From: an uncultured Pelagibacteraceae bacterium
GTDB lineage: Bacteria > Pseudomonadota > Alphaproteobacteria > Pelagibacterales > Pelagibacteraceae
Assembly (NCBI GenBank): GCA_902562205.1
Contig: CACESO010000005.1
Location: 26,251 to 90,250 of the forward strand
Length of the DNA stretch: 64,000 bases
Direction of reading: 5' to 3'
Part shown: piece after piece, positions 1 through 64,000 of the stretch
Layout: each line of letters begins with the position of its first letter
Numbering within the stretch: the first letter of the stretch is position 1
Program-made: the position numbers and the translations under genes
The notes under the pieces: model-generated
Seen by the model: only the letters and a program-made list of their open reading frames with translations
Told to the model about the DNA's origin: nothing
Database searches by the model: none

Positions 1-194
1 AGTTTAAATGCAAAATCTGACATTCTTTTTGCTTGCCTTTTTCTTCCTTCTTCGGAAAAATCCCAATCATTTGCTTCTTTTCTTACTTCATCAGCATTAA
101 GTCTTTTTGCTTTAATTTTTTTGGCAAGTGCATCTGCAAGCGTTGTTTTGCCTGCGCCAGGTAAACCCATTATTAAAATTATTTTTAAATTCAT
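1..194 (-). CDS. APS-kinase-like P-loop kinase, partial (C-terminus outside window)
   Basis: The reverse strand reads from ATG at 194 and runs off the left edge, giving 64 residues. It opens with a hydrophobic strand and a Walker A loop, GLPGAGKTT (residues 10-18), followed by RLNADEVRKEANDWDFS and a basic EEGRKRQAKRM segment. This resembles adenylylsulfate kinase (CysC), which phosphorylates APS at the 3' position using ATP. Only the nucleotide-binding end is visible, so the substrate is inferred; related sugar or nucleotide kinases share this start. It lies 5 bases downstream of the methyltransferase at 200-829 and is probably cotranscribed. It is too short within the window to appear in the ORF track. 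Confidence 0.75.
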   Translation of the reverse strand, partial: MNLKIILIMGLPGAGKTTLADALAKKIKAKRLNADEVRKEANDWDFSEEGRKRQAKRMSDFAFK

Positions 195-199
195 ATTAA

Positions 200-829
200 T
201 TATTTTGTAACTTTATATATTCCAAGCCAAGCATTGACATCTTTGCTGGATAAATAGTTTGATTTAAAAAATTCAAGTTTTTTCCATTTATCATCATTTA
301 TTAAATTGTTGATCTTTTTATCAAAACCATAATCCTTATAAACACCAACATTAATTGTAAAACAAATTAAACCGTTGTTTTTTGTAATTCTTATGAATTC
401 ATCTAAAGCATCAGGTTTGACATGCCCAAATGTAAATGTTCCAACGCAAAATACTGAATCAAATTTATCATCTTCGTATATCAATTTTTTGTTTAAATCG
501 ATCCTTTCTAAAGATTTGTAAAGACCTTGCGGCGCTAAATCTAACAATTTTTGTGATATATCAGCCCCGTAAAAATTTTGGTAACCCATTTTTTTTAGCT
601 CAACTGCAACTAAACCAGTTCCACAACCGGCATCAAATATTTCAATGTTCTTATTCTTTTGATATTTATTGAATGTTTCGGAAGCTTCTTTTGGTCCAGT
701 ATAATTCCAAGCTTCCATATCTTTGTCATACTTATTATTTAGTGCCCACTCATCATAATAAGCCGCTACATCCTCAACTTTCTTTAGTGTATGCAAAGGG
801 ACTTTATTTCCGATGTCTTTTTGGGCCAT
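200..829 (-). CDS. class I SAM-dependent methyltransferase
   Basis: A 209-residue soluble protein with the Rossmann methyltransferase motif I at residues 64-75 (IFDAGCGTGLVA), an acidic end of strand 2 (GADIS) and a motif IV-like segment (FDSVFCVGTFTFGHV). It should transfer a methyl group from S-adenosylmethionine to a small molecule or protein. The acceptor cannot be read from sequence. The N-terminus (AAYYDEWA) resembles UbiE/Coq-like and sugar-nucleotide methyltransferases. It is the first gene of a leftward unit that continues into the APS-kinase-like gene, and it is divergent from the MetF-like gene at 907 across 77 AT-rich bases. Confidence 0.8.
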   Translation of the reverse strand: MAQKDIGNKVPLHTLKKVEDVAAYYDEWALNNKYDKDMEAWNYTGPKEASETFNKYQKNKNIEIFDAGCGTGLVAVELKKMGYQNFYGADISQKLLDLAPQGLYKSLERIDLNKKLIYEDDKFDSVFCVGTFTFGHVKPDALDEFIRITKNNGLICFTINVGVYKDYGFDKKINNLINDDKWKKLEFFKSNYLSSKDVNAWLGIYKVTK

Positions 830-906
830 TTTTTAAATTAATAAATTTATTTTTGTTAATTATATTTTATAGACACACAAATTAAAAATAGATAATAATT
901 CGGTAA

Positions 907-1635
907 ATGAATTTTTCTATAGAAATTGGGCCTAAAACAGATCTATCAACTCTGCCGGAACTAAAAGATGTCTATATAACAATGTTGCCTGGTGGGGATT
1001 TTAAAGAGACGGCAAATCAAGCTGTCCAACTAGTGAAGAAAGGTTTCAACCCTATCCCTCATTTTCCAGCAAGATCAATGGAGAATGAGCGCCAGTTAAA
1101 AGAGTATGTGAGCATCTGTAAAGGTGGGGGGGTTAAACAGGCTTTAATTATTGGAGGGGGCCGTGAACCAGCTGGTAAATTTGATAGCTCATTTCAACTT
1201 TTAGAGACTGGTTATTTTGAGAAGATGAAGATAGGAATTGCTGGACATCCTGAGGGGAGTCCTGATATATCCGATTCAGATTTGGAAAAAGCTATGCAAG
1301 ATAAAAAGCCTTATGCTGACTATATAGTAACTCAATGGTTACTTGATCCTCAGCCAATCATAGATTTTATTTCTAAACAAACAGTGCCAGTGCATGTTGG
1401 AATTACTGGGCCTCTTAAGATATCAAGCTTAATAAAATTTGCTAATATTGTAGGTGCAAAAAATTCCATAAATTTCCTTAAATCTAATTTTAGTAAGGCT
1501 CTAGATTTATTGAAACCTAAAGACCCAAATGATCTAATTGATAAATTAAAAGACCATACAGAACACTTTCATATTTATACATTTGGAGGACTTAAGGAAA
1601 CAAACAAATGGTTAAAGGATAATAACTATGCCTAA
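907..1635 (+). CDS. methylenetetrahydrofolate reductase (MetF)-like protein
   Basis: At 242 residues this is shorter than typical MetF (about 290), but it follows the family pattern: a start strand with E6 (FSIEIGP), VYITMLPGGDF, PIPHFPARSM, a Gly-rich ALIIGGGREPAG, IGIAGHPEGSP and YIVTQWLLDPQPI. MetF interconverts 5,10-methylene-THF and 5-methyl-THF using FAD. Its stop overlaps the start of the GcvT/DmdA-like gene by 8 bases, so the two are translationally coupled. The pairing suggests that it oxidises the 5-methyl-THF made by the demethylase, feeding methyl carbon into C1 oxidation; that direction is an inference. A separate biosynthetic MetF may exist elsewhere in the genome. Confidence 0.8.
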   Translation: MNFSIEIGPKTDLSTLPELKDVYITMLPGGDFKETANQAVQLVKKGFNPIPHFPARSMENERQLKEYVSICKGGGVKQALIIGGGREPAGKFDSSFQLLETGYFEKMKIGIAGHPEGSPDISDSDLEKAMQDKKPYADYIVTQWLLDPQPIIDFISKQTVPVHVGITGPLKISSLIKFANIVGAKNSINFLKSNFSKALDLLKPKDPNDLIDKLKDHTEHFHIYTFGGLKETNKWLKDNNYA

Positions 1636-3079
1636 AAAAAAGAAAGTAAGTTCGAAAAAAAGAAAGCCAAAAAAAGTGGCTAAATTAAAATCTAAGAAAG
1701 TCAGTAAGCCAATGTCAAAAGGCAGAATAATTGAGAAAGTAGATTATTCAAAAGTTTCTCATTCTACTGCTGTTGATCAATCTGATAGACATGTTCCATA
1801 CAATTTAAGACAAAGTGGTCCAACTCAAGTTGAAATGTTAATTTCTACAAGAGTTAGAAAATCTCCTTACTGGCATTTATCTATGAAAGCTGGATGTTGG
1901 AGAGCAACTGTTTACAATAGAATTTATCATCCACGAGGTTATGTAAGACCAGAAAAAGGTGGAGCGATGGTTGAATATGAGGCTATTAAAAAACATGTAA
2001 CAATGTGGAATGTAGCAGTTGAAAGACAAATAAGAGTAAAAGGTCCAGATGCTGAAAAATTTACAGACTACGTTATTACAAGAGATGCAACAAAAATTTC
2101 TCCAATGCGTGCTAGATATGTAATTTTATGTAATTACAAAGGTGGTGTCTTAAATGATCCTATTCTATTAAGAATATCTGAAGATGAATTTTGGTTTAGT
2201 TTATCGGATAGTGACATTGGCCTTTATCTGCAAGGTGTTAATGCTGACAAAAGATTTAATGTAGAAATTGATGAGATAGATGCATGTCCAGTTCAAATTC
2301 AAGGTCCAAAATCTAAGGCTTTGATGAATGATTTAATAGGAAATCAAGTTGATTTAGACAATATGCCTTTTTATGGATTAGCTGAAGCTAAAGTTGGAGG
2401 GAGAAGTTGTGTGATTTCACAATCAGGTTTTTCAGGTGAAGCTGGATATGAAATTTATTTAAGAAATGCAACTTTATATGCAGAGGATATGTGGAATGCA
2501 GTTTTAAAAGCTGGAAAAAAACACAATCTAATGGTTATCGCTCCAGCCCACCACAGAAGAATACAAGCAGGTATTTTATCTTGGGGTCAAGACATGGATA
2601 ACGAGCATAATCCATTTCAATGTAACTTAGGTTATCAAGTTTCATTATCTGGAAAAGGTGTTTGGGAGAAACAAAGAGACTATGTTGGTAAAGAAGCTTT
2701 GGAAAAAATGAAAAGTGAAATATCTTCTGGAGGAAAACCTTACAAACTTCAACTAGTAGGAATGGAACTCGGAGGAAAACCAATAGAGGAATATGCACCT
2801 GATTTTTGGTTAATATCTGAGGATGGAAAGAATCCAGTAGGATTTATTACATCGCCTTGGTACCATCCAGAAAAAGGGACTAACATTGCAATGGGGTATG
2901 TGCCGTTCGATGGAACTTTGAACAAGAATGGATTTCCAATGGGCAAAGTTGGAAGAAAATTTAAAATTCATCTTCCGAAGAAATATTGTGAAAAGGGAGA
3001 TGATCCGGTTGATGCTGTGGTCGTTGATATACCTTTCACAGAGTCATACAATCCTAATACAAGAGAAGTTGCTAAATAA
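1628..3079 (+). CDS. GcvT/DmdA-family tetrahydrofolate-dependent demethylase with Lys-rich N-terminal extension
   Basis: A 483-residue protein. About 70 residues of unusual N-terminus come first; the first 30 are almost all Lys, Ser and Arg (MPKKKKVSSKKRKPKK). The GcvT fold follows, starting near STRVRKSPY, with VTMWNVAVERQIRVKGPDA, VQIQGPKS, SGFSGEAGYEIY and a C-terminal barrel. The core resembles DMSP demethylase DmdA and related GcvT paralogues, which move a methyl or aminomethyl group to THF. Bona fide DmdA is about 370 residues, so this is a longer paralogue whose methyl donor (DMSP, a methylated amine, or another) is not settled by sequence. It is coupled to the MetF-like gene and followed by a strong terminator. 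Confidence 0.75.
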   Translation: MPKKKKVSSKKRKPKKVAKLKSKKVSKPMSKGRIIEKVDYSKVSHSTAVDQSDRHVPYNLRQSGPTQVEMLISTRVRKSPYWHLSMKAGCWRATVYNRIYHPRGYVRPEKGGAMVEYEAIKKHVTMWNVAVERQIRVKGPDAEKFTDYVITRDATKISPMRARYVILCNYKGGVLNDPILLRISEDEFWFSLSDSDIGLYLQGVNADKRFNVEIDEIDACPVQIQGPKSKALMNDLIGNQVDLDNMPFYGLAEAKVGGRSCVISQSGFSGEAGYEIYLRNATLYAEDMWNAVLKAGKKHNLMVIAPAHHRRIQAGILSWGQDMDNEHNPFQCNLGYQVSLSGKGVWEKQRDYVGKEALEKMKSEISSGGKPYKLQLVGMELGGKPIEEYAPDFWLISEDGKNPVGFITSPWYHPEKGTNIAMGYVPFDGTLNKNGFPMGKVGRKFKIHLPKKYCEKGDDPVDAVVVDIPFTESYNPNTREVAK

Positions 3080-3090
3080 AATTTAAAATA

Positions 3091-3114
3091 GGGGGGTAAT
3101 CCCCCCTTTTTTTT
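3091..3114 (+). terminator. Rho-independent terminator of the MetF/DmdA-like operon
   Basis: A perfect six-base G/C stem, GGGGGG TAAT CCCCCC, is followed by eight T residues and lies 12 bases after the stop of the DmdA-like gene. In this AT-rich DNA it is one of the few GC-rich hairpins and is a textbook intrinsic terminator. Confidence 0.9.
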
Positions 3115-3132
3115 CTCATTTAAACTCATTAA

Positions 3133-3237
3133 ATGTCTAAATATTTTTTATTAATAACATGTATTATTATAGGTATAATTTTAATCATTTTTCCTTTATT
3201 AATTTCCTATTATGCTCAAAAAAAAAATAAAAAATAG
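3133..3237 (+). CDS. 34-residue single-pass membrane microprotein
   Basis: ATG at 3133 opens a 34-codon frame ending in TAG at 3235-3237, immediately before the ATG of the YIP1-like gene. The product has a short MSKYF start, one uninterrupted hydrophobic helix of about 22 residues rich in Ile/Leu, and a basic tail (YYAQKKNKK), so an N-out/C-in or simple tail-anchored topology is likely. The exact back-to-back junction with the next gene argues for a real cotranslated gene rather than chance. It is below the ORF-track cutoff. I recognise no family; a role as accessory subunit of the neighbouring membrane protein is only a guess. Confidence 0.5.
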   Translation: MSKYFLLITCIIIGIILIIFPLLISYYAQKKNKK

Positions 3238-3783
3238 ATGTTTGGATTTTTTTTAGAATTAGTTTTCAGATCAATAAAGCTTGACAAAAAACTTTATAGA
3301 GAAGTTAAAACTTTCTCTGAAGTTTCAATTTATTTTGCTGCTATAATAATGATACTAGATGGTGTTGCGGGGGCGATTGCTACCAATAATTTTTACAAAA
3401 CTTCATTAAGTCTCTCGGCATTAACTGCTATTTTGACTTGGTTTTTTTGGGCAGTGTTGATATTTACAATCGGTGCTAAAATTTTCCCTGATAAAGATAC
3501 CAAGGTCACTTTTAAAAAAATTTTAATTGCAGTAGGTATTGCTCATGCCCCTGGATTATTAAGATTTATAGCATTGACTCCTGACCTAGTCATGCCAATA
3601 ATTTTTTTAACGCAATTTTGGATATTTGCCTCATTAATAATTTCAACTAAAGAGGTCTTAAATTTTAAATCAAATATTAAAGCTTTTGGGATAGTTTTTT
3701 TATCCTTTTTAATATTAGCAATTTTGTCTGTTTCTTTTGTGATGAGTAGGTTAAATAGTTTGCCTATCAGTAATATAACCTAA
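3238..3783 (+). CDS. YIP1-family integral membrane protein
   Basis: A 181-residue protein with about five hydrophobic segments: residues ~28-48 (SIYFAAIIMILDGVAGAIA), ~60-82, ~93-108, ~117-135 and ~148-170. The arrangement, with a soluble basic N-terminus and a conserved-looking AHAPGLLRF loop, matches small bacterial YIP1/YIPF-like proteins, whose biochemical role is unknown. It is preceded without spacing by a membrane microprotein. Its stop overlaps the stop of the opposite-strand cysteine microprotein by four bases. No catalytic motif is visible. Confidence 0.65.
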   Translation: MFGFFLELVFRSIKLDKKLYREVKTFSEVSIYFAAIIMILDGVAGAIATNNFYKTSLSLSALTAILTWFFWAVLIFTIGAKIFPDKDTKVTFKKILIAVGIAHAPGLLRFIALTPDLVMPIIFLTQFWIFASLIISTKEVLNFKSNIKAFGIVFLSFLILAILSVSFVMSRLNSLPISNIT

Positions 3784-3929
3784 ATGGGAAAGATCGTTTT
3801 AGAGATTTTACAGGAAGTACAAATTTTATATCCAAACATTAATAAATTTTGTGAAACACTTTCATCTTTACAACCACATTCCTCGCAATTATCATCGAGA
3901 TAATCTTTATCGTTTTTAATCTCAGTCAT
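3780..3929 (-). CDS. 49-residue Cys-rich zinc-ribbon-like microprotein
   Basis: Absent from the ORF track. ATG at 3929 lies inside the end of the DUF3726-type gene (8-base overlap), and the frame closes at 3780, overlapping the YIP1-like stop. The product is acidic at its start (MTEIKNDKDYLDDN) and carries CEECGC and, 21 residues later, CTSC, five cysteines in two clusters that could bind one zinc ion or an iron-sulfur cluster. The reading frame, coupling to the upstream gene and cysteine spacing all support a real protein. It ends a four-gene operon of unknown function, so a metal-binding or partner role there is plausible but unproven. Confidence 0.6.
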   Translation of the reverse strand: MTEIKNDKDYLDDNCEECGCKDESVSQNLLMFGYKICTSCKISKTIFPI

Positions 3930-4530
3930 TATCTGTTAATCCTGCACCAGCTGAAGTTTTTTTTGAACTTTCGGTTTCATCTACAAAAGTTTTTTGTGAT
4001 ATTTTATATAAAGTATCCCATGTTATTTTATCGAAATTATCTTCGTTTTGATTAAAACTAATAAAAAAGTTTGTTGTTTTAGAAACTAATGAATTGTCAA
4101 AATTTGAAAATATAGATTGATTATAATTAAATAAAAATTTGAAATTTTCTAAATTTAATAAAATTTTTTTACCAATCATCTCTGATGATCTTGATAAAAA
4201 TGGGACAACTAAAAGTGGATAAGCAAGATTTGAAAAATTGACGTTTTCAATTTTTTCTAAGTTATAAGCTTGATCCAAGAAATTCACACCTACGCTTATT
4301 GGGCAATAAGGAATGTTATTAGAAATATTGTCAGCAGATATTATTGTTATCTTTTGATAGTTATGATTATTAATTTTCTCTAAATAGTTTTTTAGATGTA
4401 AGATGCCTGGCAGACCAAACATTTCTAATAGTCTGACCGACTTTCCAATTTCTTCTGAAACACCCCATGAGAAACCTGCTCCTCTAGAAGCTCTCTTAGA
4501 AATTGTCTCTATTTCACTAAAGGATCTCAT
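3922..4530 (-). CDS. DUF3726-type protein
   Basis: A 202-residue soluble protein whose N-terminus (SEIETISKRASRGAGFSWG, then EEIGKSVRLLEMFGLPG) matches my memory of the DUF3726 family, found in alphaproteobacteria without a known function. No catalytic motif, signal peptide or membrane segment is evident. Its start shares one base with the stop of the 553-residue gene (TAATG), and its end overlaps the cysteine microprotein by eight bases. The tight packing suggests a stoichiometric partner of the neighbouring proteins. The C-terminus is a low-complexity Ser/Lys/Ala tail. Confidence 0.65.
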   Translation of the reverse strand: MRSFSEIETISKRASRGAGFSWGVSEEIGKSVRLLEMFGLPGILHLKNYLEKINNHNYQKITIISADNISNNIPYCPISVGVNFLDQAYNLEKIENVNFSNLAYPLLVVPFLSRSSEMIGKKILLNLENFKFLFNYNQSIFSNFDNSLVSKTTNFFISFNQNEDNFDKITWDTLYKISQKTFVDETESSKKTSAGAGLTDND

Positions 4531-6191
4531 TAATTCAATGAATTATAAATCCAATTATCGTTAAATTGTTTTAGTTCATCAGGTAATGGGGCGCCTTGAA
4601 ACATGCAAATTCTAAGCCATTTGTCAGATCTTGGGTCAAATTTACAAGCTCCAAAAAAAGAAAGTTTAAGTCTAAGCATATCAATTGGCATTAACTCTGA
4701 GCCAATTATATTATCCTGAATTTCTGAATAAGGAAATTTTTCTATCATAAAAACTCGTCTTACTGCATGTCTAAGATCATTATTGTCTGCAAGAAACCTA
4801 CTTATTGACATGCTGTTCTTAAGATCTTTAATTCTTAAATAGAGAGATTTAACATCTCGTGCTATTGCTAATGGTTGTTCAAGTTCAGATCCAATTTCTT
4901 CAAACCTATTAGCCACTCTTGGCTCTTCTTTATTTTTTGAAATGAACCAAAAGTTTTGAATGTTTTTATCCTTGTTAAAATCAATATCCAGTATTTCTGT
5001 ATAGTTTTTTTCAATAAGTTCTCTTAAATCCTCAATTTTTCTTTGAACAGGGATATTAAAAAATTTTTCTTCATCAGCACTCATAGTGGGAGTTAATTGG
5101 GCGACAATTTCATTATAAGGCTCAAGGAACAAGCTAACCACATACTCAATACTTTCTTCTGTTAGATTTGTATCTACCCAATTAAAAATTATATTGAACA
5201 AGTATTCTTTTTTCTTGTCTAATTCTTGCTCTAAATATTTAATAAATTTGATGAGATCTTCTCTTAAATTTTTAATTTTTTCTTTTTGGTAATCACTATC
5301 TGTATTCCAAGTATTTATATTATTTATAGAATTCTTTAGACATTTAAAAAAATAGTTGAAATCATCTTGTTTTACATCTTTAATCTCCCTTATTTTTTTT
5401 AAGGCTGTTTCTCTAGCTAATATCCAATTATTTAAAAGTATTGGATGATTTACTATAAACGGTGCCATTCCCAATCCGGTGGAATTTCCAATTCCTAAGC
5501 TTCTTGCAATGCTCTTATCTAATTCAACGGCTTTTCTTGGATTTTTATTTTTTGAGATAAAATTTACCTGGTCAATTGTAAATTGTCTCACAAAATATAC
5601 TAACATCATTTCTAATCTAAATGGTCCATGTATTTCTGGCCTATTTTTAATTCTAAAACGGTCAGCTAGACCAAATTTACCTGATCCGTATACAGCGGTC
5701 GTTCTATATAAATATCCAATTTCAGATAATTTTTTTGTGGAGGGTTGATTGCCATTTGATAAACATTCTACAACATAGTTAAAGGCTCTCATTGATTTGT
5801 TTGCTCGTGATAGTGTCAATTCTTTATAAGTCATTCGTCCTGTTTCTTGATGCGGAACATTTAATGACAATCTTTCAATATCCTTTTTTGTTGGAATACC
5901 ATCGTACAAAGTAAATGATGCATCCCATTTTGTTGCTATTACCCTATCTGACCTTTCGTTATCATCTAATTTATTTGCAAAACAAACCAAAGAGTATTTT
6001 CTTTTTTCTTTTCTAAAAGAATAAACGGCAACACCATATCCATTATTATCTAATTCGAATAGCTCTCTTTTATAATCCCAGGAATAAAATTCTCTCAAAA
6101 AGGATCTTAAAAATGAAAGTTTTGATTGGTGGAAAGAACCAAGTCGTTTTAATTTCATTATTTTTTTTGGGTCTCTTAATTCAATTTGCAT
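4530..6191 (-). CDS. 553-residue conserved-looking protein of unknown function
   Basis: I do not recognise a family. The protein is soluble and charged, with no signal peptide or membrane helix. The most conserved-looking part lies at residues ~120-250: RMTYKELTLSRANKSMRAFN, YGSGKFGLADRFRI, HGPFRLEMMLVYFVRQFTID and a Gly-rich LGIGNSTGLGMAPFIVNHP. The middle (~290-400) is helical and Lys/Glu-rich, and the C-terminal ~100 residues contain RHAVRRVFMIEKFPYS and end in FKFDPRSDKW-like text. The Gly/Asn/Thr loop could bind a ligand, but this is not evidence of a function. Start and stop each overlap neighbours by one base, so it is the central gene of the M19-orphan-DUF3726 operon. Confidence 0.7.
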   Translation of the reverse strand: MQIELRDPKKIMKLKRLGSFHQSKLSFLRSFLREFYSWDYKRELFELDNNGYGVAVYSFRKEKRKYSLVCFANKLDDNERSDRVIATKWDASFTLYDGIPTKKDIERLSLNVPHQETGRMTYKELTLSRANKSMRAFNYVVECLSNGNQPSTKKLSEIGYLYRTTAVYGSGKFGLADRFRIKNRPEIHGPFRLEMMLVYFVRQFTIDQVNFISKNKNPRKAVELDKSIARSLGIGNSTGLGMAPFIVNHPILLNNWILARETALKKIREIKDVKQDDFNYFFKCLKNSINNINTWNTDSDYQKEKIKNLREDLIKFIKYLEQELDKKKEYLFNIIFNWVDTNLTEESIEYVVSLFLEPYNEIVAQLTPTMSADEEKFFNIPVQRKIEDLRELIEKNYTEILDIDFNKDKNIQNFWFISKNKEEPRVANRFEEIGSELEQPLAIARDVKSLYLRIKDLKNSMSISRFLADNNDLRHAVRRVFMIEKFPYSEIQDNIIGSELMPIDMLRLKLSFFGACKFDPRSDKWLRICMFQGAPLPDELKQFNDNWIYNSLN

Positions 6192-7159
6192 TAATTAATA
6201 CCTTTGTAAAAATTATACCAGTTATTGCCCAATATTCCATTAATCTCATCCAAATTAAATCCAATTTTTTTAAGTCCGCTCTCAATATTTTTAAATCCTC
6301 TAGCATCTTTAAACCAACTGGGTTGGTCTGGGAAGCCTACATTATTAGTTGTTCCTTCTCCGTAAACCTTTTTTTTTGTCCAAGTTCCATTCCTCATCCA
6401 TCCTACAATCTCATCCGGCTGGTTTAAACACAAGTCTGAACCTATACCAAGATTTTTTACATCCATTATTTCAGTAGTCCTTGCAATCATTTCACAAAAA
6501 TTATCTAATTTACAATTTGAATTGTCATTAAGATGATGAGGGTAAAGAGAAAATCCTAACATGCCTCCACTTTGAGATAATGTTTTAAGCAAATCATCTG
6601 ACTTGTTTCTTTTTGCTTTATGCCAAAAATTTGGGTTGGAATGAGTTATTGCAATTGGTTTTTGGCTTAATTCAATTGCATCAAATGTGCTTTTTTCACC
6701 CGAATGAGACATATCAATAACAATACCTACCCTATTCATTTCTTTTATTGCTTCTTTACCAAAATTAGTTACTCCACTATCAATTTTTTCATAGCAACCA
6801 GAGGCTAATAAGGATTGGTTGTTATAAGTAAGTTGCATAAATCTACAACCAAGTTCATGAACCTTCGCAATAAGATTTATATCATCCTCAATTGGCGAAC
6901 AATTTTGAAACCCAAAAAATATCGCAGTTTTGTTATTTTTCTTTGCTTTCTCAATATCTCTAAAGTCCTTTCCTAAGAAAATTAAATCATCATGGTTTTT
7001 AAAGTGTTCTTTCCATTCTGAAATTCTTTTTTGTAATTCATCAAAATCTTCGTGATATACTATTGTGACGTGAACCGCGTCTAGTCCAGCCTCACGGTTG
7101 ATTTCAAAAACTGACCTATCCCATTTACAATATTGCAAGTTGTCAATTTTGAAATTCAT
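6191..7159 (-). CDS. peptidase M19 (renal dipeptidase)-family protein with incomplete metal site
   Basis: The ORF track begins at 7255, but residues before MNFKIDN are unlike the family and would overlap purE; I start at ATG 7159 (322 residues). Later motifs are M19-like: VIDMSHSG (H152), IAITHSNP (H173), the following KAKRNKSDD and LGIGSDL. Two expected metal-binding elements are missing: the N-terminal HxD is replaced by QYCKWDR, and the bridging Glu of the GVEGGH motif appears as Gln (FFGFQN, Q85). Classical M19 enzymes are di-zinc dipeptidases; this one may use one metal or a different chemistry. It is the first gene of the operon, divergent from purE by 48 bases. Confidence 0.75.
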   Translation of the reverse strand: MNFKIDNLQYCKWDRSVFEINREAGLDAVHVTIVYHEDFDELQKRISEWKEHFKNHDDLIFLGKDFRDIEKAKKNNKTAIFFGFQNCSPIEDDINLIAKVHELGCRFMQLTYNNQSLLASGCYEKIDSGVTNFGKEAIKEMNRVGIVIDMSHSGEKSTFDAIELSQKPIAITHSNPNFWHKAKRNKSDDLLKTLSQSGGMLGFSLYPHHLNDNSNCKLDNFCEMIARTTEIMDVKNLGIGSDLCLNQPDEIVGWMRNGTWTKKKVYGEGTTNNVGFPDQPSWFKDARGFKNIESGLKKIGFNLDEINGILGNNWYNFYKGIN

Positions 7160-7207
7160 AAGTTTAGTTATATAATACTCGTTATATATCTGATAATAAA
7201 TACGTAA

Positions 7208-7696
7208 ATGAAACTTAAAAAACATCCAAAAATAGCAATAGTAATGGGTAGTCAATCGGATTATTCAACTATGAAAGATTGTGTTAAAATTTTAAAAAAT
7301 TTAAAAATTAGTTTTGATGTGAAAATTGTATCAGCGCATAGAACACCAAAAAGACTTTATGAATTTGCAAAAAAATCAGAGACAAGTTACTCAGTTATAA
7401 TTGCTGGAGCTGGTGGATCTGCTCATTTGCCTGGCATGATTGCCTCTTTAACAACTGTACCAGTTATTGGGGTTCCGGTTGAAAGTAAAAAACTAAAAGG
7501 TCTTGATAGTTTATTATCAATAGTTCAGATGCCAAAGGGTATTCCTGTTGGAACTGTTGCAATAGGAAAAGATGGTGCAATTAATGCCGCAATATATGCT
7601 GCATCTATTCTTGGCATAACTGATAAAAAAATAAAAAATTCCTTGCTGAAATTAAGAATTAAACAAACAAAATCAGTGAATAAAAAACCAAAATAA
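7208..7696 (+). CDS. purE: N5-carboxyaminoimidazole ribonucleotide mutase
   Basis: A 162-residue class I PurE. It carries the phosphate-binding [10 protein letters not shown], the family hallmark [12 protein letters not shown], and [15 protein letters not shown] followed by [10 protein letters not shown] and a [14 protein letters not shown] loop. It converts N5-CAIR to CAIR in de novo purine synthesis in the cytoplasm, using the product of PurK, which is encoded three bases downstream. Length and motifs are normal, with a Lys-rich tail of about 20 residues. Divergent from the M19-family gene. Confidence 0.95.
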
Positions 7697-7699
7697 ATA

Positions 7700-8755
7700 A
7701 TGAAGAAAATTAATCTTGGTATTTTGGGTGGCGGTCAATTAGGTTGTATGCTTTGTATGGCAGCAAAAAAACTTGATGTCTATACAATTGTATGGAGTGA
7801 TGACCCAATGTCTCCTGCAAAAGAATTTTCTGATGAATATATTTTGTCAAATTATAACGACAAAGAAAAATTTAATTATTTTACGCAAAAAGCAGACAGA
7901 ATTACTTTCGAATTTGAAAATATCCCTTTTGATATTTTGGATAAACTCAATTCGATAAAAAAAGTTTTGCCAAAACCTCAAATAAATAAGATCATTCAAA
8001 ATAGAATTTTGGAGAAGAATTTTGTAAATGATCAAAATATTAAAACCACACAATACAAAAAGATTAATTATAAAGATGACTTGATATCAAATACCGAACT
8101 TTTACCTGCGATGTTGAAGACAGCTACTCTTGGTTATGATGGAAAAGGACAATTTAAATTAAATAATCTTGAGGATTGTAAGAATATTAGCCTTTCTAAA
8201 GATAGCGACTATATATTAGAAAAAATGGTAAATTTAAAAAAAGAAATCTCTGTAGTAATCACAAGATTTAAAAAAAATGAATACGAAATTTATGAACCGT
8301 TTGAAAATAAACATGAGGACCAAATATTAAAAGTCTCAAAAATTCCAGCTAACATAAGTAAAGAACATTTTTCTCAATCTATTGAAAATGCAAAAAAAAT
8401 TAGTGAAAAATTAGATTATGTGGGAACTTTATGTGTCGAATTTTTTATAGATGAAAAAGATAATTTGTTAGTAAATGAAATCGCACCCAGAGTACATAAT
8501 TCTGGTCACATGACAATTAACTCACACAATATCAGTCAATTCGAAAACCATATTCGTGCAGTTTGTGGTCTCAAACAGGTAAAAACATTAAAACTTTACA
8601 ATGCTAAAATGACAAATATTCTAGGTAATGAAATAACTAAATATAAAGGAAAAAAATTTCAAGGTAACGAATTTTTTTTTGATTATTTAAAAAAAGAAAT
8701 TAAAGAAAAAAGAAAAATGGGACATTTTACAGAAATCAATAAGATCAATGATTAA
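7700..8755 (+). CDS. purK: N5-carboxyaminoimidazole ribonucleotide synthase
   Basis: A 351-residue ATP-grasp enzyme that carboxylates AIR with bicarbonate and ATP to N5-CAIR. The start GILGGGQLGCMLCMAAKKL is the PurK preATP-grasp signature. FEFENIPFDIL, LKTATLGYDGKGQ and a C-terminal VNEIAPRVHNSGHMT metal/ATP site follow. It directly follows purE, giving the two-step pathway in order, and overlaps the next gene (a metallo-hydrolase) by eight bases. Confidence 0.95.
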   Translation: MKKINLGILGGGQLGCMLCMAAKKLDVYTIVWSDDPMSPAKEFSDEYILSNYNDKEKFNYFTQKADRITFEFENIPFDILDKLNSIKKVLPKPQINKIIQNRILEKNFVNDQNIKTTQYKKINYKDDLISNTELLPAMLKTATLGYDGKGQFKLNNLEDCKNISLSKDSDYILEKMVNLKKEISVVITRFKKNEYEIYEPFENKHEDQILKVSKIPANISKEHFSQSIENAKKISEKLDYVGTLCVEFFIDEKDNLLVNEIAPRVHNSGHMTINSHNISQFENHIRAVCGLKQVKTLKLYNAKMTNILGNEITKYKGKKFQGNEFFFDYLKKEIKEKRKMGHFTEINKIND

Positions 8756-9791
8756 GAAACTTATTGTTTTAGTTTTCTGTTTGTCTATTTTTTCAAATTT
8801 AAATTCTATGGATAAGAAACCGTATCATCATTTGCCTGATAATACCTTTAGAAATCCAGAGGGTTCTCCTGTGAGAGACGATAAAATTAAATGGTCTTAC
8901 TCTACTTTTAATAAAGAGAAAAAAAAATTAGACATGACAGTTCCAGGTGATCATGTTTTGAAAAAACAAGATGTTTTAAAAGAGTTAGCCTCAAAACAAA
9001 ACGGTGATTATGTTGGTTGGATTGGCCATGCAACCTTTTTAATTAAACTTGGTAAAACAACTATTATAACAGATCCTGTTTTTTCAAAAAATGCAGGACC
9101 ACTCATTTTCGGACCTAAAAGATATGTTGAACCAGCTTTAAGTTTAAGTGAAATTCCAAAAATTGATTTATTTTTGCTGACACATAATCACTATGATCAT
9201 CAAGACATGAGTACAATTAGAAAATTTCCCTACAAGGATGCTAAGGTAATTGCTCCCCTTAAACTCGGTAAATATTTTACAAAAAACAATTTTAAAAACG
9301 TAAACGAACTCGATTGGTACCAAACAATTGAAAAAAATAATTTAAAGATAACCATGCTTCCTGCAGTTCATTGGTCAAAAAGAAGTTTAATAGATACTAA
9401 TAAAACTCTTTGGGGAAGTTATTTAATTGAATATAAAGGAAAAAAAATTTTGTTTGCGTGCGACACAGGCTATGGAGAAATTTACAAAGATTTAGGAAAA
9501 AAGTTCGGACCTATTGATCTCACTATTATAAATATCGGTGCCTATAATTTTAAACCCATGTTTGATAAGTCTATTTATCATACAAATCCTGAAGAAGCAT
9601 TGCAGATAGCTAAAGACTTGAATAGCAAAAGAGTTATCGGAATGCATTGGGGAACTTTCGTATTATCATTGGAACCTATAATGGAGCCTCCAAAAAGATT
9701 TTTAGAAAATGCAAAAAAATATGGTTTTAAAAATAATGATGCTATTATTTTTAAGATCGGTGAATTCAAAAATTTAGATGATATGTTATAA
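8748..9791 (+). CDS. exported metallo-beta-lactamase-fold hydrolase (NAPE-PLD/UlaG-like)
   Basis: A 347-residue protein with a hydrophobic N-terminal signal (IKKLIVLVFCLSIFSNLNS). The mature part has VGWIGHATFLIKLGKTTIITDP, the metal motif LLTHNHYDHQD (HxHxDH), PAVHWSKRS, ILFACDTGYG and GMHWGTF, all typical of the phospholipase D-like branch of the metallo-beta-lactamase superfamily that includes NAPE-PLD and UlaG-type lactonases. It probably acts in the periplasm on a phosphodiester, phospholipid or lactone, but the substrate is unknown. It overlaps purK by eight bases, so it rides on the pur transcript without an obvious pathway link. Confidence 0.8.
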   Translation: MIKKLIVLVFCLSIFSNLNSMDKKPYHHLPDNTFRNPEGSPVRDDKIKWSYSTFNKEKKKLDMTVPGDHVLKKQDVLKELASKQNGDYVGWIGHATFLIKLGKTTIITDPVFSKNAGPLIFGPKRYVEPALSLSEIPKIDLFLLTHNHYDHQDMSTIRKFPYKDAKVIAPLKLGKYFTKNNFKNVNELDWYQTIEKNNLKITMLPAVHWSKRSLIDTNKTLWGSYLIEYKGKKILFACDTGYGEIYKDLGKKFGPIDLTIINIGAYNFKPMFDKSIYHTNPEEALQIAKDLNSKRVIGMHWGTFVLSLEPIMEPPKRFLENAKKYGFKNNDAIIFKIGEFKNLDDML

Positions 9792-9797
9792 ATTCCA

Positions 9798-10253
9798 ATG
9801 AAAGCAGTTAAAAACAATTTTGATGATTTGAAAGTAAATGAACTTTTAAAAAAACACTTTATTGAATTAAGATCCGTTTCTCCAGCTGGTAGTACTCATG
9901 TCCTCGATATAGACGGACTCAAAGATAACACAATTAAATTCTGGAGTATTTGGGATAAAGAAGACCTCATTGGATGTGGGGCAATAAAGATCCTCTCTCA
10001 AAATCATGGTGAGTTCAAATCTATAAGAGTGCATGATAAATTTAGAGAAAAAGGATATGGCAAAAAAATTATCTCAATTTTAATATTAAAATCCAAGGAT
10101 ATTGGTTTAAAAAATATTTTTATTGAAACTGGATCAGGTAAATTTTTTGAACCTGCAAGAAAATTATTCAAATCTTGCGGGTTTGAGGAGTGTGAACCAT
10201 TTGGACATTATAAGAGTGATCCAAATTCTTGTTATATGAAAATAAAATTTTGA
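9798..10253 (+). CDS. GNAT-family N-acetyltransferase
   Basis: A 151-residue protein with the acetyl-CoA pyrophosphate loop VHDKFREKGYGKKIIS (R/QxxGxG/A type) preceded by the strand GEFKSIRV, and a C-terminal KSCGFEECEPFGHYKSD like the ElaA/YsnE small-molecule acetyltransferases. It would move acetyl from acetyl-CoA to an amine; the acceptor is unknown. It lies six bases after the metallo-hydrolase and is the last gene of the purE-purK unit, ending three bases from the convergent lipoprotein gene. Confidence 0.85.
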   Translation: MKAVKNNFDDLKVNELLKKHFIELRSVSPAGSTHVLDIDGLKDNTIKFWSIWDKEDLIGCGAIKILSQNHGEFKSIRVHDKFREKGYGKKIISILILKSKDIGLKNIFIETGSGKFFEPARKLFKSCGFEECEPFGHYKSDPNSCYMKIKF

Positions 10254-10256
10254 TTA

Positions 10257-10466
10257 TTATTTTTTAAATCTTTTTTTAATGTGGTCTGCTGGATATTCTC
10301 CAGTAGCCTTTTTAATTGACTCATTTACAGAGTATGAAAGTGCAGATTGAACTATATTTCCAGATGTACCTAATGTAACTGTTGGTCCAATTAACGATGC
10401 CGTAGACTGGTAACAACCAGTAAGTACTAAAAACGATGCAATTAAAATTAATGTTTTTTTAAACAT
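10257..10466 (-). CDS. small lipoprotein of unknown function
   Basis: A 69-residue protein with a signal sequence and lipobox, LTGC, placing the lipidated Cys at residue 18. The mature part is about 50 residues with a Ser/Thr/Gly-rich central stretch (SLIGPTVTLGTSGNIVQS) and a basic tail (HIKKRFKK). It should be anchored in a membrane facing the periplasm. I do not recognise the family; size and composition are like small outer-membrane-associated lipoproteins. It is separated from the upstream methyltransferase gene by 110 bases in which I see no clear terminator. Confidence 0.65.
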   Translation of the reverse strand: MFKKTLILIASFLVLTGCYQSTASLIGPTVTLGTSGNIVQSALSYSVNESIKKATGEYPADHIKKRFKK

Positions 10467-10576
10467 TGAATCTCTTACAATCTATGAAAATTTTTACAAC
10501 AAATAAAAATTTTAATTGGTGATCAATTTGAGGATCAAAATAAATTTTAATTACAAACTGTAGTTGAAAAAAATTA

Positions 10577-11686
10577 TTATTTTTTTTCTATTACGAATAA
10601 TTCGTTTTTAAAGTGTAATCCTTTATATCTATTTACAATGTTTTGAACGACTTTTTGGTAATTCTTATGTTTTTCTGCCTTCATTATTTGTTCATCCGAT
10701 ATTTGATTAACGTAAACTGCGGCATTCCATGCAGAAAATATTAATGAAGTAGCTATTCCACCACTAATTTCATTTGGTAGTGCTCTTAAAACATAACTTA
10801 TTTTTTTCACTTTATGAAATTTTAATGTTTTTAAGAAAGATTTATCTGTATTTGACTTAATGTATTTTTCGATAGAGGAATACAAATACGGAAATGGATT
10901 CTCTTTGGGCCATATTTTTTTAATTATCTTATTTGCTGGATCTCCACCACATGCATGTACTACAACCAGCTTTCCTTTTTTTGATAAAGATTTTATCATA
11001 GGTTCAATTACGTATTTTACTTTTTTTTCAGCAGTAACTCTTGATCTATAAGGTTGAGATGCAATAATTAAGTCATAATCTGTTTTTCCGTTATTTTTTT
11101 TTGGTATTACATCTTGTAGGACAAATTCTTGATCTTTTCTAAAAATAACAATTACAGATGGTTCTTTGTAAGTTGATGTTCCTGTTTTTGGATTTGTTTC
11201 TACCTGCCACTTTTTTGCTAAAAATTCTTGATTAAGCTTTCTTAATTGATTCGAAAAATCTAAAGAGGAATTTCCTTTTAGTTTCACTACTTTCCAATTC
11301 ATTTTTTTTTGTTTTTTAAGATTTCTTGATTTTAAGGACGTTGACTCTACATAATTCAAATTTGAAATTACAAAAACAGTATTTTTATGCTCAGCAAATC
11401 TATCAGGAAGTTTTTCCAGACCTAGTCTTACATCTTCCATGCTTATTTCTTTTGTTGAAACAAGTAGTGGTATATTAGGCATTTTTTGATGACACTGCCT
11501 CATTACACTCATTAAAAGAGACCCATCTCCCATTCCGGCATCAAAAATTTTTAATGCAGGGTTTTTAGGTTTTAAATTTTGGACAATCGGTTTCAAAGCA
11601 TCTGCAATTTTGTTTTTTTCGTTGGTAGTAGTTACAAAAAGAAGATATTTTTGTCTATTATCAAAAAACCTGAAATTTTTTTTCAT
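10577..11686 (-). CDS. methyltransferase-like protein (class I SAM fold)
   Basis: A 369-residue soluble protein with a motif-I-like segment, KIFDAGMGDGSLLMSVM (residues ~44-60), preceded by a basic N-terminus. An acidic strand and IIASQPYRSRVT (a motif-IV-like position, ~210) come later, followed by KLVVVHACGGDP. The motifs are separated by a region with a basic KSRNLKKQKKMNWK segment and a KTGTSTYKEPS hairpin-like stretch, larger than in minimal methyltransferases. A methyltransferase fold is likely, but the substrate is unknown. It is divergent from fhs across 95 bases. Confidence 0.6.
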   Translation of the reverse strand: MKKNFRFFDNRQKYLLFVTTTNEKNKIADALKPIVQNLKPKNPALKIFDAGMGDGSLLMSVMRQCHQKMPNIPLLVSTKEISMEDVRLGLEKLPDRFAEHKNTVFVISNLNYVESTSLKSRNLKKQKKMNWKVVKLKGNSSLDFSNQLRKLNQEFLAKKWQVETNPKTGTSTYKEPSVIVIFRKDQEFVLQDVIPKKNNGKTDYDLIIASQPYRSRVTAEKKVKYVIEPMIKSLSKKGKLVVVHACGGDPANKIIKKIWPKENPFPYLYSSIEKYIKSNTDKSFLKTLKFHKVKKISYVLRALPNEISGGIATSLIFSAWNAAVYVNQISDEQIMKAEKHKNYQKVVQNIVNRYKGLHFKNELFVIEKK

Positions 11687-11781
11687 GCTTAAAGATATGT
11701 ATTAAATAATTAAATGTCCATTGTAATTTATTTCTTTCAAAGTGAACAAATAAAGTATAAATACGCAGAAAAACGACCTAA

Positions 11782-13470
11782 ATGAAAAAATTTAAATCTG
11801 ACATAGAAATAGCTAGAGGTTGTAAGCTCAAACCAATTTCAAAAATTTTAAAAAAAATAAATGTTCCTGATAATCCAAGTGCTTTTAGTCCAATGGGAAG
11901 GCATATAGCAAAAATAAATTTTGATTTTTTAAATAAATTAAAAAAGAAAAAGGATGGTTATCTTATACTTGTTACAGCCATTACTCCGACACCAGCTGGG
12001 GAAGGTAAAACGACTACTTCTGTTGGTCTAAATGATGGATTAAATAAAATTGGAAAAAAATCTATTGTTTGTCTTAGGGAACCCAGTCTTGGACCTTCAT
12101 TTGGTATGAAAGGTGGGGCAGCAGGTGGTGGGTATGCTCAAGTTGTTCCTATGGAACAGATAAATCTTCATTTCACTGGAGATTTTCATGCGATCACATC
12201 AGCACACAATTTATTATCTGCAATGATTGATAATCATATTTACTGGGGAAACAAACTTAATATTGATGAAAAAAAAATAGTTTGGAAGAGAGTAATGGAT
12301 ATGAATGATCGTGCTTTAAGATTTATTGACATTAATACCAGTGGTGTTGCAAAAGATTTTAGAAGAATAGATGGCTTTGATATAACTGTTGCATCGGAAG
12401 TCATGGCTATTTTTTGTTTAGCTAAAAACTTAAATGATTTAGAAAAAAAAATTGGAAATATAACAATAGCTTACAATAAACAAGGTCAGTCGATTTTTGC
12501 AAAAGATTTAAATGCTCAGGGACCAATGACTGTTCTTTTAAAAGAAGCAATAAGACCCAATGTTACTCAAAGTTTAGAACATAACCCAGCTTTTATTCAT
12601 GGAGGTCCATTTGCAAATATTGCTCATGGCTGTAATTCTGTAATCGCTACAACAGCAGCCCTCAAGCTATCTGACTATGTTGTTACTGAAGCAGGATTCG
12701 GTGCAGACCTTGGTGCTGAAAAATTTTTAAATATTAAATGTAGAAAGGCAGGATTAAAACCTAGCTGTGTTATAATTGTTGCAACTATAAGAGCATTAAA
12801 GATGCACGGAGGTGTAGAAAAAGAAAATCTTAAAAAAGAAGACACCAACTCTTTAAAAAAAGGTTTAGTCAATTTAGAAAGACATATTTTAAATATTAAA
12901 AAATTTGGACTAGAGCCAATCGTAGCGATTAACCATTTTGCTTTAGATACAAAAAAAGAGATAGATGTTGTTCTTAATTTTTGTAAGAATATGAATGTCC
13001 AGGTTAGTGAATGTAAACACTGGGCAATGGGGGGAAAAGGCACAACTGACCTCGCTAAAAAGGTAGTCAAAACATGTAAAAATTCAAAAAAAAGTAATTT
13101 TAAATTATTGTATGAAGATAATTTAAATCTTTGGGATAAAATTGAAAAAATTGTTAAAGAAATTTATAGAGGTAATGGAATTACTGCAAATGAAGATGTA
13201 AAAGAACAATTAAAAGTTTTTGAAAATAACGGTTATAAGAGTTTACCTGTTTGTATAGCTAAAACCCAATATAGTTTTTCAACAGATCCAAAGTTAAAAG
13301 GAGCTCCATCAAACCATGAAATTCCAATAAGAGAAGTGAGATTATCATCTGGAGCCGAATTTATTGTAGTTGTTTGCGGATCAATTATGACTATGCCTGG
13401 TCTACCCAGAGTTCCTGCAGCTAATAATATTAAGTTAAATAAAAAAGGTGATGTAGAAGGACTATTTTAA
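11782..13470 (+). CDS. fhs: formate-tetrahydrofolate ligase
   Basis: A 562-residue enzyme that makes 10-formyl-THF from formate, THF and ATP, or runs in reverse to yield formate and ATP. The P-loop [15 protein letters not shown] (residues ~71-85), [40 protein letters not shown] and the C-terminal [15 protein letters not shown] are all classical. Length is normal. With the MetF-like/GcvT-like pair 9 kb away it supplies the formate end of folate C1 oxidation. It stands alone between divergent and convergent neighbours, with one base to gpsA. Confidence 0.97.
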
Positions 13471-13471
13471 T

Positions 13472-14488
13472 TTACCAATTAATACTTAATTTCTTATTAT
13501 TACATATAGTCTCAAGTATGTTGAACATTAAAGGAAATTCATTTTTTTTAAGTTCCTTTAAAAGAATTGGACCAATTTCAAGTGCTAGCTGAGCGCCTTC
13601 AACAGTCGTATCTTTCATAAATTTTTCTTTAGCTTCTTTATATAAAATTCCTTGTCCTAAATATTTCCCCATTTGGCTATTTCTCCCGCCAATTGCACTT
13701 ACATATAAATCTCCCAAACCTGCAAGTCCATAAACTGTTGTTTCATTACCACCAAAGTATTTGACAAATTTTACCATCTCAGAAATTGAGCGATGAATTA
13801 AAGATGCTGAGGTATTTAAAAAGTATTTTGATTTTATGCTCTCGGGTGCACTAGGGTTACTCAGACCTTCAGAGGCACCAATTAACATAGAATAGATATT
13901 TTTAATTGCACCACAAAATTCTACTCCTTTGATATCTTCTGATGTCTCTGTCGAATAATATTCAGTTGTTATTGTTTTCTGTATTAATTTTGCTGTATCT
14001 TTTTTTTCACTAGCAATTACTGTCCCTGTCCTCATCTTATTTGCTAACCCAGCTGCAAGACAAGGTCCTTTTATTGCTGATACGACTACATCATCAAAAC
14101 CATTTTTTTTAAGTTCGTTTTTAATTTTATAAGAAATGGTTATTAATTTTCCTTTCTCGATACTCAAACCCTTAGTTAATAAAACTATATTAAGTTTTTT
14201 ATTTCTCATTTGAGAAATTTGATCAATAAACCAATCAACCCCAAGAGAGCTCACTGCGCATACAATCAAGTCAGAATCCGAATGATCCTTAATTCCTTCA
14301 AATTTTTCAATTTTGAGTTTCTTGGGTAAAGTGACTTTCAATGCTGGATGTGGTGATTTTGAAATTTCGTTAATTAAATCATTTTCAAGGTGTGTCCCAA
14401 TTAAGGTGACGTCATTCCCATTCTCAATACAGGGAATAGTAAAAGCTGATCCCATTGCACCGGCTCCAATTATAATAATTTTAGACAT
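13472..14488 (-). CDS. gpsA: NAD(P)-dependent glycerol-3-phosphate dehydrogenase-like
   Basis: A 338-residue protein with an N-terminal Rossmann motif IIIGAGAMGSAF, a central VSAIKGPCLAAGLA, the substrate-binding EFCGAIKNIYSM (catalytic Lys), and C-terminal GLAGLGDLYVS with GGRNSQMG, which together mark the GpsA family. It reduces dihydroxyacetone phosphate to sn-glycerol-3-phosphate for phospholipid synthesis. Some segments depart from typical GpsA (GPCLAAGLANKM rather than GPSFA-type), so a related 2-hydroxy substrate is possible. Divergent from the ammonia-lyase gene. Confidence 0.75.
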   Translation of the reverse strand: MSKIIIIGAGAMGSAFTIPCIENGNDVTLIGTHLENDLINEISKSPHPALKVTLPKKLKIEKFEGIKDHSDSDLIVCAVSSLGVDWFIDQISQMRNKKLNIVLLTKGLSIEKGKLITISYKIKNELKKNGFDDVVVSAIKGPCLAAGLANKMRTGTVIASEKKDTAKLIQKTITTEYYSTETSEDIKGVEFCGAIKNIYSMLIGASEGLSNPSAPESIKSKYFLNTSASLIHRSISEMVKFVKYFGGNETTVYGLAGLGDLYVSAIGGRNSQMGKYLGQGILYKEAKEKFMKDTTVEGAQLALEIGPILLKELKKNEFPLMFNILETICNNKKLSINW

Positions 14489-14567
14489 ATACGATAATCT
14501 CTATGCACTAATTATTTGATTTAGTCTAGCCTTAGAGTTACCTTATAATTTCTTATTATTTAAATAA

Positions 14568-15704
14568 ATGCATAAAAACCTATACCTGAATCAAAAATTT
14601 ACAAAGTTTATTAATAATAAAAATTTTGAATTTGATCGTTCAAAAATATTAAAAATCTTAAATAGTGATTTGTTAGAAGATGCCTATAAAACGATTTCAA
14701 AATGGCAAAAATATGAACCTACACCTTTGGAAAGTTTAAACAAACTTTCTAATGAATTAAAATTAAAAAATATATTTTATAAAGATGAATCTAAGAGATT
14801 TGGTCTTAAATCTTTTAAAGCCCTAGGTGGTGCTTATGCTGTGGAAAAAATAACTAAAGAAAAAAAAGACGTTATTGTTTCAACAGCTACAGCAGGAAAT
14901 CATGGAAAATCAGTTGCTTGGGGAGCGAAAAATTTAGGACTAAATTGTAAAATTTTTATTAGTGAGAATGTAAGCGAAACAAGAGCTGATGAAATGAGAA
15001 ATTTAAATGCTGATGTAATCAGAGTTAAAGGAAATTACGAAGATTCTCTCAATTTTTGTAAGGAAGAGTCAAAAAAAAATAATTGGGAAATTATTCAAGA
15101 TGTAGCGTGGCAAGATTACGAGCTCGTTCCAAAACTAACAATGGCTGGATATTCAACAATAATAAAAGAAATTTCAGTTCAAACCAATGAATATATCACA
15201 CATATTTTTTTACAGGCTGGTGTCGGTGGTATGGCGGCAGGTTTAGTAGCTGGTGTAGCTTATTATTTCAAAAAGGTACCAAAAATCATTATTGTTGAAC
15301 CTGAAAATGCAAATTGTGTAATGCAAAGTATTGAAAATAATACTCCTACAAGTGTAGATATTAAGAAAGAAAGTATAATGGGTGGCATGTCTTGTGGAGA
15401 GGTGTCATTAGTCCCATGGCAAATATTAAAAAATTCTGTAAACAATTGTGTCAGTGTTTCAGATAAATTCGTCTCTCAGACTGTAGCAATGTTAGCAGAT
15501 AAAATAGTATGTGATATTTCAATAGAGGGAGGTGAATGTTCAACACCTGGGATCACAAGTTTAATTTCATGTTGTAATAATGATGAAACAAAGAGTGCTC
15601 TAGAAATAAATGAAAATTCAAATATATTATTGATAGGTTGCGAAGGATCTGCGGATATAGAACTTTACCAGAAATTATTAAATGAAGGAAAAAAATTGAT
15701 TTAA
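14568..15704 (+). CDS. dpaL: diaminopropionate ammonia-lyase-like PLP enzyme
   Basis: A 378-residue fold-type II PLP enzyme. YEPTPLESLNKLSNELKL, DESKRFGLKSFKALGGAYA (PLP Lys within SFKALGG), TATAGNHGKSVAWGA, FLQAGVGGMAAG and LIGCEGSAD follow the YgeX/DpaL pattern. DpaL converts 2,3-diaminopropionate to pyruvate and two ammonia. Threonine dehydratase and hydroxyectoine-utilisation EutB are relatives, but the RFGLxxFKxLGG signature favours DpaL. It is followed four bases later by a 148-residue unknown, probably in the same transcript. Confidence 0.8.
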   Translation: MHKNLYLNQKFTKFINNKNFEFDRSKILKILNSDLLEDAYKTISKWQKYEPTPLESLNKLSNELKLKNIFYKDESKRFGLKSFKALGGAYAVEKITKEKKDVIVSTATAGNHGKSVAWGAKNLGLNCKIFISENVSETRADEMRNLNADVIRVKGNYEDSLNFCKEESKKNNWEIIQDVAWQDYELVPKLTMAGYSTIIKEISVQTNEYITHIFLQAGVGGMAAGLVAGVAYYFKKVPKIIIVEPENANCVMQSIENNTPTSVDIKKESIMGGMSCGEVSLVPWQILKNSVNNCVSVSDKFVSQTVAMLADKIVCDISIEGGECSTPGITSLISCCNNDETKSALEINENSNILLIGCEGSADIELYQKLLNEGKKLI

Positions 15705-15708
15705 TTGT

Positions 15709-16155
15709 ATGAAAAAATTAAGCGACACAGAAATTTATAGATTATTTAAGCCGGAACTTTCTCCAAAAAAAATGCTTGAGTTGGGAGTTTTTGGTGGATC
15801 TTACTTTGGAAATAACATTAAAGAGTATCCAAAAAGTTGGTTTGTAAAAGCTAAACTAAGTAAGACTTTTGATGTAAACATAAATAGATTTAAAGTGAAA
15901 GCTGGACTTTCCAGAGAACACTGGATTGAGAAAGGATGGATATTTAAAGAAGATCCATTAGGTTGGTTCCAGTGGTATTGTAGATTTTCAATGGGAAGAC
16001 GAATACCAAAAGTAGATATTACTCAAATTAAAAGATGGAAAAATTTTCGAAGGCATGTAACCGCTATTGAAAAAAATTGTGAAAAAGGAAATTTGACTTG
16101 CAGAAGAAGACAAAGGCAAGCTATTTTACAATGGGCATATGATCCTCACATTTAA
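15709..16155 (+). CDS. conserved protein of unknown function rich in Trp/Arg
   Basis: A 148-residue basic, aromatic-rich protein with no signal or membrane helix. Strongly patterned segments are LGVFGGSYFGN, SWFVKAKLS, WFQWYCRFSMGRRIP, QIKRWKNFRRH and CRRRQRQAILQWAYDP. I have seen this layout in uncharacterised alphaproteobacterial proteins, but no function is known to me. The C-terminal NCEKGNLTCRRRQRQ stretch and many Arg/Trp residues could suit nucleic-acid or cofactor contacts, which is speculation. Its stop overlaps the convergent yjbQ stop by four bases. Confidence 0.65.
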   Translation: MKKLSDTEIYRLFKPELSPKKMLELGVFGGSYFGNNIKEYPKSWFVKAKLSKTFDVNINRFKVKAGLSREHWIEKGWIFKEDPLGWFQWYCRFSMGRRIPKVDITQIKRWKNFRRHVTAIEKNCEKGNLTCRRRQRQAILQWAYDPHI

Positions 16156-16571
16156 TCGCCAATAAAGTGATGAATAATTTTTCTCACTTGACTCTCGATT
16201 CTGTGTTCAAACAAATAAATTCCTTGCCAGGTGCCTAATAATAATTCTTTTTTTTTTACACTTAAAGAAATTTGATTATTTGTTAGAGCAGATTTTATGT
16301 GCGCTGGCATATCATCCTTTCCCTCAGATTTATGCATGTAGGATTTTTCATCCATAGGAACTAGTTTATCAAAATAATTTATTAAATCTGTTTGAACATC
16401 CGGATCGGCATTTTCTTGAACAATTAAAGAGGCGCTTGTATGTTGAATACTTAAGTTTAGAATTCCGTTATTAAAAGAATTTTCCTTTATCCAATTTATT
16501 GTCTGATCAGTAAAATTATATAATTTTTGTCCATTTGTTTTTAATTTTAATTCAAAAAAATTTTGTTTCAT
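16152..16571 (-). CDS. yjbQ: YjbQ/UPF0047 family protein
   Basis: A 139-residue single-domain protein with the UPF0047 signature: LNLSIQHTSASLIVQENADPDV and later YMHKSEGKDDMPAHIKS and LGTWQGIYLFEHR. The fold is a trimer with conserved His/Asp/Glu residues; some members were reported to have a weak thiamine-phosphate synthase activity, but the physiological role is unsettled. Length is normal. Its start overlaps the cupin gene stop by four bases, placing it at the end of the yfgM-bamB-cupin-yjbQ run. Confidence 0.85.
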   Translation of the reverse strand: MKQNFFELKLKTNGQKLYNFTDQTINWIKENSFNNGILNLSIQHTSASLIVQENADPDVQTDLINYFDKLVPMDEKSYMHKSEGKDDMPAHIKSALTNNQISLSVKKKELLLGTWQGIYLFEHRIESQVRKIIHHFIGD

Positions 16572-16996
16572 TTTTTCGTTTTAAAATCAATTCCATACTC
16601 TGATCTTGGTCCTTTCCTTAATCCATATGGGCCTGCTATGAATATAGTAAGGGGTTTGGTTCCCGGCTTAATATCAATTCTATGATGTGTGTTCGCAGAT
16701 CTAAAACCAATATAACCTGCTGGTCTCCAGAATCTTCCACTTTTTAATGTTTCAAAGTATCCATCTCTTAAAATTATTGTCATAAATGGAAACGGATGAT
16801 TATGAACGCCTTCTCCATGATCGTCATCAAGCATTTCATGTATCAAAATGTTAAATGGAAACCATTTTGGTCTATGTCTAAAAATTAAATAGTATCTATT
16901 CATCCAGGGTTTAGCTTTTTCGAATTGGGGGTGGGAAGGCCCTCTATCTAAGACAACTTTTTTTCTTCCTAATTTTTCGAGAAACTTTAGAAACAT
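16568..16996 (-). CDS. cupin-like protein
   Basis: A 142-residue protein with a single cupin-type beta-barrel pattern: DDDHGEGVHNHPFPFMTII gives the first metal motif (HxH...), GYFETLKSGRFWRPAGY the connecting strand, and SANTHHRIDI the second histidine motif. It probably binds a metal and a small acid or sugar; enzyme activity is not evident. It shares one base with the stop of bamB and overlaps yjbQ by four bases, so the three are translated as a coupled set. No link between cupin and the outer-membrane function of bamB is apparent. Confidence 0.7.
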   Translation of the reverse strand: MFLKFLEKLGRKKVVLDRGPSHPQFEKAKPWMNRYYLIFRHRPKWFPFNILIHEMLDDDHGEGVHNHPFPFMTIILRDGYFETLKSGRFWRPAGYIGFRSANTHHRIDIKPGTKPLTIFIAGPYGLRKGPRSEYGIDFKTKK

Positions 16997-18291
16997 TAAT
17001 TTAATCTAATGATCGAATTATCTTTTGCAATATATAAACTTTTGTTAAAATAAATGGGTCTTTGAAGTTTTTTATCGTCTAATTTAAGTGTTTTTTCAAT
17101 TTTACCATCTCTGAAATTCACAACTAAAACTCTTCCATTGTTCGTTGAGACATAGATATAAAATTTGCCAATCAAAAAACCAATGGGTTGAAAGTTTTTT
17201 TTTCTTTTTTCTTTAATATTTTTAAATAAATCAGTGATTCTTATAATTTGACCTGACTCTTTATTCATAGCTATAAGCAAACCATCATCTGAAATTGTAA
17301 CTAGATAATCACCAATTATCGCTGGTCTTAATTCGGAGCTGAAATCTTGTTTCCAATTAATAGCACCTGAAAATAAATCAATTGATAAAAATTGATTATT
17401 GTTATTTGAAACAAATATCGAGTCTTCATCAGAAACAATATCTGATAATTTCAAAAAAAAAGTATTTGTAAAAGTCACATTTGATTGAGTTGGTGTCTGC
17501 CAAATTACTTTTCCACTAGAAATATTTACTGCAGTAACATCTCCTATAGAGTTACTAAAAAAAACTTTCTGATTATTTAATATAAGTGATTGTTTTTTCT
17601 GAGATCTCAAGAGTGATTGCTGGGTTTTTACTGACCATAAGAGATCTCCAGTCTCCAAAGAAAAACATCTTAACTTATTCTCCATATCAATTACCAAAGC
17701 TTTATCCTCGAAAGTTTTTATTTGAGAATTAAATGAAGAAGAATGTTTTTTCTTCCACTTTAGTTCTCCGGTATTTTTATTAATTACATAGTAATTTGCT
17801 AAATTATCTGCAATAAATAAGTCTTCTCCACTTTTGCCAAAAAATAAGATTGGTTGTAATTTTTTATCTTGTTTTGAGTAGTGATTTTGTTTCCAAACAA
17901 TATTTGAATTATTGTCGAATTTAATTATTGATCCATTGCTATCAAAGTAAAATAAGTGATTATTATCTATCAATATTTCAGGCTCAAAATTTGAGAATGA
18001 TTTTATGGTTTTAAAGTTATATTTAGACATCTTTTCAAGATTTGCATCAAAATCTATGAAGCCATCATTATTTAACTGCTGATTGGAATTTATCTTCAAA
18101 TTTTTTGGAATTGAAATCTTAAAATTCTGATTAAATTCACCTAAGGATTGTTTTTCATTGTTTGCTAAAACTGTAGTTGAGCTTTTATCAACCAGAATTT
18201 TTTTTTCTTTAGTCCAAAATTTTGAGTTAGGGTTTAATGAACAACCAAGAAGAAATAAAAATATAATTAAATAGAAATATATTTTAATCAC
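16996..18291 (-). CDS. bamB: outer-membrane assembly lipoprotein BamB-like
   Basis: A 431-residue lipoprotein: signal sequence and lipobox FLLGC (Cys at residue 16), then a linker, then repeated beta-propeller blades of the PQQ type (NIVWKQNHY, GELKWKKKHSS, GDLLWSVKTQQ, GKVIWQTPTQS, GAINWKQDFSS), each with a Trp at the strand end. BamB is the propeller subunit of the BAM complex, which folds outer-membrane proteins. It overlaps the yfgM-like gene by eight bases, keeping the yfgM-bamB order known from other proteobacteria, though der, the usual next gene, is absent here. Confidence 0.85.
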   Translation of the reverse strand: MIKIYFYLIIFLFLLGCSLNPNSKFWTKEKKILVDKSSTTVLANNEKQSLGEFNQNFKISIPKNLKINSNQQLNNDGFIDFDANLEKMSKYNFKTIKSFSNFEPEILIDNNHLFYFDSNGSIIKFDNNSNIVWKQNHYSKQDKKLQPILFFGKSGEDLFIADNLANYYVINKNTGELKWKKKHSSSFNSQIKTFEDKALVIDMENKLRCFSLETGDLLWSVKTQQSLLRSQKKQSLILNNQKVFFSNSIGDVTAVNISSGKVIWQTPTQSNVTFTNTFFLKLSDIVSDEDSIFVSNNNNQFLSIDLFSGAINWKQDFSSELRPAIIGDYLVTISDDGLLIAMNKESGQIIRITDLFKNIKEKRKKNFQPIGFLIGKFYIYVSTNNGRVLVVNFRDGKIEKTLKLDDKKLQRPIYFNKSLYIAKDNSIIRLN

Positions 18292-18925
18292 TAAAATTCC
18301 TCTTTAAACGTCTTTCAGCTTCAATTCTGATTTCATTGTTTGCTAATTCAGAATTTAATATTTCTTCCAAAAAATCTTTTGACTTTATTAAATTATTATT
18401 ATGTTCAAAGTAGTCTGCCATTAGAAGTAATGCGTGAGATTTCCAAACACTTTCTGATTTGAGTATAGGATTTAATACGTCAAGTAGTTCATTTTCTGAT
18501 ATTATTTCTGCATTGTACATTGCTTTTTTATAAATGATTAAATTTTTAATTTCTTTTTCCTTCTGAGAATTTATTACTAGATCAAAGAAATTATTTATTT
18601 TTTTTTGGTCATTCATTAAATCATTTTCGATGATAAAATATAATGACAAAGCCGAATAAATTGGATCTTTTCCTTTTATAATTTTTACCAATTGTTCAAT
18701 TTCATTGGTGTTTTTTGCCGATATTTCATTCAAAGTAATTTGATTATAAGTCTCTGCAACCTCTAATTTTGCTCTTTTTTCATATTCTTGATAACCAAAG
18801 TACGAAAATAGTAACAACAATATTGACACTAATGAACCTATTAATTTTTTATAGTTATTAGAAAAAAAATTTTTTATTTTTTCAATTCTTGTGTTTTGAT
18901 TAATGATTTCTATATCTTCGGACAT
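18284..18925 (-). CDS. YfgM-like membrane-anchored TPR protein
   Basis: A 213-residue protein with a short cytoplasmic N-terminus, one membrane helix at residues ~29-46 (LIGSLVSILLLLFSYFGYQ) and a helical, TPR-like periplasmic domain (SALSLYFIIENDLM, KSHALLLMADYFEHNNN). Topology, length and position upstream of bamB match the YfgM/TPR_21 family, a partner of periplasmic chaperones at the Sec translocon. It starts two bases after the acnA stop and overlaps bamB by eight bases, so it may be read through from acnA. Confidence 0.75.
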   Translation of the reverse strand: MSEDIEIINQNTRIEKIKNFFSNNYKKLIGSLVSILLLLFSYFGYQEYEKRAKLEVAETYNQITLNEISAKNTNEIEQLVKIIKGKDPIYSALSLYFIIENDLMNDQKKINNFFDLVINSQKEKEIKNLIIYKKAMYNAEIISENELLDVLNPILKSESVWKSHALLLMADYFEHNNNLIKSKDFLEEILNSELANNEIRIEAERRLKRNFSD

Positions 18926-18927
18926 TG

Positions 18928-21597
18928 TTAAATTGTATTTCTTAAAACATATTGAAGAATCCCACCATGCTTATAATATTCTAACTCATTATTAGTATCT
19001 ATTCTGCAAAGCATTTTAATTTTTTTTATTTCTCCATTTTGATATTTAAATTCGACAGATAGTTTATCCCCAGGATTTAGACCTTTTTCTATTCCATTGA
19101 CTGTAATTATTTCTGAACCTGTAAGTTTTAATTTTTTTCTGTCTATACCATCTATGAACTGTAATGGTAATATTCCCATTCCAATTAAATTCGATCTATG
19201 TATTCTCTCAAAACTTTCAGCAAATACAGATTTTACTCCTAAAAGTTTTGTACCCTTAGCTGCCCAATCTCTTGAAGAGCCTGTTCCATATTCTTTGCCG
19301 CCAATGACTATTAAATCAGTTTTTCTTTTTTTATACTCCTCTACTGCTTCAAAAACTGGCATTATTTTTTCCTCAGGGTACAGTTTAGTAAATCCCCCTT
19401 CAGTCCCTGGTGCCATCTCATTTCTTATTCTAATATTTGCAAAGGTTCCTCTCATCATAACTTCATGATTACCTCTTCTAGAGCCGTAAGAATTAAAATC
19501 TTTTTGTAGAACTTGATTTTTCATAAAATAATCACCCGTTGGACTCTCTTTTTGAATTGAGCCAGCTGGAGATATATGATCTGTCGTAACCATGTCTCCT
19601 AAAATTAATAAAGGTCTAGCATTAATAATATCCTTAAATCCATCAGGGCTATCTTTAAGATTCTCGAAGAATGGTGGTTTTTTCACATATGTTGAGTTGT
19701 CATCCCATTCATAGATGCTGCTTTCTTTTGTTTTGATATTTTGCCATTGTGATGGTCCTTTGGATACATTTGAATATCTATTAATAAACATTTCTGCATT
19801 TAGAGAATTACTTAATGTGTCTTCAATCTCTTTATTAGATGGCCAAATATCTTTTAAAAAAATATCTTTTCCATCTTTAGATTTCCCCAATGAATCTTTA
19901 TAAAAATCAAATTTCATGTGTCCAGCTAGTGCATAGGCTACTACTAAGGGTGGTGATGCCAAATAATTAGCTTTAATCAGTGGAGAGATTCTTCCTTCAA
20001 AATTTCTATTACCAGATAATACTGAAACGGCATAAATATTATTTTTTTGAACAGCTGAAGATATATTTTCTGGTAATGGACCAGAGTTACCAATACAAGT
20101 TGTACAACCATAACCAACAAGATTGAAACCGAGCTTATCTAGGTAAACGTTTAAACCGGCTTTTGCTAAGTAATCAGTAACTACTTGAGACCCTGGTGCA
20201 AGAGAAGTTTTTACCCACGGCTTTGTTGTTAACCCAAGATCACAAGCTTTCTTTGCAAGTAAACCTGCTCCGATAAGTACATTAGGATTTGATGTATTTG
20301 TACACGAAGTGATTGCTGCTATTAAAATAGAACCATCTTTAATTTCATAATCTGTCCCATCAACTTTTGAAGTGGAAAAAGTTTCCCTTTTTGTAATGTT
20401 TTTAAAATTTAAATCAAAATCTTTAGAAGCCTCTGTTAATAAAACTTTATCTTGAGGTCTTTTAGGCCCAGAAATTGTTGGAACGACTGTAGACATATCT
20501 AATTTAAGAGTGTCAGTGAAAACTATATCATCACTTACCCATAACCCTTGCTCTTGTGCATATCTTTTAACTATTTCTACTTGATTTTTATCTCTACCAG
20601 AAAACTCTAGATATTTTAAAGTTTCATCATCAATTGGAAAAAAACCACATGTTGCTCCATACTCTGGTGCCATATTAGCTATAGTTGCTCTGTCAGCAAG
20701 AGTAAGATTTTTAAGTCCCTCCCCATAAAATTCAACAAACTTTCCAACAACACCTTTATCCCTTAACATTTTAACTACTGTCAAAACTAAGTCAGTTGCA
20801 GTTGTACCTTCTGGAAGTTTATTTGTTATTTCAAAACCAATCACTTCAGGTATTAACATGGAGATCGGCTGCCCGAGCATACCGGCTTCCGCTTCTATGC
20901 CTCCTACTCCCCATCCAAGAACAGACAAGCCATTTACCATAGTAGTGTGGCTATCAGTTCCTACTAAAGTATCTGGAAAAATATAATCTTTGTTTTCAAA
21001 TTTTTCTTTCCATACTACTTTGGAAAGATACTCTAGATTAACTTGATGGCATATCCCAGTCCCTGGTGGAACTATTCTAAAATTATCAAAAGCTTGTTGT
21101 CCCCATTTCAAAAAAGAATATCTCTCAGCATTTCTCTGGAATTCAATTTCAACATTTTTCTTTAACGAGTCTGGAGTTGAAAACTTATCAACTTGTACTG
21201 AGTGGTCGATCACTAAATCAACAGAAGACAATGGATTTATTATTTGTGGATCCATATTTTTTTCTTTAACAGCCTCACGCATAGCAGCTAAATCTGCGAC
21301 TGCGGGTATTCCTGTATAATCTTGTAGAAGTACTCTAGCAGGTCTATACGCAATTTCTGTCTCGGACTTTTTATCTTTTAGCCATTTTTGCAAAGCAAGG
21401 ATTTGATCTTTGGTGACTGTCTTGCCATCTTCATACCGTAGTAAATTTTCTAATAAAACTTTTAATGATTTAGGTAGTTTTTCTATACCTTTTAAACCAT
21501 TCTGTTCTGCAGTTTTCAAAGAAAAATAATTATATTCTTTTTCATTAATATTAATCGAGGTGAGAGATTTATAAGAATTTTTATTTCCTGGTTTCAT
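18928..21597 (-). CDS. acnA: aconitate hydratase
   Basis: An 889-residue AcnA-type aconitase that interconverts citrate and isocitrate in the TCA cycle, with a 4Fe-4S cluster. The cluster ligands are in ITSCTNTSNPNV and GYGCTTCIGNSGPLP, and the substrate domain shows LVGTDSHTTMVNGLSVLGWGVGG and the swivel GGKEYGTGSSRDWAAKG. Length is full. Together with icd at 44997 it covers two consecutive TCA steps in this window. The csaA-like gene is 91 bases upstream on the same strand. Confidence 0.98.
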   Translation of the reverse strand: MKPGNKNSYKSLTSININEKEYNYFSLKTAEQNGLKGIEKLPKSLKVLLENLLRYEDGKTVTKDQILALQKWLKDKKSETEIAYRPARVLLQDYTGIPAVADLAAMREAVKEKNMDPQIINPLSSVDLVIDHSVQVDKFSTPDSLKKNVEIEFQRNAERYSFLKWGQQAFDNFRIVPPGTGICHQVNLEYLSKVVWKEKFENKDYIFPDTLVGTDSHTTMVNGLSVLGWGVGGIEAEAGMLGQPISMLIPEVIGFEITNKLPEGTTATDLVLTVVKMLRDKGVVGKFVEFYGEGLKNLTLADRATIANMAPEYGATCGFFPIDDETLKYLEFSGRDKNQVEIVKRYAQEQGLWVSDDIVFTDTLKLDMSTVVPTISGPKRPQDKVLLTEASKDFDLNFKNITKRETFSTSKVDGTDYEIKDGSILIAAITSCTNTSNPNVLIGAGLLAKKACDLGLTTKPWVKTSLAPGSQVVTDYLAKAGLNVYLDKLGFNLVGYGCTTCIGNSGPLPENISSAVQKNNIYAVSVLSGNRNFEGRISPLIKANYLASPPLVVAYALAGHMKFDFYKDSLGKSKDGKDIFLKDIWPSNKEIEDTLSNSLNAEMFINRYSNVSKGPSQWQNIKTKESSIYEWDDNSTYVKKPPFFENLKDSPDGFKDIINARPLLILGDMVTTDHISPAGSIQKESPTGDYFMKNQVLQKDFNSYGSRRGNHEVMMRGTFANIRIRNEMAPGTEGGFTKLYPEEKIMPVFEAVEEYKKRKTDLIVIGGKEYGTGSSRDWAAKGTKLLGVKSVFAESFERIHRSNLIGMGILPLQFIDGIDRKKLKLTGSEIITVNGIEKGLNPGDKLSVEFKYQNGEIKKIKMLCRIDTNNELEYYKHGGILQYVLRNTI

Positions 21598-21688
21598 ATC
21601 AAATTATTTTTTTGAGTAAAAAGTAAGCTGACATAACATAATAAAATAATTAAATAAATTTATCATTTGTCGCAAATTTACTAGCAAA

Positions 21689-22030
21689 TTAAGCTATCGG
21701 TAACCCATCATCAGTTTTCTGTGAAGGGTGGAGTAATACAACTTTTCCCTCTTGGTCGATTGCACCAAGTATTAAAACCTGTGAAACAACTCCAGCGATA
21801 TTTTTTTCTGCAAAATTACAGACACCAATAACCTGCTTATTCATCAAATTTTCCTCATTATAATAATGTGTAATTTGGGCAGAAGATTGTTTAATGCCTA
21901 TTTCTTTTCCAAAATCAACCTTTACAACTAGTGAAGGTTTTCGAGCCTTTTCATTTTTTTTGACTGAAATTACAGTACCGATTCTTAAATCGATCTTATC
22001 AAATTGATCATAGGATATTTGTTCTTTCAT
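21689..22030 (-). CDS. CsaA-like tRNA-binding-domain protein
   Basis: A 113-residue single OB-fold of the EMAP-II/CsaA type. DKIDLRIGTVISVKKNEKA, a Lys-rich turn, SAQITHYYN and NKQVIGVCNFAEKNIAGVVS with ILGA near the end are all in family order. CsaA binds tRNA or nascent chains and has been linked to export chaperoning; the cellular role here is unknown. Divergent from argE with only 27 bases between starts, so the two promoters must overlap. Confidence 0.85.
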   Translation of the reverse strand: MKEQISYDQFDKIDLRIGTVISVKKNEKARKPSLVVKVDFGKEIGIKQSSAQITHYYNEENLMNKQVIGVCNFAEKNIAGVVSQVLILGAIDQEGKVVLLHPSQKTDDGLPIA

Positions 22031-22057
22031 GGAATTAATATATAATTCTTTTTACGA

Positions 22058-23248
22058 ATGAGTACAGAAAATTATTCAGATAAATTATATAACGATTCAA
22101 TAAAAATTCTCTCTGATTTGATAGGGTTTAAAACTATTTCAGGTGAAGATAATAACTCAATTATTAATTACTGTGAAAAAATTTTAGGTGATGCCGGCGC
22201 ATCATCATTTAAGGTATTTGATAATGATAAAAAAAGAGTAAACCTATTTTCAACTTTAAAATCAAAAAAAAAGACCGGAAAAAAATCTATAATTTTTTCG
22301 GGTCATACTGATGTGGTGCCTGTAACCAAAAGTTGGTCAACAGATCCTTTTAAAGCAACAATTAAAGATGGGAAACTGTTTGGAAGAGGATCGTGTGATA
22401 TGAAGGGTTTTTTGGCTTGCGTGTTAGCATATGCACCAGTATTTTCCTCTGAAAAATTAGATCGAGATATCCATTTTTCTTTTACTTTTGATGAAGAGAC
22501 AGCGTGTCAAGGAGCGCCCCTTTTAATAGATGAATTAAAAAAAAGAAATATAAAAAACTCTTTGTGTATTGTTGGAGAGCCTACTAATATGAAAATAATT
22601 GATGCTCACAAGGGTTGTTATGAATACACAACACATTTTCATGGTCTTGCTGGTCATGGTTCGCAGCCTGACAAAGGAGTGAATGCAGTAGAATATGCTT
22701 CGAAATTTATTCAAAAACTTATGCAATTAAGAGAAGATTTAAAAAAAAGAAAACCTAAAAATTCTGTATTTAACCCACCATATACTACTCTACAAATTGG
22801 AGGTATTTCAGGTGGAATTGCAAGAAATGTAATAGCTGACAAATGTAAGGTTGATTGGGAATTAAGACCTGTTGTAAAAGAAGATGGGGTCTTTGTTAAT
22901 AATGAAATAGATAAATTTGTAAAAACAGAATTACTTCCAGAAATGCAAAAAGTTTATTCAAAATCTGAGATACGAAAGGAAGTAATCGGAGAAATTATAG
23001 GGTTCAATAGAGAAAAAAATTCTGAGGCTTGTGAGTTAGTATCAAGCATTACTGGAGATAATTCACGTGAAGTTGTGTCTTTTGGTACAGAGGCAGGGCT
23101 TTTTCAAGAAATTGGAATTAGCACAGTTGTTTGTGGACCTGGATCAATTGAACAAGCTCACAAAGTTAATGAATTTATTAAGTTAGAAGAATTAAAAAAA
23201 TGTCTTAGGTTTTTGGATGGTGTTAAAGAAAAATCAAAATTTAATTAG
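22058..23248 (+). CDS. argE: acetylornithine deacetylase-family M20 peptidase
   Basis: A 396-residue M20 metallohydrolase. FSGHTDVVPVTKS gives the first metal His and catalytic Asp, GRGSCDMKGFLACVL the bridging Asp, FDEETACQGA the catalytic Glu pair, and VGEPTNMKIIDAHKG plus a late GPGSIEQAHKVNEFI complete the site. ArgE removes acetyl from N2-acetylornithine in arginine synthesis. Relatives cleave other N-acyl diamino acids; given the ectoine-hydrolase-like gene in this window, N-acetyl-diaminobutyrate is a conceivable second substrate. It ends in an eight-base overlap with the convergent aldehyde dehydrogenase gene. Confidence 0.85.
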   Translation: MSTENYSDKLYNDSIKILSDLIGFKTISGEDNNSIINYCEKILGDAGASSFKVFDNDKKRVNLFSTLKSKKKTGKKSIIFSGHTDVVPVTKSWSTDPFKATIKDGKLFGRGSCDMKGFLACVLAYAPVFSSEKLDRDIHFSFTFDEETACQGAPLLIDELKKRNIKNSLCIVGEPTNMKIIDAHKGCYEYTTHFHGLAGHGSQPDKGVNAVEYASKFIQKLMQLREDLKKRKPKNSVFNPPYTTLQIGGISGGIARNVIADKCKVDWELRPVVKEDGVFVNNEIDKFVKTELLPEMQKVYSKSEIRKEVIGEIIGFNREKNSEACELVSSITGDNSREVVSFGTEAGLFQEIGISTVVCGPGSIEQAHKVNEFIKLEELKKCLRFLDGVKEKSKFN

Positions 23249-24677
23249 CCCAACCACCTACTGATTTAACTTCTAAAAATTCTAATAAGCCTTCTTTTCC
23301 TGCTTCACGACCTATACCAGAGTGTTTGAACCCTCCGAACGGTGCATCGACTGCTATACCAGCTCCGTTAACATCTACCATTCCAGATCTAAGTCTTCTT
23401 GCAACTCTATTGGCTTTTTCTTTATCTTTAGTTTGAATGTAATTAGTTAGACCGTAATCAGTATCATTTGCAATACTTATTGCTTCCTCCTCGTTTTCGA
23501 AAGGTATAATTGAAAGCACTGGACCAAAAATTTCAGTTCTTGCAATTTCCATTTGATTATTAACGTCGGCAAAGGCTGTAGGTTTAACAAAGTAACCTTT
23601 ATCTATTCCATCAGGTTTTCCTACTCCCCCTGCAACAAGTTTGGCACCTTCATCAATACCTTTTTGAATAAGCGATTGTATTTTTTTGTATTGTACTTCA
23701 GATACTACTGGACCGATGTGTTCCCCTTCTTTTTTAGGATCTCCAACTTTCATAGTATTTGCAAATTTTTTTACTCTTTCAACCGCCTCGTCATACATAC
23801 TTTTTTCGACAAGCATTCTTGTTGGTGCATTACAAGATTGGCCTGAGTTTCTAAAGCATCTCAAAGCTCCTCTCTCGATAGCTTCAGGGTCTGCATCTTC
23901 AAAAATTATATTTGCTCCTTTTCCACCAAGTTCAAGACTAACTCTTTTGAAATCTTTAGCTGCATTTTGTGATATTAAAGCCCCTGCTCTTGTTGATCCT
24001 GTAAATGAGATCATGTTTATATCTGGATGGCTTGTTAAAGCATCTCCCGTTGTTGCGCCATCTCCATTAACTAAATTGAAAACTCCTGGAGGAAAACCTG
24101 CTTCATCAATGAGTTCTGTTAATATCATTGCTGATAGTGGTGCTACTTCAGATGGTTTTAAAATCATAGTGCAGCCTGAAGCTAAAGCGGGCATAACTTT
24201 TAAACATGTTTGGTTCATTGGCCAATTCCAAGGTGTAATTAATGCACACACCCCTTTAGGTTCATAAATAAGTCTTTGGTTTTTTGCATGCTCCCCTAGT
24301 GGTTTCTCAAAATCAAATTCTTTTAAATATCTAATAAAAGTTTTTATATGTGCGGCACCTGTTCCGGCTTGCAATTTTGTTGAAAAATCTTTTGGAGCTC
24401 CCATTTCTGTAGTTATGGTTTCAGCAATGTCCGACCATCTTTTTTTATATAATTCATATAATTTCTCTAATGGTTCTAATCTTTCTTTTTTTGATGAGAA
24501 AGCCCATGTTTTGAAAGCTTCTTTTGCAGACAAAACTGCATCATTGACATCTTCTTTTGAACCTAAAGATATTTCTGCACAAACCTCTTCTGTTGCAGGA
24601 TTTATTACTTGAATACTTTTATTACTTTTTGGTGAAACCCATTTACCATTAATATAAAATTTTTTTTTGTCAGACAT
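23241..24677 (-). CDS. NAD(P)-dependent aldehyde dehydrogenase
   Basis: A 478-residue ALDH: Rossmann FTGSTRAGALI, ELGGKGANIIFEDAD with the general-base Glu, catalytic Cys in NSGQSCNAPTRMLV, EIFGPVLSIIPF and APFGGFKHSGIGREAG. It oxidises an aldehyde to an acid in the cytoplasm. The sequence alone does not give the substrate. Its place 14 bases after the agmatinase-family gene suggests an aminoaldehyde or guanidino-aldehyde from polyamine breakdown, an inference from context. Confidence 0.9.
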   Translation of the reverse strand: MSDKKKFYINGKWVSPKSNKSIQVINPATEEVCAEISLGSKEDVNDAVLSAKEAFKTWAFSSKKERLEPLEKLYELYKKRWSDIAETITTEMGAPKDFSTKLQAGTGAAHIKTFIRYLKEFDFEKPLGEHAKNQRLIYEPKGVCALITPWNWPMNQTCLKVMPALASGCTMILKPSEVAPLSAMILTELIDEAGFPPGVFNLVNGDGATTGDALTSHPDINMISFTGSTRAGALISQNAAKDFKRVSLELGGKGANIIFEDADPEAIERGALRCFRNSGQSCNAPTRMLVEKSMYDEAVERVKKFANTMKVGDPKKEGEHIGPVVSEVQYKKIQSLIQKGIDEGAKLVAGGVGKPDGIDKGYFVKPTAFADVNNQMEIARTEIFGPVLSIIPFENEEEAISIANDTDYGLTNYIQTKDKEKANRVARRLRSGMVDVNGAGIAVDAPFGGFKHSGIGREAGKEGLLEFLEVKSVGGWAN

Positions 24678-24691
24678 GACGGGAAATTAAC

Positions 24692-25687
24692 TTATCCTTT
24701 TACTTTTGCAAATAAATTAGTGATTTCATAAATTATTGTTGCTGCGGCTAATGATGTTACCTCAGCGTGATCATAAGCAGGGGAGACCTCTACAACATCT
24801 GCTGAAATCAGTTTCATTCCCGATAATCCTCTTATTACGTTTACCATTTCTCTTGTAGACATACCTGCTATCTCAGGGGTTCCCGTACCTGGTGCATATG
24901 CTGGATCAAGGACATCTATATCAATTGATAAATATAATGGATTGTCGCCTACTCTTTTTCTTATTCTTTGAACAATTTTATCAACTCCCTCACTTTGGAA
25001 TTCATCGCAATGAATTGTTTTAAATCCAAAACTTTCATCGTTTTTAAGATCATCTCTGCTGTAGAGCGGTCCTCTTATACCAACATGCATTGATGCATCA
25101 TCTAGGAATAAATTTTCTTCTCGAGCTCTACGAAAAGGTGTTCCATGGGTATAAGGTGCACCCATGTAAGTATCCCATGTATCTAAGTGAGCATCAAAAT
25201 GAACAAGTGCTACAGGTCCTCCATTTATTTTGTTGATTGCTCTTAAAAGTGGAAATGCTATCGTATGATCTCCTCCCATGCTAATGATTCTGCCAGTCTT
25301 TTTAAGTAAATCGTAAGCACCTTTTTCTATTTGTTTTATTGCCTCATCAATATTAAATGGATTACAGGTTATATCCCCAGCGTCAGCAACTTGCTGAACT
25401 TTAAATGGTTCAACATCATAATTTGGGTGGTAGTTAGTTCTTAAATGTCTTGAAGCCTGTCTTATGCTTTGAGGACCAAATCTTGCGCCTGGTCTATAAC
25501 TTGTGCCTGCATCAAAAGGAATGCCAACGATTGCTAAATCGCAACTTTCTACATCTCTTAACTCGGGTAACCTTGCAAAAGTACTTGGACCAGCAAATCT
25601 TGGAACTACTGTTCCACTTACTGGTTGAATAGGATTTTTATTTTTTTTTTTCACGAAAATATAACAATCGATATTAGTACCATCCAA
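24692..25687 (-). CDS. speB: agmatinase/ureohydrolase family
   Basis: An arginase-fold di-manganese hydrolase of 331 residues as listed. Metal motifs are GGDHTIAFP, HFDAHLDTWDT and SIDIDVLDPAYAPGTGTPE. The PGARFGPQSIRQAS start region is agmatinase-like. The first 11 residues (MDGTNIDCYIF) are not family-like; GTG at 25654 (giving VKKKNKNPIQ) is the likelier start. The reaction would be agmatine to putrescine and urea, though guanidinobutyrate or other guanidino compounds are handled by near relatives. Upstream of the aldehyde dehydrogenase by 14 bases and thus probably one operon. Confidence 0.85.
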   Translation of the reverse strand: MDGTNIDCYIFVKKKNKNPIQPVSGTVVPRFAGPSTFARLPELRDVESCDLAIVGIPFDAGTSYRPGARFGPQSIRQASRHLRTNYHPNYDVEPFKVQQVADAGDITCNPFNIDEAIKQIEKGAYDLLKKTGRIISMGGDHTIAFPLLRAINKINGGPVALVHFDAHLDTWDTYMGAPYTHGTPFRRAREENLFLDDASMHVGIRGPLYSRDDLKNDESFGFKTIHCDEFQSEGVDKIVQRIRKRVGDNPLYLSIDIDVLDPAYAPGTGTPEIAGMSTREMVNVIRGLSGMKLISADVVEVSPAYDHAEVTSLAAATIIYEITNLFAKVKG

Positions 25688-25828
25688 AAAAACCCATAAT
25701 AATAGACAATGTATTTACTAGTAAAAAGATTTGGAACTGATTTAGGATCTGACTCTCTCTTTTTCTTTTTTTTCATTTCTTTAATGTACCATATGATATT
25801 AAATTCTAATATGTTTATATTCAAAAAA

Positions 25829-26560
25829 ATGAAATTAAATATTTTAATATTATTATTATTCTTCACAATTTTTCAGTCTAAAGCTGACCAAATTTATGAA
25901 TTAATAAAAATACCTAATCTTAAGATCTATCAAATAGATAAAGAAAATAATTTGAGATATCTTACCCCTAAAAAAGACTTCGTTACTAATTCAGGAATAA
26001 ATAATGTTAGCTGTAAAAAATCAAATAACTATAAAGTTGAGAAAAAATATATAAAAACTAAAAATGAGTTGAATGTTTTTAAAAAGGCACTTTTTGAAAA
26101 AATAAAACTAAAATATATCGTTTTATGTGAAAAGTTAAAAGTTGGTGAGATTAATGCTCTTGGTTTTGCTAACCCAGAGATGGAAACAATTTTATTGAAT
26201 ATCAATACAAATGATGATGATTTTGAAAGAGTAATTCATCATGAAATATTTCATATTATAGAAAATAATTATAAAAAATTTTTCCCAGATTCAGTTTGGG
26301 CTAAATTTAATAATCCAAGTTTTTATTATTCAGGTAGTTCAACAAGTCCAGAGGCGTATAGTCTAGCGAAACTTAATAATACTAATGGTTTCTTTTCAGA
26401 ATATGCAAAATATTCAATATCAGAAGACATGGCTGAAACCTTTTCCTTTATCACTTCTAGGGAAAAATATGTTTCCGAAGTAATAAACTTAGACAAAATT
26501 CTAAATAAAAAAGTAATTTTTATAAAAGAAGGAATGTCAAATATTAAAAAATCTTTATAA
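25829..26560 (+). CDS. exported putative zinc metallopeptidase (HEXXH)
   Basis: The ORF track starts at 25709, but those first 40 residues are Phe/Leu-rich and cross the divergent promoter. I choose ATG 25829, which gives a 243-residue protein with a clean signal peptide (LNILILLLFFTIFQSKA). The mature protein carries HHEIFHIIENN, an HEXXH zinc motif, and about 70 residues later SEDMAETFSFI, whose Glu could be the third ligand (gluzincin pattern). It also has a PSFYYSGSSTSPEAYS loop. I recognise no named family. It is nine bases upstream of a membrane-anchored cyclophilin, suggesting a joint envelope role. Confidence 0.6.
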   Translation: MKLNILILLLFFTIFQSKADQIYELIKIPNLKIYQIDKENNLRYLTPKKDFVTNSGINNVSCKKSNNYKVEKKYIKTKNELNVFKKALFEKIKLKYIVLCEKLKVGEINALGFANPEMETILLNINTNDDDFERVIHHEIFHIIENNYKKFFPDSVWAKFNNPSFYYSGSSTSPEAYSLAKLNNTNGFFSEYAKYSISEDMAETFSFITSREKYVSEVINLDKILNKKVIFIKEGMSNIKKSL

Positions 26561-26569
26561 ATTTTAAAA

Positions 26570-27226
26570 ATGCTTACAAAAATAAAACAAAGTAAATCCG
26601 AAAAAATTTTGCTTATTTTTTTGATTTCATTAGCAATCTTTGCTGTCTCATCTTTTGTATTGATAAAAAATAAATGTCTTTTTGTAGAAAATGTTAAAAT
26701 TGATAAACTTACTTTTGAGAATAGAGAAAATATTGTTGTCATGAATATAAATTGTGGAAATGTTATCATCGAACTTTTGCCTGAGGTTTCACCCAATGCT
26801 GTTGCAAGGTTTAAAAATATGATATTTAACAAAGAATATGATGATGTAGCTTTTCATCGTGTTGTAGAAAATTTTTTAGTCCAAGCGGGAGATTTAGAAT
26901 TTGGCAAAAAAGGAGATATAAATTACACTTATATTGGTAGCGGTAAATCAAAATACAGTTTGATTAAACCAGAAAAAAATAAACCGTTTGATTTTAAAAA
27001 AGGTTCTGTTGGATTTGCGAAAAGTAAAAATGGAGACATGGAAGATAGTGAATTTTTTATACTTCTTTCAGACGCACCTTTATTTGAGGGTGAGTACACT
27101 CCGCTTGGAAATGTAACTCATGGATTTGCAGCATTAACAAAAATTAAATCTGGAAATAAGTCTGAGTATGTGTTGCGACCTGACTTTATTAATTCTTTGA
27201 GGATGTTATCTGAGATTTCTAATTGA
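26570..27226 (+). CDS. membrane-anchored cyclophilin-type peptidyl-prolyl isomerase
   Basis: A 218-residue protein with an N-terminal anchor helix (ILLIFLISLAIFAVSSFVL) and a cyclophilin domain from about residue 58: NCGNVIIELLPEVSPNAVARF, YDDVAFHRVVENFLVQAGD (catalytic Arg in FHRV), GSVGFAKS and SEFFILLSDAP. It isomerises X-Pro bonds, here most likely on the periplasmic face. It follows the HEXXH protein by nine bases and overlaps the convergent fatty-acid oxidation gene by eight. Confidence 0.9.
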   Translation: MLTKIKQSKSEKILLIFLISLAIFAVSSFVLIKNKCLFVENVKIDKLTFENRENIVVMNINCGNVIIELLPEVSPNAVARFKNMIFNKEYDDVAFHRVVENFLVQAGDLEFGKKGDINYTYIGSGKSKYSLIKPEKNKPFDFKKGSVGFAKSKNGDMEDSEFFILLSDAPLFEGEYTPLGNVTHGFAALTKIKSGNKSEYVLRPDFINSLRMLSEISN

Positions 27227-29441
27227 CCAAAGGTTTGCCAGTAGACAATGTATGCTTTATTCTATCTTGAGTTTTTTTATTTTCAATCAATCTCATAAAA
27301 GAATCTAGTTCTAATTTGTAAATATCATCCTCAGTCAATGTTTTTTCAGAATTCGTATCACCACCACTTAAAACATTTGCAAGTTCTTTTCCTACCGTCA
27401 TACCATGATCAAAGATAATTTTATCATTATAAAGTTTATCCAAAGTTTTAAACATTTTTTCTCTTACTGATTTTCCCGATAATTTAAAAGTACACTCATT
27501 ACTTGGTTTAAAATTTTTATTTTCCTCTATAACTTTTTTTGCTTCTGAAAATAAGCTATTCCTATTCATTATTTTTTTATCAGTTGGTAACAAGTATTTC
27601 AGGGGCTCGGCTTCAATTGGAGAAGATGCAGTTTTTCCATAACCTATTATTTCAAATACTTTAAGTGGTGCAAAATCTAAATCTTTCTTAGACTCCTCGC
27701 TTTGAGCCCATCTCCACAGCATCTCTTTACATCCACCTCCAGCGGGTACAAGTCCAACCATTGTCTCGACTAAACCCACTACTATATTTGTGTGAGATGT
27801 TACAAAATTGCTTTGAACCATTACTTCAAATCCACCACCTAAAGTAAGCCCAGAAGGTGCTGAGACAACAGGAAATTTTGAATACTTAAGTTGTTTACAA
27901 GTATCTTGAAAATATTTAATAAATTTTTCTATAGATTTAAAATCCCCTTTTTCAGCGAAGTTCATTGTATATGACAAATTAACACCAGCAGAAAATTGCA
28001 TACTTTCATTTATAATGATCAGAGGTTTATCTGTTGCTTTTTTTAAACTATCCATAGAGTCGTAATCTAGTGCGCATGCTTTAGTGGTAAACTCTACAAT
28101 GTTAAAATCTTTAAACCTGTAAATCTCTGCTGACTTGTTTTTATCTAAACTCAAAGCTTTAGGCTTGACCTTGCCAAGTGTTTCTATTTCGGTGTAAATT
28201 TGTCTTTCACCATAAAAGTTTTCATCTTTTTTTACTGAAAGTTCCTCTAAAAATTTGTTTCCCTTAAATTCATCAACACGATTGAAAAAATTTTTTACAC
28301 CGATTGATTTAAGCATTTCAAAGGGTCCCATAGCCCAGTTAAATCCTAATCTCATAGCTTCATCAATGTCATTGAATTTATCAGTTATACCTGGGACTAA
28401 AGATGATGCATATTTAATAATTTGAGAAATTACTGACCAAGCATATTCTCCGTATTTGTCTTTCCTGTTAATAATAGTGTTAAGGTCCACAGTATCAATT
28501 TTAAGATCAATTTTTTTAGACTCAGAATATTGTCCTGTTTGAAGGTTAATTGCCTCCAAAATTTTTTGGTTTTCTAATTTTTTCATTCTATAGAAACCAC
28601 CCTTACCTTTTCTTCCAATATAACCAGTTTCGATCAATTTTTTTACAAGTGGTATTTCTTTAGCGACCTCCTGAAATTTATCATTTTCTGGAAGTTCTTT
28701 TACAAAACTTTTTAAAACATCTGCCATCAAATCAATACCAATTAGATCATATAAACCAAACACTCCAGTTTTAGGTATTCCCATAGGTCTTCCAAAAACT
28801 GCATCAGCCTCTTCAATAGTCAATTTCATTTTAAATGCTTCAGTCATAGCAACTTGCATTGCATAAACTCCTACCCTATTTCCAAGGAAACCTGGCGTAT
28901 CGTTACAAACAATGGCTCCTTTACCAAGTTCTTTTTCACAAAAGACTTTCAAAGAATTAATTTTTTTTAAATCATTATTTTCATTTTTTACTATTTCTAA
29001 CAAACCCATGTATCTAACTGGATTAAAGAAGTGTGTTATGCAAAAATCTTTTTTTTGCTCATCAGTCATATTTTCGGATAGAATTTTAATTGGAATTGAG
29101 GAAGTGTTAGATGAGACAATAGCTCCATCTTTCCTATTATCAAAGATTTTTTTATAAATTTGATGTTTAATATCTATTCTTTCAACCACAGCTTCGACTA
29201 TCCAGTCTGCCTCTTTTACAACTTTAAAATCATCGTTGATATTGCCAACTTTGATATTATCAATTTTTGATTTATCAATTAATAATGGCGGTCTTGATTT
29301 ATGTATTCGCTCTCTTGCCTTGGTGCTTATGTCAGTCGTAAGATCTAATAAAGTAACTGGTACATTCGCATTACATAAATGAGCAGCGATTCCACTACCC
29401 ATAGTTCCAGAGCCTATTACAACAACCTTTTTGATTTCCAT
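27219..29441 (-). CDS. 3-hydroxyacyl-CoA dehydrogenase / enoyl-CoA hydratase fusion
   Basis: A 740-residue bifunctional beta-oxidation protein. The N-terminal Rossmann part starts with VVVIGSGTMGSGIAAHLC, followed by SSNTSSIPI, THFFNPVRYMGLLEIV and a helical C-domain with a second degenerate repeat (RLGFNWAMGPFEM). The crotonase-fold domain lies at ~450-640, with NESMQFSAGVNLS and PSGLTLGGGFEVMVQS. The order (dehydrogenase first, hydratase second) is that of FadN-type rather than FadB-type fusions. It sits three bases from the ABC permease genes but belongs functionally to acyl-CoA oxidation. Confidence 0.88.
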   Translation of the reverse strand: MEIKKVVVIGSGTMGSGIAAHLCNANVPVTLLDLTTDISTKARERIHKSRPPLLIDKSKIDNIKVGNINDDFKVVKEADWIVEAVVERIDIKHQIYKKIFDNRKDGAIVSSNTSSIPIKILSENMTDEQKKDFCITHFFNPVRYMGLLEIVKNENNDLKKINSLKVFCEKELGKGAIVCNDTPGFLGNRVGVYAMQVAMTEAFKMKLTIEEADAVFGRPMGIPKTGVFGLYDLIGIDLMADVLKSFVKELPENDKFQEVAKEIPLVKKLIETGYIGRKGKGGFYRMKKLENQKILEAINLQTGQYSESKKIDLKIDTVDLNTIINRKDKYGEYAWSVISQIIKYASSLVPGITDKFNDIDEAMRLGFNWAMGPFEMLKSIGVKNFFNRVDEFKGNKFLEELSVKKDENFYGERQIYTEIETLGKVKPKALSLDKNKSAEIYRFKDFNIVEFTTKACALDYDSMDSLKKATDKPLIIINESMQFSAGVNLSYTMNFAEKGDFKSIEKFIKYFQDTCKQLKYSKFPVVSAPSGLTLGGGFEVMVQSNFVTSHTNIVVGLVETMVGLVPAGGGCKEMLWRWAQSEESKKDLDFAPLKVFEIIGYGKTASSPIEAEPLKYLLPTDKKIMNRNSLFSEAKKVIEENKNFKPSNECTFKLSGKSVREKMFKTLDKLYNDKIIFDHGMTVGKELANVLSGGDTNSEKTLTEDDIYKLELDSFMRLIENKKTQDRIKHTLSTGKPLVN

Positions 29442-29444
29442 TTT

Positions 29445-30299
29445 TTATCTATTTATTCCTCTGAGCCTTTCAGATCTTCGTCTTAATAGCTCAGCTGTAA
29501 CAAGAATTAATGTAGATAAAATTATTAAACATGTCGCAACAGCTAATATTGTTGGGCTTAACTGCTCTCTTAACCCGGTCCACATTTGAATTGGAATTGT
29601 TGTATTTTCTAGACCAGCTAAGAATAAAACCACCACAACTTCGTCGAAAGATGTAACGAAAGCAAACAAGCCTCCAGATATTACTCCTGGTAGAATTAAT
29701 GGTAGTGTAATTTTCATAAATGTATTTACTGGATCACTACCTAAGCTTGATGCAGCTCGTGTAACACTGTGGTCAAAGCCTGATAAAGTTGCTGTTACGG
29801 TAATTACAACGAAAGGTGTTCCTAAAATTATGTGTGCTAATACAATTCCAGTATGTGTAGCAGCAAGTCCTGCTTTTGCCATAAAGAAAAATATTGCAAC
29901 TCCAGAAATGATTAATGGTACAATCATTGGTGAAATTAAAGTTGCCATAATTAATCCTTTATAAGGCATATGTCTGCTACTTAATCCTAGCGCAGCCACA
30001 GTTCCAAGGAGAACTGATCCTAAAGTTGCAAATATTGCGATTATAAAACTATTTTTTGCTGCAAGACCCCATGGATTTTTCGTCCCGTAGATCATATCTT
30101 TATACCATCTTAAAGAAAATGCATCAGGATCAAGGTTTTTCATCCCTTCAGAAAAACTTAAAAATTCTTCAGCGTTAAAGGATAATGGAAATATCACGAA
30201 GAGAGGCGCGATTAAAAAGAAAAATACGCAAGTACAAATAGTGATATAGAAGTAGTGCCAAACTCTATAACGTGTCTCAGTATACTTTGGTAATGCCAT
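29445..30299 (-). CDS. ABC transporter permease (PotC-like)
   Basis: A 284-residue inner-membrane protein with six predicted helices and the EAA coupling loop, TRAASSLGSDPVNTFMKITLP, typical of spermidine/putrescine-type type I importers. It forms the translocation pore with the PotB-like protein, two bases upstream. The C-terminal EDLRRRSERLRGINR-like basic tail is cytoplasmic. Which molecule is carried is unknown; polyamine and ectoine-type substrates are both supported by context. Confidence 0.88.
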   Translation of the reverse strand: MALPKYTETRYRVWHYFYITICTCVFFFLIAPLFVIFPLSFNAEEFLSFSEGMKNLDPDAFSLRWYKDMIYGTKNPWGLAAKNSFIIAIFATLGSVLLGTVAALGLSSRHMPYKGLIMATLISPMIVPLIISGVAIFFFMAKAGLAATHTGIVLAHIILGTPFVVITVTATLSGFDHSVTRAASSLGSDPVNTFMKITLPLILPGVISGGLFAFVTSFDEVVVVLFLAGLENTTIPIQMWTGLREQLSPTILAVATCLIILSTLILVTAELLRRRSERLRGINR

Positions 30300-30301
30300 A
30301 A

Positions 30302-31555
30302 TTATCCTAGTTTTATATTATCTACTCCAACAAGTTTGTTGTAGACCCAATAAATTGCTAAAACCCCCGCAAGTAACATTAGTCCCATTGCAGACGCAAA
30401 GCTCCAATCTAGAGTACTTTTCATATGAAATGCGATTTGGTTACTAATTAAAGTTCCTGATGCGCCGCCCACTAATGCAGGTGTAATGTAGTATCCAATC
30501 GCCAAAATAAACACCAATAAACAACCTGCCCCAATACCTGGTATCGTTAAAGGGAAGTATACTTTCCAAAAAGCAACGAATGGAGTTCCTCCCAAAGATT
30601 TTCCAGCTCTCATTAAACTTGGGGATATTGTTTTCATTACACTGTACAAAGGTAAAACCATAAACGGCAACAATATTTGTGTCATTGCCACATAGGTACC
30701 AGTTTTATTAAACATCATTTCTGGTCTACTGTCGTCAGCAACCAATCCTATCATAACAAAAAAATCGTTAACAACTCCTTGTTGTTGTAAGAGTATCATC
30801 CAACTTGCGGTTCTTACTAATAGTGATGTCCAAAATGGAAGAAGTACGCAAATCATTAATAGGTTACTATATTTCATTGGCAAGGTAGCAAGTAAATGGG
30901 CTATTGGGTAAGCCATTAAAAAACATAAAAGAGTTACAAAGAAAGCAATCTCTAAGGTTCTTAGCCATAAAATTCTATGAATTCTTCGATCTTCTTCTAC
31001 ACTTACAATATTACCTTCTTCATTTTTATACATGTCAATTCCCTTTAAATATTTTTGACTTGTATAAGCAGGAGCACGTCTTTGTATGGCTCGCCAATAT
31101 TCAACGTCTGCCCATCTTTGGTGAACAGCCATTATTTGTTCTTTGTAATTTCCTTCCTCAAAATTTTTAGCTTTTCTTCGTAATTTTTTTAAAATACTTT
31201 TAAATCCATTCTTTGTATAATTTAATTGTGTTGAAAGTTTTCCATCTCGTTTCTCTTCAACAAGTTTTTGAAAATCTAAATAAAAAGATTCAAAAACTTC
31301 TTCTGGCGGCAATTCTTTACCATCCCATTTCTCCATTGACTTGAATGTTTTTGGCAACATCTCGGTAACCATTTTATCATCCACACTTCTCATGAGCATG
31401 TCGCCGATAGGGAAAATATATGTAATAAGTAAAAAGAGTAATAGAGGTGCCACTAAAAGAAATGCTTTGATCTTATTTTTTCTTTCAGCTTTTTTAAGAC
31501 TTACCTCAAGAGGTATGCCATCTGTTGTTAAAATTTTTTCTGTTTCACTGCTCAT
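30302..31555 (-). CDS. ABC transporter permease (PotB-like) with large periplasmic insertion
   Basis: A 417-residue permease. After the first helix (IKAFLLVAPLLLFLLITYIFP) there are about 130 charged, Lys/Glu-rich residues before the second helix, so a large periplasmic loop is predicted. The remaining five helices and the EAA loop (MRAGKSLGGTPFVAFWKVYFP) follow the type I importer pattern. Classical PotB is near 280 residues. The loop may contact the binding protein. It is separated from potD-like by 70 bases that contain a hairpin. Confidence 0.88.
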   Translation of the reverse strand: MSSETEKILTTDGIPLEVSLKKAERKNKIKAFLLVAPLLLFLLITYIFPIGDMLMRSVDDKMVTEMLPKTFKSMEKWDGKELPPEEVFESFYLDFQKLVEEKRDGKLSTQLNYTKNGFKSILKKLRRKAKNFEEGNYKEQIMAVHQRWADVEYWRAIQRRAPAYTSQKYLKGIDMYKNEEGNIVSVEEDRRIHRILWLRTLEIAFFVTLLCFLMAYPIAHLLATLPMKYSNLLMICVLLPFWTSLLVRTASWMILLQQQGVVNDFFVMIGLVADDSRPEMMFNKTGTYVAMTQILLPFMVLPLYSVMKTISPSLMRAGKSLGGTPFVAFWKVYFPLTIPGIGAGCLLVFILAIGYYITPALVGGASGTLISNQIAFHMKSTLDWSFASAMGLMLLAGVLAIYWVYNKLVGVDNIKLG

Positions 31556-31560
31556 AAATA

Positions 31561-31590
31561 AAAAAGGGCGGCTATAAATAACCGCCCTTA
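31561..31590 (-). terminator. hairpin between binding-protein and permease genes
   Basis: On the reverse strand, AAGGGCGG...CCGCCCTT forms an eight-pair stem with a short AT loop followed by a T run, 36 bases after the binding-protein stop and six bases before the permease start. This is the position of a partial terminator or mRNA-stabilising stem that lets the binding protein be made in excess of the permeases. Confidence 0.75.
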
Positions 31591-31625
31591 ATATAATATA
31601 TAATTTTAGTCTTTAAAACTTAAAA

Positions 31626-32741
31626 TTATAGACCAGCTTTCATTGCTTCCCATTTTTCACCAAGCTCTGTACCGTTATCAGCCCAGAATATTGGATCTAC
31701 TAAGAAGTAATTTTTAGTGTTAGCTGGCGCAGTTGGCATTTGTGGTACCATGTTAGTCTTACCATCTTTGTACCATGGCTCACCTGCCGCCATAACTTTA
31801 AGTGATGATTTTCTCCAAGGTGCATATGCAATGTATTTTGCACTTCCTGCTAAACCTTCTGTACTTGTCATCATCGCTAGTGCTTTTTTAGCATCAGCTT
31901 CGTTTGGTCCACCTTTAACTAATACGAAATATTCGTAGTCAAGACCTTGACCATCCCAAACTTGTTTGATTGGAGCACCTTCACCGATTTCAGCGTTGAA
32001 GAATCTTCCGTTCCAACCAGTTGCCATAACAACTTCACCTGAAACTAATAGTTCTGGTGGTTGAGCACCTGCTGACCAAAATACACATCCACCATTAGGG
32101 TCTGTGCATAATGCTTTGATTTTGTCCATTGCTCTGTTAACACCTTTTTCTGTGTTAAGAGCTTTGTAGATTTTCTTTCCACCTTTTCCTGGTTTGATAC
32201 CATCTGCAGCTAAAGCAATCTCTAAATTTGTTAAAGCGCTTTTGTAGATAGCTCTTTTTCCTGGAAACTTTTTAGTGTCAAAGAAGTCTTTTATAGTTTT
32301 TGGTGTTCCGCTTACATTCTTTGTGTTGTACGCGTAGTTCCAAGAATATAAAATGTTTCCTACAGCACATTTACTTGGCATTGGAGCAAAGAAATCTTTA
32401 CTTGCTTTTGTACCATCTGGAGCTGGTGGGAAGTCTTTGTCAAAATCAAATTCAACAAATAAACCTTCATCACATCCAGTGATAGTGTCCATAGCAAATA
32501 CGTCAATTATATCCCACGTAATTTTGCCAGCCTCTTTTTGTGCTTTAATTTCTGATAATCCACCTGAGTAGTCGACCCAATTGATCGGTACACCAAGTTT
32601 CTTAGCAGTAGGGTCACCATATCCTAGCTTTTGTGACTCTGTATATGCTCCACCCCATGATGCAACTGTAACTGCAAATGCTGATGAGCTGATAGAAAGT
32701 GCAAAAGATAGAACTAGTAACAATTTACTTAGTTTTTTCAT
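31626..32741 (-). CDS. periplasmic binding protein of polyamine-type ABC importer (PotD-like)
   Basis: A 371-residue exported protein with signal peptide LLLVLSFALSISSSAFA. The mature start VTVASWGGAYTESQKLGYGDP is the family-1 solute-binding pattern of the PotD/PotF type; KITWDIIDVFAMD and WKNGTELGEKWEAMKAGL-like ends complete it. Four cysteines occur (TGC, SKC, ALC, GGC), suggesting up to two disulfides. A strong Shine-Dalgarno and its own promoter predict high expression. Ligand not determined by sequence: polyamines or ectoine-like osmolytes. Confidence 0.9.
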   Translation of the reverse strand: MKKLSKLLLVLSFALSISSSAFAVTVASWGGAYTESQKLGYGDPTAKKLGVPINWVDYSGGLSEIKAQKEAGKITWDIIDVFAMDTITGCDEGLFVEFDFDKDFPPAPDGTKASKDFFAPMPSKCAVGNILYSWNYAYNTKNVSGTPKTIKDFFDTKKFPGKRAIYKSALTNLEIALAADGIKPGKGGKKIYKALNTEKGVNRAMDKIKALCTDPNGGCVFWSAGAQPPELLVSGEVVMATGWNGRFFNAEIGEGAPIKQVWDGQGLDYEYFVLVKGGPNEADAKKALAMMTSTEGLAGSAKYIAYAPWRKSSLKVMAAGEPWYKDGKTNMVPQMPTAPANTKNYFLVDPIFWADNGTELGEKWEAMKAGL

Positions 32742-32802
32742 TATTCCTCCGTTTAAACGTTTTATAAAAACTAATTACAACAAGATATAATGAAGGAGTC
32801 AA
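32742..32802 (-). promoter_or_regulatory. sigma70-type promoter and strong RBS of the binding-protein gene
   Basis: On the reverse strand, TTGACT (32802-32797), 17 bases, then TGTAAT (32779-32774) fit sigma70 -35 and -10 boxes with one mismatch each. About 25 bases downstream of the probable start lies GGAGG (32750-32746), four bases before ATG at 32741, a rare full Shine-Dalgarno in this window. CGTTTAAACG at 32749-32758 is a small palindrome between them. This allows expression of the binding protein independently of the upstream ATPase gene. Confidence 0.65.
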
Positions 32803-32863
32803 CCTGACATTTGGCTAAAATAGGGCTTTATTTTATCAAATAATTGAAAATTAAACCTGAGGT

Positions 32864-33952
32864 TTATTTTGGATCTAAGGCCCTAGCATCATGGCTGTTC
32901 CAACTTACATTAATTTGGTTACCCATTTTAATGTCCATATTGGCAGAGCTATTAGGAACTTTTAAAATAAATTCTTTGTTTCCGAGTAAATCAAGTCTTA
33001 CTCTTGTGTGATCTCCATGATAAATAACTTCTTCTATCTTTCCTTTAAAGTTATTGTCCATTTTTTCTTTTGTGTTAATCAAAGCTCTCTCTGGTCTAAG
33101 AGATACAGTAGTTTTATCTCCATTTGATTTAACTGAAATTGGATTTGCAACTATTTCTGTTCCATCATTTAATTTAACCTTGCATTCTTTACCAGACATG
33201 TTGGTTACTTGCCCTGCAAAAGTATTATTCTCGCCAATAAATTCAGCTACAAAGGAATTTACAGGTTCTTCGTATAATTTGTCTGGTGATGAAAGTTGTT
33301 GAACTTTTCCATCATTGAACACTGCTATTCGATTAGACATTGTTAATGCTTCACTTTGATCATGTGTTACGTAGACTACCGTAACCCCAATGCTTTCATG
33401 AATATGTTTAATTTCGTACTGCATGCTTTCTCTTAAATTTTTATCTAAAGCTCCAAGTGGTTCGTCCATTAAAACTAGTTGAGGATCAAAAACTAAAGAT
33501 CTTGCAACTGCTACTCTTTGTTGTTGACCACCAGATAATTGTCCTGGCATTCTGTTTTCAAAACCAGATAATGATACCATTGAAAGAGCTTTATCTACTT
33601 TTTTATCAATCTCATCCTTCTGAAATTTTCTGACCTTTAAAGGAAAGGCTAAATTTTCATACACTGTCATGTGAGGAAACAAGGCATAGTTTTGAAAGAC
33701 CATTCCTATTCCTCTTTTGTGTGGAGGTATATTTGAAATTGGATTTTTATCTAAATAAATTTCACCGTTTGTAGGGGTTTCGAAACCAGCTAACATCATC
33801 AAACAAGTTGTCTTACCTGATCCAGATGGCCCTAACATAGTTATGAACTCTCCTTCAGCAATATCGAGGTTTAAATCTTTAACAACAAGTACTTTTCCAT
33901 CGTAACTTTTGTCAACTTTATCGAATTTAACAAAATCTAAGTTCTTTGACAT
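32864..33952 (-). CDS. ABC transporter ATPase (PotA-like)
   Basis: A 362-residue ATPase with Walker A MLGPSGSGKTTCL, Q-loop VFQNYALFPHMTV, signature LSGGQQQRVAVARSL, Walker B VLMDEPLGALD, H-loop VYVTHDQSEALTM and a C-terminal TOBE domain (GKIEEVIYHGDHTRVRL). It drives import through the PotB/PotC-like permeases. It lies 42 bases after the M24 gene in the same direction, so EutA-like, M24 and this gene may be cotranscribed, while the binding protein has its own promoter 122 bases downstream. Confidence 0.92.
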   Translation of the reverse strand: MSKNLDFVKFDKVDKSYDGKVLVVKDLNLDIAEGEFITMLGPSGSGKTTCLMMLAGFETPTNGEIYLDKNPISNIPPHKRGIGMVFQNYALFPHMTVYENLAFPLKVRKFQKDEIDKKVDKALSMVSLSGFENRMPGQLSGGQQQRVAVARSLVFDPQLVLMDEPLGALDKNLRESMQYEIKHIHESIGVTVVYVTHDQSEALTMSNRIAVFNDGKVQQLSSPDKLYEEPVNSFVAEFIGENNTFAGQVTNMSGKECKVKLNDGTEIVANPISVKSNGDKTTVSLRPERALINTKEKMDNNFKGKIEEVIYHGDHTRVRLDLLGNKEFILKVPNSSANMDIKMGNQINVSWNSHDARALDPK

Positions 33953-33994
33953 AAGTAAAGGTTTAAAACATTTGTTGAGATTTATTTCAAGAAC

Positions 33995-35161
33995 TTATTT
34001 TACGTGTAAATCTCTTGAAAAATTGCATAAAAGTTCATTTCCACTCTCAGTTATCCTTATAGACTCTGATGACTCGACACCCCAATCACCAAATTGCATA
34101 ACAGCAATCATGTGATAACAGATATTAGGTTTTAGTTCAGTCATGTCTCCTTTGTAAATATTTAGAGTGTGTTCGCCCCAATCTGGTGGATACCCAATAC
34201 CTATAGAGTAACCTGTTCGAGATTCTTTTTTAATTCCATACTTATCCAAGACTCCCCAAAATTTTTCTGCAACATCATTAGCAGTTTTACCTGGTTTACT
34301 AGCGTTAATACCCTCCTCTAAAGCTTCATTAGTTGCTTTCATAGCATCAAGTTTTTTTTGATCTGGCTTCCCTAAGTTAATTGTTCTTGCCATTGGAGCA
34401 TGATACCTTTTATACGTACCTGATAACTCAATAATTGTTGCTTCCCCATTAACAAATTTTTTATCACTAGCAGTTAAATGTGAAGCTGATGTTCCTTTTC
34501 CAGTAGGAAGTAAAGTTGCAATACTTGCATATTCACCACCATATTCTGGGGTACCTCTAAATAGGGTTCTTTGAATTTCAGCAACAGCATCACATTGTCT
34601 TACATCTGGACTTATTGTTTCCATTGCAGTTTTCATCGCCATCTCAGAAATAGTTGCTGCCTTTTTCATATATTCGATTTCAGCAATGGATTTTTCTACT
34701 CTTACCCAATTGACTAATCTTTCAGAGTCCAAAATTTTTGCGTTTGGTAATCCCTTTTTTAACTTTTCATAACAATAAGCTGTGAAATAATGGGCATCCA
34801 TTTCTACTCCTATATTAATTTTATCCCACTTTTTTTTCCTTATTAAATCAACTAACGCATCATACGGGTGAGTCGGCCATGTATGAATATATTTTTCGTC
34901 GTAAATAATAATATTTTCCTTTTTAAGGTAAGTAGTTATAAAAGCTCCACCAGCATCCTGAGCTCTTACAAAACATAGGGGCTCTTCAGAATTTACATGA
35001 ACTATTACACATTGAGAATAATAAAAAGACCAAGCATCATATCCTGTCAGATAATTTATGTTTGCAGTATCCTGTGAAATGAGAAGTTCAATTCCTTTTT
35101 TTTGCATTTCTGATTGAACTTTTTTAAGACGATTTTTATATTCTTTGACTGTGAAATTCAT
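33995..35161 (-). CDS. doeA: M24-family ectoine hydrolase-like (DoeA/EutD)
   Basis: A 388-residue creatinase-fold protein of two domains. The N-terminal domain holds ISQDTANINYLTGYDAWSFYY. The C-terminal pita-bread domain holds GEATIIELSGTYKRYHAPMARTI and, most distinctively, SRTGYSIGIGYPPDWGEHTL and SSESIRITESG. As I recall DoeA of Halomonas, these are close matches; DoeA opens ectoine to N-acetyl-2,4-diaminobutyrate. Metal ligands of true aminopeptidases are not fully conserved, as expected for DoeA. Eight bases after the EutA-like gene, which strengthens the assignment; other cyclic or N-acyl substrates remain possible. Confidence 0.75.
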   Translation of the reverse strand: MNFTVKEYKNRLKKVQSEMQKKGIELLISQDTANINYLTGYDAWSFYYSQCVIVHVNSEEPLCFVRAQDAGGAFITTYLKKENIIIYDEKYIHTWPTHPYDALVDLIRKKKWDKINIGVEMDAHYFTAYCYEKLKKGLPNAKILDSERLVNWVRVEKSIAEIEYMKKAATISEMAMKTAMETISPDVRQCDAVAEIQRTLFRGTPEYGGEYASIATLLPTGKGTSASHLTASDKKFVNGEATIIELSGTYKRYHAPMARTINLGKPDQKKLDAMKATNEALEEGINASKPGKTANDVAEKFWGVLDKYGIKKESRTGYSIGIGYPPDWGEHTLNIYKGDMTELKPNICYHMIAVMQFGDWGVESSESIRITESGNELLCNFSRDLHVK

Positions 35162-35169
35162 ATATAAAA

Positions 35170-35922
35170 TTAATTAAATAAGCTTCCAAATCCAGTAACA
35201 GATTTGTTCTCATTTATTTTTTCTAGAGTTTCCCAAATTAGTGCCTGGTTACTTGATAACACAATCATATTTAATTTTTTTTCAAGTTTTTCAATAATGT
35301 TTAAAACTGGTAATGAAGTACAAGAAACAAATAATGCTTGAGCTTGATTATGATCAATTTCAGATAATATCTCAAACAATTTATTCTGGTCTACTTTTCC
35401 AATATCAACATCTGACTCAATATCAAAATATGTATTTGACACTATTTCAAAGTTATTTTCTTTAAAAAAATTTACAACATCATCATTTAAAGACTTAATA
35501 TATGGTGTGACTACAGATATTCTTTTAATATTCTTTTTCTTAAGGGCATTTAAAGCTGCCGTGCTTGGAGCCGTAACTAAGGCATTTGGTTTAGCTAAAT
35601 TAATTTTTTTTTTTATATTATCAAAACCAGAAACTATTGTTCCTGATGTGCATCCAAAAACAACACAATCCACTTTTTCTCCAGGTAATATGTTATCCGC
35701 AACTGAAGTAATGTTTTCTGACATTTTTTTTAAATTTTCAGCTGTTACAGGATTATAATTTTTAATCCTATTAACATATAAATCTACTGGTTTATCATTT
35801 AAGACTTTTGAGAAATCTTTTTCTATCATGTTGTCGGTCGATAAAACAATTAAACCCACTCTTGGGTTAGTCTCTTTTGCAAATTGAGCTTTAATCTTTT
35901 TTGAATTCATATTAATTGACAT
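35170..35922 (-). CDS. eutA: Asp/Glu racemase-superfamily protein, EutA-like
   Basis: A 250-residue protein of the maleate isomerase/EutA branch. PRVGLIVLSTDNMIEKDF, DCVVFGCTSGTIVSG (first catalytic Cys), TAPSTAALNAL, RISVVTPYIKSLN and LFVSCTSLPVLN (second Cys) are present, and the end SSNQALIWETL is typical. EutA is found in ectoine-utilisation clusters, where its exact reaction is not firmly known. Here it precedes the DoeA-like gene. First gene of the leftward transport/catabolism block, divergent from a DMT transporter. Confidence 0.75.
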   Translation of the reverse strand: MSINMNSKKIKAQFAKETNPRVGLIVLSTDNMIEKDFSKVLNDKPVDLYVNRIKNYNPVTAENLKKMSENITSVADNILPGEKVDCVVFGCTSGTIVSGFDNIKKKINLAKPNALVTAPSTAALNALKKKNIKRISVVTPYIKSLNDDVVNFFKENNFEIVSNTYFDIESDVDIGKVDQNKLFEILSEIDHNQAQALFVSCTSLPVLNIIEKLEKKLNMIVLSSNQALIWETLEKINENKSVTGFGSLFN

Positions 35923-35979
35923 AGGATAACTTAAAAAATATGAATGTCATTCTATTAATCAATTTAAAATTGGATTTTT

Positions 35980-36834
35980 TTGACCATTAAACATTACTTA
36001 TTAATTTTGTTAATCATGGCACTATTTGGAAGTGCCTTTGTTTTTGGAAAACTTGTCTTAAATACGAATGTACCCCCTTTGCTTTTTGGATCGTTAAGAA
36101 TGTTAGTAGTCGTAATTTGTTTATTACCCTTTTTTAACTTTAAGATCCCAAAAGAAAATTTGAAATCTTTGTTTATTTTTTCTTTTTCTATGGGTGTTGG
36201 AGTTACAGGTTTCACTTATCTATCTCTACAGGAGTCTAGTATAGTTTCGCCCGTTATTATTGGATCTCAGCTTGCGATTCCATTTGCAATTATTTTAAGT
36301 AATTTTCTCTTAAATGAAAAATTTAGTTTTCAAAAATGGTTTTTTGTAATTACATCTTTTTTGGGAATAATCTTTATTGGTTTTGATCCAGAGTTGATCA
36401 ACAATATTTTTGCACTTGTGCTCACAGCTTTAATGGCATTCTTTTACGCTATTGCGAACGTAGCTAGTAGAGATACAAATAAATTAAGCATTGTAACTAC
36501 GAATTTTTTCATGGCATCTATTGGGTTTATTGTATTAATACTTTTATCATTTTTCTTTGAGGGAAATACAATGTTTATTCTAAAGAATATTCAGCTAGAT
36601 ATTTGGTTTTTTATAATTTACTCTGGTTTGATTGTTTCAATAGGCGCCCATATGTCTTTGTTTTACTTATATAAGTTTTATCCAGTTGGAAAAGTTCTTC
36701 CCTTTTATGCTCTATTTCCTGTATTTGGATTGATCCAAACATTTATAATATTTAATGAAATCCCAAGTTTGATAATGACTTTAGGAGGAATAATTGTAAT
36801 TGGATCTGTGTTTTTAATTCAAAAGGTAAAATAA
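35980..36834 (+). CDS. EamA/DMT-superfamily transporter
   Basis: A 284-residue membrane protein with ten predicted helices in two EamA repeats: MALFGSAFVFGKLVLNTNVPP with FGSLRMLVV in the first, and YAIANVASRD with GGIIVIGSVF in the second. Such proteins export amino acids or small metabolites; the substrate is unknown. The start is a TTG codon at 35980; an internal ATG at 36016 would remove most of the first helix, so TTG is preferred. The gene is divergent from eutA-like by 57 bases. Confidence 0.85.
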   Translation: MTIKHYLLILLIMALFGSAFVFGKLVLNTNVPPLLFGSLRMLVVVICLLPFFNFKIPKENLKSLFIFSFSMGVGVTGFTYLSLQESSIVSPVIIGSQLAIPFAIILSNFLLNEKFSFQKWFFVITSFLGIIFIGFDPELINNIFALVLTALMAFFYAIANVASRDTNKLSIVTTNFFMASIGFIVLILLSFFFEGNTMFILKNIQLDIWFFIIYSGLIVSIGAHMSLFYLYKFYPVGKVLPFYALFPVFGLIQTFIIFNEIPSLIMTLGGIIVIGSVFLIQKVK

Positions 36835-36882
36835 CCTAATTGAAAAAGTATTAATCATGGCATATTTTTATTTTACCTAATC

Positions 36883-38073
36883 ATGAGAAAAAAAATTTTT
36901 AGTATTCTTTTTTTATTCTGTTTCATAGGAAATCAATTAGAAATCCAGGCGAATGAAATAACTATCGGTATAGCTCTTGGTTTCACTGGTCCAACAGAAT
37001 CTATTGTTCCAAGTATGGCGTCTTCAGCAGAGTTGGCAGTTTCAGAGGCGAATTCCTCAAAAATATTTTTAAATGGTAAGGAAAAAGTCGATTCAATTAA
37101 AATAGATACAAAATGTGACACGTCCAACATTAAATCAGTAAACAAAACAATTAATGAAAATGATATTGTTGGAATCATTGGTGCTGCCTGCCCTGGAATA
37201 TCTGAAGGAATTCTTTTGGGATCGGCTAACGAAAAAAACATTCCTATGATTTCTCCATCGGCAACCACTCCTTTATTGTCAATGTTAGATGAAAAAAACT
37301 TATTTTTTAGAACAACTGCTCCAAGTAGTAGAGATGGAGAGGTTTTAGCTAAAATTACAAAAGATAAAGGTATCAAACGAATTGCAGTTTCATTCCAAGA
37401 CTCAAATTATGGAAAAGAACTTGAGAGAAATTTTAAAAAAACACTTAATGATAGTAATGTAGAAATTACCGTAAGTGTGCCTATAAAGATAAATAAAACT
37501 GATCTTTCAAATGAAGTGTCAGTCTTAGCTGCCGCAGGAGGGGACGCTGTTGCAATTTTTACTGAAATTGAACAAGATGGGGAAAGATTAATTAAGTCAA
37601 TTCTTGACTCAGGTGCTTTTGAAAAATTTATTTTTTCAGATAGGATGATTAATGAAACTACTGAAAGAAAGTTTGGGGAATTAATTAATAATTCATTTGG
37701 GATAATTTCAGGTTCCAACTCAAAAAATATTAATTCATTTTATAAAATTGCCAAAAAAAATAACATTGATACTTCAGGACCATTTATCGGTGAGTCTTAT
37801 GATGCAGCGGCTATACTTATTCTTGCTTTGCAGGAAAAAAATTTTAAATCAGATAATAATTTATCTAAAAATATTATGTCAGTAAGTAACTCTCCAGGTA
37901 CCAAAATCTATCCAGGTGAGATTGCTAAAGGTTTAAAACTTCTAAAAAAAGGAAAAAAAATTGACTATGAGGGAGCTACAAATGTTGAATTCAACGTAAA
38001 TGGAGACGCTTTCGGAACATTTTTAGAAAAAGAGGTTAGCAAAGGTAAATTTAGAACAAGACAGCAAAGGTAG
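36883..38073 (+). CDS. branched-chain-amino-acid-type periplasmic binding protein (LivK-like)
   Basis: A 396-residue exported protein with signal peptide FSILFLFCFIGNQLEIQA. The mature part begins ITIGIALGFTGPTESIV and has two Rossmann-like lobes: IIGAACPGISEG, PMISPSATTPLLS, FRTTAPSSRDGEVLA, RIAVSFQDSNYGKEL and FIGESYDAAAILILAL. This is the type I fold of Liv/Urt/amide binding proteins. No permease or ATPase is adjacent, so it either works with a distant transporter or is a sensor subunit. The C-terminus ends in basic RTRQQR. Confidence 0.88.
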   Translation: MRKKIFSILFLFCFIGNQLEIQANEITIGIALGFTGPTESIVPSMASSAELAVSEANSSKIFLNGKEKVDSIKIDTKCDTSNIKSVNKTINENDIVGIIGAACPGISEGILLGSANEKNIPMISPSATTPLLSMLDEKNLFFRTTAPSSRDGEVLAKITKDKGIKRIAVSFQDSNYGKELERNFKKTLNDSNVEITVSVPIKINKTDLSNEVSVLAAAGGDAVAIFTEIEQDGERLIKSILDSGAFEKFIFSDRMINETTERKFGELINNSFGIISGSNSKNINSFYKIAKKNNIDTSGPFIGESYDAAAILILALQEKNFKSDNNLSKNIMSVSNSPGTKIYPGEIAKGLKLLKKGKKIDYEGATNVEFNVNGDAFGTFLEKEVSKGKFRTRQQR

Positions 38074-38080
38074 TTCTTAG

Positions 38081-38857
38081 TTAATAACTGTTTTTTTTAG
38101 AGGGAAACTTTTTTTGTTTTACTGAGTTTTTATATTTTATAACTGCACTTTTAATGTTTTTCTTAACATTACCAAATTTTTTTACAAACCTAAAGTTGGT
38201 CTCATTTAAACCAATCAAATCATCCGTTACAAGAACTTGACCATCACAATTAACTGAAGCTCCAATTCCAATTGTTGGTATATTAATTGAGTTTGTTATT
38301 TGTTTTGAGATGTCACTATAAATACATTCTAAAACAATTCCAAAAGCTCCGCTTTGTTCTAGATCTTGAGCATCCTTCAAAAGTTTTCTTTTTTCAGCTT
38401 CATTTTTACCTTTAGATCTAAATTTGCCTTTAGTTGTTTGTGGTGTTACGCCAATATGACCTAGTACAGGTATTCTATTTTTAACCAAATGTTTTACAAT
38501 TTCTTTCACACTTGTTCCCCCCTCAACTTTAACAGCATCACATTTTGTCTCTTTAATTGATCTCTTAGAATTTTTAAGTGCTTCAGATTTATTTCTGTAG
38601 GTATTATAAGGAAGGTCAATTACTAAAAGGCTTTTTTTAACCCCCATTCTGGCACTCTTGGTATGTTCGATCATCATATTCAGACTTACTTTCCTTGTTG
38701 TATCGTAATTATATAATACAGATCCAAGAGAGTCTCCGACTAGAACTATATCAGCATGATCATCAACAATTTCAGCAATATTTTTGGAATATGCTGTAAG
38801 GCAAACAATCTTTGATTTGTTTTTTTTCTTTAAAATTTTTTTTATTTTGTTGTTCAT
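38081..38857 (-). CDS. panB: 3-methyl-2-oxobutanoate hydroxymethyltransferase
   Basis: A 258-residue PanB. VGDSLGSVLYNYDTT with the metal-binding Asp, SLNMMIEHTKSAR, VKVEGGTSV, VLGHIGVTPQTTK and IPTIGIGASVNCDGQVLVTDD are canonical. It makes ketopantoate from 2-oxoisovalerate and 5,10-methylene-THF, the first step to pantothenate and CoA, using folate C1 units. Shares one base with the guaA stop, so it is the last gene of the psd-to-panB array. Confidence 0.95.
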   Translation of the reverse strand: MNNKIKKILKKKNKSKIVCLTAYSKNIAEIVDDHADIVLVGDSLGSVLYNYDTTRKVSLNMMIEHTKSARMGVKKSLLVIDLPYNTYRNKSEALKNSKRSIKETKCDAVKVEGGTSVKEIVKHLVKNRIPVLGHIGVTPQTTKGKFRSKGKNEAEKRKLLKDAQDLEQSGAFGIVLECIYSDISKQITNSINIPTIGIGASVNCDGQVLVTDDLIGLNETNFRFVKKFGNVKKNIKSAVIKYKNSVKQKKFPSKKNSY

Positions 38858-40416
38858 TACTCTAATTCAATAGTGCTTGGTGGTTTTGAAGTAACATCAT
38901 AAACTACTCTGTTTATTCCTCTAATATTATTAATAATTTTATTAGACACATTTTGTATGAAATTTTTAGGAAAATCAAAAAAATCTGCTGTCATACCATC
39001 TTGAGAAGTTATTGCTCTTAACAAGCAAATATACTCATAAGTTCTATTGTCACCCATAACACCAACTGTTTTTACTGGCAACAAGGCAGCATATGCCTGC
39101 CAAATTTTGTCGTATAATTTTTCTTTTTTAAGTTCAGAAATAAAAATATTATCTGCCTGTTTTAATATTTCTATTTTATCTTTTGAAACTTTACCTGGCA
39201 TTCTTATTGCCAATCCTGGCCCTGGAAATGGGTGACGACTAATTATGTCCTTAGATAAATTTAATTTTATTCCAAGTTTTCTTACTTCATCCTTAAAAAG
39301 CAACCTTAATGGCTCGCACAATTCCAATTTCATTTTTTTTGGTAACCCACCAACATTATGATGTGATTTAATTTTAGATGTTTGACTTCCAGTCACTGAC
39401 TTACTTTCAATTAAATCTGGGTATAAGGTCCCTTGGGCTAAAAATTTCACATTTTTAAGTTTTTTTGCATAGCGTTCAAAAATTTTGATAAATAGATTTC
39501 CAATTATCTTTCTTTTCTTCTCAGGGTCCGTAATATTGATTAATTTCTTTAAAAATTCATCTGCTGCATTTACGTATATCAAATTCATTTTTAATTTTTT
39601 TTTAAAAGTATTTACTACTTGTTTTTCCTCATTAAGTCTTAACAATCCTGTATTAACAAATATACAGTGTAGTTGTTTACCAACCGCTTTATTTAACAAT
39701 TGTGCTACAACGCTGCTATCTACACCCCCAGAGAGTGCGCATATTATTTTTTTATTACCAATTTGATTTTGGACATTTTTTATTAACGTTTTTTTTTGAT
39801 GATCTGTCGACCAATTTTTTTTCGATTTACATATACCAAACACAAAATTTTTGAGTAATAAAATTCCTTTTTCTGTATGAGTTACTTCAGGATGGAATTG
39901 AACACCATATCTCTTTATTAAATCATTTTCAATTATTGTAAATTTTGAACCTTTTGTTGATGCTGCTGCTTTAAAACCTTTTGGTAGTCTAGTTACGTGA
40001 TCCGCATGACTCATCCATACATTCCTTTGTTTGCGGTTATCAAAAAAGTTTTTGGTTAACTTAGAGTTTAGTTTTTTTTTTATAGTTGCTAAACCAAACT
40101 CCCTATTTTTTGCTGTGATAACTTTACCACCGTAATGTCTTGAGATTAATTGATGACCGAAGCAAAGACCTAAAATAGGAACTTTCAAGTCTAAAATCTT
40201 TTTGTTAAAATTTATTTTTTTATCTTCATAAACATTTAAAGGACCACCTGATAAAATAATTCCAAACAATTCCTCCACATTAACTTTTTTAACTTGTTTA
40301 TGATTTGATATTTCAGAAAATACACCAAGCTCCCTAACACGTCTTGCAATTAATTGAGTATATTGAGAACCAAAATCAATTATAAGAATTTTCTTAGCTC
40401 TACTGTTTTTTTTCAT
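38857..40416 (-). CDS. guaA: GMP synthase (glutamine-hydrolysing)
   Basis: The ORF track begins at 40449; I prefer ATG 40416 (519 residues, [18 protein letters not shown]), which keeps the normal start and shortens the overlap with the TPR gene to 17 bases. Amidotransferase: [13 protein letters not shown] (Cys) and [13 protein letters not shown] (His/Glu). ATP-PPase: [17 protein letters not shown]-terminal dimer domain: [11 protein letters not shown] and [11 protein letters not shown]. It converts XMP to GMP and follows guaB in the same array. Confidence 0.96.
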
Positions 40417-40840
40417 TTTTTGCTTCAAGATTTTGGAGTGATTTTTCAATTTCTTTTTTTTTGGAGCAAAAATTTTTACAAACTATATTTAGTTTTGCTA
40501 ACAATTCATTTGCTTTAGAAAAATTTGATTTATCAAGATTAATTTGTATTAGCATATAAATTGCTTCTTCATTATTTGGTTCTAGTAGAAGAGTAGTGTT
40601 TAGATTTTTTTCTTCTTCTTTCTGGTTTTTTTCAGAGTTAAAAATCTTAGCTAAATATAAGTAAGATTTGGCATCTGTTGGGTTAAATACAATATTTCTA
40701 TGAAACAAAAATTTAGAATCATCAAATTTTTTATCATTGAATTTATCTACTGCTTGATCATAAAAACTTTCTGAACTATAAGCAGTCGTTTTAAAAAACA
40801 TTAAAATTAAAAACAAAAAGAGTTTTTTTAAATTTTTCAT
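40400..40840 (-). CDS. exported TPR-repeat protein
   Basis: A 146-residue protein with a signal peptide ([19 protein letters not shown]) and about three tetratricopeptide-like helical pairs, e.g. [36 protein letters not shown]. Two Cys occur near the end ([10 protein letters not shown]), possibly a disulfide. It should be periplasmic or envelope-anchored; partner unknown. It is inserted between guaB (4-base overlap) and guaA (17-base overlap), an odd place for an exported scaffold protein in a nucleotide operon. Confidence 0.7.
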
Positions 40841-41913
40841 AAATATTGACTATTTTTTTTTACCTCATCTATACTATGAACCATGCTCTCATAAAATCCA
40901 GCTTTTGTAATTTTAACAAATTTTGGTTTATTTCTAAGATTAATAACATTTTTTGAGCCTAAATAACCCATTGATGATTTTAATCCTCCAATAAGTTTAA
41001 AAATTATCTTAGATACTTCACCTTTATATTTAATTAGTCCTTCTACTCCTTCTGGAACATATTTTGAGCTGTCCTTTTGTTTTTTTTGGAAATATCTGTC
41101 AGCAGACCCTTTGTTCATTGCTCCAACTGATCCCATTCCCCTAAAAACTTTAAATAATTTTCCATTTTTTTTTATAATTTTTCCAGGTGACTCATTAGTT
41201 CCAGCGATCATTGATCCTACCATTACAGCATCTGCGCCTGCTGCAAGTGCTTTTGCAATATCGCCTGAAAATTTTACTCCACCATCAGAAATCATTTTAA
41301 CATTTTTGCTTAAACCTTTTTTTGCATCTAGTAATGCACTTAACTGGGGAACACCGATACCAGCAACAAGCCTAGTTGTGCAAATCGATCCGGGTCCAAT
41401 TCCTACTTTTACTATATCTACTCCAAGTTTACATAAAAATTTTGCAGCCTCAGCTGTTGCAATGTTGCCTGCACACAGGGTTGTTTTGCTTGATTTTTTT
41501 TTTTTTATAAATTTAATTATATTTGCTACTCTTTTAGTGTGGCCATGTGCTGTATCAACAACAATCAAATCTACTTTGCTCTTAATAATTTTCTCTGCTC
41601 GAGATATTTCGGTATCATTAGTCCCCACTGCTGCCCCAACTGCTAAACCTTTTTTTTGAACTTTTTTTATTTCTAATATCTGATCATTGATGGAGAGATT
41701 TCTGTGAATAACTCCAATACCCCCTGCCTTAGCAATTTCAATTGCCATTTTAGACTCTGTAACTGTATCCATGGCAGACGAAAGTAATGGTATTTTAAGC
41801 TTCAAATTTTTTGATAGTTTAACAGACGTATTTACTTCGGAAGGAAGCACAGAAGAAAACTTTGGCGCTAAAGTGACATCATCAAAGGTAAGTGCTTCTT
41901 TTATAGGATCCAT
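40837..41913 (-). CDS. guaB: IMP dehydrogenase lacking CBS domains
   Basis: A 358-residue IMPDH, about 130 residues shorter than usual. The catalytic barrel is intact: LTFDDVTLAP, PLLSSAMDTVTE, GGIGVIHRNLSI, CAGNIATAEAA, VGIGPGSICTTR (catalytic Cys), MISDGGVKFSGDIAKALAAGADAVMVGS and the flap FRGMGSVGAM. The barrel runs directly from QILEIKKVQK into GLAVGAAVGT near residue 88, exactly where the tandem CBS (Bateman) module is normally inserted. It oxidises IMP to XMP with NAD+, feeding GuaA. Loss of CBS should remove purine-nucleotide allostery. Confidence 0.93.
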   Translation of the reverse strand: MDPIKEALTFDDVTLAPKFSSVLPSEVNTSVKLSKNLKLKIPLLSSAMDTVTESKMAIEIAKAGGIGVIHRNLSINDQILEIKKVQKKGLAVGAAVGTNDTEISRAEKIIKSKVDLIVVDTAHGHTKRVANIIKFIKKKKSSKTTLCAGNIATAEAAKFLCKLGVDIVKVGIGPGSICTTRLVAGIGVPQLSALLDAKKGLSKNVKMISDGGVKFSGDIAKALAAGADAVMVGSMIAGTNESPGKIIKKNGKLFKVFRGMGSVGAMNKGSADRYFQKKQKDSSKYVPEGVEGLIKYKGEVSKIIFKLIGGLKSSMGYLGSKNVINLRNKPKFVKITKAGFYESMVHSIDEVKKNSQYL

Positions 41914-41950
41914 AATAGTTTATATACGATTCCTGAAAATTTTAAAGTGA

Positions 41951-42562
41951 CTATCTTAAACTTTTACAGATGATGAAGCTTTCTTTTGAGTCTTTTCTGC
42001 TTGAGGGTGGTTTAAAAATTTTGCTTTCTTTAAAGTTTTTTTTTGCATTTTCAACAATTTCATTAAACGTTGAGCCCATAAAAATTTTTGATAAAAAAAT
42101 TCCTTTTGGTCGCAGCATACCAACAGCAAAGAGCATTGCCGTTAAAGAAAGTTCACCCGTTTGAATTGAATCTAAATTTTTATTTCCAGTTGTATTAACC
42201 GCCATATCAGAGACTACAAGATCAATTTTTTTTGGAAAATAATCTGTAATTATTTTTTGGTTTTTATTATCCAAAAAATCACCGACAACATGATAAACGT
42301 CTTTTATTTTCTCAACTTCTTTAAGATCAATAGACATTATTTTTGAGCCCTTCGATTTTTCAGATAAATATTGTGTCCAGCTTCCAGGTGCAGAACCTAT
42401 ATCTAAAATACTTAAATGATTTTTAATAATTTTAAATTTTTCGTCTAACTCTTTAAGTTTATATACTGCTCTTGACCTGTAACCTTCCAACTTTGATTGA
42501 CGAACATATTTATCCCTTCTTTGTCTGATAACCCAACTTTTAGATATCTTATTTTTTTTCAA
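41951..42562 (-). CDS. rlmE: 23S rRNA 2'-O-ribose methyltransferase RlmE (FtsJ)
   Basis: A 203-residue FtsJ-type enzyme. RSRAVYKLKELDEKFKII supplies the catalytic Lys (K of the K-D-K-E tetrad), LDIGSAPGSWTQYL the SAM motif, VVGDFLD the motif-II region, and VVSDMAVNTTG the catalytic Asp with KGIFLSKIF the second Lys. It methylates U2552 of 23S rRNA (E. coli number), a late step in 50S maturation. Overlaps the glycosyltransferase gene by four bases and lies 37 bases before guaB. Confidence 0.93.
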   Translation of the reverse strand: MKKNKISKSWVIRQRRDKYVRQSKLEGYRSRAVYKLKELDEKFKIIKNHLSILDIGSAPGSWTQYLSEKSKGSKIMSIDLKEVEKIKDVYHVVGDFLDNKNQKIITDYFPKKIDLVVSDMAVNTTGNKNLDSIQTGELSLTAMLFAVGMLRPKGIFLSKIFMGSTFNEIVENAKKNFKESKIFKPPSSRKDSKESFIICKSLR

Positions 42563-43473
42563 CTATTGATAAACCTTAAACTTTTAAGTTCTTTTTGATC
42601 TTGAAGATTATAAATATCTATTTTTATGTTTTTATCCAATCTCATATCTACATTATTTTTCCAAATTCCGGCAGCTAAATGCATGATACCGATTTTATTA
42701 TTCGGTAAGTAAGGCTCTACAAATGTTTTTTGAATATTATCGTATTTTGGAAGTAAATTGCTTGCAATCCAGTTACAATTTAAAGGTAAAAATTCTGTAT
42801 CTACTTCATCTACGTAAACACTTAGATTTATTGCTAACCCTTCTGAGCCAAAAATTTTTCCACTTTTCAAAGTTTGTCTTAGATTTTTTTGCCATACCTC
42901 CCAACATGGTGAATTTTTTTGAAGTGAAAATACACCTATATTAATGTGGGGTGCGAATGCAAGTTTTCTTGATTTTGAAATATCAATATTCGATGAAAGA
43001 GCATGTTTAAAATTTTGGCTTTTAACAATTGCTAATTTTCCAAATAACCATTTTACTTTTGACATTATTTTATAGCCTGGGCCCATTGTTTGAGTTATTC
43101 CTAGTTTTCCTTTTTCACATGCTTTGAAATATAAATCTACACACTTCCAATCGTTGACCCATGCATCGCAATCTATCCAAAGATACTTTTCATATTTTGG
43201 AAAATATTTTGGTAGAAATGCACGAGACACTTGACTTTTGAGCCATTCTTTTCCCATTACTTTTAAATTTGAAACTTCAATATCCCACTCTGCTTTTGTA
43301 ACTTCATCAACCTTGTTTTTTAATTTTTCTCTTTGATTGTCATTTAAACCTGCATCAAGTATGCAAATTGCTATATCTGTGCTCTCAGGGTTTTTTTTTA
43401 TTGAGTCAATTAATTCATTTAATAAATCAAAATATTTTTCATCTGCTAATGAAACTATAGCGTTTGTTTTCAT
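42559..43473 (-). CDS. glycosyltransferase-like protein (GT-A fold, GT8-type)
   Basis: A 304-residue soluble protein starting NAIVSLADEKYFDLLNELI and carrying a DxD motif in KYLWIDCDAWVND, preceded by YFPKYEKYLW. Later HINIGVFSLQK and FGSEGLAINL match the acceptor part of GT8-like enzymes, and IMHLAAGIWK may bind the donor phosphate. It would transfer a sugar from a nucleotide-sugar to an unknown acceptor. It begins immediately after pssA, so it belongs to the phospholipid/rRNA/nucleotide array and might modify a lipid, which is a guess. Confidence 0.65.
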   Translation of the reverse strand: MKTNAIVSLADEKYFDLLNELIDSIKKNPESTDIAICILDAGLNDNQREKLKNKVDEVTKAEWDIEVSNLKVMGKEWLKSQVSRAFLPKYFPKYEKYLWIDCDAWVNDWKCVDLYFKACEKGKLGITQTMGPGYKIMSKVKWLFGKLAIVKSQNFKHALSSNIDISKSRKLAFAPHINIGVFSLQKNSPCWEVWQKNLRQTLKSGKIFGSEGLAINLSVYVDEVDTEFLPLNCNWIASNLLPKYDNIQKTFVEPYLPNNKIGIMHLAAGIWKNNVDMRLDKNIKIDIYNLQDQKELKSLRFINS

Positions 43474-44286
43474 TTAAAGGACATCTTCTTGGTCTTCAAC
43501 ATCTTGGCTAACATGACTAAATTTTTTGGACAAGCTGCGAAAATGGAAAAAGCTAATTGGTATAAGAAGTAAATATATTAACGTTGATATTACTATAACG
43601 TTATAAGTATAGATTAATAACAATCCAAAAAATAAAATTAACGTAAATAATAAAAAGATTGTTAATCTTCTAGGGACCACAATCTTTTTAAAAGAATAAG
43701 TTGGTATTTTGCTGATTAATAATATTGAAGTTAAAATAAAAAAACCAGGGACTAGATATTTGTTTTCAATTGAAAAAAGTTGAAATTCACTAAAACTATA
43801 AATTAATGGAAATAAAACTAAAATACCTCCAGCCGGCGAAGGGACGCCTTCAAAAAAATTGTCTTTCCATTTTGCATTCGTATTAGAGGTAATATTAAAT
43901 CTCGCCAATCTTAAAGCGACACAAATTACATAAATCAAACAAACTAACCACCCTACTCTTCCAAGATTATTTAAGGACCAAAAATACATTATAAAAGCCG
44001 GAGCAACTCCAAAGCTTATAACATCTGTTAATGAGTCTAGTTCTTTACCAACTTCTGAAGTTCCTTTGATAAGTCGTGCAATTCTTCCATCAAGACCATC
44101 TATAATCCCTGCAACTACTATTGCTAAAACCGCAGAACCAAACCTACCATCAAAAGCAAATTTAATAGATGTTAAACCTATACATACGCCTACTAGTGTA
44201 AACATATTAGGTAAAATTGATCTTGTTTTTTTGTTCGCAACTAATTTGAAATTTTTATTTTGTTGTTCCATTTTATTTTTTTGCAA
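43474..44286 (-). CDS. pssA: CDP-diacylglycerol-serine O-phosphatidyltransferase
   Basis: A 270-residue inner-membrane enzyme of the CDP-alcohol phosphatidyltransferase family. The signature DGLDGRIARLIKGTSEVGKELDSLTD fits D(x)2DG(x)2AR(x)8G(x)3D(x)3D. Around six helices follow, including GGILVLFPLIYSF. It makes phosphatidylserine from CDP-DAG and serine, which Psd, encoded just upstream, decarboxylates to phosphatidylethanolamine. Two starts are possible: ATG 44286 (14-base overlap with psd) or ATG 44271 (one-base gap). Confidence 0.92.
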   Translation of the reverse strand: MQKNKMEQQNKNFKLVANKKTRSILPNMFTLVGVCIGLTSIKFAFDGRFGSAVLAIVVAGIIDGLDGRIARLIKGTSEVGKELDSLTDVISFGVAPAFIMYFWSLNNLGRVGWLVCLIYVICVALRLARFNITSNTNAKWKDNFFEGVPSPAGGILVLFPLIYSFSEFQLFSIENKYLVPGFFILTSILLISKIPTYSFKKIVVPRRLTIFLLFTLILFFGLLLIYTYNVIVISTLIYLLLIPISFFHFRSLSKKFSHVSQDVEDQEDVL

Positions 44287-44920
44287 TTAATGTCTCACCA
44301 GCAACTGCTCTTTGGTTTACTTTTACCAAAGGTTTGTAATTTTCAAAATAAATGTCTGCCCTACTACCAAATCTAATCATTCCTATCCGATCACCTTGGT
44401 TTAGTTTTTCTCCTTTGTTTGTCTCAGTAACAATACGCCTAGCAATCAAACCAGCAATCTGAACAACTACAACCTGATCACCATTACTATTTTTAATTTT
44501 ATAATAATTTCTTTCATTGTCTTCGCTGGCTTTGTCTAGAGATGCATTTAAAAACTGACCAGGTTTATATAAAATTTCCTCAATTTCACCACTGCATGGA
44601 ATTCTATTTACATGACAATCGAAAACATTCATGAACACGCTTACTTTGGTAAATTTTTTATTCTCTAAGGAAAGTTCTGAAGGACCATTAACTTCCTCTA
44701 CTTTTATCACTAATCCATCAGCCGGACTTACAAGATAATTTTCATCATTAATTGGGAATCTTTCCGGGTCTCTGAAAAAATAGTAAACCCATATTGTAAG
44801 AATAACACCTATTAAACCTAAGAAACCACTTATTAAATATAAAACAAGTGTTCCAAGTCCAAAGATTACTAAAAACTTATAACCCTCGTTATGTATTTTC
44901 GGAAAAACTTTATCTATCAT
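44273..44920 (-). CDS. psd: phosphatidylserine decarboxylase
   Basis: A 215-residue short-type (archaeal-like/PsdB2) proenzyme. Two N-terminal membrane helices (FLVIFGLGTLVLYLISGFLGLIGVILTI) precede VSPADGLVIKVEEV, FMNVFDCHVNRIPCSG (His motif) and the self-cleavage site RFGSRADIYF, where Gly-Ser is cut to give the pyruvoyl group. It converts PS to phosphatidylethanolamine in the inner membrane. First gene of the long leftward array, divergent from icd by 76 bases. Confidence 0.94.
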   Translation of the reverse strand: MIDKVFPKIHNEGYKFLVIFGLGTLVLYLISGFLGLIGVILTIWVYYFFRDPERFPINDENYLVSPADGLVIKVEEVNGPSELSLENKKFTKVSVFMNVFDCHVNRIPCSGEIEEILYKPGQFLNASLDKASEDNERNYYKIKNSNGDQVVVVQIAGLIARRIVTETNKGEKLNQGDRIGMIRFGSRADIYFENYKPLVKVNQRAVAGETLIAKK

Positions 44921-44996
44921 AATCCTTTATTTGATAATTTCTGATTAATATGTATATAAAAAGCAGAAATTCAATTACTAAGATTTATACATAAAT

Positions 44997-46211
44997 ATGA
45001 GCAAAATTAAGGTCAAAAACCCAATCGTCGAGTTGGATGGCGATGAAATGACAAGAGTAATTTGGGAGTTTATTAAGAATAAACTGATATTACCGTACCT
45101 AGATTTAGGTATTGAATATTACGATCTTGGTATGAAAAGCAGGGATGATACTTCAGATCAAATAACCATTGATTGTGCGAATGCAATTAAAAAGAATGGT
45201 GTAGGTATAAAGTGCGCAACAATTACTCCAGACGAAGCACGAGTTAAAGAATTTAATTTAAAAAAGATGTGGAGATCTCCAAACGGTACGATTAGAAATA
45301 TCATTGGAGGAACTGTATTTAGAGAGCCCATTATTTGTAAAAATGTTCCAAGATTGGTACCATCATGGACAGATCCGGTGATTATTGGAAGACATGCATT
45401 TGGTGACCAATATAGAGCAACTGATTTTAAAGTTCCTGGCAAAGGAAAACTTGAAATTAAATGGACATCTGAAGACGGTAAAGATACTAAAAATTACGAG
45501 GTATTTAATTTCCCTGGATCAGGGGTGGCTTTATCAATGTACAATTTAGATAAATCAATAGAAGATTTTGCTCGATCTTGTTTTAACTATGGATTGATTA
45601 AAAAATGGCCAGTTTACCTTTCAACAAAAAACACAATTTTAAAAACTTACGATGGAAGATTTAAAGACATATTTCAAAGTGTTTTTGAAAAGGAATTTAA
45701 ATCTTCATTTGAAAAGAATAATTTAACCTATGAACATAGACTTATAGATGACATGGTTGCTTGTGCAATGAAGTGGAGCGGTAAATATATTTGGGCTTGT
45801 AAAAACTATGATGGTGACGTTCAATCAGATACTGTTGCTCAAGGATATGGTTCTCTTGGACTAATGACAAGTGTCTTACTCGCACCAGATGGGAGAACAA
45901 TGGAGGCAGAGGCTGCTCATGGAACTGTTACAAGACATTACAGAATGCATCAACAAGGAAAAGAAACTTCAACAAATCCTATAGCATCAATTTTTGCTTG
46001 GACTAGAGGACTTGCCCATAGAGGAAAATTAGATGCAAATGATGAGCTAATAAAATTTGCAAATACTTTAGAAACGGTTTGTATTGATTGTGTTGAAACT
46101 GGATCAATGACTAAAGACTTAGCAATTTTAATAGATACAAATCAAAAATACCTTACTACAAATCAATTTCTTGATGCAATTGATGGCAATTTAAAAAAGA
46201 AGTTAAATTAA
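44997..46211 (+). CDS. icd: NADP-dependent isocitrate dehydrogenase (type II, eukaryote-like)
   Basis: A 404-residue homodimeric-type IDH, oxidising isocitrate to 2-oxoglutarate with NADP+. [41 protein letters not shown] (substrate Ser/Arg), [26 protein letters not shown] (metal Asp) and [15 protein letters not shown] (NADP loop) are as in mitochondrial-type enzymes. It ends in a nine-base tail-to-tail overlap with alaS. A normal-length single gene. Confidence 0.97.
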
Positions 46212-48869
46212 GCTTTTAATCTTTTCAAAACTTTCTTCTATTTTATTTGAATGAACTCCACCTGCTTGGGCAAAATCAGATCTACCTCCACCACCTTTTC
46301 CACCAAGAATTTCTGAACCAGATTTTACAAACTTTATTGCGTCGTACTTTTTAGTCAAAGTATCTGTAACTCCTACTGCTAAACCAATTTTATCATCTTT
46401 AATTGCATATATAACAACTATCCCTTCTTTAATATCTTTCTTGCCTTGATCAACAAGTCTTCTTAATTCTTTAAAAGGTAAGTCATCTATTTTTTGAAAT
46501 CTAATATTAATCTTTTTAATATTTTCATCTTTAACAATATTTTTTTTCTTATCTGATAAAATACTCTTTACTGTTATTTCCTCTAATTGTTTTGTCAGCT
46601 CCTTAATAGTAATCTTAAGGTCATCTGATTTTTTAATTGGTTTTCCTCCAAGTTTTGTAATTTCATTTGATAACGATTTGATAGTTTCTTCATTTTTTTG
46701 AGAGGACAAACTAGACATCTTATCTTTTGACTTAAGATATTCTTCAAGTTGTTTATCTCTCAATGCTTCAACCCGTCTTACACCCGCTGCTATTGATGAC
46801 TGGCTGACTACTTTAAATTTACCAACCTCACTTGTGTTTTTTACATGTGTCCCGCCACATAGTTCTGTTGAAAAATATTTGTTACCTTCTTCACCCATAA
46901 ACACAACTCTAACTTCATCTCCATATTTTTCTCCGAATAAAGCCATTGCCCCTTGTTCAATTCCCTCTTCAGGAGTCATTAGTCGTGTAACAACTTCCGT
47001 TTTTGAGTTTACAAACTTGTTTACATTTTCATCAATTTTTTTCATTTCTTCATCTGTAATTGGTTTCATGTGACTAAAATCAAATCTTAATCTATCTGGC
47101 GCAACTAATGATCCTTTTTGCATTACATGTTTTCCCAAAGTTCTTCTAAGAGATTCATGTAATAAATGAGTTGCTGAGTGATATGCTCTTATGTTTTGAC
47201 GTCTTTCTTTGTTTATTTTTAATTCAACATTATCTTTAAGTTTAATTGTTCCTTTTGAAACTTTACCAAAGTGGACAAATAAGTTTCCAATTTTTTTTTG
47301 AACATCAATTACCTCAAATTCGTTTTCGCCTGAAGTTATCGTGCCTTTGTCACCAACCTGACCACCGGACTCCCCATAAAAAGGAGTCTGATTTAAAATA
47401 ATTTGCCCTTCTTCTCCTTCTTTTAATTGTTGAGATTCTTTATCATCTTTTACAATTGCAGTAATACTTCCCTCAGCATGGTTGGTCTCATAACCTAAAA
47501 ATTCAGTAGGACCAATTTTCTCTTTAAGATTAAACCAAATTTCACTGACTGAACTATCTCCTGAGCCTTTCCAATTTTTCTTTGCAAGCTCTCGACTTTT
47601 TTTCATCATCTCGTCAAATTTTTTATTATCTACTTGAAGAGATTTGTTCTTAAGAATATCTTCAGTTAAATCTAACGGAAAACCGTAAGTATCATAAAGT
47701 TTGAAAGCAACTTCTCCAGGAAGAACCTTGTCTATTTTTGAGATTTCATCATCTAAAATTTTCATACCTCTTTCTAATAAAACCAAAAATTTTTCTTCCT
47801 CCATTTTCAAAGTTTCTTTGATAAGTGACTCTGCCCTTTTTAACTCCGGATAATTTTTAGACATTTCATCTAAAAGAGTTTTGAAAATATTGAAAAAAAT
47901 TGGTTCTTTAGATCCTAGTAAATGTGAGTGTCTCATTCCTCTTCTCATAATTCTTCTAAGGACATAACCTCTTCCTTCATTAGACGGCAAAACACCTTCA
48001 GCAAGTAAAAACGAACTTGCCCTTAAGTGATCAGCTATCACTCTAAAACTTGATAAATTATTTTCATTTGGTTTTACTTTTACAGTTTCTGAAATAGAAT
48101 TAATTAATTTTAAAAAATGGTCGGTTTTATAATTATCATGTGTACCTTGAAGAAGTGCTGCCATTCTCTCAAGACCCATACCTGTATCTACCGAAGGTTT
48201 AGGTAAATCTATTCTTTTATCTTTGGAAACTTGTTCATATTGCATGAAGACCAAATTCCAAATTTCAATATATCTATCGCCATCTTGGCCTTTGCTCCCA
48301 GGAAGCCCACCTTTTAAATGATTTCCATGATCATAAAAAATTTCAGAACAAGGTCCACATGGACCTGTTTCACCCATTGACCAAAAGTTATCTGAGGTAG
48401 AAATTTTAATTATTCTATTTTCATTTAAGCCTGATATTTTTTTCCAAAGTTTAAATGCTTCTTCATCTTCATTAAAAACAGTAAAATAAAGTCTATTTTT
48501 ATCTAATCCAAAATCTTTAGTTATCAAATTCCATGCAAGCTCAATTGCTCTCTCTTTAAAATAATCCCCAAAAGAAAAGTTTCCAAGCATTTCAAAAAAT
48601 GTGTGGTGTCTTGGGGTGTATCCAACATTTTCTAAATCATTATGTTTACCGCCTGCTCTAACACATTTTTGTGAAGTGGTAGCTCTTTTGTAATCTCTTT
48701 TCTCCAAACCAGTAAAAACATTTTTGAATTGAACCATTCCGGAATTTGCAAACATCAATGTTGGATCGTTATTAGGAACAAGGTTGCTAGACTCAACTAT
48801 TTTATGATCATTTTTCTCAAAATATTTGAGAAAAGTATTTCTTATTTCATTTAAGGTTTTTTGAGCCAT
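46203..48869 (-). CDS. alaS: alanyl-tRNA synthetase
   Basis: An 888-residue full-length AlaRS. The class II core starts with [23 protein letters not shown] and has [14 protein letters not shown] and [13 protein letters not shown]. The editing domain has zinc ligands in [12 protein letters not shown] and [12 protein letters not shown]. The C-terminal domain ends with [16 protein letters not shown]. It charges tRNA-Ala and clears mischarged Ser/Gly. Separated from upstream recA by 97 bases that hold the recA terminator. Confidence 0.98.
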
Positions 48870-48916
48870 TTTTTTAAAATACAGCTTTTTTAAATGATGT
48901 CTATAATCTTAAGGGG

Positions 48917-48943
48917 AAAAAGGCGCCTGTTACAGCGCCTTTT
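48917..48943 (-). terminator. Rho-independent terminator of recA
   Basis: A nine-pair stem AAAAGGCGC...GCGCCTTTT with an eight-base loop lies 23 bases after the recA stop; on the reverse strand it ends in a T run followed by CCCC. It isolates recA from alaS. Confidence 0.85.
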
Positions 48944-48966
48944 CTTAACTAATAATGACTATTTAG

Positions 48967-50091
48967 CTAATTCTTTTTTGCAGGAGGAGTCTCTTCTTTT
49001 TGGCTTGCTTCTATTTTCTCCTGATCAAGTGGGTTACCTTCAATTTTTTTAGTAATCACACCTGCTTTTTCTCTAATTGCCATCTCTATTTCAGCAGCAA
49101 CTTTTGGATTTTGTTCTAAGTAGATTTTGGCATTTTCTCTTCCTTGGCCAATTTTCTCACCTTTGTATGCATACCAAGCACCAGACTTTTCAACAATCTC
49201 TGCTTTTGCACCAAGGTCAATTAATTCACCTACTTTACTAATTCCTTTTCCATACATTAGATCAAACTCAACTACTTTAAATGGTGGAGATACTTTGTTT
49301 TTAACAACCTTAACCCTTGTAGAGTTACCAATGATTGCATCTTTATCTTTTATCGCACCAATTCTTCTAATATCCATTCTTACAGATGAGTAGAATTTTA
49401 ATGCATTTCCACCTGATGTAGTTTCAGGACTTCCAAACATAACACCTATTTTCATTCTGATTTGGTTAATGAAAATCATCATTGTGTTTGTGTTTGATAT
49501 TGAGCTAGTTAATTTTCTTAAAGCCTGACTCATTAATCTTGATTGAAGACCTACGTGATGATCACCCATATCCCCTTCAATTTCAGCTCTTGGTGTTAAT
49601 GCTGCAACTGAGTCAATAACTATTACAGAAATAGAACCTGACTTAACAAGTGTATCTGCTATCTCTAGTGCTTGCTCTCCAGCATCAGGTTGAGAAATTA
49701 ATAATTCCTCTGTATTTACACCTAATTTTTTTGCATATACTGGATCTAAAGCATGCTCTGCATCAACAAATGCACATATTCCCCCAGCTTTTTGAGCCTC
49801 AGCTACTACTTGAAGTGCAAGTGTTGTTTTTCCAGAAGACTCTGGACCATAAATTTCGATAATTCTTCCTTTTGGTAATCCACCAATACCTAACGCTAAA
49901 TCTAAGCTTAGAGAGCCTGTAGAAATAGACTCTATATCCATAGCTTTTTTCTGGCCAAGCTTCATTACAGAGCCTTTTCCAAAGTTATCAGTAATTTGAT
50001 TGATAGCTGCGTCTAAAGCTTTATTTTTTTCCTTATTTTCCAAGTCTTTATCTTTCGCGGTTTTAACCACTTTTAAGTTATTTTTTGTCAT
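48967..50091 (-). CDS. recA: recombinase RecA
   Basis: A 374-residue RecA. Walker [20 protein letters not shown]-like MKLGQ start region, [22 protein letters not shown] (Walker B plus loop L1) and [20 protein letters not shown] (loop L2) are canonical, and the C-terminus has a Lys/Glu-rich tail of about 25 residues. It catalyses strand exchange and stimulates LexA/UmuD self-cleavage on ssDNA. A candidate SOS box lies in its 96-base upstream region and a terminator follows it. Confidence 0.98.
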
Positions 50092-50141
50092 TTGATGCCT
50101 CTTTTTTATTAATTGTTAACATACGAATCATAGATATAAAT

Positions 50142-50156
50142 GTACACATTTTGTTC
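50142..50156 (-). promoter_or_regulatory. candidate LexA/SOS box upstream of recA
   Basis: The plus strand reads GTACACATTTTGTTC, one mismatch from the alphaproteobacterial GTTC-N7-GTTC operator. On the recA strand it lies between a TTGCCA (-35-like) and a TACATT (-10-like, 16-base spacing) and ends 50 bases before the recA ATG, the expected place for repression. It shares most positions with the umuD upstream motif. Confidence 0.55.
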
Positions 50157-50187
50157 TCATTGGCAAGGATTAAAAAAAGGCTCTAAA

Positions 50188-51492
50188 TTACTTAATAATC
50201 TTAAGGTATTTAGCGTTCAAAAGGCCTACTGATTTTAACAGCTCTAACTGTGACAATAGGAGGTTTCTTTCTGAATTAGCTAAATTGATTCTAGCTGTTA
50301 AAAGAATTGTGTTTGATTGAATAACATCAAGAGTAGTTCTTCCAAGTCCAGTTTCATATTCAACTGTGATCCCCTCGTGAGCAATTTCTGCCGCTTTCAC
50401 CTGCGCACGAACAGATGATAGTAAACTATCTGAAGATTGAAACTTAGACCAGGCGCTTGCAACGTTTGTTTCATTAGTTCTAACAGCATTATCTAAAAGT
50501 AATTGTTTTCGATTTTGTAAATTCTTGCTCTTTTCAAGAGATGCTGAATTTTTTCCTCCTTGAAATATTGGCCAAGAAATTTCAGCACTTACCGTCTCTT
50601 GTTCTCTTTCATCATACGATGAGCTAAAATCGTCTGACTTTGAAGACTTAGCTGAAATAGTTGCTGAAGGTGAAAATTCAGAAAGTGCAATTTTAACATC
50701 TTTTTCAGATTGATCATACTCTAGTTTAGCAATTGTGAGATCTGGGTTATTCCCTTTTGAAATTTGAATTGCGTTTTGAAGTGATGTTGGAATATCAAAT
50801 TCTATGTTTACATCTTCACTTAAATTTTCAATATCATTAAGTGGGCCTATAATTTTTTCATAAAGAAGTTTAGCGGTAACTAAATCATTTTGAGAGTTAA
50901 TAAATTGTGCTTGTGCTCCAGCCAATGATGACTCTGATTGAGCTAAGTCTGCTAAAGTAATTATTCCGCTTTCAAGTCTATTTTGATCAGTTTCGACTTG
51001 TCTTTCTAATAGATCTAAATTTTCTTTATTTATCTTAAATTTCTTATTTGCTAAGATAACTCCTGTAAAAGCTTCAGCAGCACTTAAAATAACTTCTTGT
51101 TCTTTCTTTAATAATTTTGCTTTTGCTAAATTTACTCCAATTTTACTTTTTTCAAGATCTGCTTTTCCACCTAAACCTTGAAAAACTTTTTGCTCTATCG
51201 TGACAGTTTGTGTCTCGGTATCTACATCAGTAATAGAAGCATCTGTTCCATCACGATCAGTTAATTTTTTGGTAGTCGCTTCACTTTTTGTGCCGGTAAT
51301 TGTAACAGAAGGCAAAAACTCACTTTTTGAAATTTTCAAATCCTCTTCAGATACTGAAATGTTTTTTCTCTCTGCATTTAATTCAGGGTTACTTAAGTAA
51401 GCATCTTGCAACGCTTTGTAGAAATCTGCAGCATACAAATTTTGTGTCAAAATAAATAAAATTAAAATTATTAATCTGAAAAAATTAAACAT
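50188..51492 (-). CDS. tolC: TolC-family outer-membrane channel
   Basis: A 434-residue outer-membrane efflux protein: signal peptide IILILFILTQNLYA, then the first repeat with YKALQDAYLSNPELNAERKN and the second with IQISKGNNPDLTIAKLEYDQ, two long coiled-coil hairpins (e.g. NKENLDLLERQVETDQNRLESG) and VSAEISWPIFQGG. It forms the trimeric exit duct for type I secretion or drug efflux; no inner-membrane pump is adjacent. It overlaps the kinase gene by eight bases and so ends the GFA-GFA-kinase-tolC run. Confidence 0.9.
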   Translation of the reverse strand: MFNFFRLIILILFILTQNLYAADFYKALQDAYLSNPELNAERKNISVSEEDLKISKSEFLPSVTITGTKSEATTKKLTDRDGTDASITDVDTETQTVTIEQKVFQGLGGKADLEKSKIGVNLAKAKLLKKEQEVILSAAEAFTGVILANKKFKINKENLDLLERQVETDQNRLESGIITLADLAQSESSLAGAQAQFINSQNDLVTAKLLYEKIIGPLNDIENLSEDVNIEFDIPTSLQNAIQISKGNNPDLTIAKLEYDQSEKDVKIALSEFSPSATISAKSSKSDDFSSSYDEREQETVSAEISWPIFQGGKNSASLEKSKNLQNRKQLLLDNAVRTNETNVASAWSKFQSSDSLLSSVRAQVKAAEIAHEGITVEYETGLGRTTLDVIQSNTILLTARINLANSERNLLLSQLELLKSVGLLNAKYLKIIK

Positions 51493-52414
51493 GTTTAAAT
51501 TTCACCTTTTTAATTTCATGGTTTTCATTAAGATCTATAACTGCTGAAGAATATTTTGGAGCATGTTTAAACATGTTTTGAGTAATTCTTTGATAAGTCA
51601 TCATAAAAGTTTCAACTTCTCTTTCGTTCATTATTTTTGAATTTTTTTTTGTTCCACTTTTCATTTTAAGTTTTTTTTCTTGTTTCAATCTCCATCTTTT
51701 TAATAATTTAAAATTTTTAGCTTTTAAATATAACAGACTATCTAACTGATCAAAGAGTTTTGAATATTTAGATTTAAGTTGATTATTAACATAACTTCTC
51801 CAAATCTTTTTTTTGTCTGCATTTTTTTCTAAAACATTTATCGGTCTATTTAAAGATCTACTACCTTCAGCCCTAGCACCAACACACCAACCCTCTAAAA
51901 TTAAAATATCTGGTTTCTTTTTTAATTTGAACCAACTATTTTTTTTGCACCTGTCATCAATTGACTTATCAAATTTCGGAACACTAATTGATCTAAATGT
52001 ATTTTTTTTAACTTTCCTAAAAAGATTAATCATTAATTGTATGTCATGTGTGCCTGGAACCCCTCTTGTAAGTAACAAAGGATGTTTATTTTTCGATAAT
52101 AAAATTCTTTCATTTCTAGTTTTATAAAAATCGTCTATAGAAATTTTAAAAACCTGTAATTTAAAATATTTGACAAGTACTAATCTTAATAAAGTTGAAA
52201 TTGTTGTTTTTCCAGTACCCTGGCCTCCTGCAAGACCCACGAGCAAAGTTTTTTTATTTTTCCTTTTTTTGTTAATCCAAAAACATAAAGGAATTATATG
52301 AGATTTTATCATTTGATCTTTGTTTTTGAACTTTTCTTTTTTTGTTTCTTGAGACTGTATATATTTTACGCAATCTTTCCTTACTTTTTCAAAACACTCT
52401 CTATAATTTTGCAT
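51485..52414 (-). CDS. P-loop kinase, D-glycerate 3-kinase-like
   Basis: A 309-residue kinase with Walker A LVGLAGGQGTGKTTIST, FKISIDDFYKTR, LLTRGVPGTHD and ILEGWCVGARAE, a pattern shared by plant-type D-glycerate 3-kinase (GLYK) and YggC-like proteins of the PRK/uridine kinase fold. The probable reaction is D-glycerate plus ATP to 3-phosphoglycerate, the last step of glycolate/glyoxylate salvage. The C-terminus is Lys-rich and contains FMMTYQRITQNMF. One base after the GFA gene, overlapping tolC. Confidence 0.75.
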   Translation of the reverse strand: MQNYRECFEKVRKDCVKYIQSQETKKEKFKNKDQMIKSHIIPLCFWINKKRKNKKTLLVGLAGGQGTGKTTISTLLRLVLVKYFKLQVFKISIDDFYKTRNERILLSKNKHPLLLTRGVPGTHDIQLMINLFRKVKKNTFRSISVPKFDKSIDDRCKKNSWFKLKKKPDILILEGWCVGARAEGSRSLNRPINVLEKNADKKKIWRSYVNNQLKSKYSKLFDQLDSLLYLKAKNFKLLKRWRLKQEKKLKMKSGTKKNSKIMNEREVETFMMTYQRITQNMFKHAPKYSSAVIDLNENHEIKKVKFKHV

Positions 52415-52415
52415 C

Positions 52416-52787
52416 TTATTTTTTTTGGTCTAATGGATGATTTTCACCATTATTGACTGGAACATCTTTTAAAGCAAAAGTATCTATGTCGTCAACACAT
52501 GCAATGTTTATTCCATAAATTTTTGGATTAATTCTTGGTCTATTGTGAGTATGAATACCACATATAGAACAGAAATAGTGTTTGGCAACTTTTGTGTAAT
52601 ATTGGTAAAGTTTTAATATTTTTTCACCCTTAATTAATTTGAAATCGTTTTCCCCTACTACACCAATTATGTATCCTTTTCTTTTGCATAAAGAACAATT
52701 GCATCTCATGAATTTTTCGATGCCTGTTTCAGGTATTTTTACTTCAGCTTCAACTTCACCACAATGACATGTTAATTTTTTAATCAT
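52416..52787 (-). CDS. GFA/CENP-V-family zinc protein (copy 2)
   Basis: A 123-residue protein with the GFA zinc pattern: LTCHCGEVEAEV, MRCNCSLCKRKG and HYFCSICGIHTHNRPR. Members include a glutathione-dependent formaldehyde-activating enzyme, but many have unknown activity. It is a clear paralogue of the next gene upstream (same order of Cys motifs, KGEKILKLYQYYTKVAKHYFC versus KGAEKIKFYQFNTKAAKHFFC). Four-base overlap with its twin indicates tandem duplication and coupled translation. Confidence 0.88.
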   Translation of the reverse strand: MIKKLTCHCGEVEAEVKIPETGIEKFMRCNCSLCKRKGYIIGVVGENDFKLIKGEKILKLYQYYTKVAKHYFCSICGIHTHNRPRINPKIYGINIACVDDIDTFALKDVPVNNGENHPLDQKK

Positions 52788-53158
52788 TTTTCAATTCTAT
52801 CCATCTTGTGATTTTTACCATCATTAACTCTTACCTTAAGTTCAAATAATTCTGTGGTTGATATATCTTCCAAACATCCAACGTTTACTCCATATGTATT
52901 TGGATCGCTCCTTCTCAAATTATGAGTATTTATTCCACAAACAGAACAAAAAAAGTGCTTTGCAGCTTTTGTATTGAATTGGTAAAATTTAATTTTTTCT
53001 GCACCCTTAACTATTTCTAAATCTTTCTTATCCACTATTGTTGTTATAGAGCCTTTTCTTTTACAAATAGAGCAGTTACATCTGTAATAATCATTTGATT
53101 TTTCATTTAATTTTATTTTTATTTCTATTGCTCCGCAGTGGCATGTTAATTTTTTCAT
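52784..53158 (-). CDS. GFA/CENP-V-family zinc protein (copy 1)
   Basis: A 124-residue protein with LTCHCGAIEIKIKL, YRCNCSICKRKG and HFFCSVCGINTHNLRR, expected to bind two zinc ions. Roughly half of its residues look identical to copy 2. It may handle formaldehyde or another S-hydroxymethyl thiol, relevant in an organism that oxidises methyl groups, but this is inferred from family and context only. First gene of the leftward unit, divergent from umuD across 169 bases. Confidence 0.88.
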   Translation of the reverse strand: MKKLTCHCGAIEIKIKLNEKSNDYYRCNCSICKRKGSITTIVDKKDLEIVKGAEKIKFYQFNTKAAKHFFCSVCGINTHNLRRSDPNTYGVNVGCLEDISTTELFELKVRVNDGKNHKMDRIEK

Positions 53159-53218
53159 CTCCTTTTTACTCTATCTCTTGTAAAAGTTATCCACAACGTA
53201 TCAAAATGTAGTTTCGGT

Positions 53219-53300
53219 GTTCACGTTTTGATTCACTTTTGATTCAATTTCAGACTCAAAATACAACCTATTTGACTATATCAATTTATTAGGCTATTAA
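53219..53300 (+). promoter_or_regulatory. umuDC promoter region with candidate SOS box and tandem repeat
   Basis: GTTCACGTTTTGATTC (53219-53234) is close to the GTTC-N7-GTTC operator. Overlapping it is a direct repeat, TTTTGATTCA at 53226-53235 and 53237-53246, one helical turn apart. A possible promoter follows: TTGACT (53272-53277), 17 bases, TATTAA (53295-53300). The boxes sit about 26 bases above this -35, which is further upstream than usual for a repressor; an alternative promoter nearer the boxes, or activity on the divergent GFA genes, is possible. Confidence 0.45.
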
Positions 53301-53327
53301 TTATAAAAGAACAAAATAAGAACATTT

Positions 53328-53723
53328 ATGAAGCTAACTATACCCTATTACTTACATAAAGCTGGAGCAGGTTTTCCTTCACCAGCTACAGACTACATTG
53401 AGGAAGACATAGATCTAAATGTTCACCTCATAAAGAATGTTCCTGCAACATTTATAATTAGGGTGCAGGGGAAATCTATGGTCAACGCTGGAATTTATGA
53501 TGGAGATCTATTAGTTGTAGACAAAAGCCTAAAGCCTAAAAACTTTTCTACTGTTATAGCGAATGTTCATGACGAACTTGTTGTTAAAAGTTTTGTCAAA
53601 GAAAACGATAAACAATTTCTAACTTCTGGATCTAAAAAATTTGAGGATAGAATTTTAATAAATGAAGAAGCAGATGTTTTTGTTTGGGGGGTCGTAACTT
53701 ATGTCATCCACTCTGTATACTAA
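53328..53723 (+). CDS. umuD: UmuD-like S24 self-cleaving protein
   Basis: A 131-residue UmuD. The cleavage site is Ala14-Gly15 in [13 protein letters not shown], the catalytic Ser50 lies in [11 protein letters not shown] and Lys87 in DELVVKSF, the Ser-Lys dyad of the LexA/UmuD family. Short N-terminus without a DNA-binding domain separates it from LexA. RecA filaments promote cleavage to UmuD', which assembles with UmuC as DNA polymerase V for translesion synthesis. Overlaps umuC by 23 bases. Confidence 0.92.
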
Positions 53724-54981
53724 AAAAATTGCATTGATAGATTGTAATTCTTTCTATGTTTCTTGTGAAAGATTGTTCAACCCAAAAATAAGAAGACTAC
53801 CTGTGGTAGTTCTTTCTAATAACGATGGGTGTATAATATCAAGATCTAACGAAGCTAAAGCCTTGGGGATTAAAATGGGAGAACCTTATTTTAAAGCAAG
53901 AAATATTATTATAAAAAACAATGTTCAAGTATTTTCTTCAAACTATTCTCTATATGGGGACATATCACGAAGAGTAATGCGAACACTAAAAAGATTTAAC
54001 TCAAAAATAGAAGTTTATTCTATTGATGAAGCTTTTTTAGATTTGTCTAATTTTTCAGATAAAGAAGTAAAAGATGTTGGTAAAGAAATTAGAAACACTG
54101 TTTTACAATGGACCGGTATACCAACTAGTATCGGAATAGCTGAAACTAAAACTTTAAGTAAGGTTGCAAATCATATAGCGAAAAAACAAAAGTCAGGTGT
54201 TGTAAGTTTGGTCAATATTAAGGACTTAGACCCAATATTAGAAAAAGTTGAAGTAAGAGATATATGGGGAGTTGGAAAACAACTCTCAAAGTTTTATATC
54301 AAAAATGGAATTTATAATGCAAAACAATTAAAGAATGCTTCAAATACTTGGATTAAAAAAACAAAAAACGTTCTTAGTTCAAGAACTGCTATGGAGCTTA
54401 GAGGTGTTCCTTGTATTGAAATTGAAACTAAACAAACAAAAAGGAAAAGTTGTTGCGTATCAAGATCATTTGGAAAGAAAGTAGAAAAACTCAGAGAACT
54501 GAAAGAGTCTGTAACAAGTTACTGCTTAAATGCAGCAGAAAAAATTAGATCCGAGTCACTAGTCTGTAAGTCTATCACTGTTTTTATAAGAACAAGTCCT
54601 TTTCAAAATAAAGGTATATTTTATTCAAATTCAAAAACGATCGATTTTCCTATTGCCACAAACAATAGTATTGAAATAGTTAAAAATGCTCTTATAGGTC
54701 TTGACCTAATATACAAAGATGGATTCAAGTATCAAAAAGCTGGTATAATTTTGTCGGGTTTATCTGACTCTGAAAAAGGAAATAGTTTATTTAAGTCTAC
54801 AAAAGATGAAAGAATTAAAAACTTAATGCAATCTATTGATAACACTAACTATAGGTATGGAAGATCAACAATTAGCTTGGCAAGTGCAGGAATAAATAAA
54901 AAATGGAGTATGAGAAGACAATATTCCTCAAAAATTGATACAGCAGATTTTTATTCTTTACCTAAAATACTGGCAAACTAG
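53701..54981 (+). CDS. umuC: Y-family DNA polymerase UmuC
   Basis: A 426-residue Y-family polymerase. Catalytic acidic residues are in [15 protein letters not shown] and [12 protein letters not shown], with [20 protein letters not shown] and the helix-hairpin-helix [12 protein letters not shown]. The C-terminus has the UmuC-type DUF4113-like end ([14 protein letters not shown]). Together with UmuD' it performs error-prone bypass. Length is normal; it ends in a four-base tail overlap with a glycosyltransferase gene. Confidence 0.94.
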
Positions 54982-55844
54982 TACTGACGAACATCTCCAA
55001 TGTTTGAGAGTGATGCATTAAATTCTTTGATGTTTTCTCTATTGGATAAATTAAAAATAATAAATAAAAATATGATAAGTAAAAATAGAGGAAAGATAGT
55101 AATTAAGGAAATATTTTTATTTATGATGGCAAAATAAATTACAAAAAACAAAATTGATCTTATAATAACATTAAACTTAAAAACAGAAATAATGGATAAA
55201 CTGTGTTTAACTAAATTTAAAAAGCTCATTTTAGAAGGCCCAAAATAACGTTTACCTCTAGTTGATTTAATGGATCCAAAACTTTTTTCAATTTTAACAA
55301 GGGATCCAGAAAAACTATTCCAGGAAGATTTTTCAATAATAAACTTTTTAACAACTGATTTCGGTAAACAAGTGAAATTTCCAAATTTAATACTTTTTCC
55401 TGTAAAGAAGTATGTCAAAAATTTATGGACTACATAAAAAAAGGTAAAAATTGATCCTTCAGATCTTTTAATTCTTTCACCGACTATTGCTTTATCAACG
55501 TAATAATCCGTACTTTCTATAAATTTACTAATTTCATCAGGTCTGTCCTCCCCGTCACCATCCATCGGAATTACATAGTCAAAATCCTCTTTATCATAAA
55601 TATATTTCAAACCAGTCGCAATTGATCTGGCATGACCAACATTTTTTAATAAACTGATAACTTCAACTTTGATTTCCTCAGTAGAGTATTTTTTATCGTC
55701 ATATTTCTCAGTTGAACCATCATTAATTATAAAAATTGAGAACTTACAATTAATGTTTTTTACCTTCAAATTTATATCTTCAACAAGTTTTTCAAGAGAC
55801 TGCCAATCGTTATAAACTGGAATTAAGATTATTATTTTTTTCAT
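54978..55844 (-). CDS. family 2 glycosyltransferase, membrane-attached
   Basis: A 288-residue GT2: [21 protein letters not shown] at the N-terminus, [13 protein letters not shown], and the DxD region [15 protein letters not shown], with the acceptor part around [14 protein letters not shown]. Two C-terminal helices ([15 protein letters not shown] and [14 protein letters not shown]) anchor it in the inner membrane. It resembles dolichyl/undecaprenyl-phosphate sugar transferases. Its four-base overlap with the GT39-like gene suggests it makes the lipid-linked sugar used by that protein. Confidence 0.8.
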
Positions 55845-57160
55845 CTATAACCTACACAAACTTTTTTAGTACAAATATATGCATTTAGTAGATCAACATT
55901 TTTTTGGTTTATTTTACCAAGCCATACTGGTCTTCCCTCCATATGATAAGATATATTACCTGCGTACCATTCATCTCCTAAAACTACGTTAATTTTCTCT
56001 GTGAAATCTTTTTGCCAAACTTGAAGAACTTTATTAGCTTCAATCTTGCCCTGATAATCAGTTCTTTTATTTTCATTAATGAGTGAGACCAGACCATATG
56101 TAATTGGAGATAATAAAAACAAAATTAAAAATGGTTTGAAAAATTCTTTAAATGTTTGTTCGTCATCTTTAATATCAAACATACTTAAAATAAGGACACC
56201 GAAAAAAAGATAAAAAGGTGTCATCCACATTGTTCTTATTTTTGAGCCAGTTACCACTGAAGTTACAAACATTAAAAGAATTGGAAGAAAGTTTATGAGT
56301 AAAATAAAATGTTTTTTTTTATCCTTTATATCAAATCTTATTTTTATTTTTTTTATTATAAAATAACAAAGAACAAAAAAAGGAATTAAAATTCCAATTT
56401 GTTTTATCAAAAATATAATTGGAAACTTTAAGTGATTTAAAAAACTATAGTCTACCAATCCAGCTCTATTAAAAGCATATTTAATTGTTACAAAATCATT
56501 TTGAAAAAGCCAAATCAAATGAGGGACTAACAAAACAAAAAATATTTCAATTGGTAAATAATGTTTAAAATCTATTTTCCTAGTTTTTGTTATGAAAAAC
56601 TCATTGGCAAAAATCATTACTACTGATAACAGTAAATAAGCGAATAAGTACTTTGTTAAAAAACCAATTGCAGCCGTAACACCTAACAAAATTAATATTA
56701 CAGTGTTTGAATCTTTCTTCATATACAATTTCCATGAAAGGTAAACCGTAAGAGCCCAAAAAGGTAATTGGCAAACATTTACGTTAAATTCAGGTGTAGT
56801 AAAATTGTAAAAATATATTCCTTCTAAAATTAAAACTGAAAAAAAACTTAAAGTTTTATTTTGAAAAAATTCATTTGAAAATACCCATACAATATAGAAA
56901 GCTAGTATTACAAAAATTTGACTTAAAAAATAATATGCAATGTCATTGCTTCCGAAAAGAAAATAAAAAAATTCAACAAAGAAAGCGCTCACCGGCGGAT
57001 GTTTGTTATATCCCCAATCTAGATTACTACCCCAGGCTAATGCTTCTATTGTATCTAATGGTAAATTATTATTTGTTATTGAAGGAATCAAAGTCCAAAC
57101 AAATAAGTGTGTAATTAAAAAAAGATAGAATAAATTACTTATATTCTTTTTTTTAAACAT
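55841..57160 (-). CDS. ArnT/PMT-type membrane glycosyltransferase
   Basis: A 439-residue protein with about ten membrane helices and the family 39/83 hallmarks in the first periplasmic loop: LDTIEALAWGSNLDWGYNKHPPVSAFF, with the acidic residue and KHPP motif used for lipid-phosphate-sugar binding. The C-terminal periplasmic domain (NVVLGDEWYAGNISYHM) likely binds the acceptor. It would transfer a sugar from an undecaprenyl-phosphate carrier to a lipid or protein; acceptor unknown. Upstream of the GT2 gene, divergent from dksA by 80 bases. Confidence 0.8.
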   Translation of the reverse strand: MFKKKNISNLFYLFLITHLFVWTLIPSITNNNLPLDTIEALAWGSNLDWGYNKHPPVSAFFVEFFYFLFGSNDIAYYFLSQIFVILAFYIVWVFSNEFFQNKTLSFFSVLILEGIYFYNFTTPEFNVNVCQLPFWALTVYLSWKLYMKKDSNTVILILLGVTAAIGFLTKYLFAYLLLSVVMIFANEFFITKTRKIDFKHYLPIEIFFVLLVPHLIWLFQNDFVTIKYAFNRAGLVDYSFLNHLKFPIIFLIKQIGILIPFFVLCYFIIKKIKIRFDIKDKKKHFILLINFLPILLMFVTSVVTGSKIRTMWMTPFYLFFGVLILSMFDIKDDEQTFKEFFKPFLILFLLSPITYGLVSLINENKRTDYQGKIEANKVLQVWQKDFTEKINVVLGDEWYAGNISYHMEGRPVWLGKINQKNVDLLNAYICTKKVCVGYR

Positions 57161-57240
57161 ATATCTATATATTTATACAATTAATGGTTTCTTGACACCA
57201 TTTAATTGCTGAATATACTGCGAGCGCTTTAGAAATTAAA

Positions 57241-57660
57241 ATGGTTAAAATTTCAAAAAACTACGTTCCAAAAGAATCAGAAAAATATATGTGTGAGAAA
57301 CATAAGCTGTTTTTTAAAAACAAATTATCGGAGTGGAAGAAAGATCTTATAAGATCAAATAACGAAGCTCTATATAATAGCTCAATGGATGACAATAGCA
57401 CATCAGCAGACATTGTAGATCAAGCAAGTTCATACACTGACAAAAATGTTGAGATGAGAGCTATAAATAGACAGATAAAACTTATATCTAAAATCGATGC
57501 TGCGCTAAGAAGAATTAAAGATGGAACATATGGTTTCTGTGAAGATACAGGTGAACCAATTGGAATTAAAAGACTAATTGCTCGTCCTGTAGCAACATTA
57601 AGTATTTCTGCTCAAGAAAAACATGAAAAAGAGGAAAAAGTTTACGCAAGTGATGTTTAA
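57241..57660 (+). CDS. dksA: DksA-family transcription factor without zinc cysteines
   Basis: A 139-residue DksA. The coiled coil includes KLISKIDAALRRIKDGTYG, and the globular part reads FCEDTGEPIGIKRLIARPVATLSISAQEKHEK. DASSYTDKN-like residues at the coil tip (IVDQASSYTDK) hold the catalytic Asp position. The four zinc cysteines of E. coli DksA are reduced to one (C-E-D-T and S-I-S-A), as in other alphaproteobacterial forms, so folding does not depend on zinc. It binds the RNA polymerase secondary channel and acts with ppGpp on rRNA and amino-acid promoters. Confidence 0.92.
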   Translation: MVKISKNYVPKESEKYMCEKHKLFFKNKLSEWKKDLIRSNNEALYNSSMDDNSTSADIVDQASSYTDKNVEMRAINRQIKLISKIDAALRRIKDGTYGFCEDTGEPIGIKRLIARPVATLSISAQEKHEKEEKVYASDV

Positions 57661-58295
57661 GGGGAGGGTATTTTTTCTCCTTTATTCATAAAATCGTAAC
57701 CTTTGATAACCGCTGCTCTTCCTGCAATATCATTATACCATCTCGTCAAATTTTTGTATTTCTTTAAACCGATATTATGCCAGTCATGCCTAGCAATCCA
57801 TGGCCATGTAGCTATGTCAGCAATTGTGTACTCTTCACCCGCTAAAAATTTTGATTGTGATAATCTTAGATCTAAATCGTTATAGATTGCCTTTGAAATT
57901 TTAAAATATCTATCTTCCCCAAATTTACTTTTTCCAGGATTATAATGATGAAACTGGTGATGTTGACCTAACATTGGTCCAACATATCCCATCTGGGCCA
58001 TTAACCATTGATTGATTTGGTCTCTATTTTTTTCGTCATAAAACTTACCACTTTTATTACCCAGGTAGATCAAGATTGCACCAGACTCAAAAATTGTTTT
58101 ATCGTTATCATGATCTTTAATTACAGGGATCTTATTAAATGGGCTTATCTTTTTAAACTCAAGGTTAAATTGTTCATTTTTAAACAGATTAACCTTCGTA
58201 ACTTTGTAATCGTATTGAATTTCCTCAAGCATAATTGAGATCTTTTTTCCATTAGGCGTATCGGCTGTAAAAAGCTCAATCACTTTTAACGCCAA
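57657..58295 (-). CDS. glutathione S-transferase family (YfcG/YghU-like)
   Basis: A 212-residue GST. The thioredoxin-like N-domain carries FTADTPNGKKISIMLEE with the Thr/Asn active-site type, SPFNKIPVI (cis-Pro) and FESGAILIYL (glutathione contact). The helical C-domain has MGYVGPMLGQHHQFHHY and YTIADIATWPWIARHDW. The TPNG start places it with Nu-class disulfide oxidoreductases like YfcG. It overlaps the ferredoxin reductase by 20 bases and ends the rhodopsin-side redox cluster. Confidence 0.9.
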   Translation of the reverse strand: MALKVIELFTADTPNGKKISIMLEEIQYDYKVTKVNLFKNEQFNLEFKKISPFNKIPVIKDHDNDKTIFESGAILIYLGNKSGKFYDEKNRDQINQWLMAQMGYVGPMLGQHHQFHHYNPGKSKFGEDRYFKISKAIYNDLDLRLSQSKFLAGEEYTIADIATWPWIARHDWHNIGLKKYKNLTRWYNDIAGRAAVIKGYDFMNKGEKIPSP

Positions 58296-59294
58296 GTCTG
58301 TTTTTTATAGCTTTTGAAGATGTTGTAAACTCAAAACGATATTTCTCATTTGGCCTAGCTAATTTGAAACATGCCCTTGCTGCCAAAGCCCCTTCGTGGA
58401 AACCTGATAAAATTAATTTTAATTTCCCTGGATAGTTACAAATATCACCAACAGCATAAATCCCTTTTTGGTTTGTTTCGAATTTTTCGGTATCAACTTC
58501 AACTGTTTTTTTATCAATATTCAGCCCCCAATTTGCGATTGGTCCCAACTGCATAATAAGACCAAAAAAACCCAGCACATAGTCTGTTTTTAAATTTTTA
58601 ATATTTTTATCATCATCTTCAATATCTATACTTTCAATTTTATTTGAACCATTTAGTTTTTTTAATTGAAACTTGGTAAAAAGATTTATTTTTTTTGATT
58701 TTGTTAATTCATGAACTTTATCAACAGTTGCCTGAGCGCCTCTAAATTCATCCCTTCTATGTATCAGATTAACATTACAATTATTTGACAATTCAACAGC
58801 CCAATCTAAAGCACTGTCTCCACCACCAAAAATTGAAACTGTTTTACCTTTAAAAATATTTTTATCCTTAATTGAATATAAAATTGATTTATCTTCAAAT
58901 TTCTCGTGTCCTTCAACTGTAAATTTTCTTGGTTCAAATGATCCAACTCCGCCCGCAATTATGACGTTTGGTGTAGTAAACAAAGTTCCTTTATTTGTCT
59001 TAACAATCCACTTGTCACTATCTTTTTTTACTTCATCAACTCTTTCAGATAAATGAAATTTAATATCAAATGGTTTTAGTTGATTAATTAAATTATTAGT
59101 AAGCTCTTCACCTGTACATTCTGGTACTGCTGGAATATCATAAATTGGTTTGTCAGGGTAAAGTTCTATACATTGTCCGCCTATTTTATCTAAGTTATCA
59201 ACGATCTCACAATCTAAACCAATTAATTTTAATTGGTGTGCAGTAAAAAGACCAGTTGGTCCAGCTCCAATAATTAACGCATCTGTTTTTATCA

Positions 59295-59295
<1 letters not shown>
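58276..59295 (-). CDS. ferredoxin-NADP reductase (thioredoxin-reductase-like)
   Basis: A 339-residue flavoprotein. FAD motif ALIIGAGPTGLFTAHQL, YDIPAVPECTG, NADPH motif VSIFGGGDSALDWA and the C-terminal GIYAVGDICNYPGKLKLI are present; there is no CxxC redox pair, distinguishing it from true TrxB and matching the homodimeric FNR type. It passes electrons between NADPH and the 2Fe-2S ferredoxin encoded directly upstream (one-base overlap). The cluster of ferredoxin, reductase and rhodopsin is a familiar SAR11 arrangement. Confidence 0.92.
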
Positions 59296-59669
<374 letters not shown>

Positions 59670-59690
59670 TTAAAATTAAGATAATTTTAA

Positions 59691-60464
59691 TTATCTAGCT
59701 CTCGCTGGTGTACTTGAAACTGCAGCTGCCCAAATAACTAGACCGAATGCGATCTTGTTAATAAAGTCAGCTAAGTTGTAAATGATGTTCAATGAAGCTG
59801 CATCAATTCCACCTGTTAGGTAACCAAAAATGTAACCTAATGGGTAAATTGCCCAACCGATTGTTACGATCATTCTCATTGCACCGAAAGCTGTAACAAG
59901 TGCTTTGTTACCACTCTTAGATGCTGCTTTACCAGCTTCACCTGAGAATACTTCATATAAGATGTAGATCCATCCAGCCATACCGATTACGAAACCAAGT
60001 GTAGCGTTGATGTAACCTGCTTCTCCTAAGTATCCACCTACTAGCATTACTACTGATCCGATTAGTAATCTCCAGAAAATTCCTGAAGGTACTTTTCTTA
60101 TCGCTGCTAATATTAGATAAAACTCAATCATTTGTAACGGTACTGTAATTAACCAGTCAATGTATCTGTACACTGTTGGTGAGTCACCTGTAATGATCCA
60201 TACTTCTCTCATGTACATGTAGTGAACAAATGCAACACCTGTTACTAGACCCGCAACTGTTATAGATGTTTTCCAACCACCAGCTACTGAACCTCTTTCC
60301 ATGAAGAAAAAGACAGTTGCTGCAGCCATACCCATAGAAATTAACCAAAATGATATTCCTACAAGGTCATCCGTAGCTAACAGAACAGTGTCTGCTGCGT
60401 TTGCCGCACCAGCAAAGCCCACTAGAGCTAATGCTGCTAATGCAAACAATTTTAGTTTATTCAT
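59691..60464 (-). CDS. proteorhodopsin, light-driven proton pump (blue type)
   Basis: A 257-residue seven-helix protein with a signal peptide ending ANAA (about 23 residues). RYIDWLITVPLQMIEF holds the acceptor Asp103, tuning residue Gln111 and donor Glu114, equal to D97, Q105 and E108 of the reference pigment. His81 (VHYMYMR) matches H75. Retinal Lys is in LADFINKIAFGL in helix G. It makes a proton gradient from light in the inner membrane. Gln at the tuning site predicts blue absorption. No retinal-synthesis gene is in the window. Confidence 0.97.
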   Translation of the reverse strand: MNKLKLFALAALALVGFAGAANAADTVLLATDDLVGISFWLISMGMAAATVFFFMERGSVAGGWKTSITVAGLVTGVAFVHYMYMREVWIITGDSPTVYRYIDWLITVPLQMIEFYLILAAIRKVPSGIFWRLLIGSVVMLVGGYLGEAGYINATLGFVIGMAGWIYILYEVFSGEAGKAASKSGNKALVTAFGAMRMIVTIGWAIYPLGYIFGYLTGGIDAASLNIIYNLADFINKIAFGLVIWAAAVSSTPARAR

Positions 60465-60512
60465 AAAAAACTCCCTCTTTAGTTAGTTTTTTGTTAGTTT
60501 AAATTTAAACTA
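60465..60512 (-). promoter_or_regulatory. strong RBS and 18-base palindrome ahead of proteorhodopsin
   Basis: On the reverse strand GAGGGAG (60477-60471) stands six bases before the ATG at 60464, an unusually strong Shine-Dalgarno for this window. Twenty bases further up lies TAGTTTAAATTTAAACTA (60495-60512), a perfect 18-base palindrome. It could be an operator or a small mRNA stem in the 5' leader. The remaining bases to 60680 hold no ORF; I see no certain promoter among them. Confidence 0.6.
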
Positions 60513-60680
60513 CGACCTAAACTCAATTTAGATCAAAGTTGGGGTCCTAATATCAAATATAAAGAGTTATTAGAAGAGTTATTTAGGACTAATTTAGGTT
60601 GATTTTACTGACTTTTTGAAATTAAATGCAACTAACACGTAGAAAAAGCCTTAAATAACAAGATTTTTGAGTCATTTATT

Positions 60681-62582
60681 ATGAGCAAGAAATTTGAGCA
60701 AATTTACAACCAATCTCTAACAAATCCAGAGGAATTTTGGAGAGAAATATCAGAAGATATATTTTGGTTTAAAAAACCCACAAAGATTTTAAATAAATCC
60801 AATCCTCCATTTTACAAATGGTTTGAAGATGGATCCACAAATACTTGCTACAACGCTCTCGATTTCCATATTGATAATGGTCTGGGAGAAAAAACTGCAC
60901 TTATTTACGACAGTCCAATTACAGGTAATAAAGCAAAGTTTAATTACAATGAACTTAGATCAAAAGTTTCAAAGTTTGCAGGAGCTTTAAAAAATCAAGG
61001 ACTTCAAAAAGGTGATAGAGCTATAATTTATATGCCAATGGTTCCTGAGGCAGTTATAGCTATGCTGGCGTGTGGTAGAATTGGAGTTATTCACTCAGTT
61101 GTATTTGGAGGCTTTGCCTCTAACGAACTTGCAAGTCGTATAGACGACAGTAAAGCCAAAATATTAATTACTTCATCATGTGGATTTGAACCAGGTAGAA
61201 CTGTAGAATATAGACCACTTGTTGACGGTGCTTTAAAACTTGCAAAACATAAAGTGGATAAAATAATTTTCTTACAAAGAAAAGGTCATGAGATAAAGCT
61301 TAACCCACCTCATGAAATTAGTTGGGATGAGGCACTATCAAACGCAAAAGAAACTAATTGTGTTGAAATGAATTCAAATGATTATGCATATATCCTCTAT
61401 ACTTCAGGTACTACTGGAGTACCAAAAGGAATTGTAAGAGATATTGGCGGACATATTGTTGCTTTAAAATGGACAATGAAAAATATTTATAACATTGATC
61501 AGGGTGATGTTTGGTGGTCAGCGAGTGATATAGGTTGGATAGTTGGTCACTCCTACATAGTTTATGCACCATTATTTAAAGGTTGTACAACTGTGTTGTT
61601 TGAAGGAAAACCTGTTGGTACACCAGATGCTGGGGCTTTTTGGAAAATAATTTCTGATTACAATGTAAAATCTTTATTTACGGCACCAACAGCTTTTAGA
61701 GCGATTAAAAAAGAAGATCCTGAAGGCAAATTTTTTTCTAAGTATAATCTTTCAAAATTTGAAAGTCTTTTTCTTGCAGGTGAAAGAGCGGACCCTGATA
61801 CAATCAAATGGGCAGAAAATTTGTTAAAAGTTCCAGTAATAGATCATTGGTGGCAAACTGAAACTAGCTGGGCAATAAGTTCAAATTGTACAGGCATTGA
61901 AATGATGAAAACGAAATATGGCTCTGCATGTAAAGCTGTTCCTGGATATGATGTGAAAATAATTAAATCAGATCAATCATTGGCTAAACCAAATGAAATG
62001 GGTGATATTGTTGTAAAATTACCTTTGCCTCCAGGAACTTTTCCAACACTTTGGAATGCTGACAAAAGGTATAAAGAAAACTATATGTCCAATTATGCCG
62101 GTTACTATCAAACCTATGATGCTGGGCATATTGATGAAGATGGATATATCTGGATCATGTCTAGAACAGACGATATCATTAATGTTGCGGGTCACAGATT
62201 ATCAACAGGTGCTATTGAGGAAGTTTTATCTGAGCACCAATCGGTAGCTGAATGTGCTGTTTTAGGAATTTCTGATAAACTTAAGGGGCAGCTACCAATC
62301 GGTTTAGTTGTATTAAAGGCGGGAGTAGAAAAAGACAATGAAACTATCTCTAAAGAATGTATTAAAATGGTCAGAGACAAGATTGGACCTGTCGCGGCTT
62401 TTAAAGTTGCGATAGTTATTAAAAGACTTCCAAAAACAAGATCAGGTAAAATTTTAAGAGGAACGATCAGAAAGATTGCAGATAATGTTCAATATAAATT
62501 ACCCCCGACTATAGACGATCCTGCAATTTTAGATGAAATAAAAGAAGATCTGATAAAGAATAATATCTTAAAGAGTGTATAA
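60681..62582 (+). CDS. prpE: acyl-CoA synthetase, propionyl/acetyl-CoA type
   Basis: A 633-residue AMP-forming ligase. YILYTSGTTGVPKGIVRD is the P-loop, WWSASDIGWIVGHSYIVYAP and GKPVGTPDAGAFWKII the short-chain signature, WWQTETSWAISSN the adenylate motif, and PKTRSGKILRGTIRKIAD holds the catalytic (acetylatable) Lys. The GGHIVALKWTMKNIY region is propionyl-CoA synthetase-like rather than Acs-like. It activates propionate, acetate or a similar short acid, e.g. an acid from DMSP or osmolyte breakdown. Divergent from rhodopsin. Confidence 0.88.
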   Translation: MSKKFEQIYNQSLTNPEEFWREISEDIFWFKKPTKILNKSNPPFYKWFEDGSTNTCYNALDFHIDNGLGEKTALIYDSPITGNKAKFNYNELRSKVSKFAGALKNQGLQKGDRAIIYMPMVPEAVIAMLACGRIGVIHSVVFGGFASNELASRIDDSKAKILITSSCGFEPGRTVEYRPLVDGALKLAKHKVDKIIFLQRKGHEIKLNPPHEISWDEALSNAKETNCVEMNSNDYAYILYTSGTTGVPKGIVRDIGGHIVALKWTMKNIYNIDQGDVWWSASDIGWIVGHSYIVYAPLFKGCTTVLFEGKPVGTPDAGAFWKIISDYNVKSLFTAPTAFRAIKKEDPEGKFFSKYNLSKFESLFLAGERADPDTIKWAENLLKVPVIDHWWQTETSWAISSNCTGIEMMKTKYGSACKAVPGYDVKIIKSDQSLAKPNEMGDIVVKLPLPPGTFPTLWNADKRYKENYMSNYAGYYQTYDAGHIDEDGYIWIMSRTDDIINVAGHRLSTGAIEEVLSEHQSVAECAVLGISDKLKGQLPIGLVVLKAGVEKDNETISKECIKMVRDKIGPVAAFKVAIVIKRLPKTRSGKILRGTIRKIADNVQYKLPPTIDDPAILDEIKEDLIKNNILKSV

Positions 62583-62594
62583 AATTAGTAATTC

Positions 62595-63539
62595 ATGAAA
62601 ATTAACCTACTCATAACAGGTGGTTTAGGATACATAGGATCTTTTACTGCTAAGAATATTTTTGCAAGGAACAAAAAGAAAACTTATATTGTAGATAATT
62701 TATCAAGAGGAAATTCATTTGCGAAAAAATACTCAAACAGCAAAATATTAAATGTTTCAGAAAAAAAAACTCAAGATTTTATAAAAAATAAAAAGATCAA
62801 TACTATTTTACATCTAGCAGCACTTACTTGCGTGAGAGAAAGTATTTATAATAAAGACAAATATTACAAGAGTTTTAAATCTCAAAAAAAATTTATCAAA
62901 TTACTCAAAAAGACTGATGTAAGATATTTTATTTTTTCAAGTTCTTTGTCTGTATTTGAAGGAAGTAAAATAAAGAAGAATTTATCTCCATATTCTAATT
63001 ATAAATTAAGAATGGAAAAATATCTTAAGAAAATTTCGTCAAAAAATTTTAAAGTAATTGTAATAAGATATCCAAATATAATAGGATCTGATCCGTCTGG
63101 AAAGTTAGGTGAAAAAAATAATTTTATTAGTCGAATCGTGCCCTTTTTTTACAAAAATATCTTAGCAAAGAAAAAAAATTTATTATTTTACGATTTTAAA
63201 AAAAGGAAATTTCCTCAAAGAAGTTATATGCATGTAGACGATATTTCTAAAATCAATATAGATGTCATTAATAATTTTAAGAGATTTAATAAAAACTTTT
63301 ATATATTCAATGTATCAAATAGAAAACAATATTCCAATTTCCAAGTTTTAAAAGAACTTTCAAAATTAATGAATGTAAATCCAAACTATGAGATAAAGCA
63401 GATAAGCAAAAAAGAGAGCATTACACAAATTTATAAATCAGGAGACGATATATCGAAATATATAGATTATAAACCTAAGTATTTAAATCTTAAAAAAATT
63501 TTAAAAACCAATTTAAAGTGGTTTAAAAAAATATATTAA
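62595..63539 (+). CDS. NAD-dependent sugar epimerase/dehydratase (extended SDR)
   Basis: A 314-residue protein of the UDP-sugar 4-epimerase type. LITGGLGYIGSFTAKNIF binds NAD, ILHLAALTCVRESI follows, and the catalytic Tyr-Lys pair appears as YSNYKLRMEKYL, with RYPNIIGSDPSG after it. Codon use is even more A-rich than neighbours, and Lys, Ser and Asn are abundant. It likely makes a nucleotide sugar for a surface polysaccharide. 12 bases after prpE and convergent with a GT4 gene. Confidence 0.78.
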   Translation: MKINLLITGGLGYIGSFTAKNIFARNKKKTYIVDNLSRGNSFAKKYSNSKILNVSEKKTQDFIKNKKINTILHLAALTCVRESIYNKDKYYKSFKSQKKFIKLLKKTDVRYFIFSSSLSVFEGSKIKKNLSPYSNYKLRMEKYLKKISSKNFKVIVIRYPNIIGSDPSGKLGEKNNFISRIVPFFYKNILAKKKNLLFYDFKKRKFPQRSYMHVDDISKINIDVINNFKRFNKNFYIFNVSNRKQYSNFQVLKELSKLMNVNPNYEIKQISKKESITQIYKSGDDISKYIDYKPKYLNLKKILKTNLKWFKKIY

Positions 63540-63579
63540 TTTGCATCTAAAAGATGGTTAAAACAATTTGTTTTATATT

Positions 63580-64000
63580 TCATAAATGCTGAAGGATTGT
63601 TTTATAATATTTGTTAAGATTAATTTCGAAGTTAAAGCGATCCAAATTTTTATATCCTATCTCAATTTTTTTATGCATAATCTTTTTATTTCTCAAGATC
63701 TTTAATATTAATTTTGAAAGAATTTGATAATCTTTAACTTTAAATAAATATCCTGCCTTTCCGTTTAAAAGAATCTCTCTAGGACCTGTTGGACAATTTG
63801 ATGATATAATAAATTTCTTCAAAACTTGGGCTTCTAGCAACACATTTGGCAATCCTTCATACAATGAAGTTAAAATAAAAATATCAGACGATTTAATCAA
63901 ATTATAAGGATTTGTTTGGTACGGAACTATTTTAACTTTTTTATGCAAATTGTTTTCATTTATATAATTAAGGAGTAAATTTTTCTGTTTTCCGTATCCC
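63580..64000 (-). CDS. family 4 glycosyltransferase, partial (N-terminus outside window)
   Basis: The ORF track starts at 63948 with TTG, but the same frame stays open to the window end (adding GYGKQKNLLLNYINENN), so the gene is simply cut by the edge. The visible 140 residues are the nucleotide-sugar-binding half of a GT-B enzyme: VKIVPYQTNPYNLIKSSDIFI, then LTSLYEGLPNVLLEAQ with the ExxxxxxxE-type acid, and CPTGPREILLNGKAGYLF. It would add a hexose-type sugar to a polysaccharide or lipid. Convergent with the epimerase gene by 40 bases. Confidence 0.85.
   Translation of the reverse strand, partial: GYGKQKNLLLNYINENNLHKKVKIVPYQTNPYNLIKSSDIFILTSLYEGLPNVLLEAQVLKKFIISSNCPTGPREILLNGKAGYLFKVKDYQILSKLILKILRNKKIMHKKIEIGYKNLDRFNFEINLNKYYKTILQHL

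Follow-up and report, generated by a model that had tools for sequence, protein, structure and literature searches.

Near one end of the 64,000-nucleotide stretch of DNA analysed here (the window), which lies within a SAR11-type genome of 1.03 Mb (G000; 89% complete), a metF-like gene is followed by a gene for a methyltransferase of the GcvT/DmdA superfamily (hereafter AMT; Table 1). Both open reading frames, which the first-pass annotation had described as a MetF-like gene coupled to a GcvT/DmdA paralogue, are present at 907-3079 and overlap by eight nucleotides. The identical overlap was found in all 25 SAR11 loci compared (25/25); the translational coupling of metF and AMT is therefore beyond chance, and, for the same reason, the AMT start codon is correct. 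The gene for formate-THF ligase (Fhs), which serves this C1 oxidation route at a later stage, is located farther downstream in the window and adjoins metF-AMT in other SAR11 loci (L159, L168).

Table 1. Coordinates of the metF-AMT locus and of other features in the window
Feature	Position	Strand	Remarks
SAM-dependent methyltransferase gene	200-829	-	divergent from metF; homologues adjoin a DMGDH or Rieske gene in L161, L164, L170
metF-like gene	907..1635	+	242 aa; short relative of the Sphingobium SYK-6 MTHFR
AMT	1628..3079	+	483 aa; GcvT/DmdA-superfamily methyltransferase; SAR11_1265 orthologue
metF stop/AMT start overlap	1628..1635	+	8 nt
AMT Lys/Ser-rich tail, residues 1-28	1628..1711	+	14/28 Lys; lineage-specific; predicted disordered
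AMT clade motif VDQSDRHVPYNLRQ, residues 49-62	1772..1813	+	without counterpart in DmdA
AMT GCV_T folate-binding domain, residues 104-335	1937..2632	+	Pfam
AMT Asn176-Asp177-Pro178	2153..2161	+	equals DmdA N107-D108-P109; GcvT has Asp-Asp
AMT F268...Y277 segment	2429..2458	+	Phe for DmdA Trp197, Gly-Glu for Lys199-Gln200; E275 and Y277 kept
Terminator-like hairpin GGGGGG-TAAT-CCCCCC-TTTTTTTT	3091..3114	+	T8 tail; 3' of AMT; read directly from the sequence
Formate-THF ligase gene (Fhs)	11782..13467	+	acts later in the C1 oxidation route
SAR11_0636 sRNA	53179-53268	-	Rfam RF01827; 96.3 bits (gathering 67)

The gene pair is not new because its orthologues, SAR11_1264/1265 of Candidatus Pelagibacter ubique HTCC1062, which are arranged in the same order, were recorded in 2011, with the function of the aminomethyltransferase left unassigned (Sun et al. 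2011, PMC3160333). The authors of that work speculated that SAR11_1265 removes the second methyl group of DMSP, with MMPA as the donor, and did not put forward glycine betaine; the dmgdh gene of HTCC1062 (SAR11_1253) is eleven tags away from metF (PMC3160333).

The MetF-like protein of the window scores below the curated cut-off of the Pfam MTHFR family (E 5e-4; 19.8 bits against 24), and its best match in the PDB is the MTHFR of Sphingobium SYK-6 (7xg9; E 3e-33, residues 16-237); a PF02219 search of the genome bin identified no second MTHFR. Among the nine MetF proteins compared, E6 and Q143, which, from E. coli MetF, we take to be the catalytic Glu and the folate-site Gln, are invariant, and the Asp of the Gly-Asp motif, presumably a FAD-site residue, is replaced in SAR11 and in L061 and is present in several further MetF proteins encoded in these clusters. 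The FAD-site check named in the first-pass annotation is thus answered only in part, the Asp being lost but the presumed catalytic Glu and folate-site Gln conserved. By its family scores, we treat the protein as a divergent MTHFR-like one. SAR11 bacteria lack both MetH and MetE (PMC12478193), and 5-methyl-THF therefore has no known biosynthetic use there, so that oxidation of 5-methyl-THF is the likely direction of the MetF reaction in these bacteria.

AMT belongs to the GCV_T superfamily (E 6e-41; 140.8 bits against the Pfam cut-off of 25.6), and the nearest solved protein in both sequence and fold is DmdA (3TFH; Foldseek search with the AMT model: 3tfh, E 6.6e-36, TM 0.92 by target length). 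The score of AMT with the DmdA model NF009133 is 242 bits, below the cut-off of 410; the members of the AMT clade that were searched score 225-275 bits, with an outlier, G075, at 337. The true DmdA of the same genome (contig C7) reaches 553-560 bits and is 69% identical to 3TFH; AMT is 31% identical to this protein. The scores with two GcvT models are below the cut-offs as well (155 against 300 bits and 133 against 236 bits). An IQ-TREE phylogeny with 66 proteins places 37 AMT sequences in a single clade with 100/100 support (38 with G075 included, at 92/78); the clade branches with DmdA at 100/100 and is far from GcvT, FAD-GcvT fusions and TMAO demethylase. The verified DmdA proteins group with the DmdA of the window genome and with a third, DmdA-like group, and the AMT clade is positioned next to both DmdA and this group. 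The suspicion that the protein lies outside both DmdA and GcvT is borne out by this tree: judged by its sequence, AMT represents a separate clade beside DmdA that is neither DmdA nor GcvT.

The third DmdA-like clade (L168:11160-12293, L174, L175, L177) occurs in the second SAR11 family, is sister to DmdA and scores under the DmdA cut-off; its genes are found near DMGDH in G037, G038 and G039.

LigM and DesA serve Sphingobium SYK-6 as THF-dependent demethylases. The length of AMT and the match of the adjacent MetF to the SYK-6 protein prompted us to consider membership in these families, which is excluded by the scores (34 against 580 bits with NF047885 and 49 against 800 bits with NF047633). 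Nevertheless, both cases would pair a THF-dependent demethylase with a MetF from one subfamily (7xg9), and the working mode of LigM plus MetF may be considered a fair analogy for AMT plus MetF, although LigM and DesA act on aromatic methoxy donors and have other gene neighbours.

As the first-pass annotation pointed out, AMT is over 100 residues longer than DmdA (483 against 369 aa), and the Lys/Ser-rich tail accounts for only part of the difference. In the AlphaFold2 model, residues 1-74 have pLDDT below 50, and the confident core spans residues ~75-475. The tail was found in three of the 25 SAR11 genomes (the window genome, G016 and G032), differs in length among these, being shorter than the 28 residues of the window protein in G016 and G032, and is absent from the other SAR11, in which the orthologues consist of 447-454 aa; other members of the clade are about 435-460 aa long. 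Hence the very basic N-terminus, noted as foreign to the family, is real, but its relevance did not hold up: the tail is low-complexity sequence added in a single lineage, does not characterise the family and is probably of no relevance; with three close relatives, variable length and predicted disorder, we dismissed it as a functional domain. The motif VDQSDR.VP.NLRQ, by comparison, is common to all members of the AMT clade and missing in DmdA, and this segment is the clade's own N-terminal feature.

In common with DmdA, the AMT clade has Asn107-Asp108-Pro109, Trp120, Ser122, Glu204 and mostly Tyr206 (DmdA numbering). The position of Trp197 is occupied by Phe in 36 of the 38 AMT-clade sequences, and Lys199-Gln200 are replaced by Gly-Glu, so that not all substrate residues are kept. 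The Trp that we equate with Trp197 has been named DMSP-specific (PMC7487153; the numbering in that work is offset by 26 from 3TFH, and the position was matched via the Glu and Tyr also listed there). The DmdA-type Asn-Asp-Pro, Trp and Ser, in place of the Asp-Asp of GcvT, suggest an enzyme of the redox-neutral type, and we read the overall pattern as indicative of redox-neutral methyl transfer from a donor that either replaces DMSP or is used in addition to it.

These residues also bear on the possibility that AMT is a methylene-transferring enzyme of the GcvT, dimethylglycine or sarcosine type that acts on the product of a separate oxidase. The GCV_T fold and the SGE.GYE motif, which is common to AMT and GcvT, would fit such an activity. 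However, Asn-Asp stands in place of Asp-Asp, AMT has no FAD domain and branches with DmdA with full support, the genome already encodes a separate GcvT, SoxA and two FAD fusions, and the coupling to MetF argues for methyl-THF as the product. Methylene transfer thus appears highly improbable.

The AMT clade is widespread. At a threshold of E 1e-60, AMT was matched in 53 of 61 relatives, almost always by a close orthologue, and 18 of 385 other genomes sampled from the class carry AMT at E 1e-75. A genome scan yielded at least 582 AMT-encoding stretches, the best 80 of which include Marinobacter, Halomonas, Litchfieldella, SAR86 and Enterovibrio as well as Arthrobacter, Brevibacterium, Nocardioides, Gemmatimonadota and Acidobacteriota; on haloarchaeal plasmids, AMT is encoded at 50-57% identity. 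The clade thus ranges over Proteobacteria, Actinomycetota, Gemmatimonadota, Acidobacteriota and haloarchaea. DmdA above the cut-off (profile score against 410 bits) is absent from 25 of 37 AMT genomes.

Outside SAR11, we surveyed the neighbours of AMT at 101 loci, mostly within about 10 kb on each side. Fusions of the FAD-GcvT kind, resembling dimethylglycine dehydrogenase (DMGDH), are found near AMT at 68 of these loci, MetF at 46, the sarcosine oxidase subunits SoxB and SoxA at 24 and 23, respectively, Fhs at 20 and BCCT transporters at 10. Of the 101 loci, 78 have one or more marker genes of C1 or methylglycine metabolism, and none was detected nearby at 23. Among the arrangements are soxBDAG-DMGDH-MetF-AMT (L061, L062, L075) and BCCT-DMGDH-AMT in SAR86 (L125, L129). 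With PF16350 as the DMGDH marker, 13 of 22 AMT genes are located within 10 kb of a DMGDH gene, compared to 0.58 expected, and chance is not a good explanation for this proximity. In AMT-bearing genomes, DMGDH is found within 10 kb of 18 of 34 AMT genes and of none of 11 DmdA genes (Fisher p 0.0014, a value that is indicative only because related genomes are not independent). In Rhodosalinus, a MetF with the usual SFEFFPP start, which is missed by SYK-6-type queries, is encoded directly after AMT, in what looks like an independent recruitment; we considered canonical MetF as a common neighbour of AMT and found only this one case.

In haloarchaea, the AMT-bearing plasmids of Haladaptatus and Salinigranum also carry MetF, Fhs, folate genes and two FAD-GcvT enzymes, the Haladaptatus plasmid adding formate dehydrogenase, GlyA and IlvA to the cluster; in Halomicrococcus, AMT is accompanied by MetF, FolD, IlvA and a BCCT transporter. 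Haloarchaeal plasmids (L055-L058) contain folate C1 clusters with varying sets of FolP, FolD, Fhs, MetF, AMT and pab genes, which suggests that the folate C1 route moves as a block on these plasmids.

The earlier rationale for the pair, in which a demethylase yields 5-methyl-THF and a MetF then oxidises it, gains support from the SAR11 coupling together with the recurrence of MetF, DMGDH, Sox and Fhs neighbours across phyla. The same contexts weigh on the 2011 speculation that the donor is methylmercaptopropionate, the carrier of the second DMSP methyl. The kinship of AMT with DmdA and the adjacency to metF are compatible with this proposal; however, MMPA is a neutral thioether and, on chemical grounds, should be a poor methyl donor, many genomes that lack DmdA carry a member of the clade, and AMT lies beside methylglycine genes in haloarchaea, Gemmatimonadota and actinomycetes, so that we give MMPA hardly any credence.

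In the window genome, a DMGDH gene, the product of which is most similar to mammalian DMGDH, is located ~5 kb upstream of metF, beyond the window, along with genes for ETF and ETF-QO. In three other SAR11 genomes (G022, G004 and G025), the genes upstream of metF-AMT, in the same orientation and separated by 51-64 nt, encode a substrate-binding protein (SBP) and a choline/betaine-type permease; the set forms an apparent operon from which BHMT and DMGDH genes diverge. The SBP is of the OpuAC family, and its closest relative is the DMSP binder RnDmpX (7YLE; 34.8% identity, 7/8 DMSP contacts kept); for this reason, we withdrew the OpuAC-like SBP as proof of glycine betaine. In L159, an acyl-CoA ligase gene is found beside the pair; its identification as DmdB is unsupported (323 bits against a cut-off of 822). 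In G016, egtB and egtD (ergothioneine) are directly divergent from metF (L162:11804-13935), and the same clusters are found in L166. In seven SAR11 loci, a Rieske oxygenase, for which the nearest solved structure is the carnitine monooxygenase CntA, is encoded near and divergently from metF-AMT (L157:11261-12487, with equivalents in L156, L158, L161, L164, L166 and L170).

Because the SBP of these islands is closest to RnDmpX, DMSP stays a serious rival in SAR11: AMT could be a second DMSP demethylase (DMSP + THF -> MMPA + 5-methyl-THF) or a dual enzyme acting on DMSP and the nearly isosteric glycine betaine, a notion that is strengthened by the position of DmdA as the nearest solved structure. 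Overall, we regard this alternative as rather unlikely, considering that AMT scores far from the DmdA cut-off in a genome that already has a DmdA at 560 bits, that the DMSP-specific Trp197 is replaced by Phe in nearly the entire clade, that the neighbours outside SAR11 are methylglycine genes as opposed to DMSP genes and that most of the AMT genomes have no DmdA above the cut-off. The same chemistry on a different quaternary ammonium compound, such as choline, carnitine or proline betaine, seems less likely still: BCCT and OpuAC-family transporters accept a broad range of ligands, and the CntA-like Rieske oxygenase beside metF in several SAR11 genomes would fit such a substrate, but the DMGDH and sarcosine enzymes that adjoin AMT in many phyla fit a dimethylglycine product better.

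Other enzymes for the removal of the first betaine methyl are encoded alongside AMT in part of the genomes. MtgB (PF06253) was identified in 4 and GbcA above the cut-off in 2 of 36 AMT genomes or records, and SAR11-type BHMT in 17 of 36 AMT genomes (a largely overlapping set), including three SAR11 genomes where it is encoded in the same island as metF-AMT; AMT is therefore not the sole glycine betaine demethylase everywhere. In twelve AMT genomes, among these the single-contig G255 and G341 and the window bin, where absence is weak because the bin is incomplete, no BHMT, MtgB or GbcA-like match above 300 bits was detected. All these enzymes share the conversion of glycine betaine to dimethylglycine with the reaction proposed here, but BHMT yields methionine, GbcAB uses O2 and gives formaldehyde, and MtgBCD needs cobalamin, whereas AMT would need only THF. 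When supplied with 14C-methyl glycine betaine, HTCC1062 oxidised the label to CO2 and incorporated a negligible amount (PMC3160333). The bhmT gene lies downstream of a SAM-V riboswitch and is upregulated under sulfur limitation, whereas the SAR11_1264/1265 transcripts decrease 5- to 10-fold in stationary phase in both treatments (PMC5069961). BHMT would thus behave as a methionine gene. Near the SAR11 BHMT islands, we found no SAM-V riboswitch. A separate catabolic betaine demethylase beside a methionine-type BHMT would make sense.

From the fold, clade, conserved residues, coupling and recurrent neighbours computed here, we infer the activity of AMT, its direction and its substrate. In the most general terms, AMT is very probably an onium demethylase that feeds MetF; like DmdA, from which it differs in score, substrate residues, N-terminal motif and neighbours, it would bind THF and catalyse a redox-neutral methyl transfer. 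The methyl donor, which the first-pass annotation gave as unknown, can be narrowed to a methyl-onium compound, for which glycine betaine is the likeliest candidate and may well be the main donor; the enzyme would most likely be a folate-dependent, cobalamin- and oxygen-independent glycine betaine:THF methyltransferase. AMT would take a methyl group from the osmolyte without oxidation, forming 5-methyl-THF and leaving dimethylglycine; the coupled MetF would convert 5-methyl-THF oxidatively into methylene-THF, the carbon of which would then reach CO2 through FolD, Fhs and formate dehydrogenase. Dimethylglycine would pass to DMGDH and the sarcosine enzymes, which would release the other two methyls as methylene-THF. 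The coexistence with BHMT in 17 of 36 genomes, the DmpX-like SBP, the 23 of 101 loci without marker genes nearby and the loss of the MetF Asp are points against this reading.

Although the metF-AMT pair has been known, the breadth of the clade and its glycine-betaine-breakdown neighbours point to a hitherto unassigned function; the open-licence literature searched contains no report of such an activity. On an evenly balanced judgement, the SAR11_1265 clade could represent a widespread glycine betaine:THF methyltransferase that requires neither cobalamin nor oxygen nor homocysteine, and could channel the first methyl of betaine into catabolism in SAR11, SAR86, Marinobacter relatives, actinomycetes and haloarchaea. 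Few marine osmolytes are as abundant as glycine betaine, and a 2025 paper called the mechanisms of its first demethylation elusive until then (PMC12478193). SAR11 has no MtgC, and BHMT has been assumed to act, yet the betaine methyls are burnt to CO2; if the proposal is correct, a folate-dependent enzyme produced jointly with MetF would fill this gap and would explain the carriers without detected BHMT, MtgB or GbcA. In that case, the 'DmdA-like' labels on the AMT clade would misassign a nitrogen-osmolyte enzyme to sulfur cycling.

Follow-up and report, generated by a model that had tools for sequence, protein, structure and literature searches.

A conserved gene trio in SAR11 and other bacteria is most likely a catabolic cassette for homarine

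Three adjacent genes in the genome of an uncultured member of the Pelagibacteraceae, encoding an M19-like protein, a 553-aa protein and a DUF3726 protein, form a real module. Widely conserved, this trio is a catabolic cassette whose substrate is most likely homarine (N-methylpicolinate); it is therefore probably part of a published pathway. We consider it likely that the three genes are the core of an operon for breakdown of an N-methylated betaine-type compound, with homarine the best candidate, and that they match the published homarine genes. Homarine is an abundant N-methylated solute of marine phytoplankton that is released by algae, and SAR11 are among the most numerous ocean bacteria. 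If correct, the assignment would tie three poorly annotated families to homarine use, which could then be followed through genomic and metagenomic data, and would single out a 553-aa family lacking structural relatives as a probable key enzyme.

The window, i.e., the whole 64,000-nucleotide stretch of DNA analyzed, is part of contig 5; the genome, 1.03 Mb in size and 89% complete, has its nearest relatives among the Pelagibacteraceae. Four successive frames on one strand were considered:

6191-7159, (-) strand: M19-like gene, 322 aa, with a Peptidase_M19 match
4530-6191, (-) strand: 553-aa protein gene of an unnamed family, with conserved motifs
3922-4530, (-) strand: DUF3726 gene, 202 aa, with a PF12525 match
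3780-3929, (-) strand: Cys microprotein gene, 49 aa, with two CxxC pairs

As an earlier, sequence-only reading of this DNA had noted, these frames overlap along 3780-7159 (-) by 1, 1 and 8 bases. The start listed for the M19-like gene, a TTG at 7255, gives a longer frame, but in relatives the gene begins where the window has its ATG at 7159. At its other end the microprotein frame shares 4 bases with a convergent membrane gene (3238-3783, (+) strand). The four frames did not arise by chance, because they are kept at about 80 Pelagibacteraceae loci, where the 553-aa protein is 59-96% identical. With few exceptions, the order at these loci is purK-purE, then M19-553aa-DUF3726-microprotein, then membrane protein-DmdA-like-MTHFR-like. 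Two strains (L053 10430-13775 and L106 10430-14505) carry 3.3-4.1 kb of extra DNA between the microprotein and the convergent membrane gene, which at other loci share 4 bases.

The sequence-only reading had taken all four genes as one unit, which did not hold, since the microprotein stands at the same locus in two genomes that lack the trio. Its four cysteines are invariant across 45 distinct SAR11 sequences, and it was also found in SAR11 genomes without the 553-aa gene. In G337 (99% complete) and G399 (97% complete) it is flanked by the membrane protein and purE, the trio alone being missing, giving the order DmdA-like, membrane protein, microprotein, purEK. The trio is therefore a cassette that was gained or lost, and the microprotein is a local neighbor gene outside it. 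The 8-base overlap and the two conserved CxxC pairs would suit a modified-peptide system of four genes, in which the Cys microprotein is a precursor modified or cut by the products of the other three genes. However, we regard this as highly improbable: it is contradicted by the trio-free loci of G337 and G399, the operon has no recognized maturase, and none of the trio loci read outside SAR11 had a microprotein alongside, nor was one annotated in the operons of the named bacteria listed below.

The trio itself is linked far beyond SAR11, as the gene-neighborhood check suggested by the sequence-only reading showed. In a sample of 289 alphaproteobacterial genomes, DUF3726 occurred in 32 and the 553-aa family in 39, including all 32 with DUF3726. 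At every locus read the 553-aa gene adjoined DUF3726, and nearly all of these loci had M19 alongside; in Mesorhizobium 131-2-1 the 553-aa and DUF3726 genes are fused into one. Because of this fusion, DUF3726 is probably a partner of the 553-aa protein.

In other bacteria the trio belongs to a fuller operon, in the order LysR, aldehyde dehydrogenase, M19, 553-aa and DUF3726, usually followed by an Ldh-family reductase, and often with a BCCT or ProXWV betaine transporter beside it, in some cases also genes for N-methylglutamate dehydrogenase (Mgd). Five enzymes and a regulator were seen in Aliiroseovarius, Mesorhizobium (where two of the five are fused), Aminobacter, Roseateles and Pararhizobium, whereas the window locus has only three of the five. 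Plasmid copies were found in Phaeobacter inhibens DSM 17395, Aliiroseovarius crassostreae, Mesorhizobium 131-2-1, Shinella, Aminobacter, Roseateles XES5 and Pararhizobium. In these named bacteria, the M19 and 553-aa genes are annotated as membrane dipeptidase and hypothetical protein. More distant trios, with 553-aa family members about 25% identical, were present in Sinorhizobium meliloti (L163 9944-20744) and Bosea (L179 9004-16186), beside a different type of ABC transporter; Sinorhizobium adds aminotransferase, SSADH and RidA genes. These distant trios are probably the same machinery applied to another substrate.

The 553-aa protein was confirmed as an orphan: no Pfam or NCBIfam family and no PDB relative was found, and a profile of the family gave only chance-level matches against PDB and Pfam. 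Its alignment contains many invariant, enzyme-like motifs (e.g., RTTAVYGxGKxG, GNxTGLG, EPR and FDPxSDxW), and it is probably a key enzyme of the cassette. The structure model, built on an alignment limited to SAR11 relatives, had a pLDDT of 58 and a pTM of 0.50; it was too poor for use, and a fold search with it against PDB gave nothing below E 0.001. Profiles of the 553-aa and DUF3726 families showed no homology between the two, and the 553-aa family was found neither in phage records nor in a search of viral contigs.

The M19-like protein matched Pfam Peptidase_M19 with an E value of 7.5e-71 over 300 residues, the match beginning at profile position 37. Alignment with renal dipeptidase (1itq), in which the metal-ligand roles of the aligned residues are known and D288 is the catalytic Asp, showed that the bridging Glu, E125, is changed to Gln85 and that the HxD motif is replaced, in agreement with the earlier description of an M19 homolog with a changed active site. 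In contrast, H198, H219, R230 and D288 have unchanged counterparts in H152, H173, R184 and D242, so that the protein shares with renal dipeptidase the second-site His ligands as well as the Arg and catalytic Asp, but not the usual two-metal dipeptidase site. The HxD motif and bridging Glu are replaced throughout the M19-like subfamily, which lacks the two-metal site, and because both are gone at most one ordinary metal site is left. The closest solved structure was 2i5g. A correspondence with the glycine-betaine-cluster dipeptidase of Pseudomonas was rejected, as 2i5g does not have the conserved HxTxxYHE segment.

The DUF3726 protein matched PF12525 with an E value of 7.4e-22 and ends in a conserved GAGLTDND tail. 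Its AlphaFold model (pLDDT 84) was good except in this tail, and in a Foldseek search ranks 1-21 were all Ldh_2-type enzymes, although the best had an E value of 4e-3 and a TM score of 0.45, with none at E 0.001. Comparison of the DUF3726 and Ldh_2 profiles (hhalign) gave an E value of 6e-4 and a probability of 30%. DUF3726 is shorter than the Ldh_2 enzymes (about 200 versus about 340 aa) and at most about 13% identical to the fold matches; on these comparisons, a shortened relative of the Ldh_2 fold is probable, though short of proof. No paper on DUF3726 was found in the literature searched.

The remaining enzymes of the fuller operon resemble better known families. The nearest models for the aldehyde dehydrogenase were alpha-ketoglutaric semialdehyde and 2,5-dioxovalerate dehydrogenases, although it fell below their cut-offs. 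The Ldh protein is a clear member of Ldh_2, a family that includes ureidoglycolate, malate/lactate and delta1-piperideine-2-carboxylate reductases, and its closest solved structure was the last of these, whose family also acts as N-methyl-L-amino acid dehydrogenase. Sarcosine-oxidase-like genes of the MgdA/MgdC type adjoin the operon in Aliiroseovarius, Roseateles and G161; in the SAR11 genome G207 such genes are 11 kb away from the trio. In a tree of eight sequences with a midpoint root, these genes clustered, with full support in both subunits, with a G030 copy next to mgsABC-like genes (recognized by eye), apart from other sox genes. The Roseateles operon cluster also contains purU and folD.

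Among 147 SAR11-family genomes, MgdA was present in 38 of the 45 with the 553-aa gene, compared with 15 expected, although shared ancestry of the genomes inflates the significance of this co-occurrence. Where both genes were on the same contig, 27 of 29 pairs were within 15 kb, the usual distance between trio and Mgd being 14 kb or less. No gene of the MgdA type was found in the window's genome (89% complete), where contig 8 carries just the sarcosine type; nothing there passed the gmaS cut-off, and the ALDH and Ldh homologs were only distant; similarly, Mgd was not found in G379 (97% complete), which has the 553-aa gene. Mgd also serves in methylamine use, so that the linkage is not specific to homarine.

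The homarine operon homABCDER, which Ferrer-Gonzalez et al. are said to have described in 2026 (Nat Microbiol), reportedly comprises five enzymes and a regulator, gives N-methylglutamate and glutamate as products and has hosts including Rhodobacterales, SAR11 and SAR116. The trio operon resembles this pathway in having five enzymes and a regulator, betaine-type uptake, Mgd nearby, and roseobacter and SAR11 hosts, but differs from it at the window locus, with three enzymes only and no Mgd found in the genome. According to a further paper (PMC13390433), Mgd acts in the breakdown of homarine; this paper cites Ferrer-Gonzalez et al. (Nat Microbiol 11:1531-1546, doi 10.1038/s41564-026-02313-7). Because the operon's five enzymes and regulator, its betaine uptake and imine reductase, and the Mgd link agree closely with the published pathway, we infer the link to homarine strongly but short of proof. 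The sequence-only reading had guessed at an amino-acid-derivative pathway, and this guess holds up; its suggestion of an undescribed system probably fails, given how the operon content and Mgd linkage agree with the published pathway.

Whereas the operon with its conservation, the lost metal ligands, the family assignment of reductase and dehydrogenase and the Mgd linkage were observed, which compound is the substrate, in what order the steps run and what each trio protein does are inferred. Homarine would be taken up by the betaine transporter, and the trio would open the N-methylpyridinium ring and remove one carbon. A carbon must be lost on the way from homarine (seven carbons) to N-methylglutamate (six), a loss that would fit the M19-like protein, with no more than one ordinary metal site, acting as an amidohydrolase on an N-formyl (or lactam) intermediate. 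The 553-aa and DUF3726 proteins would form one enzyme complex. The ALDH, of the alpha-ketoglutarate-semialdehyde type, would oxidize the C5 aldehyde, the Ldh-family reductase, of the DpkA type, would convert the N-methylimine to N-methylglutamate, and Mgd would yield glutamate and methylene-THF. The absence of Mgd from the window's genome and G379 would mean that another enzyme takes the product, or that the substrate of this clade differs; strains with the cassette but no detectable Mgd raise the question of the fate of the N-methyl intermediate.

In the trigonelline (tgn) pathway of Acinetobacter, the N-methylpyridinium ring is opened by a two-component flavin monooxygenase, followed by an aldehyde dehydrogenase and an amide hydrolase. 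The route proposed here shares the ring opening and the ALDH and amide hydrolase steps, whereas the trio operon has no such monooxygenase gene. As a tentative suggestion, to which we give rather less than even weight, the 553-aa, DUF3726 and altered M19 proteins may form a ring-opening complex with no recognizable flavin, heme or non-heme-iron oxygenase part, i.e., a new enzyme class, of which SAR11 retains a reduced three-gene cassette.

The betaine transporters and DpkA-type reductase would also suit breakdown of another N-methylated betaine or cyclic imino acid (e.g., N-methylproline, hydroxyproline betaine or trigonelline) along similar lines: the betaine would be taken up, its ring opened to give a semialdehyde for the ALDH, the imine reduced by the Ldh-type enzyme and the methyl group removed by sox/Mgd-type enzymes. 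Some copies have MttB-like, dimethylglycine-dehydrogenase-like and FAD-oxidoreductase genes nearby, which is consistent with this, as is the lack of a detected Mgd in the window's genome, and the distant Sinorhizobium and Bosea trios, with another transporter set, imply that the module can serve other substrates. However, Mgd linkage in three separate lineages as well as SAR11 points to an N-methylglutamate product; we therefore judge a different substrate unlikely and retain homarine. A search of the literature for hydroxyproline betaine found nothing. No earlier account was found in the literature searched of the trio-free loci, the close SAR11 Mgd linkage, the absence of Mgd from the window's genome, the lost M19 metal ligands or the likely Ldh-fold origin of DUF3726.

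Next to the trio locus, the MTHFR-like and DmdA-like genes (window 907-3079) overlap by 8 bases and remain a pair from one SAR11 locus to the next. With a score of 242 bits, the product of the DmdA-like gene is below the DMSP demethylase cut-off of 410. Several SAR11 enzymes carry a lysine-rich N-terminal tail of strain-variable length (window 1628-3079, L168:3139-4857 and L199:12612-14455), namely this DmdA-like protein and, at other loci, an aldehyde-dehydrogenase-region protein and two genes near gmaS.
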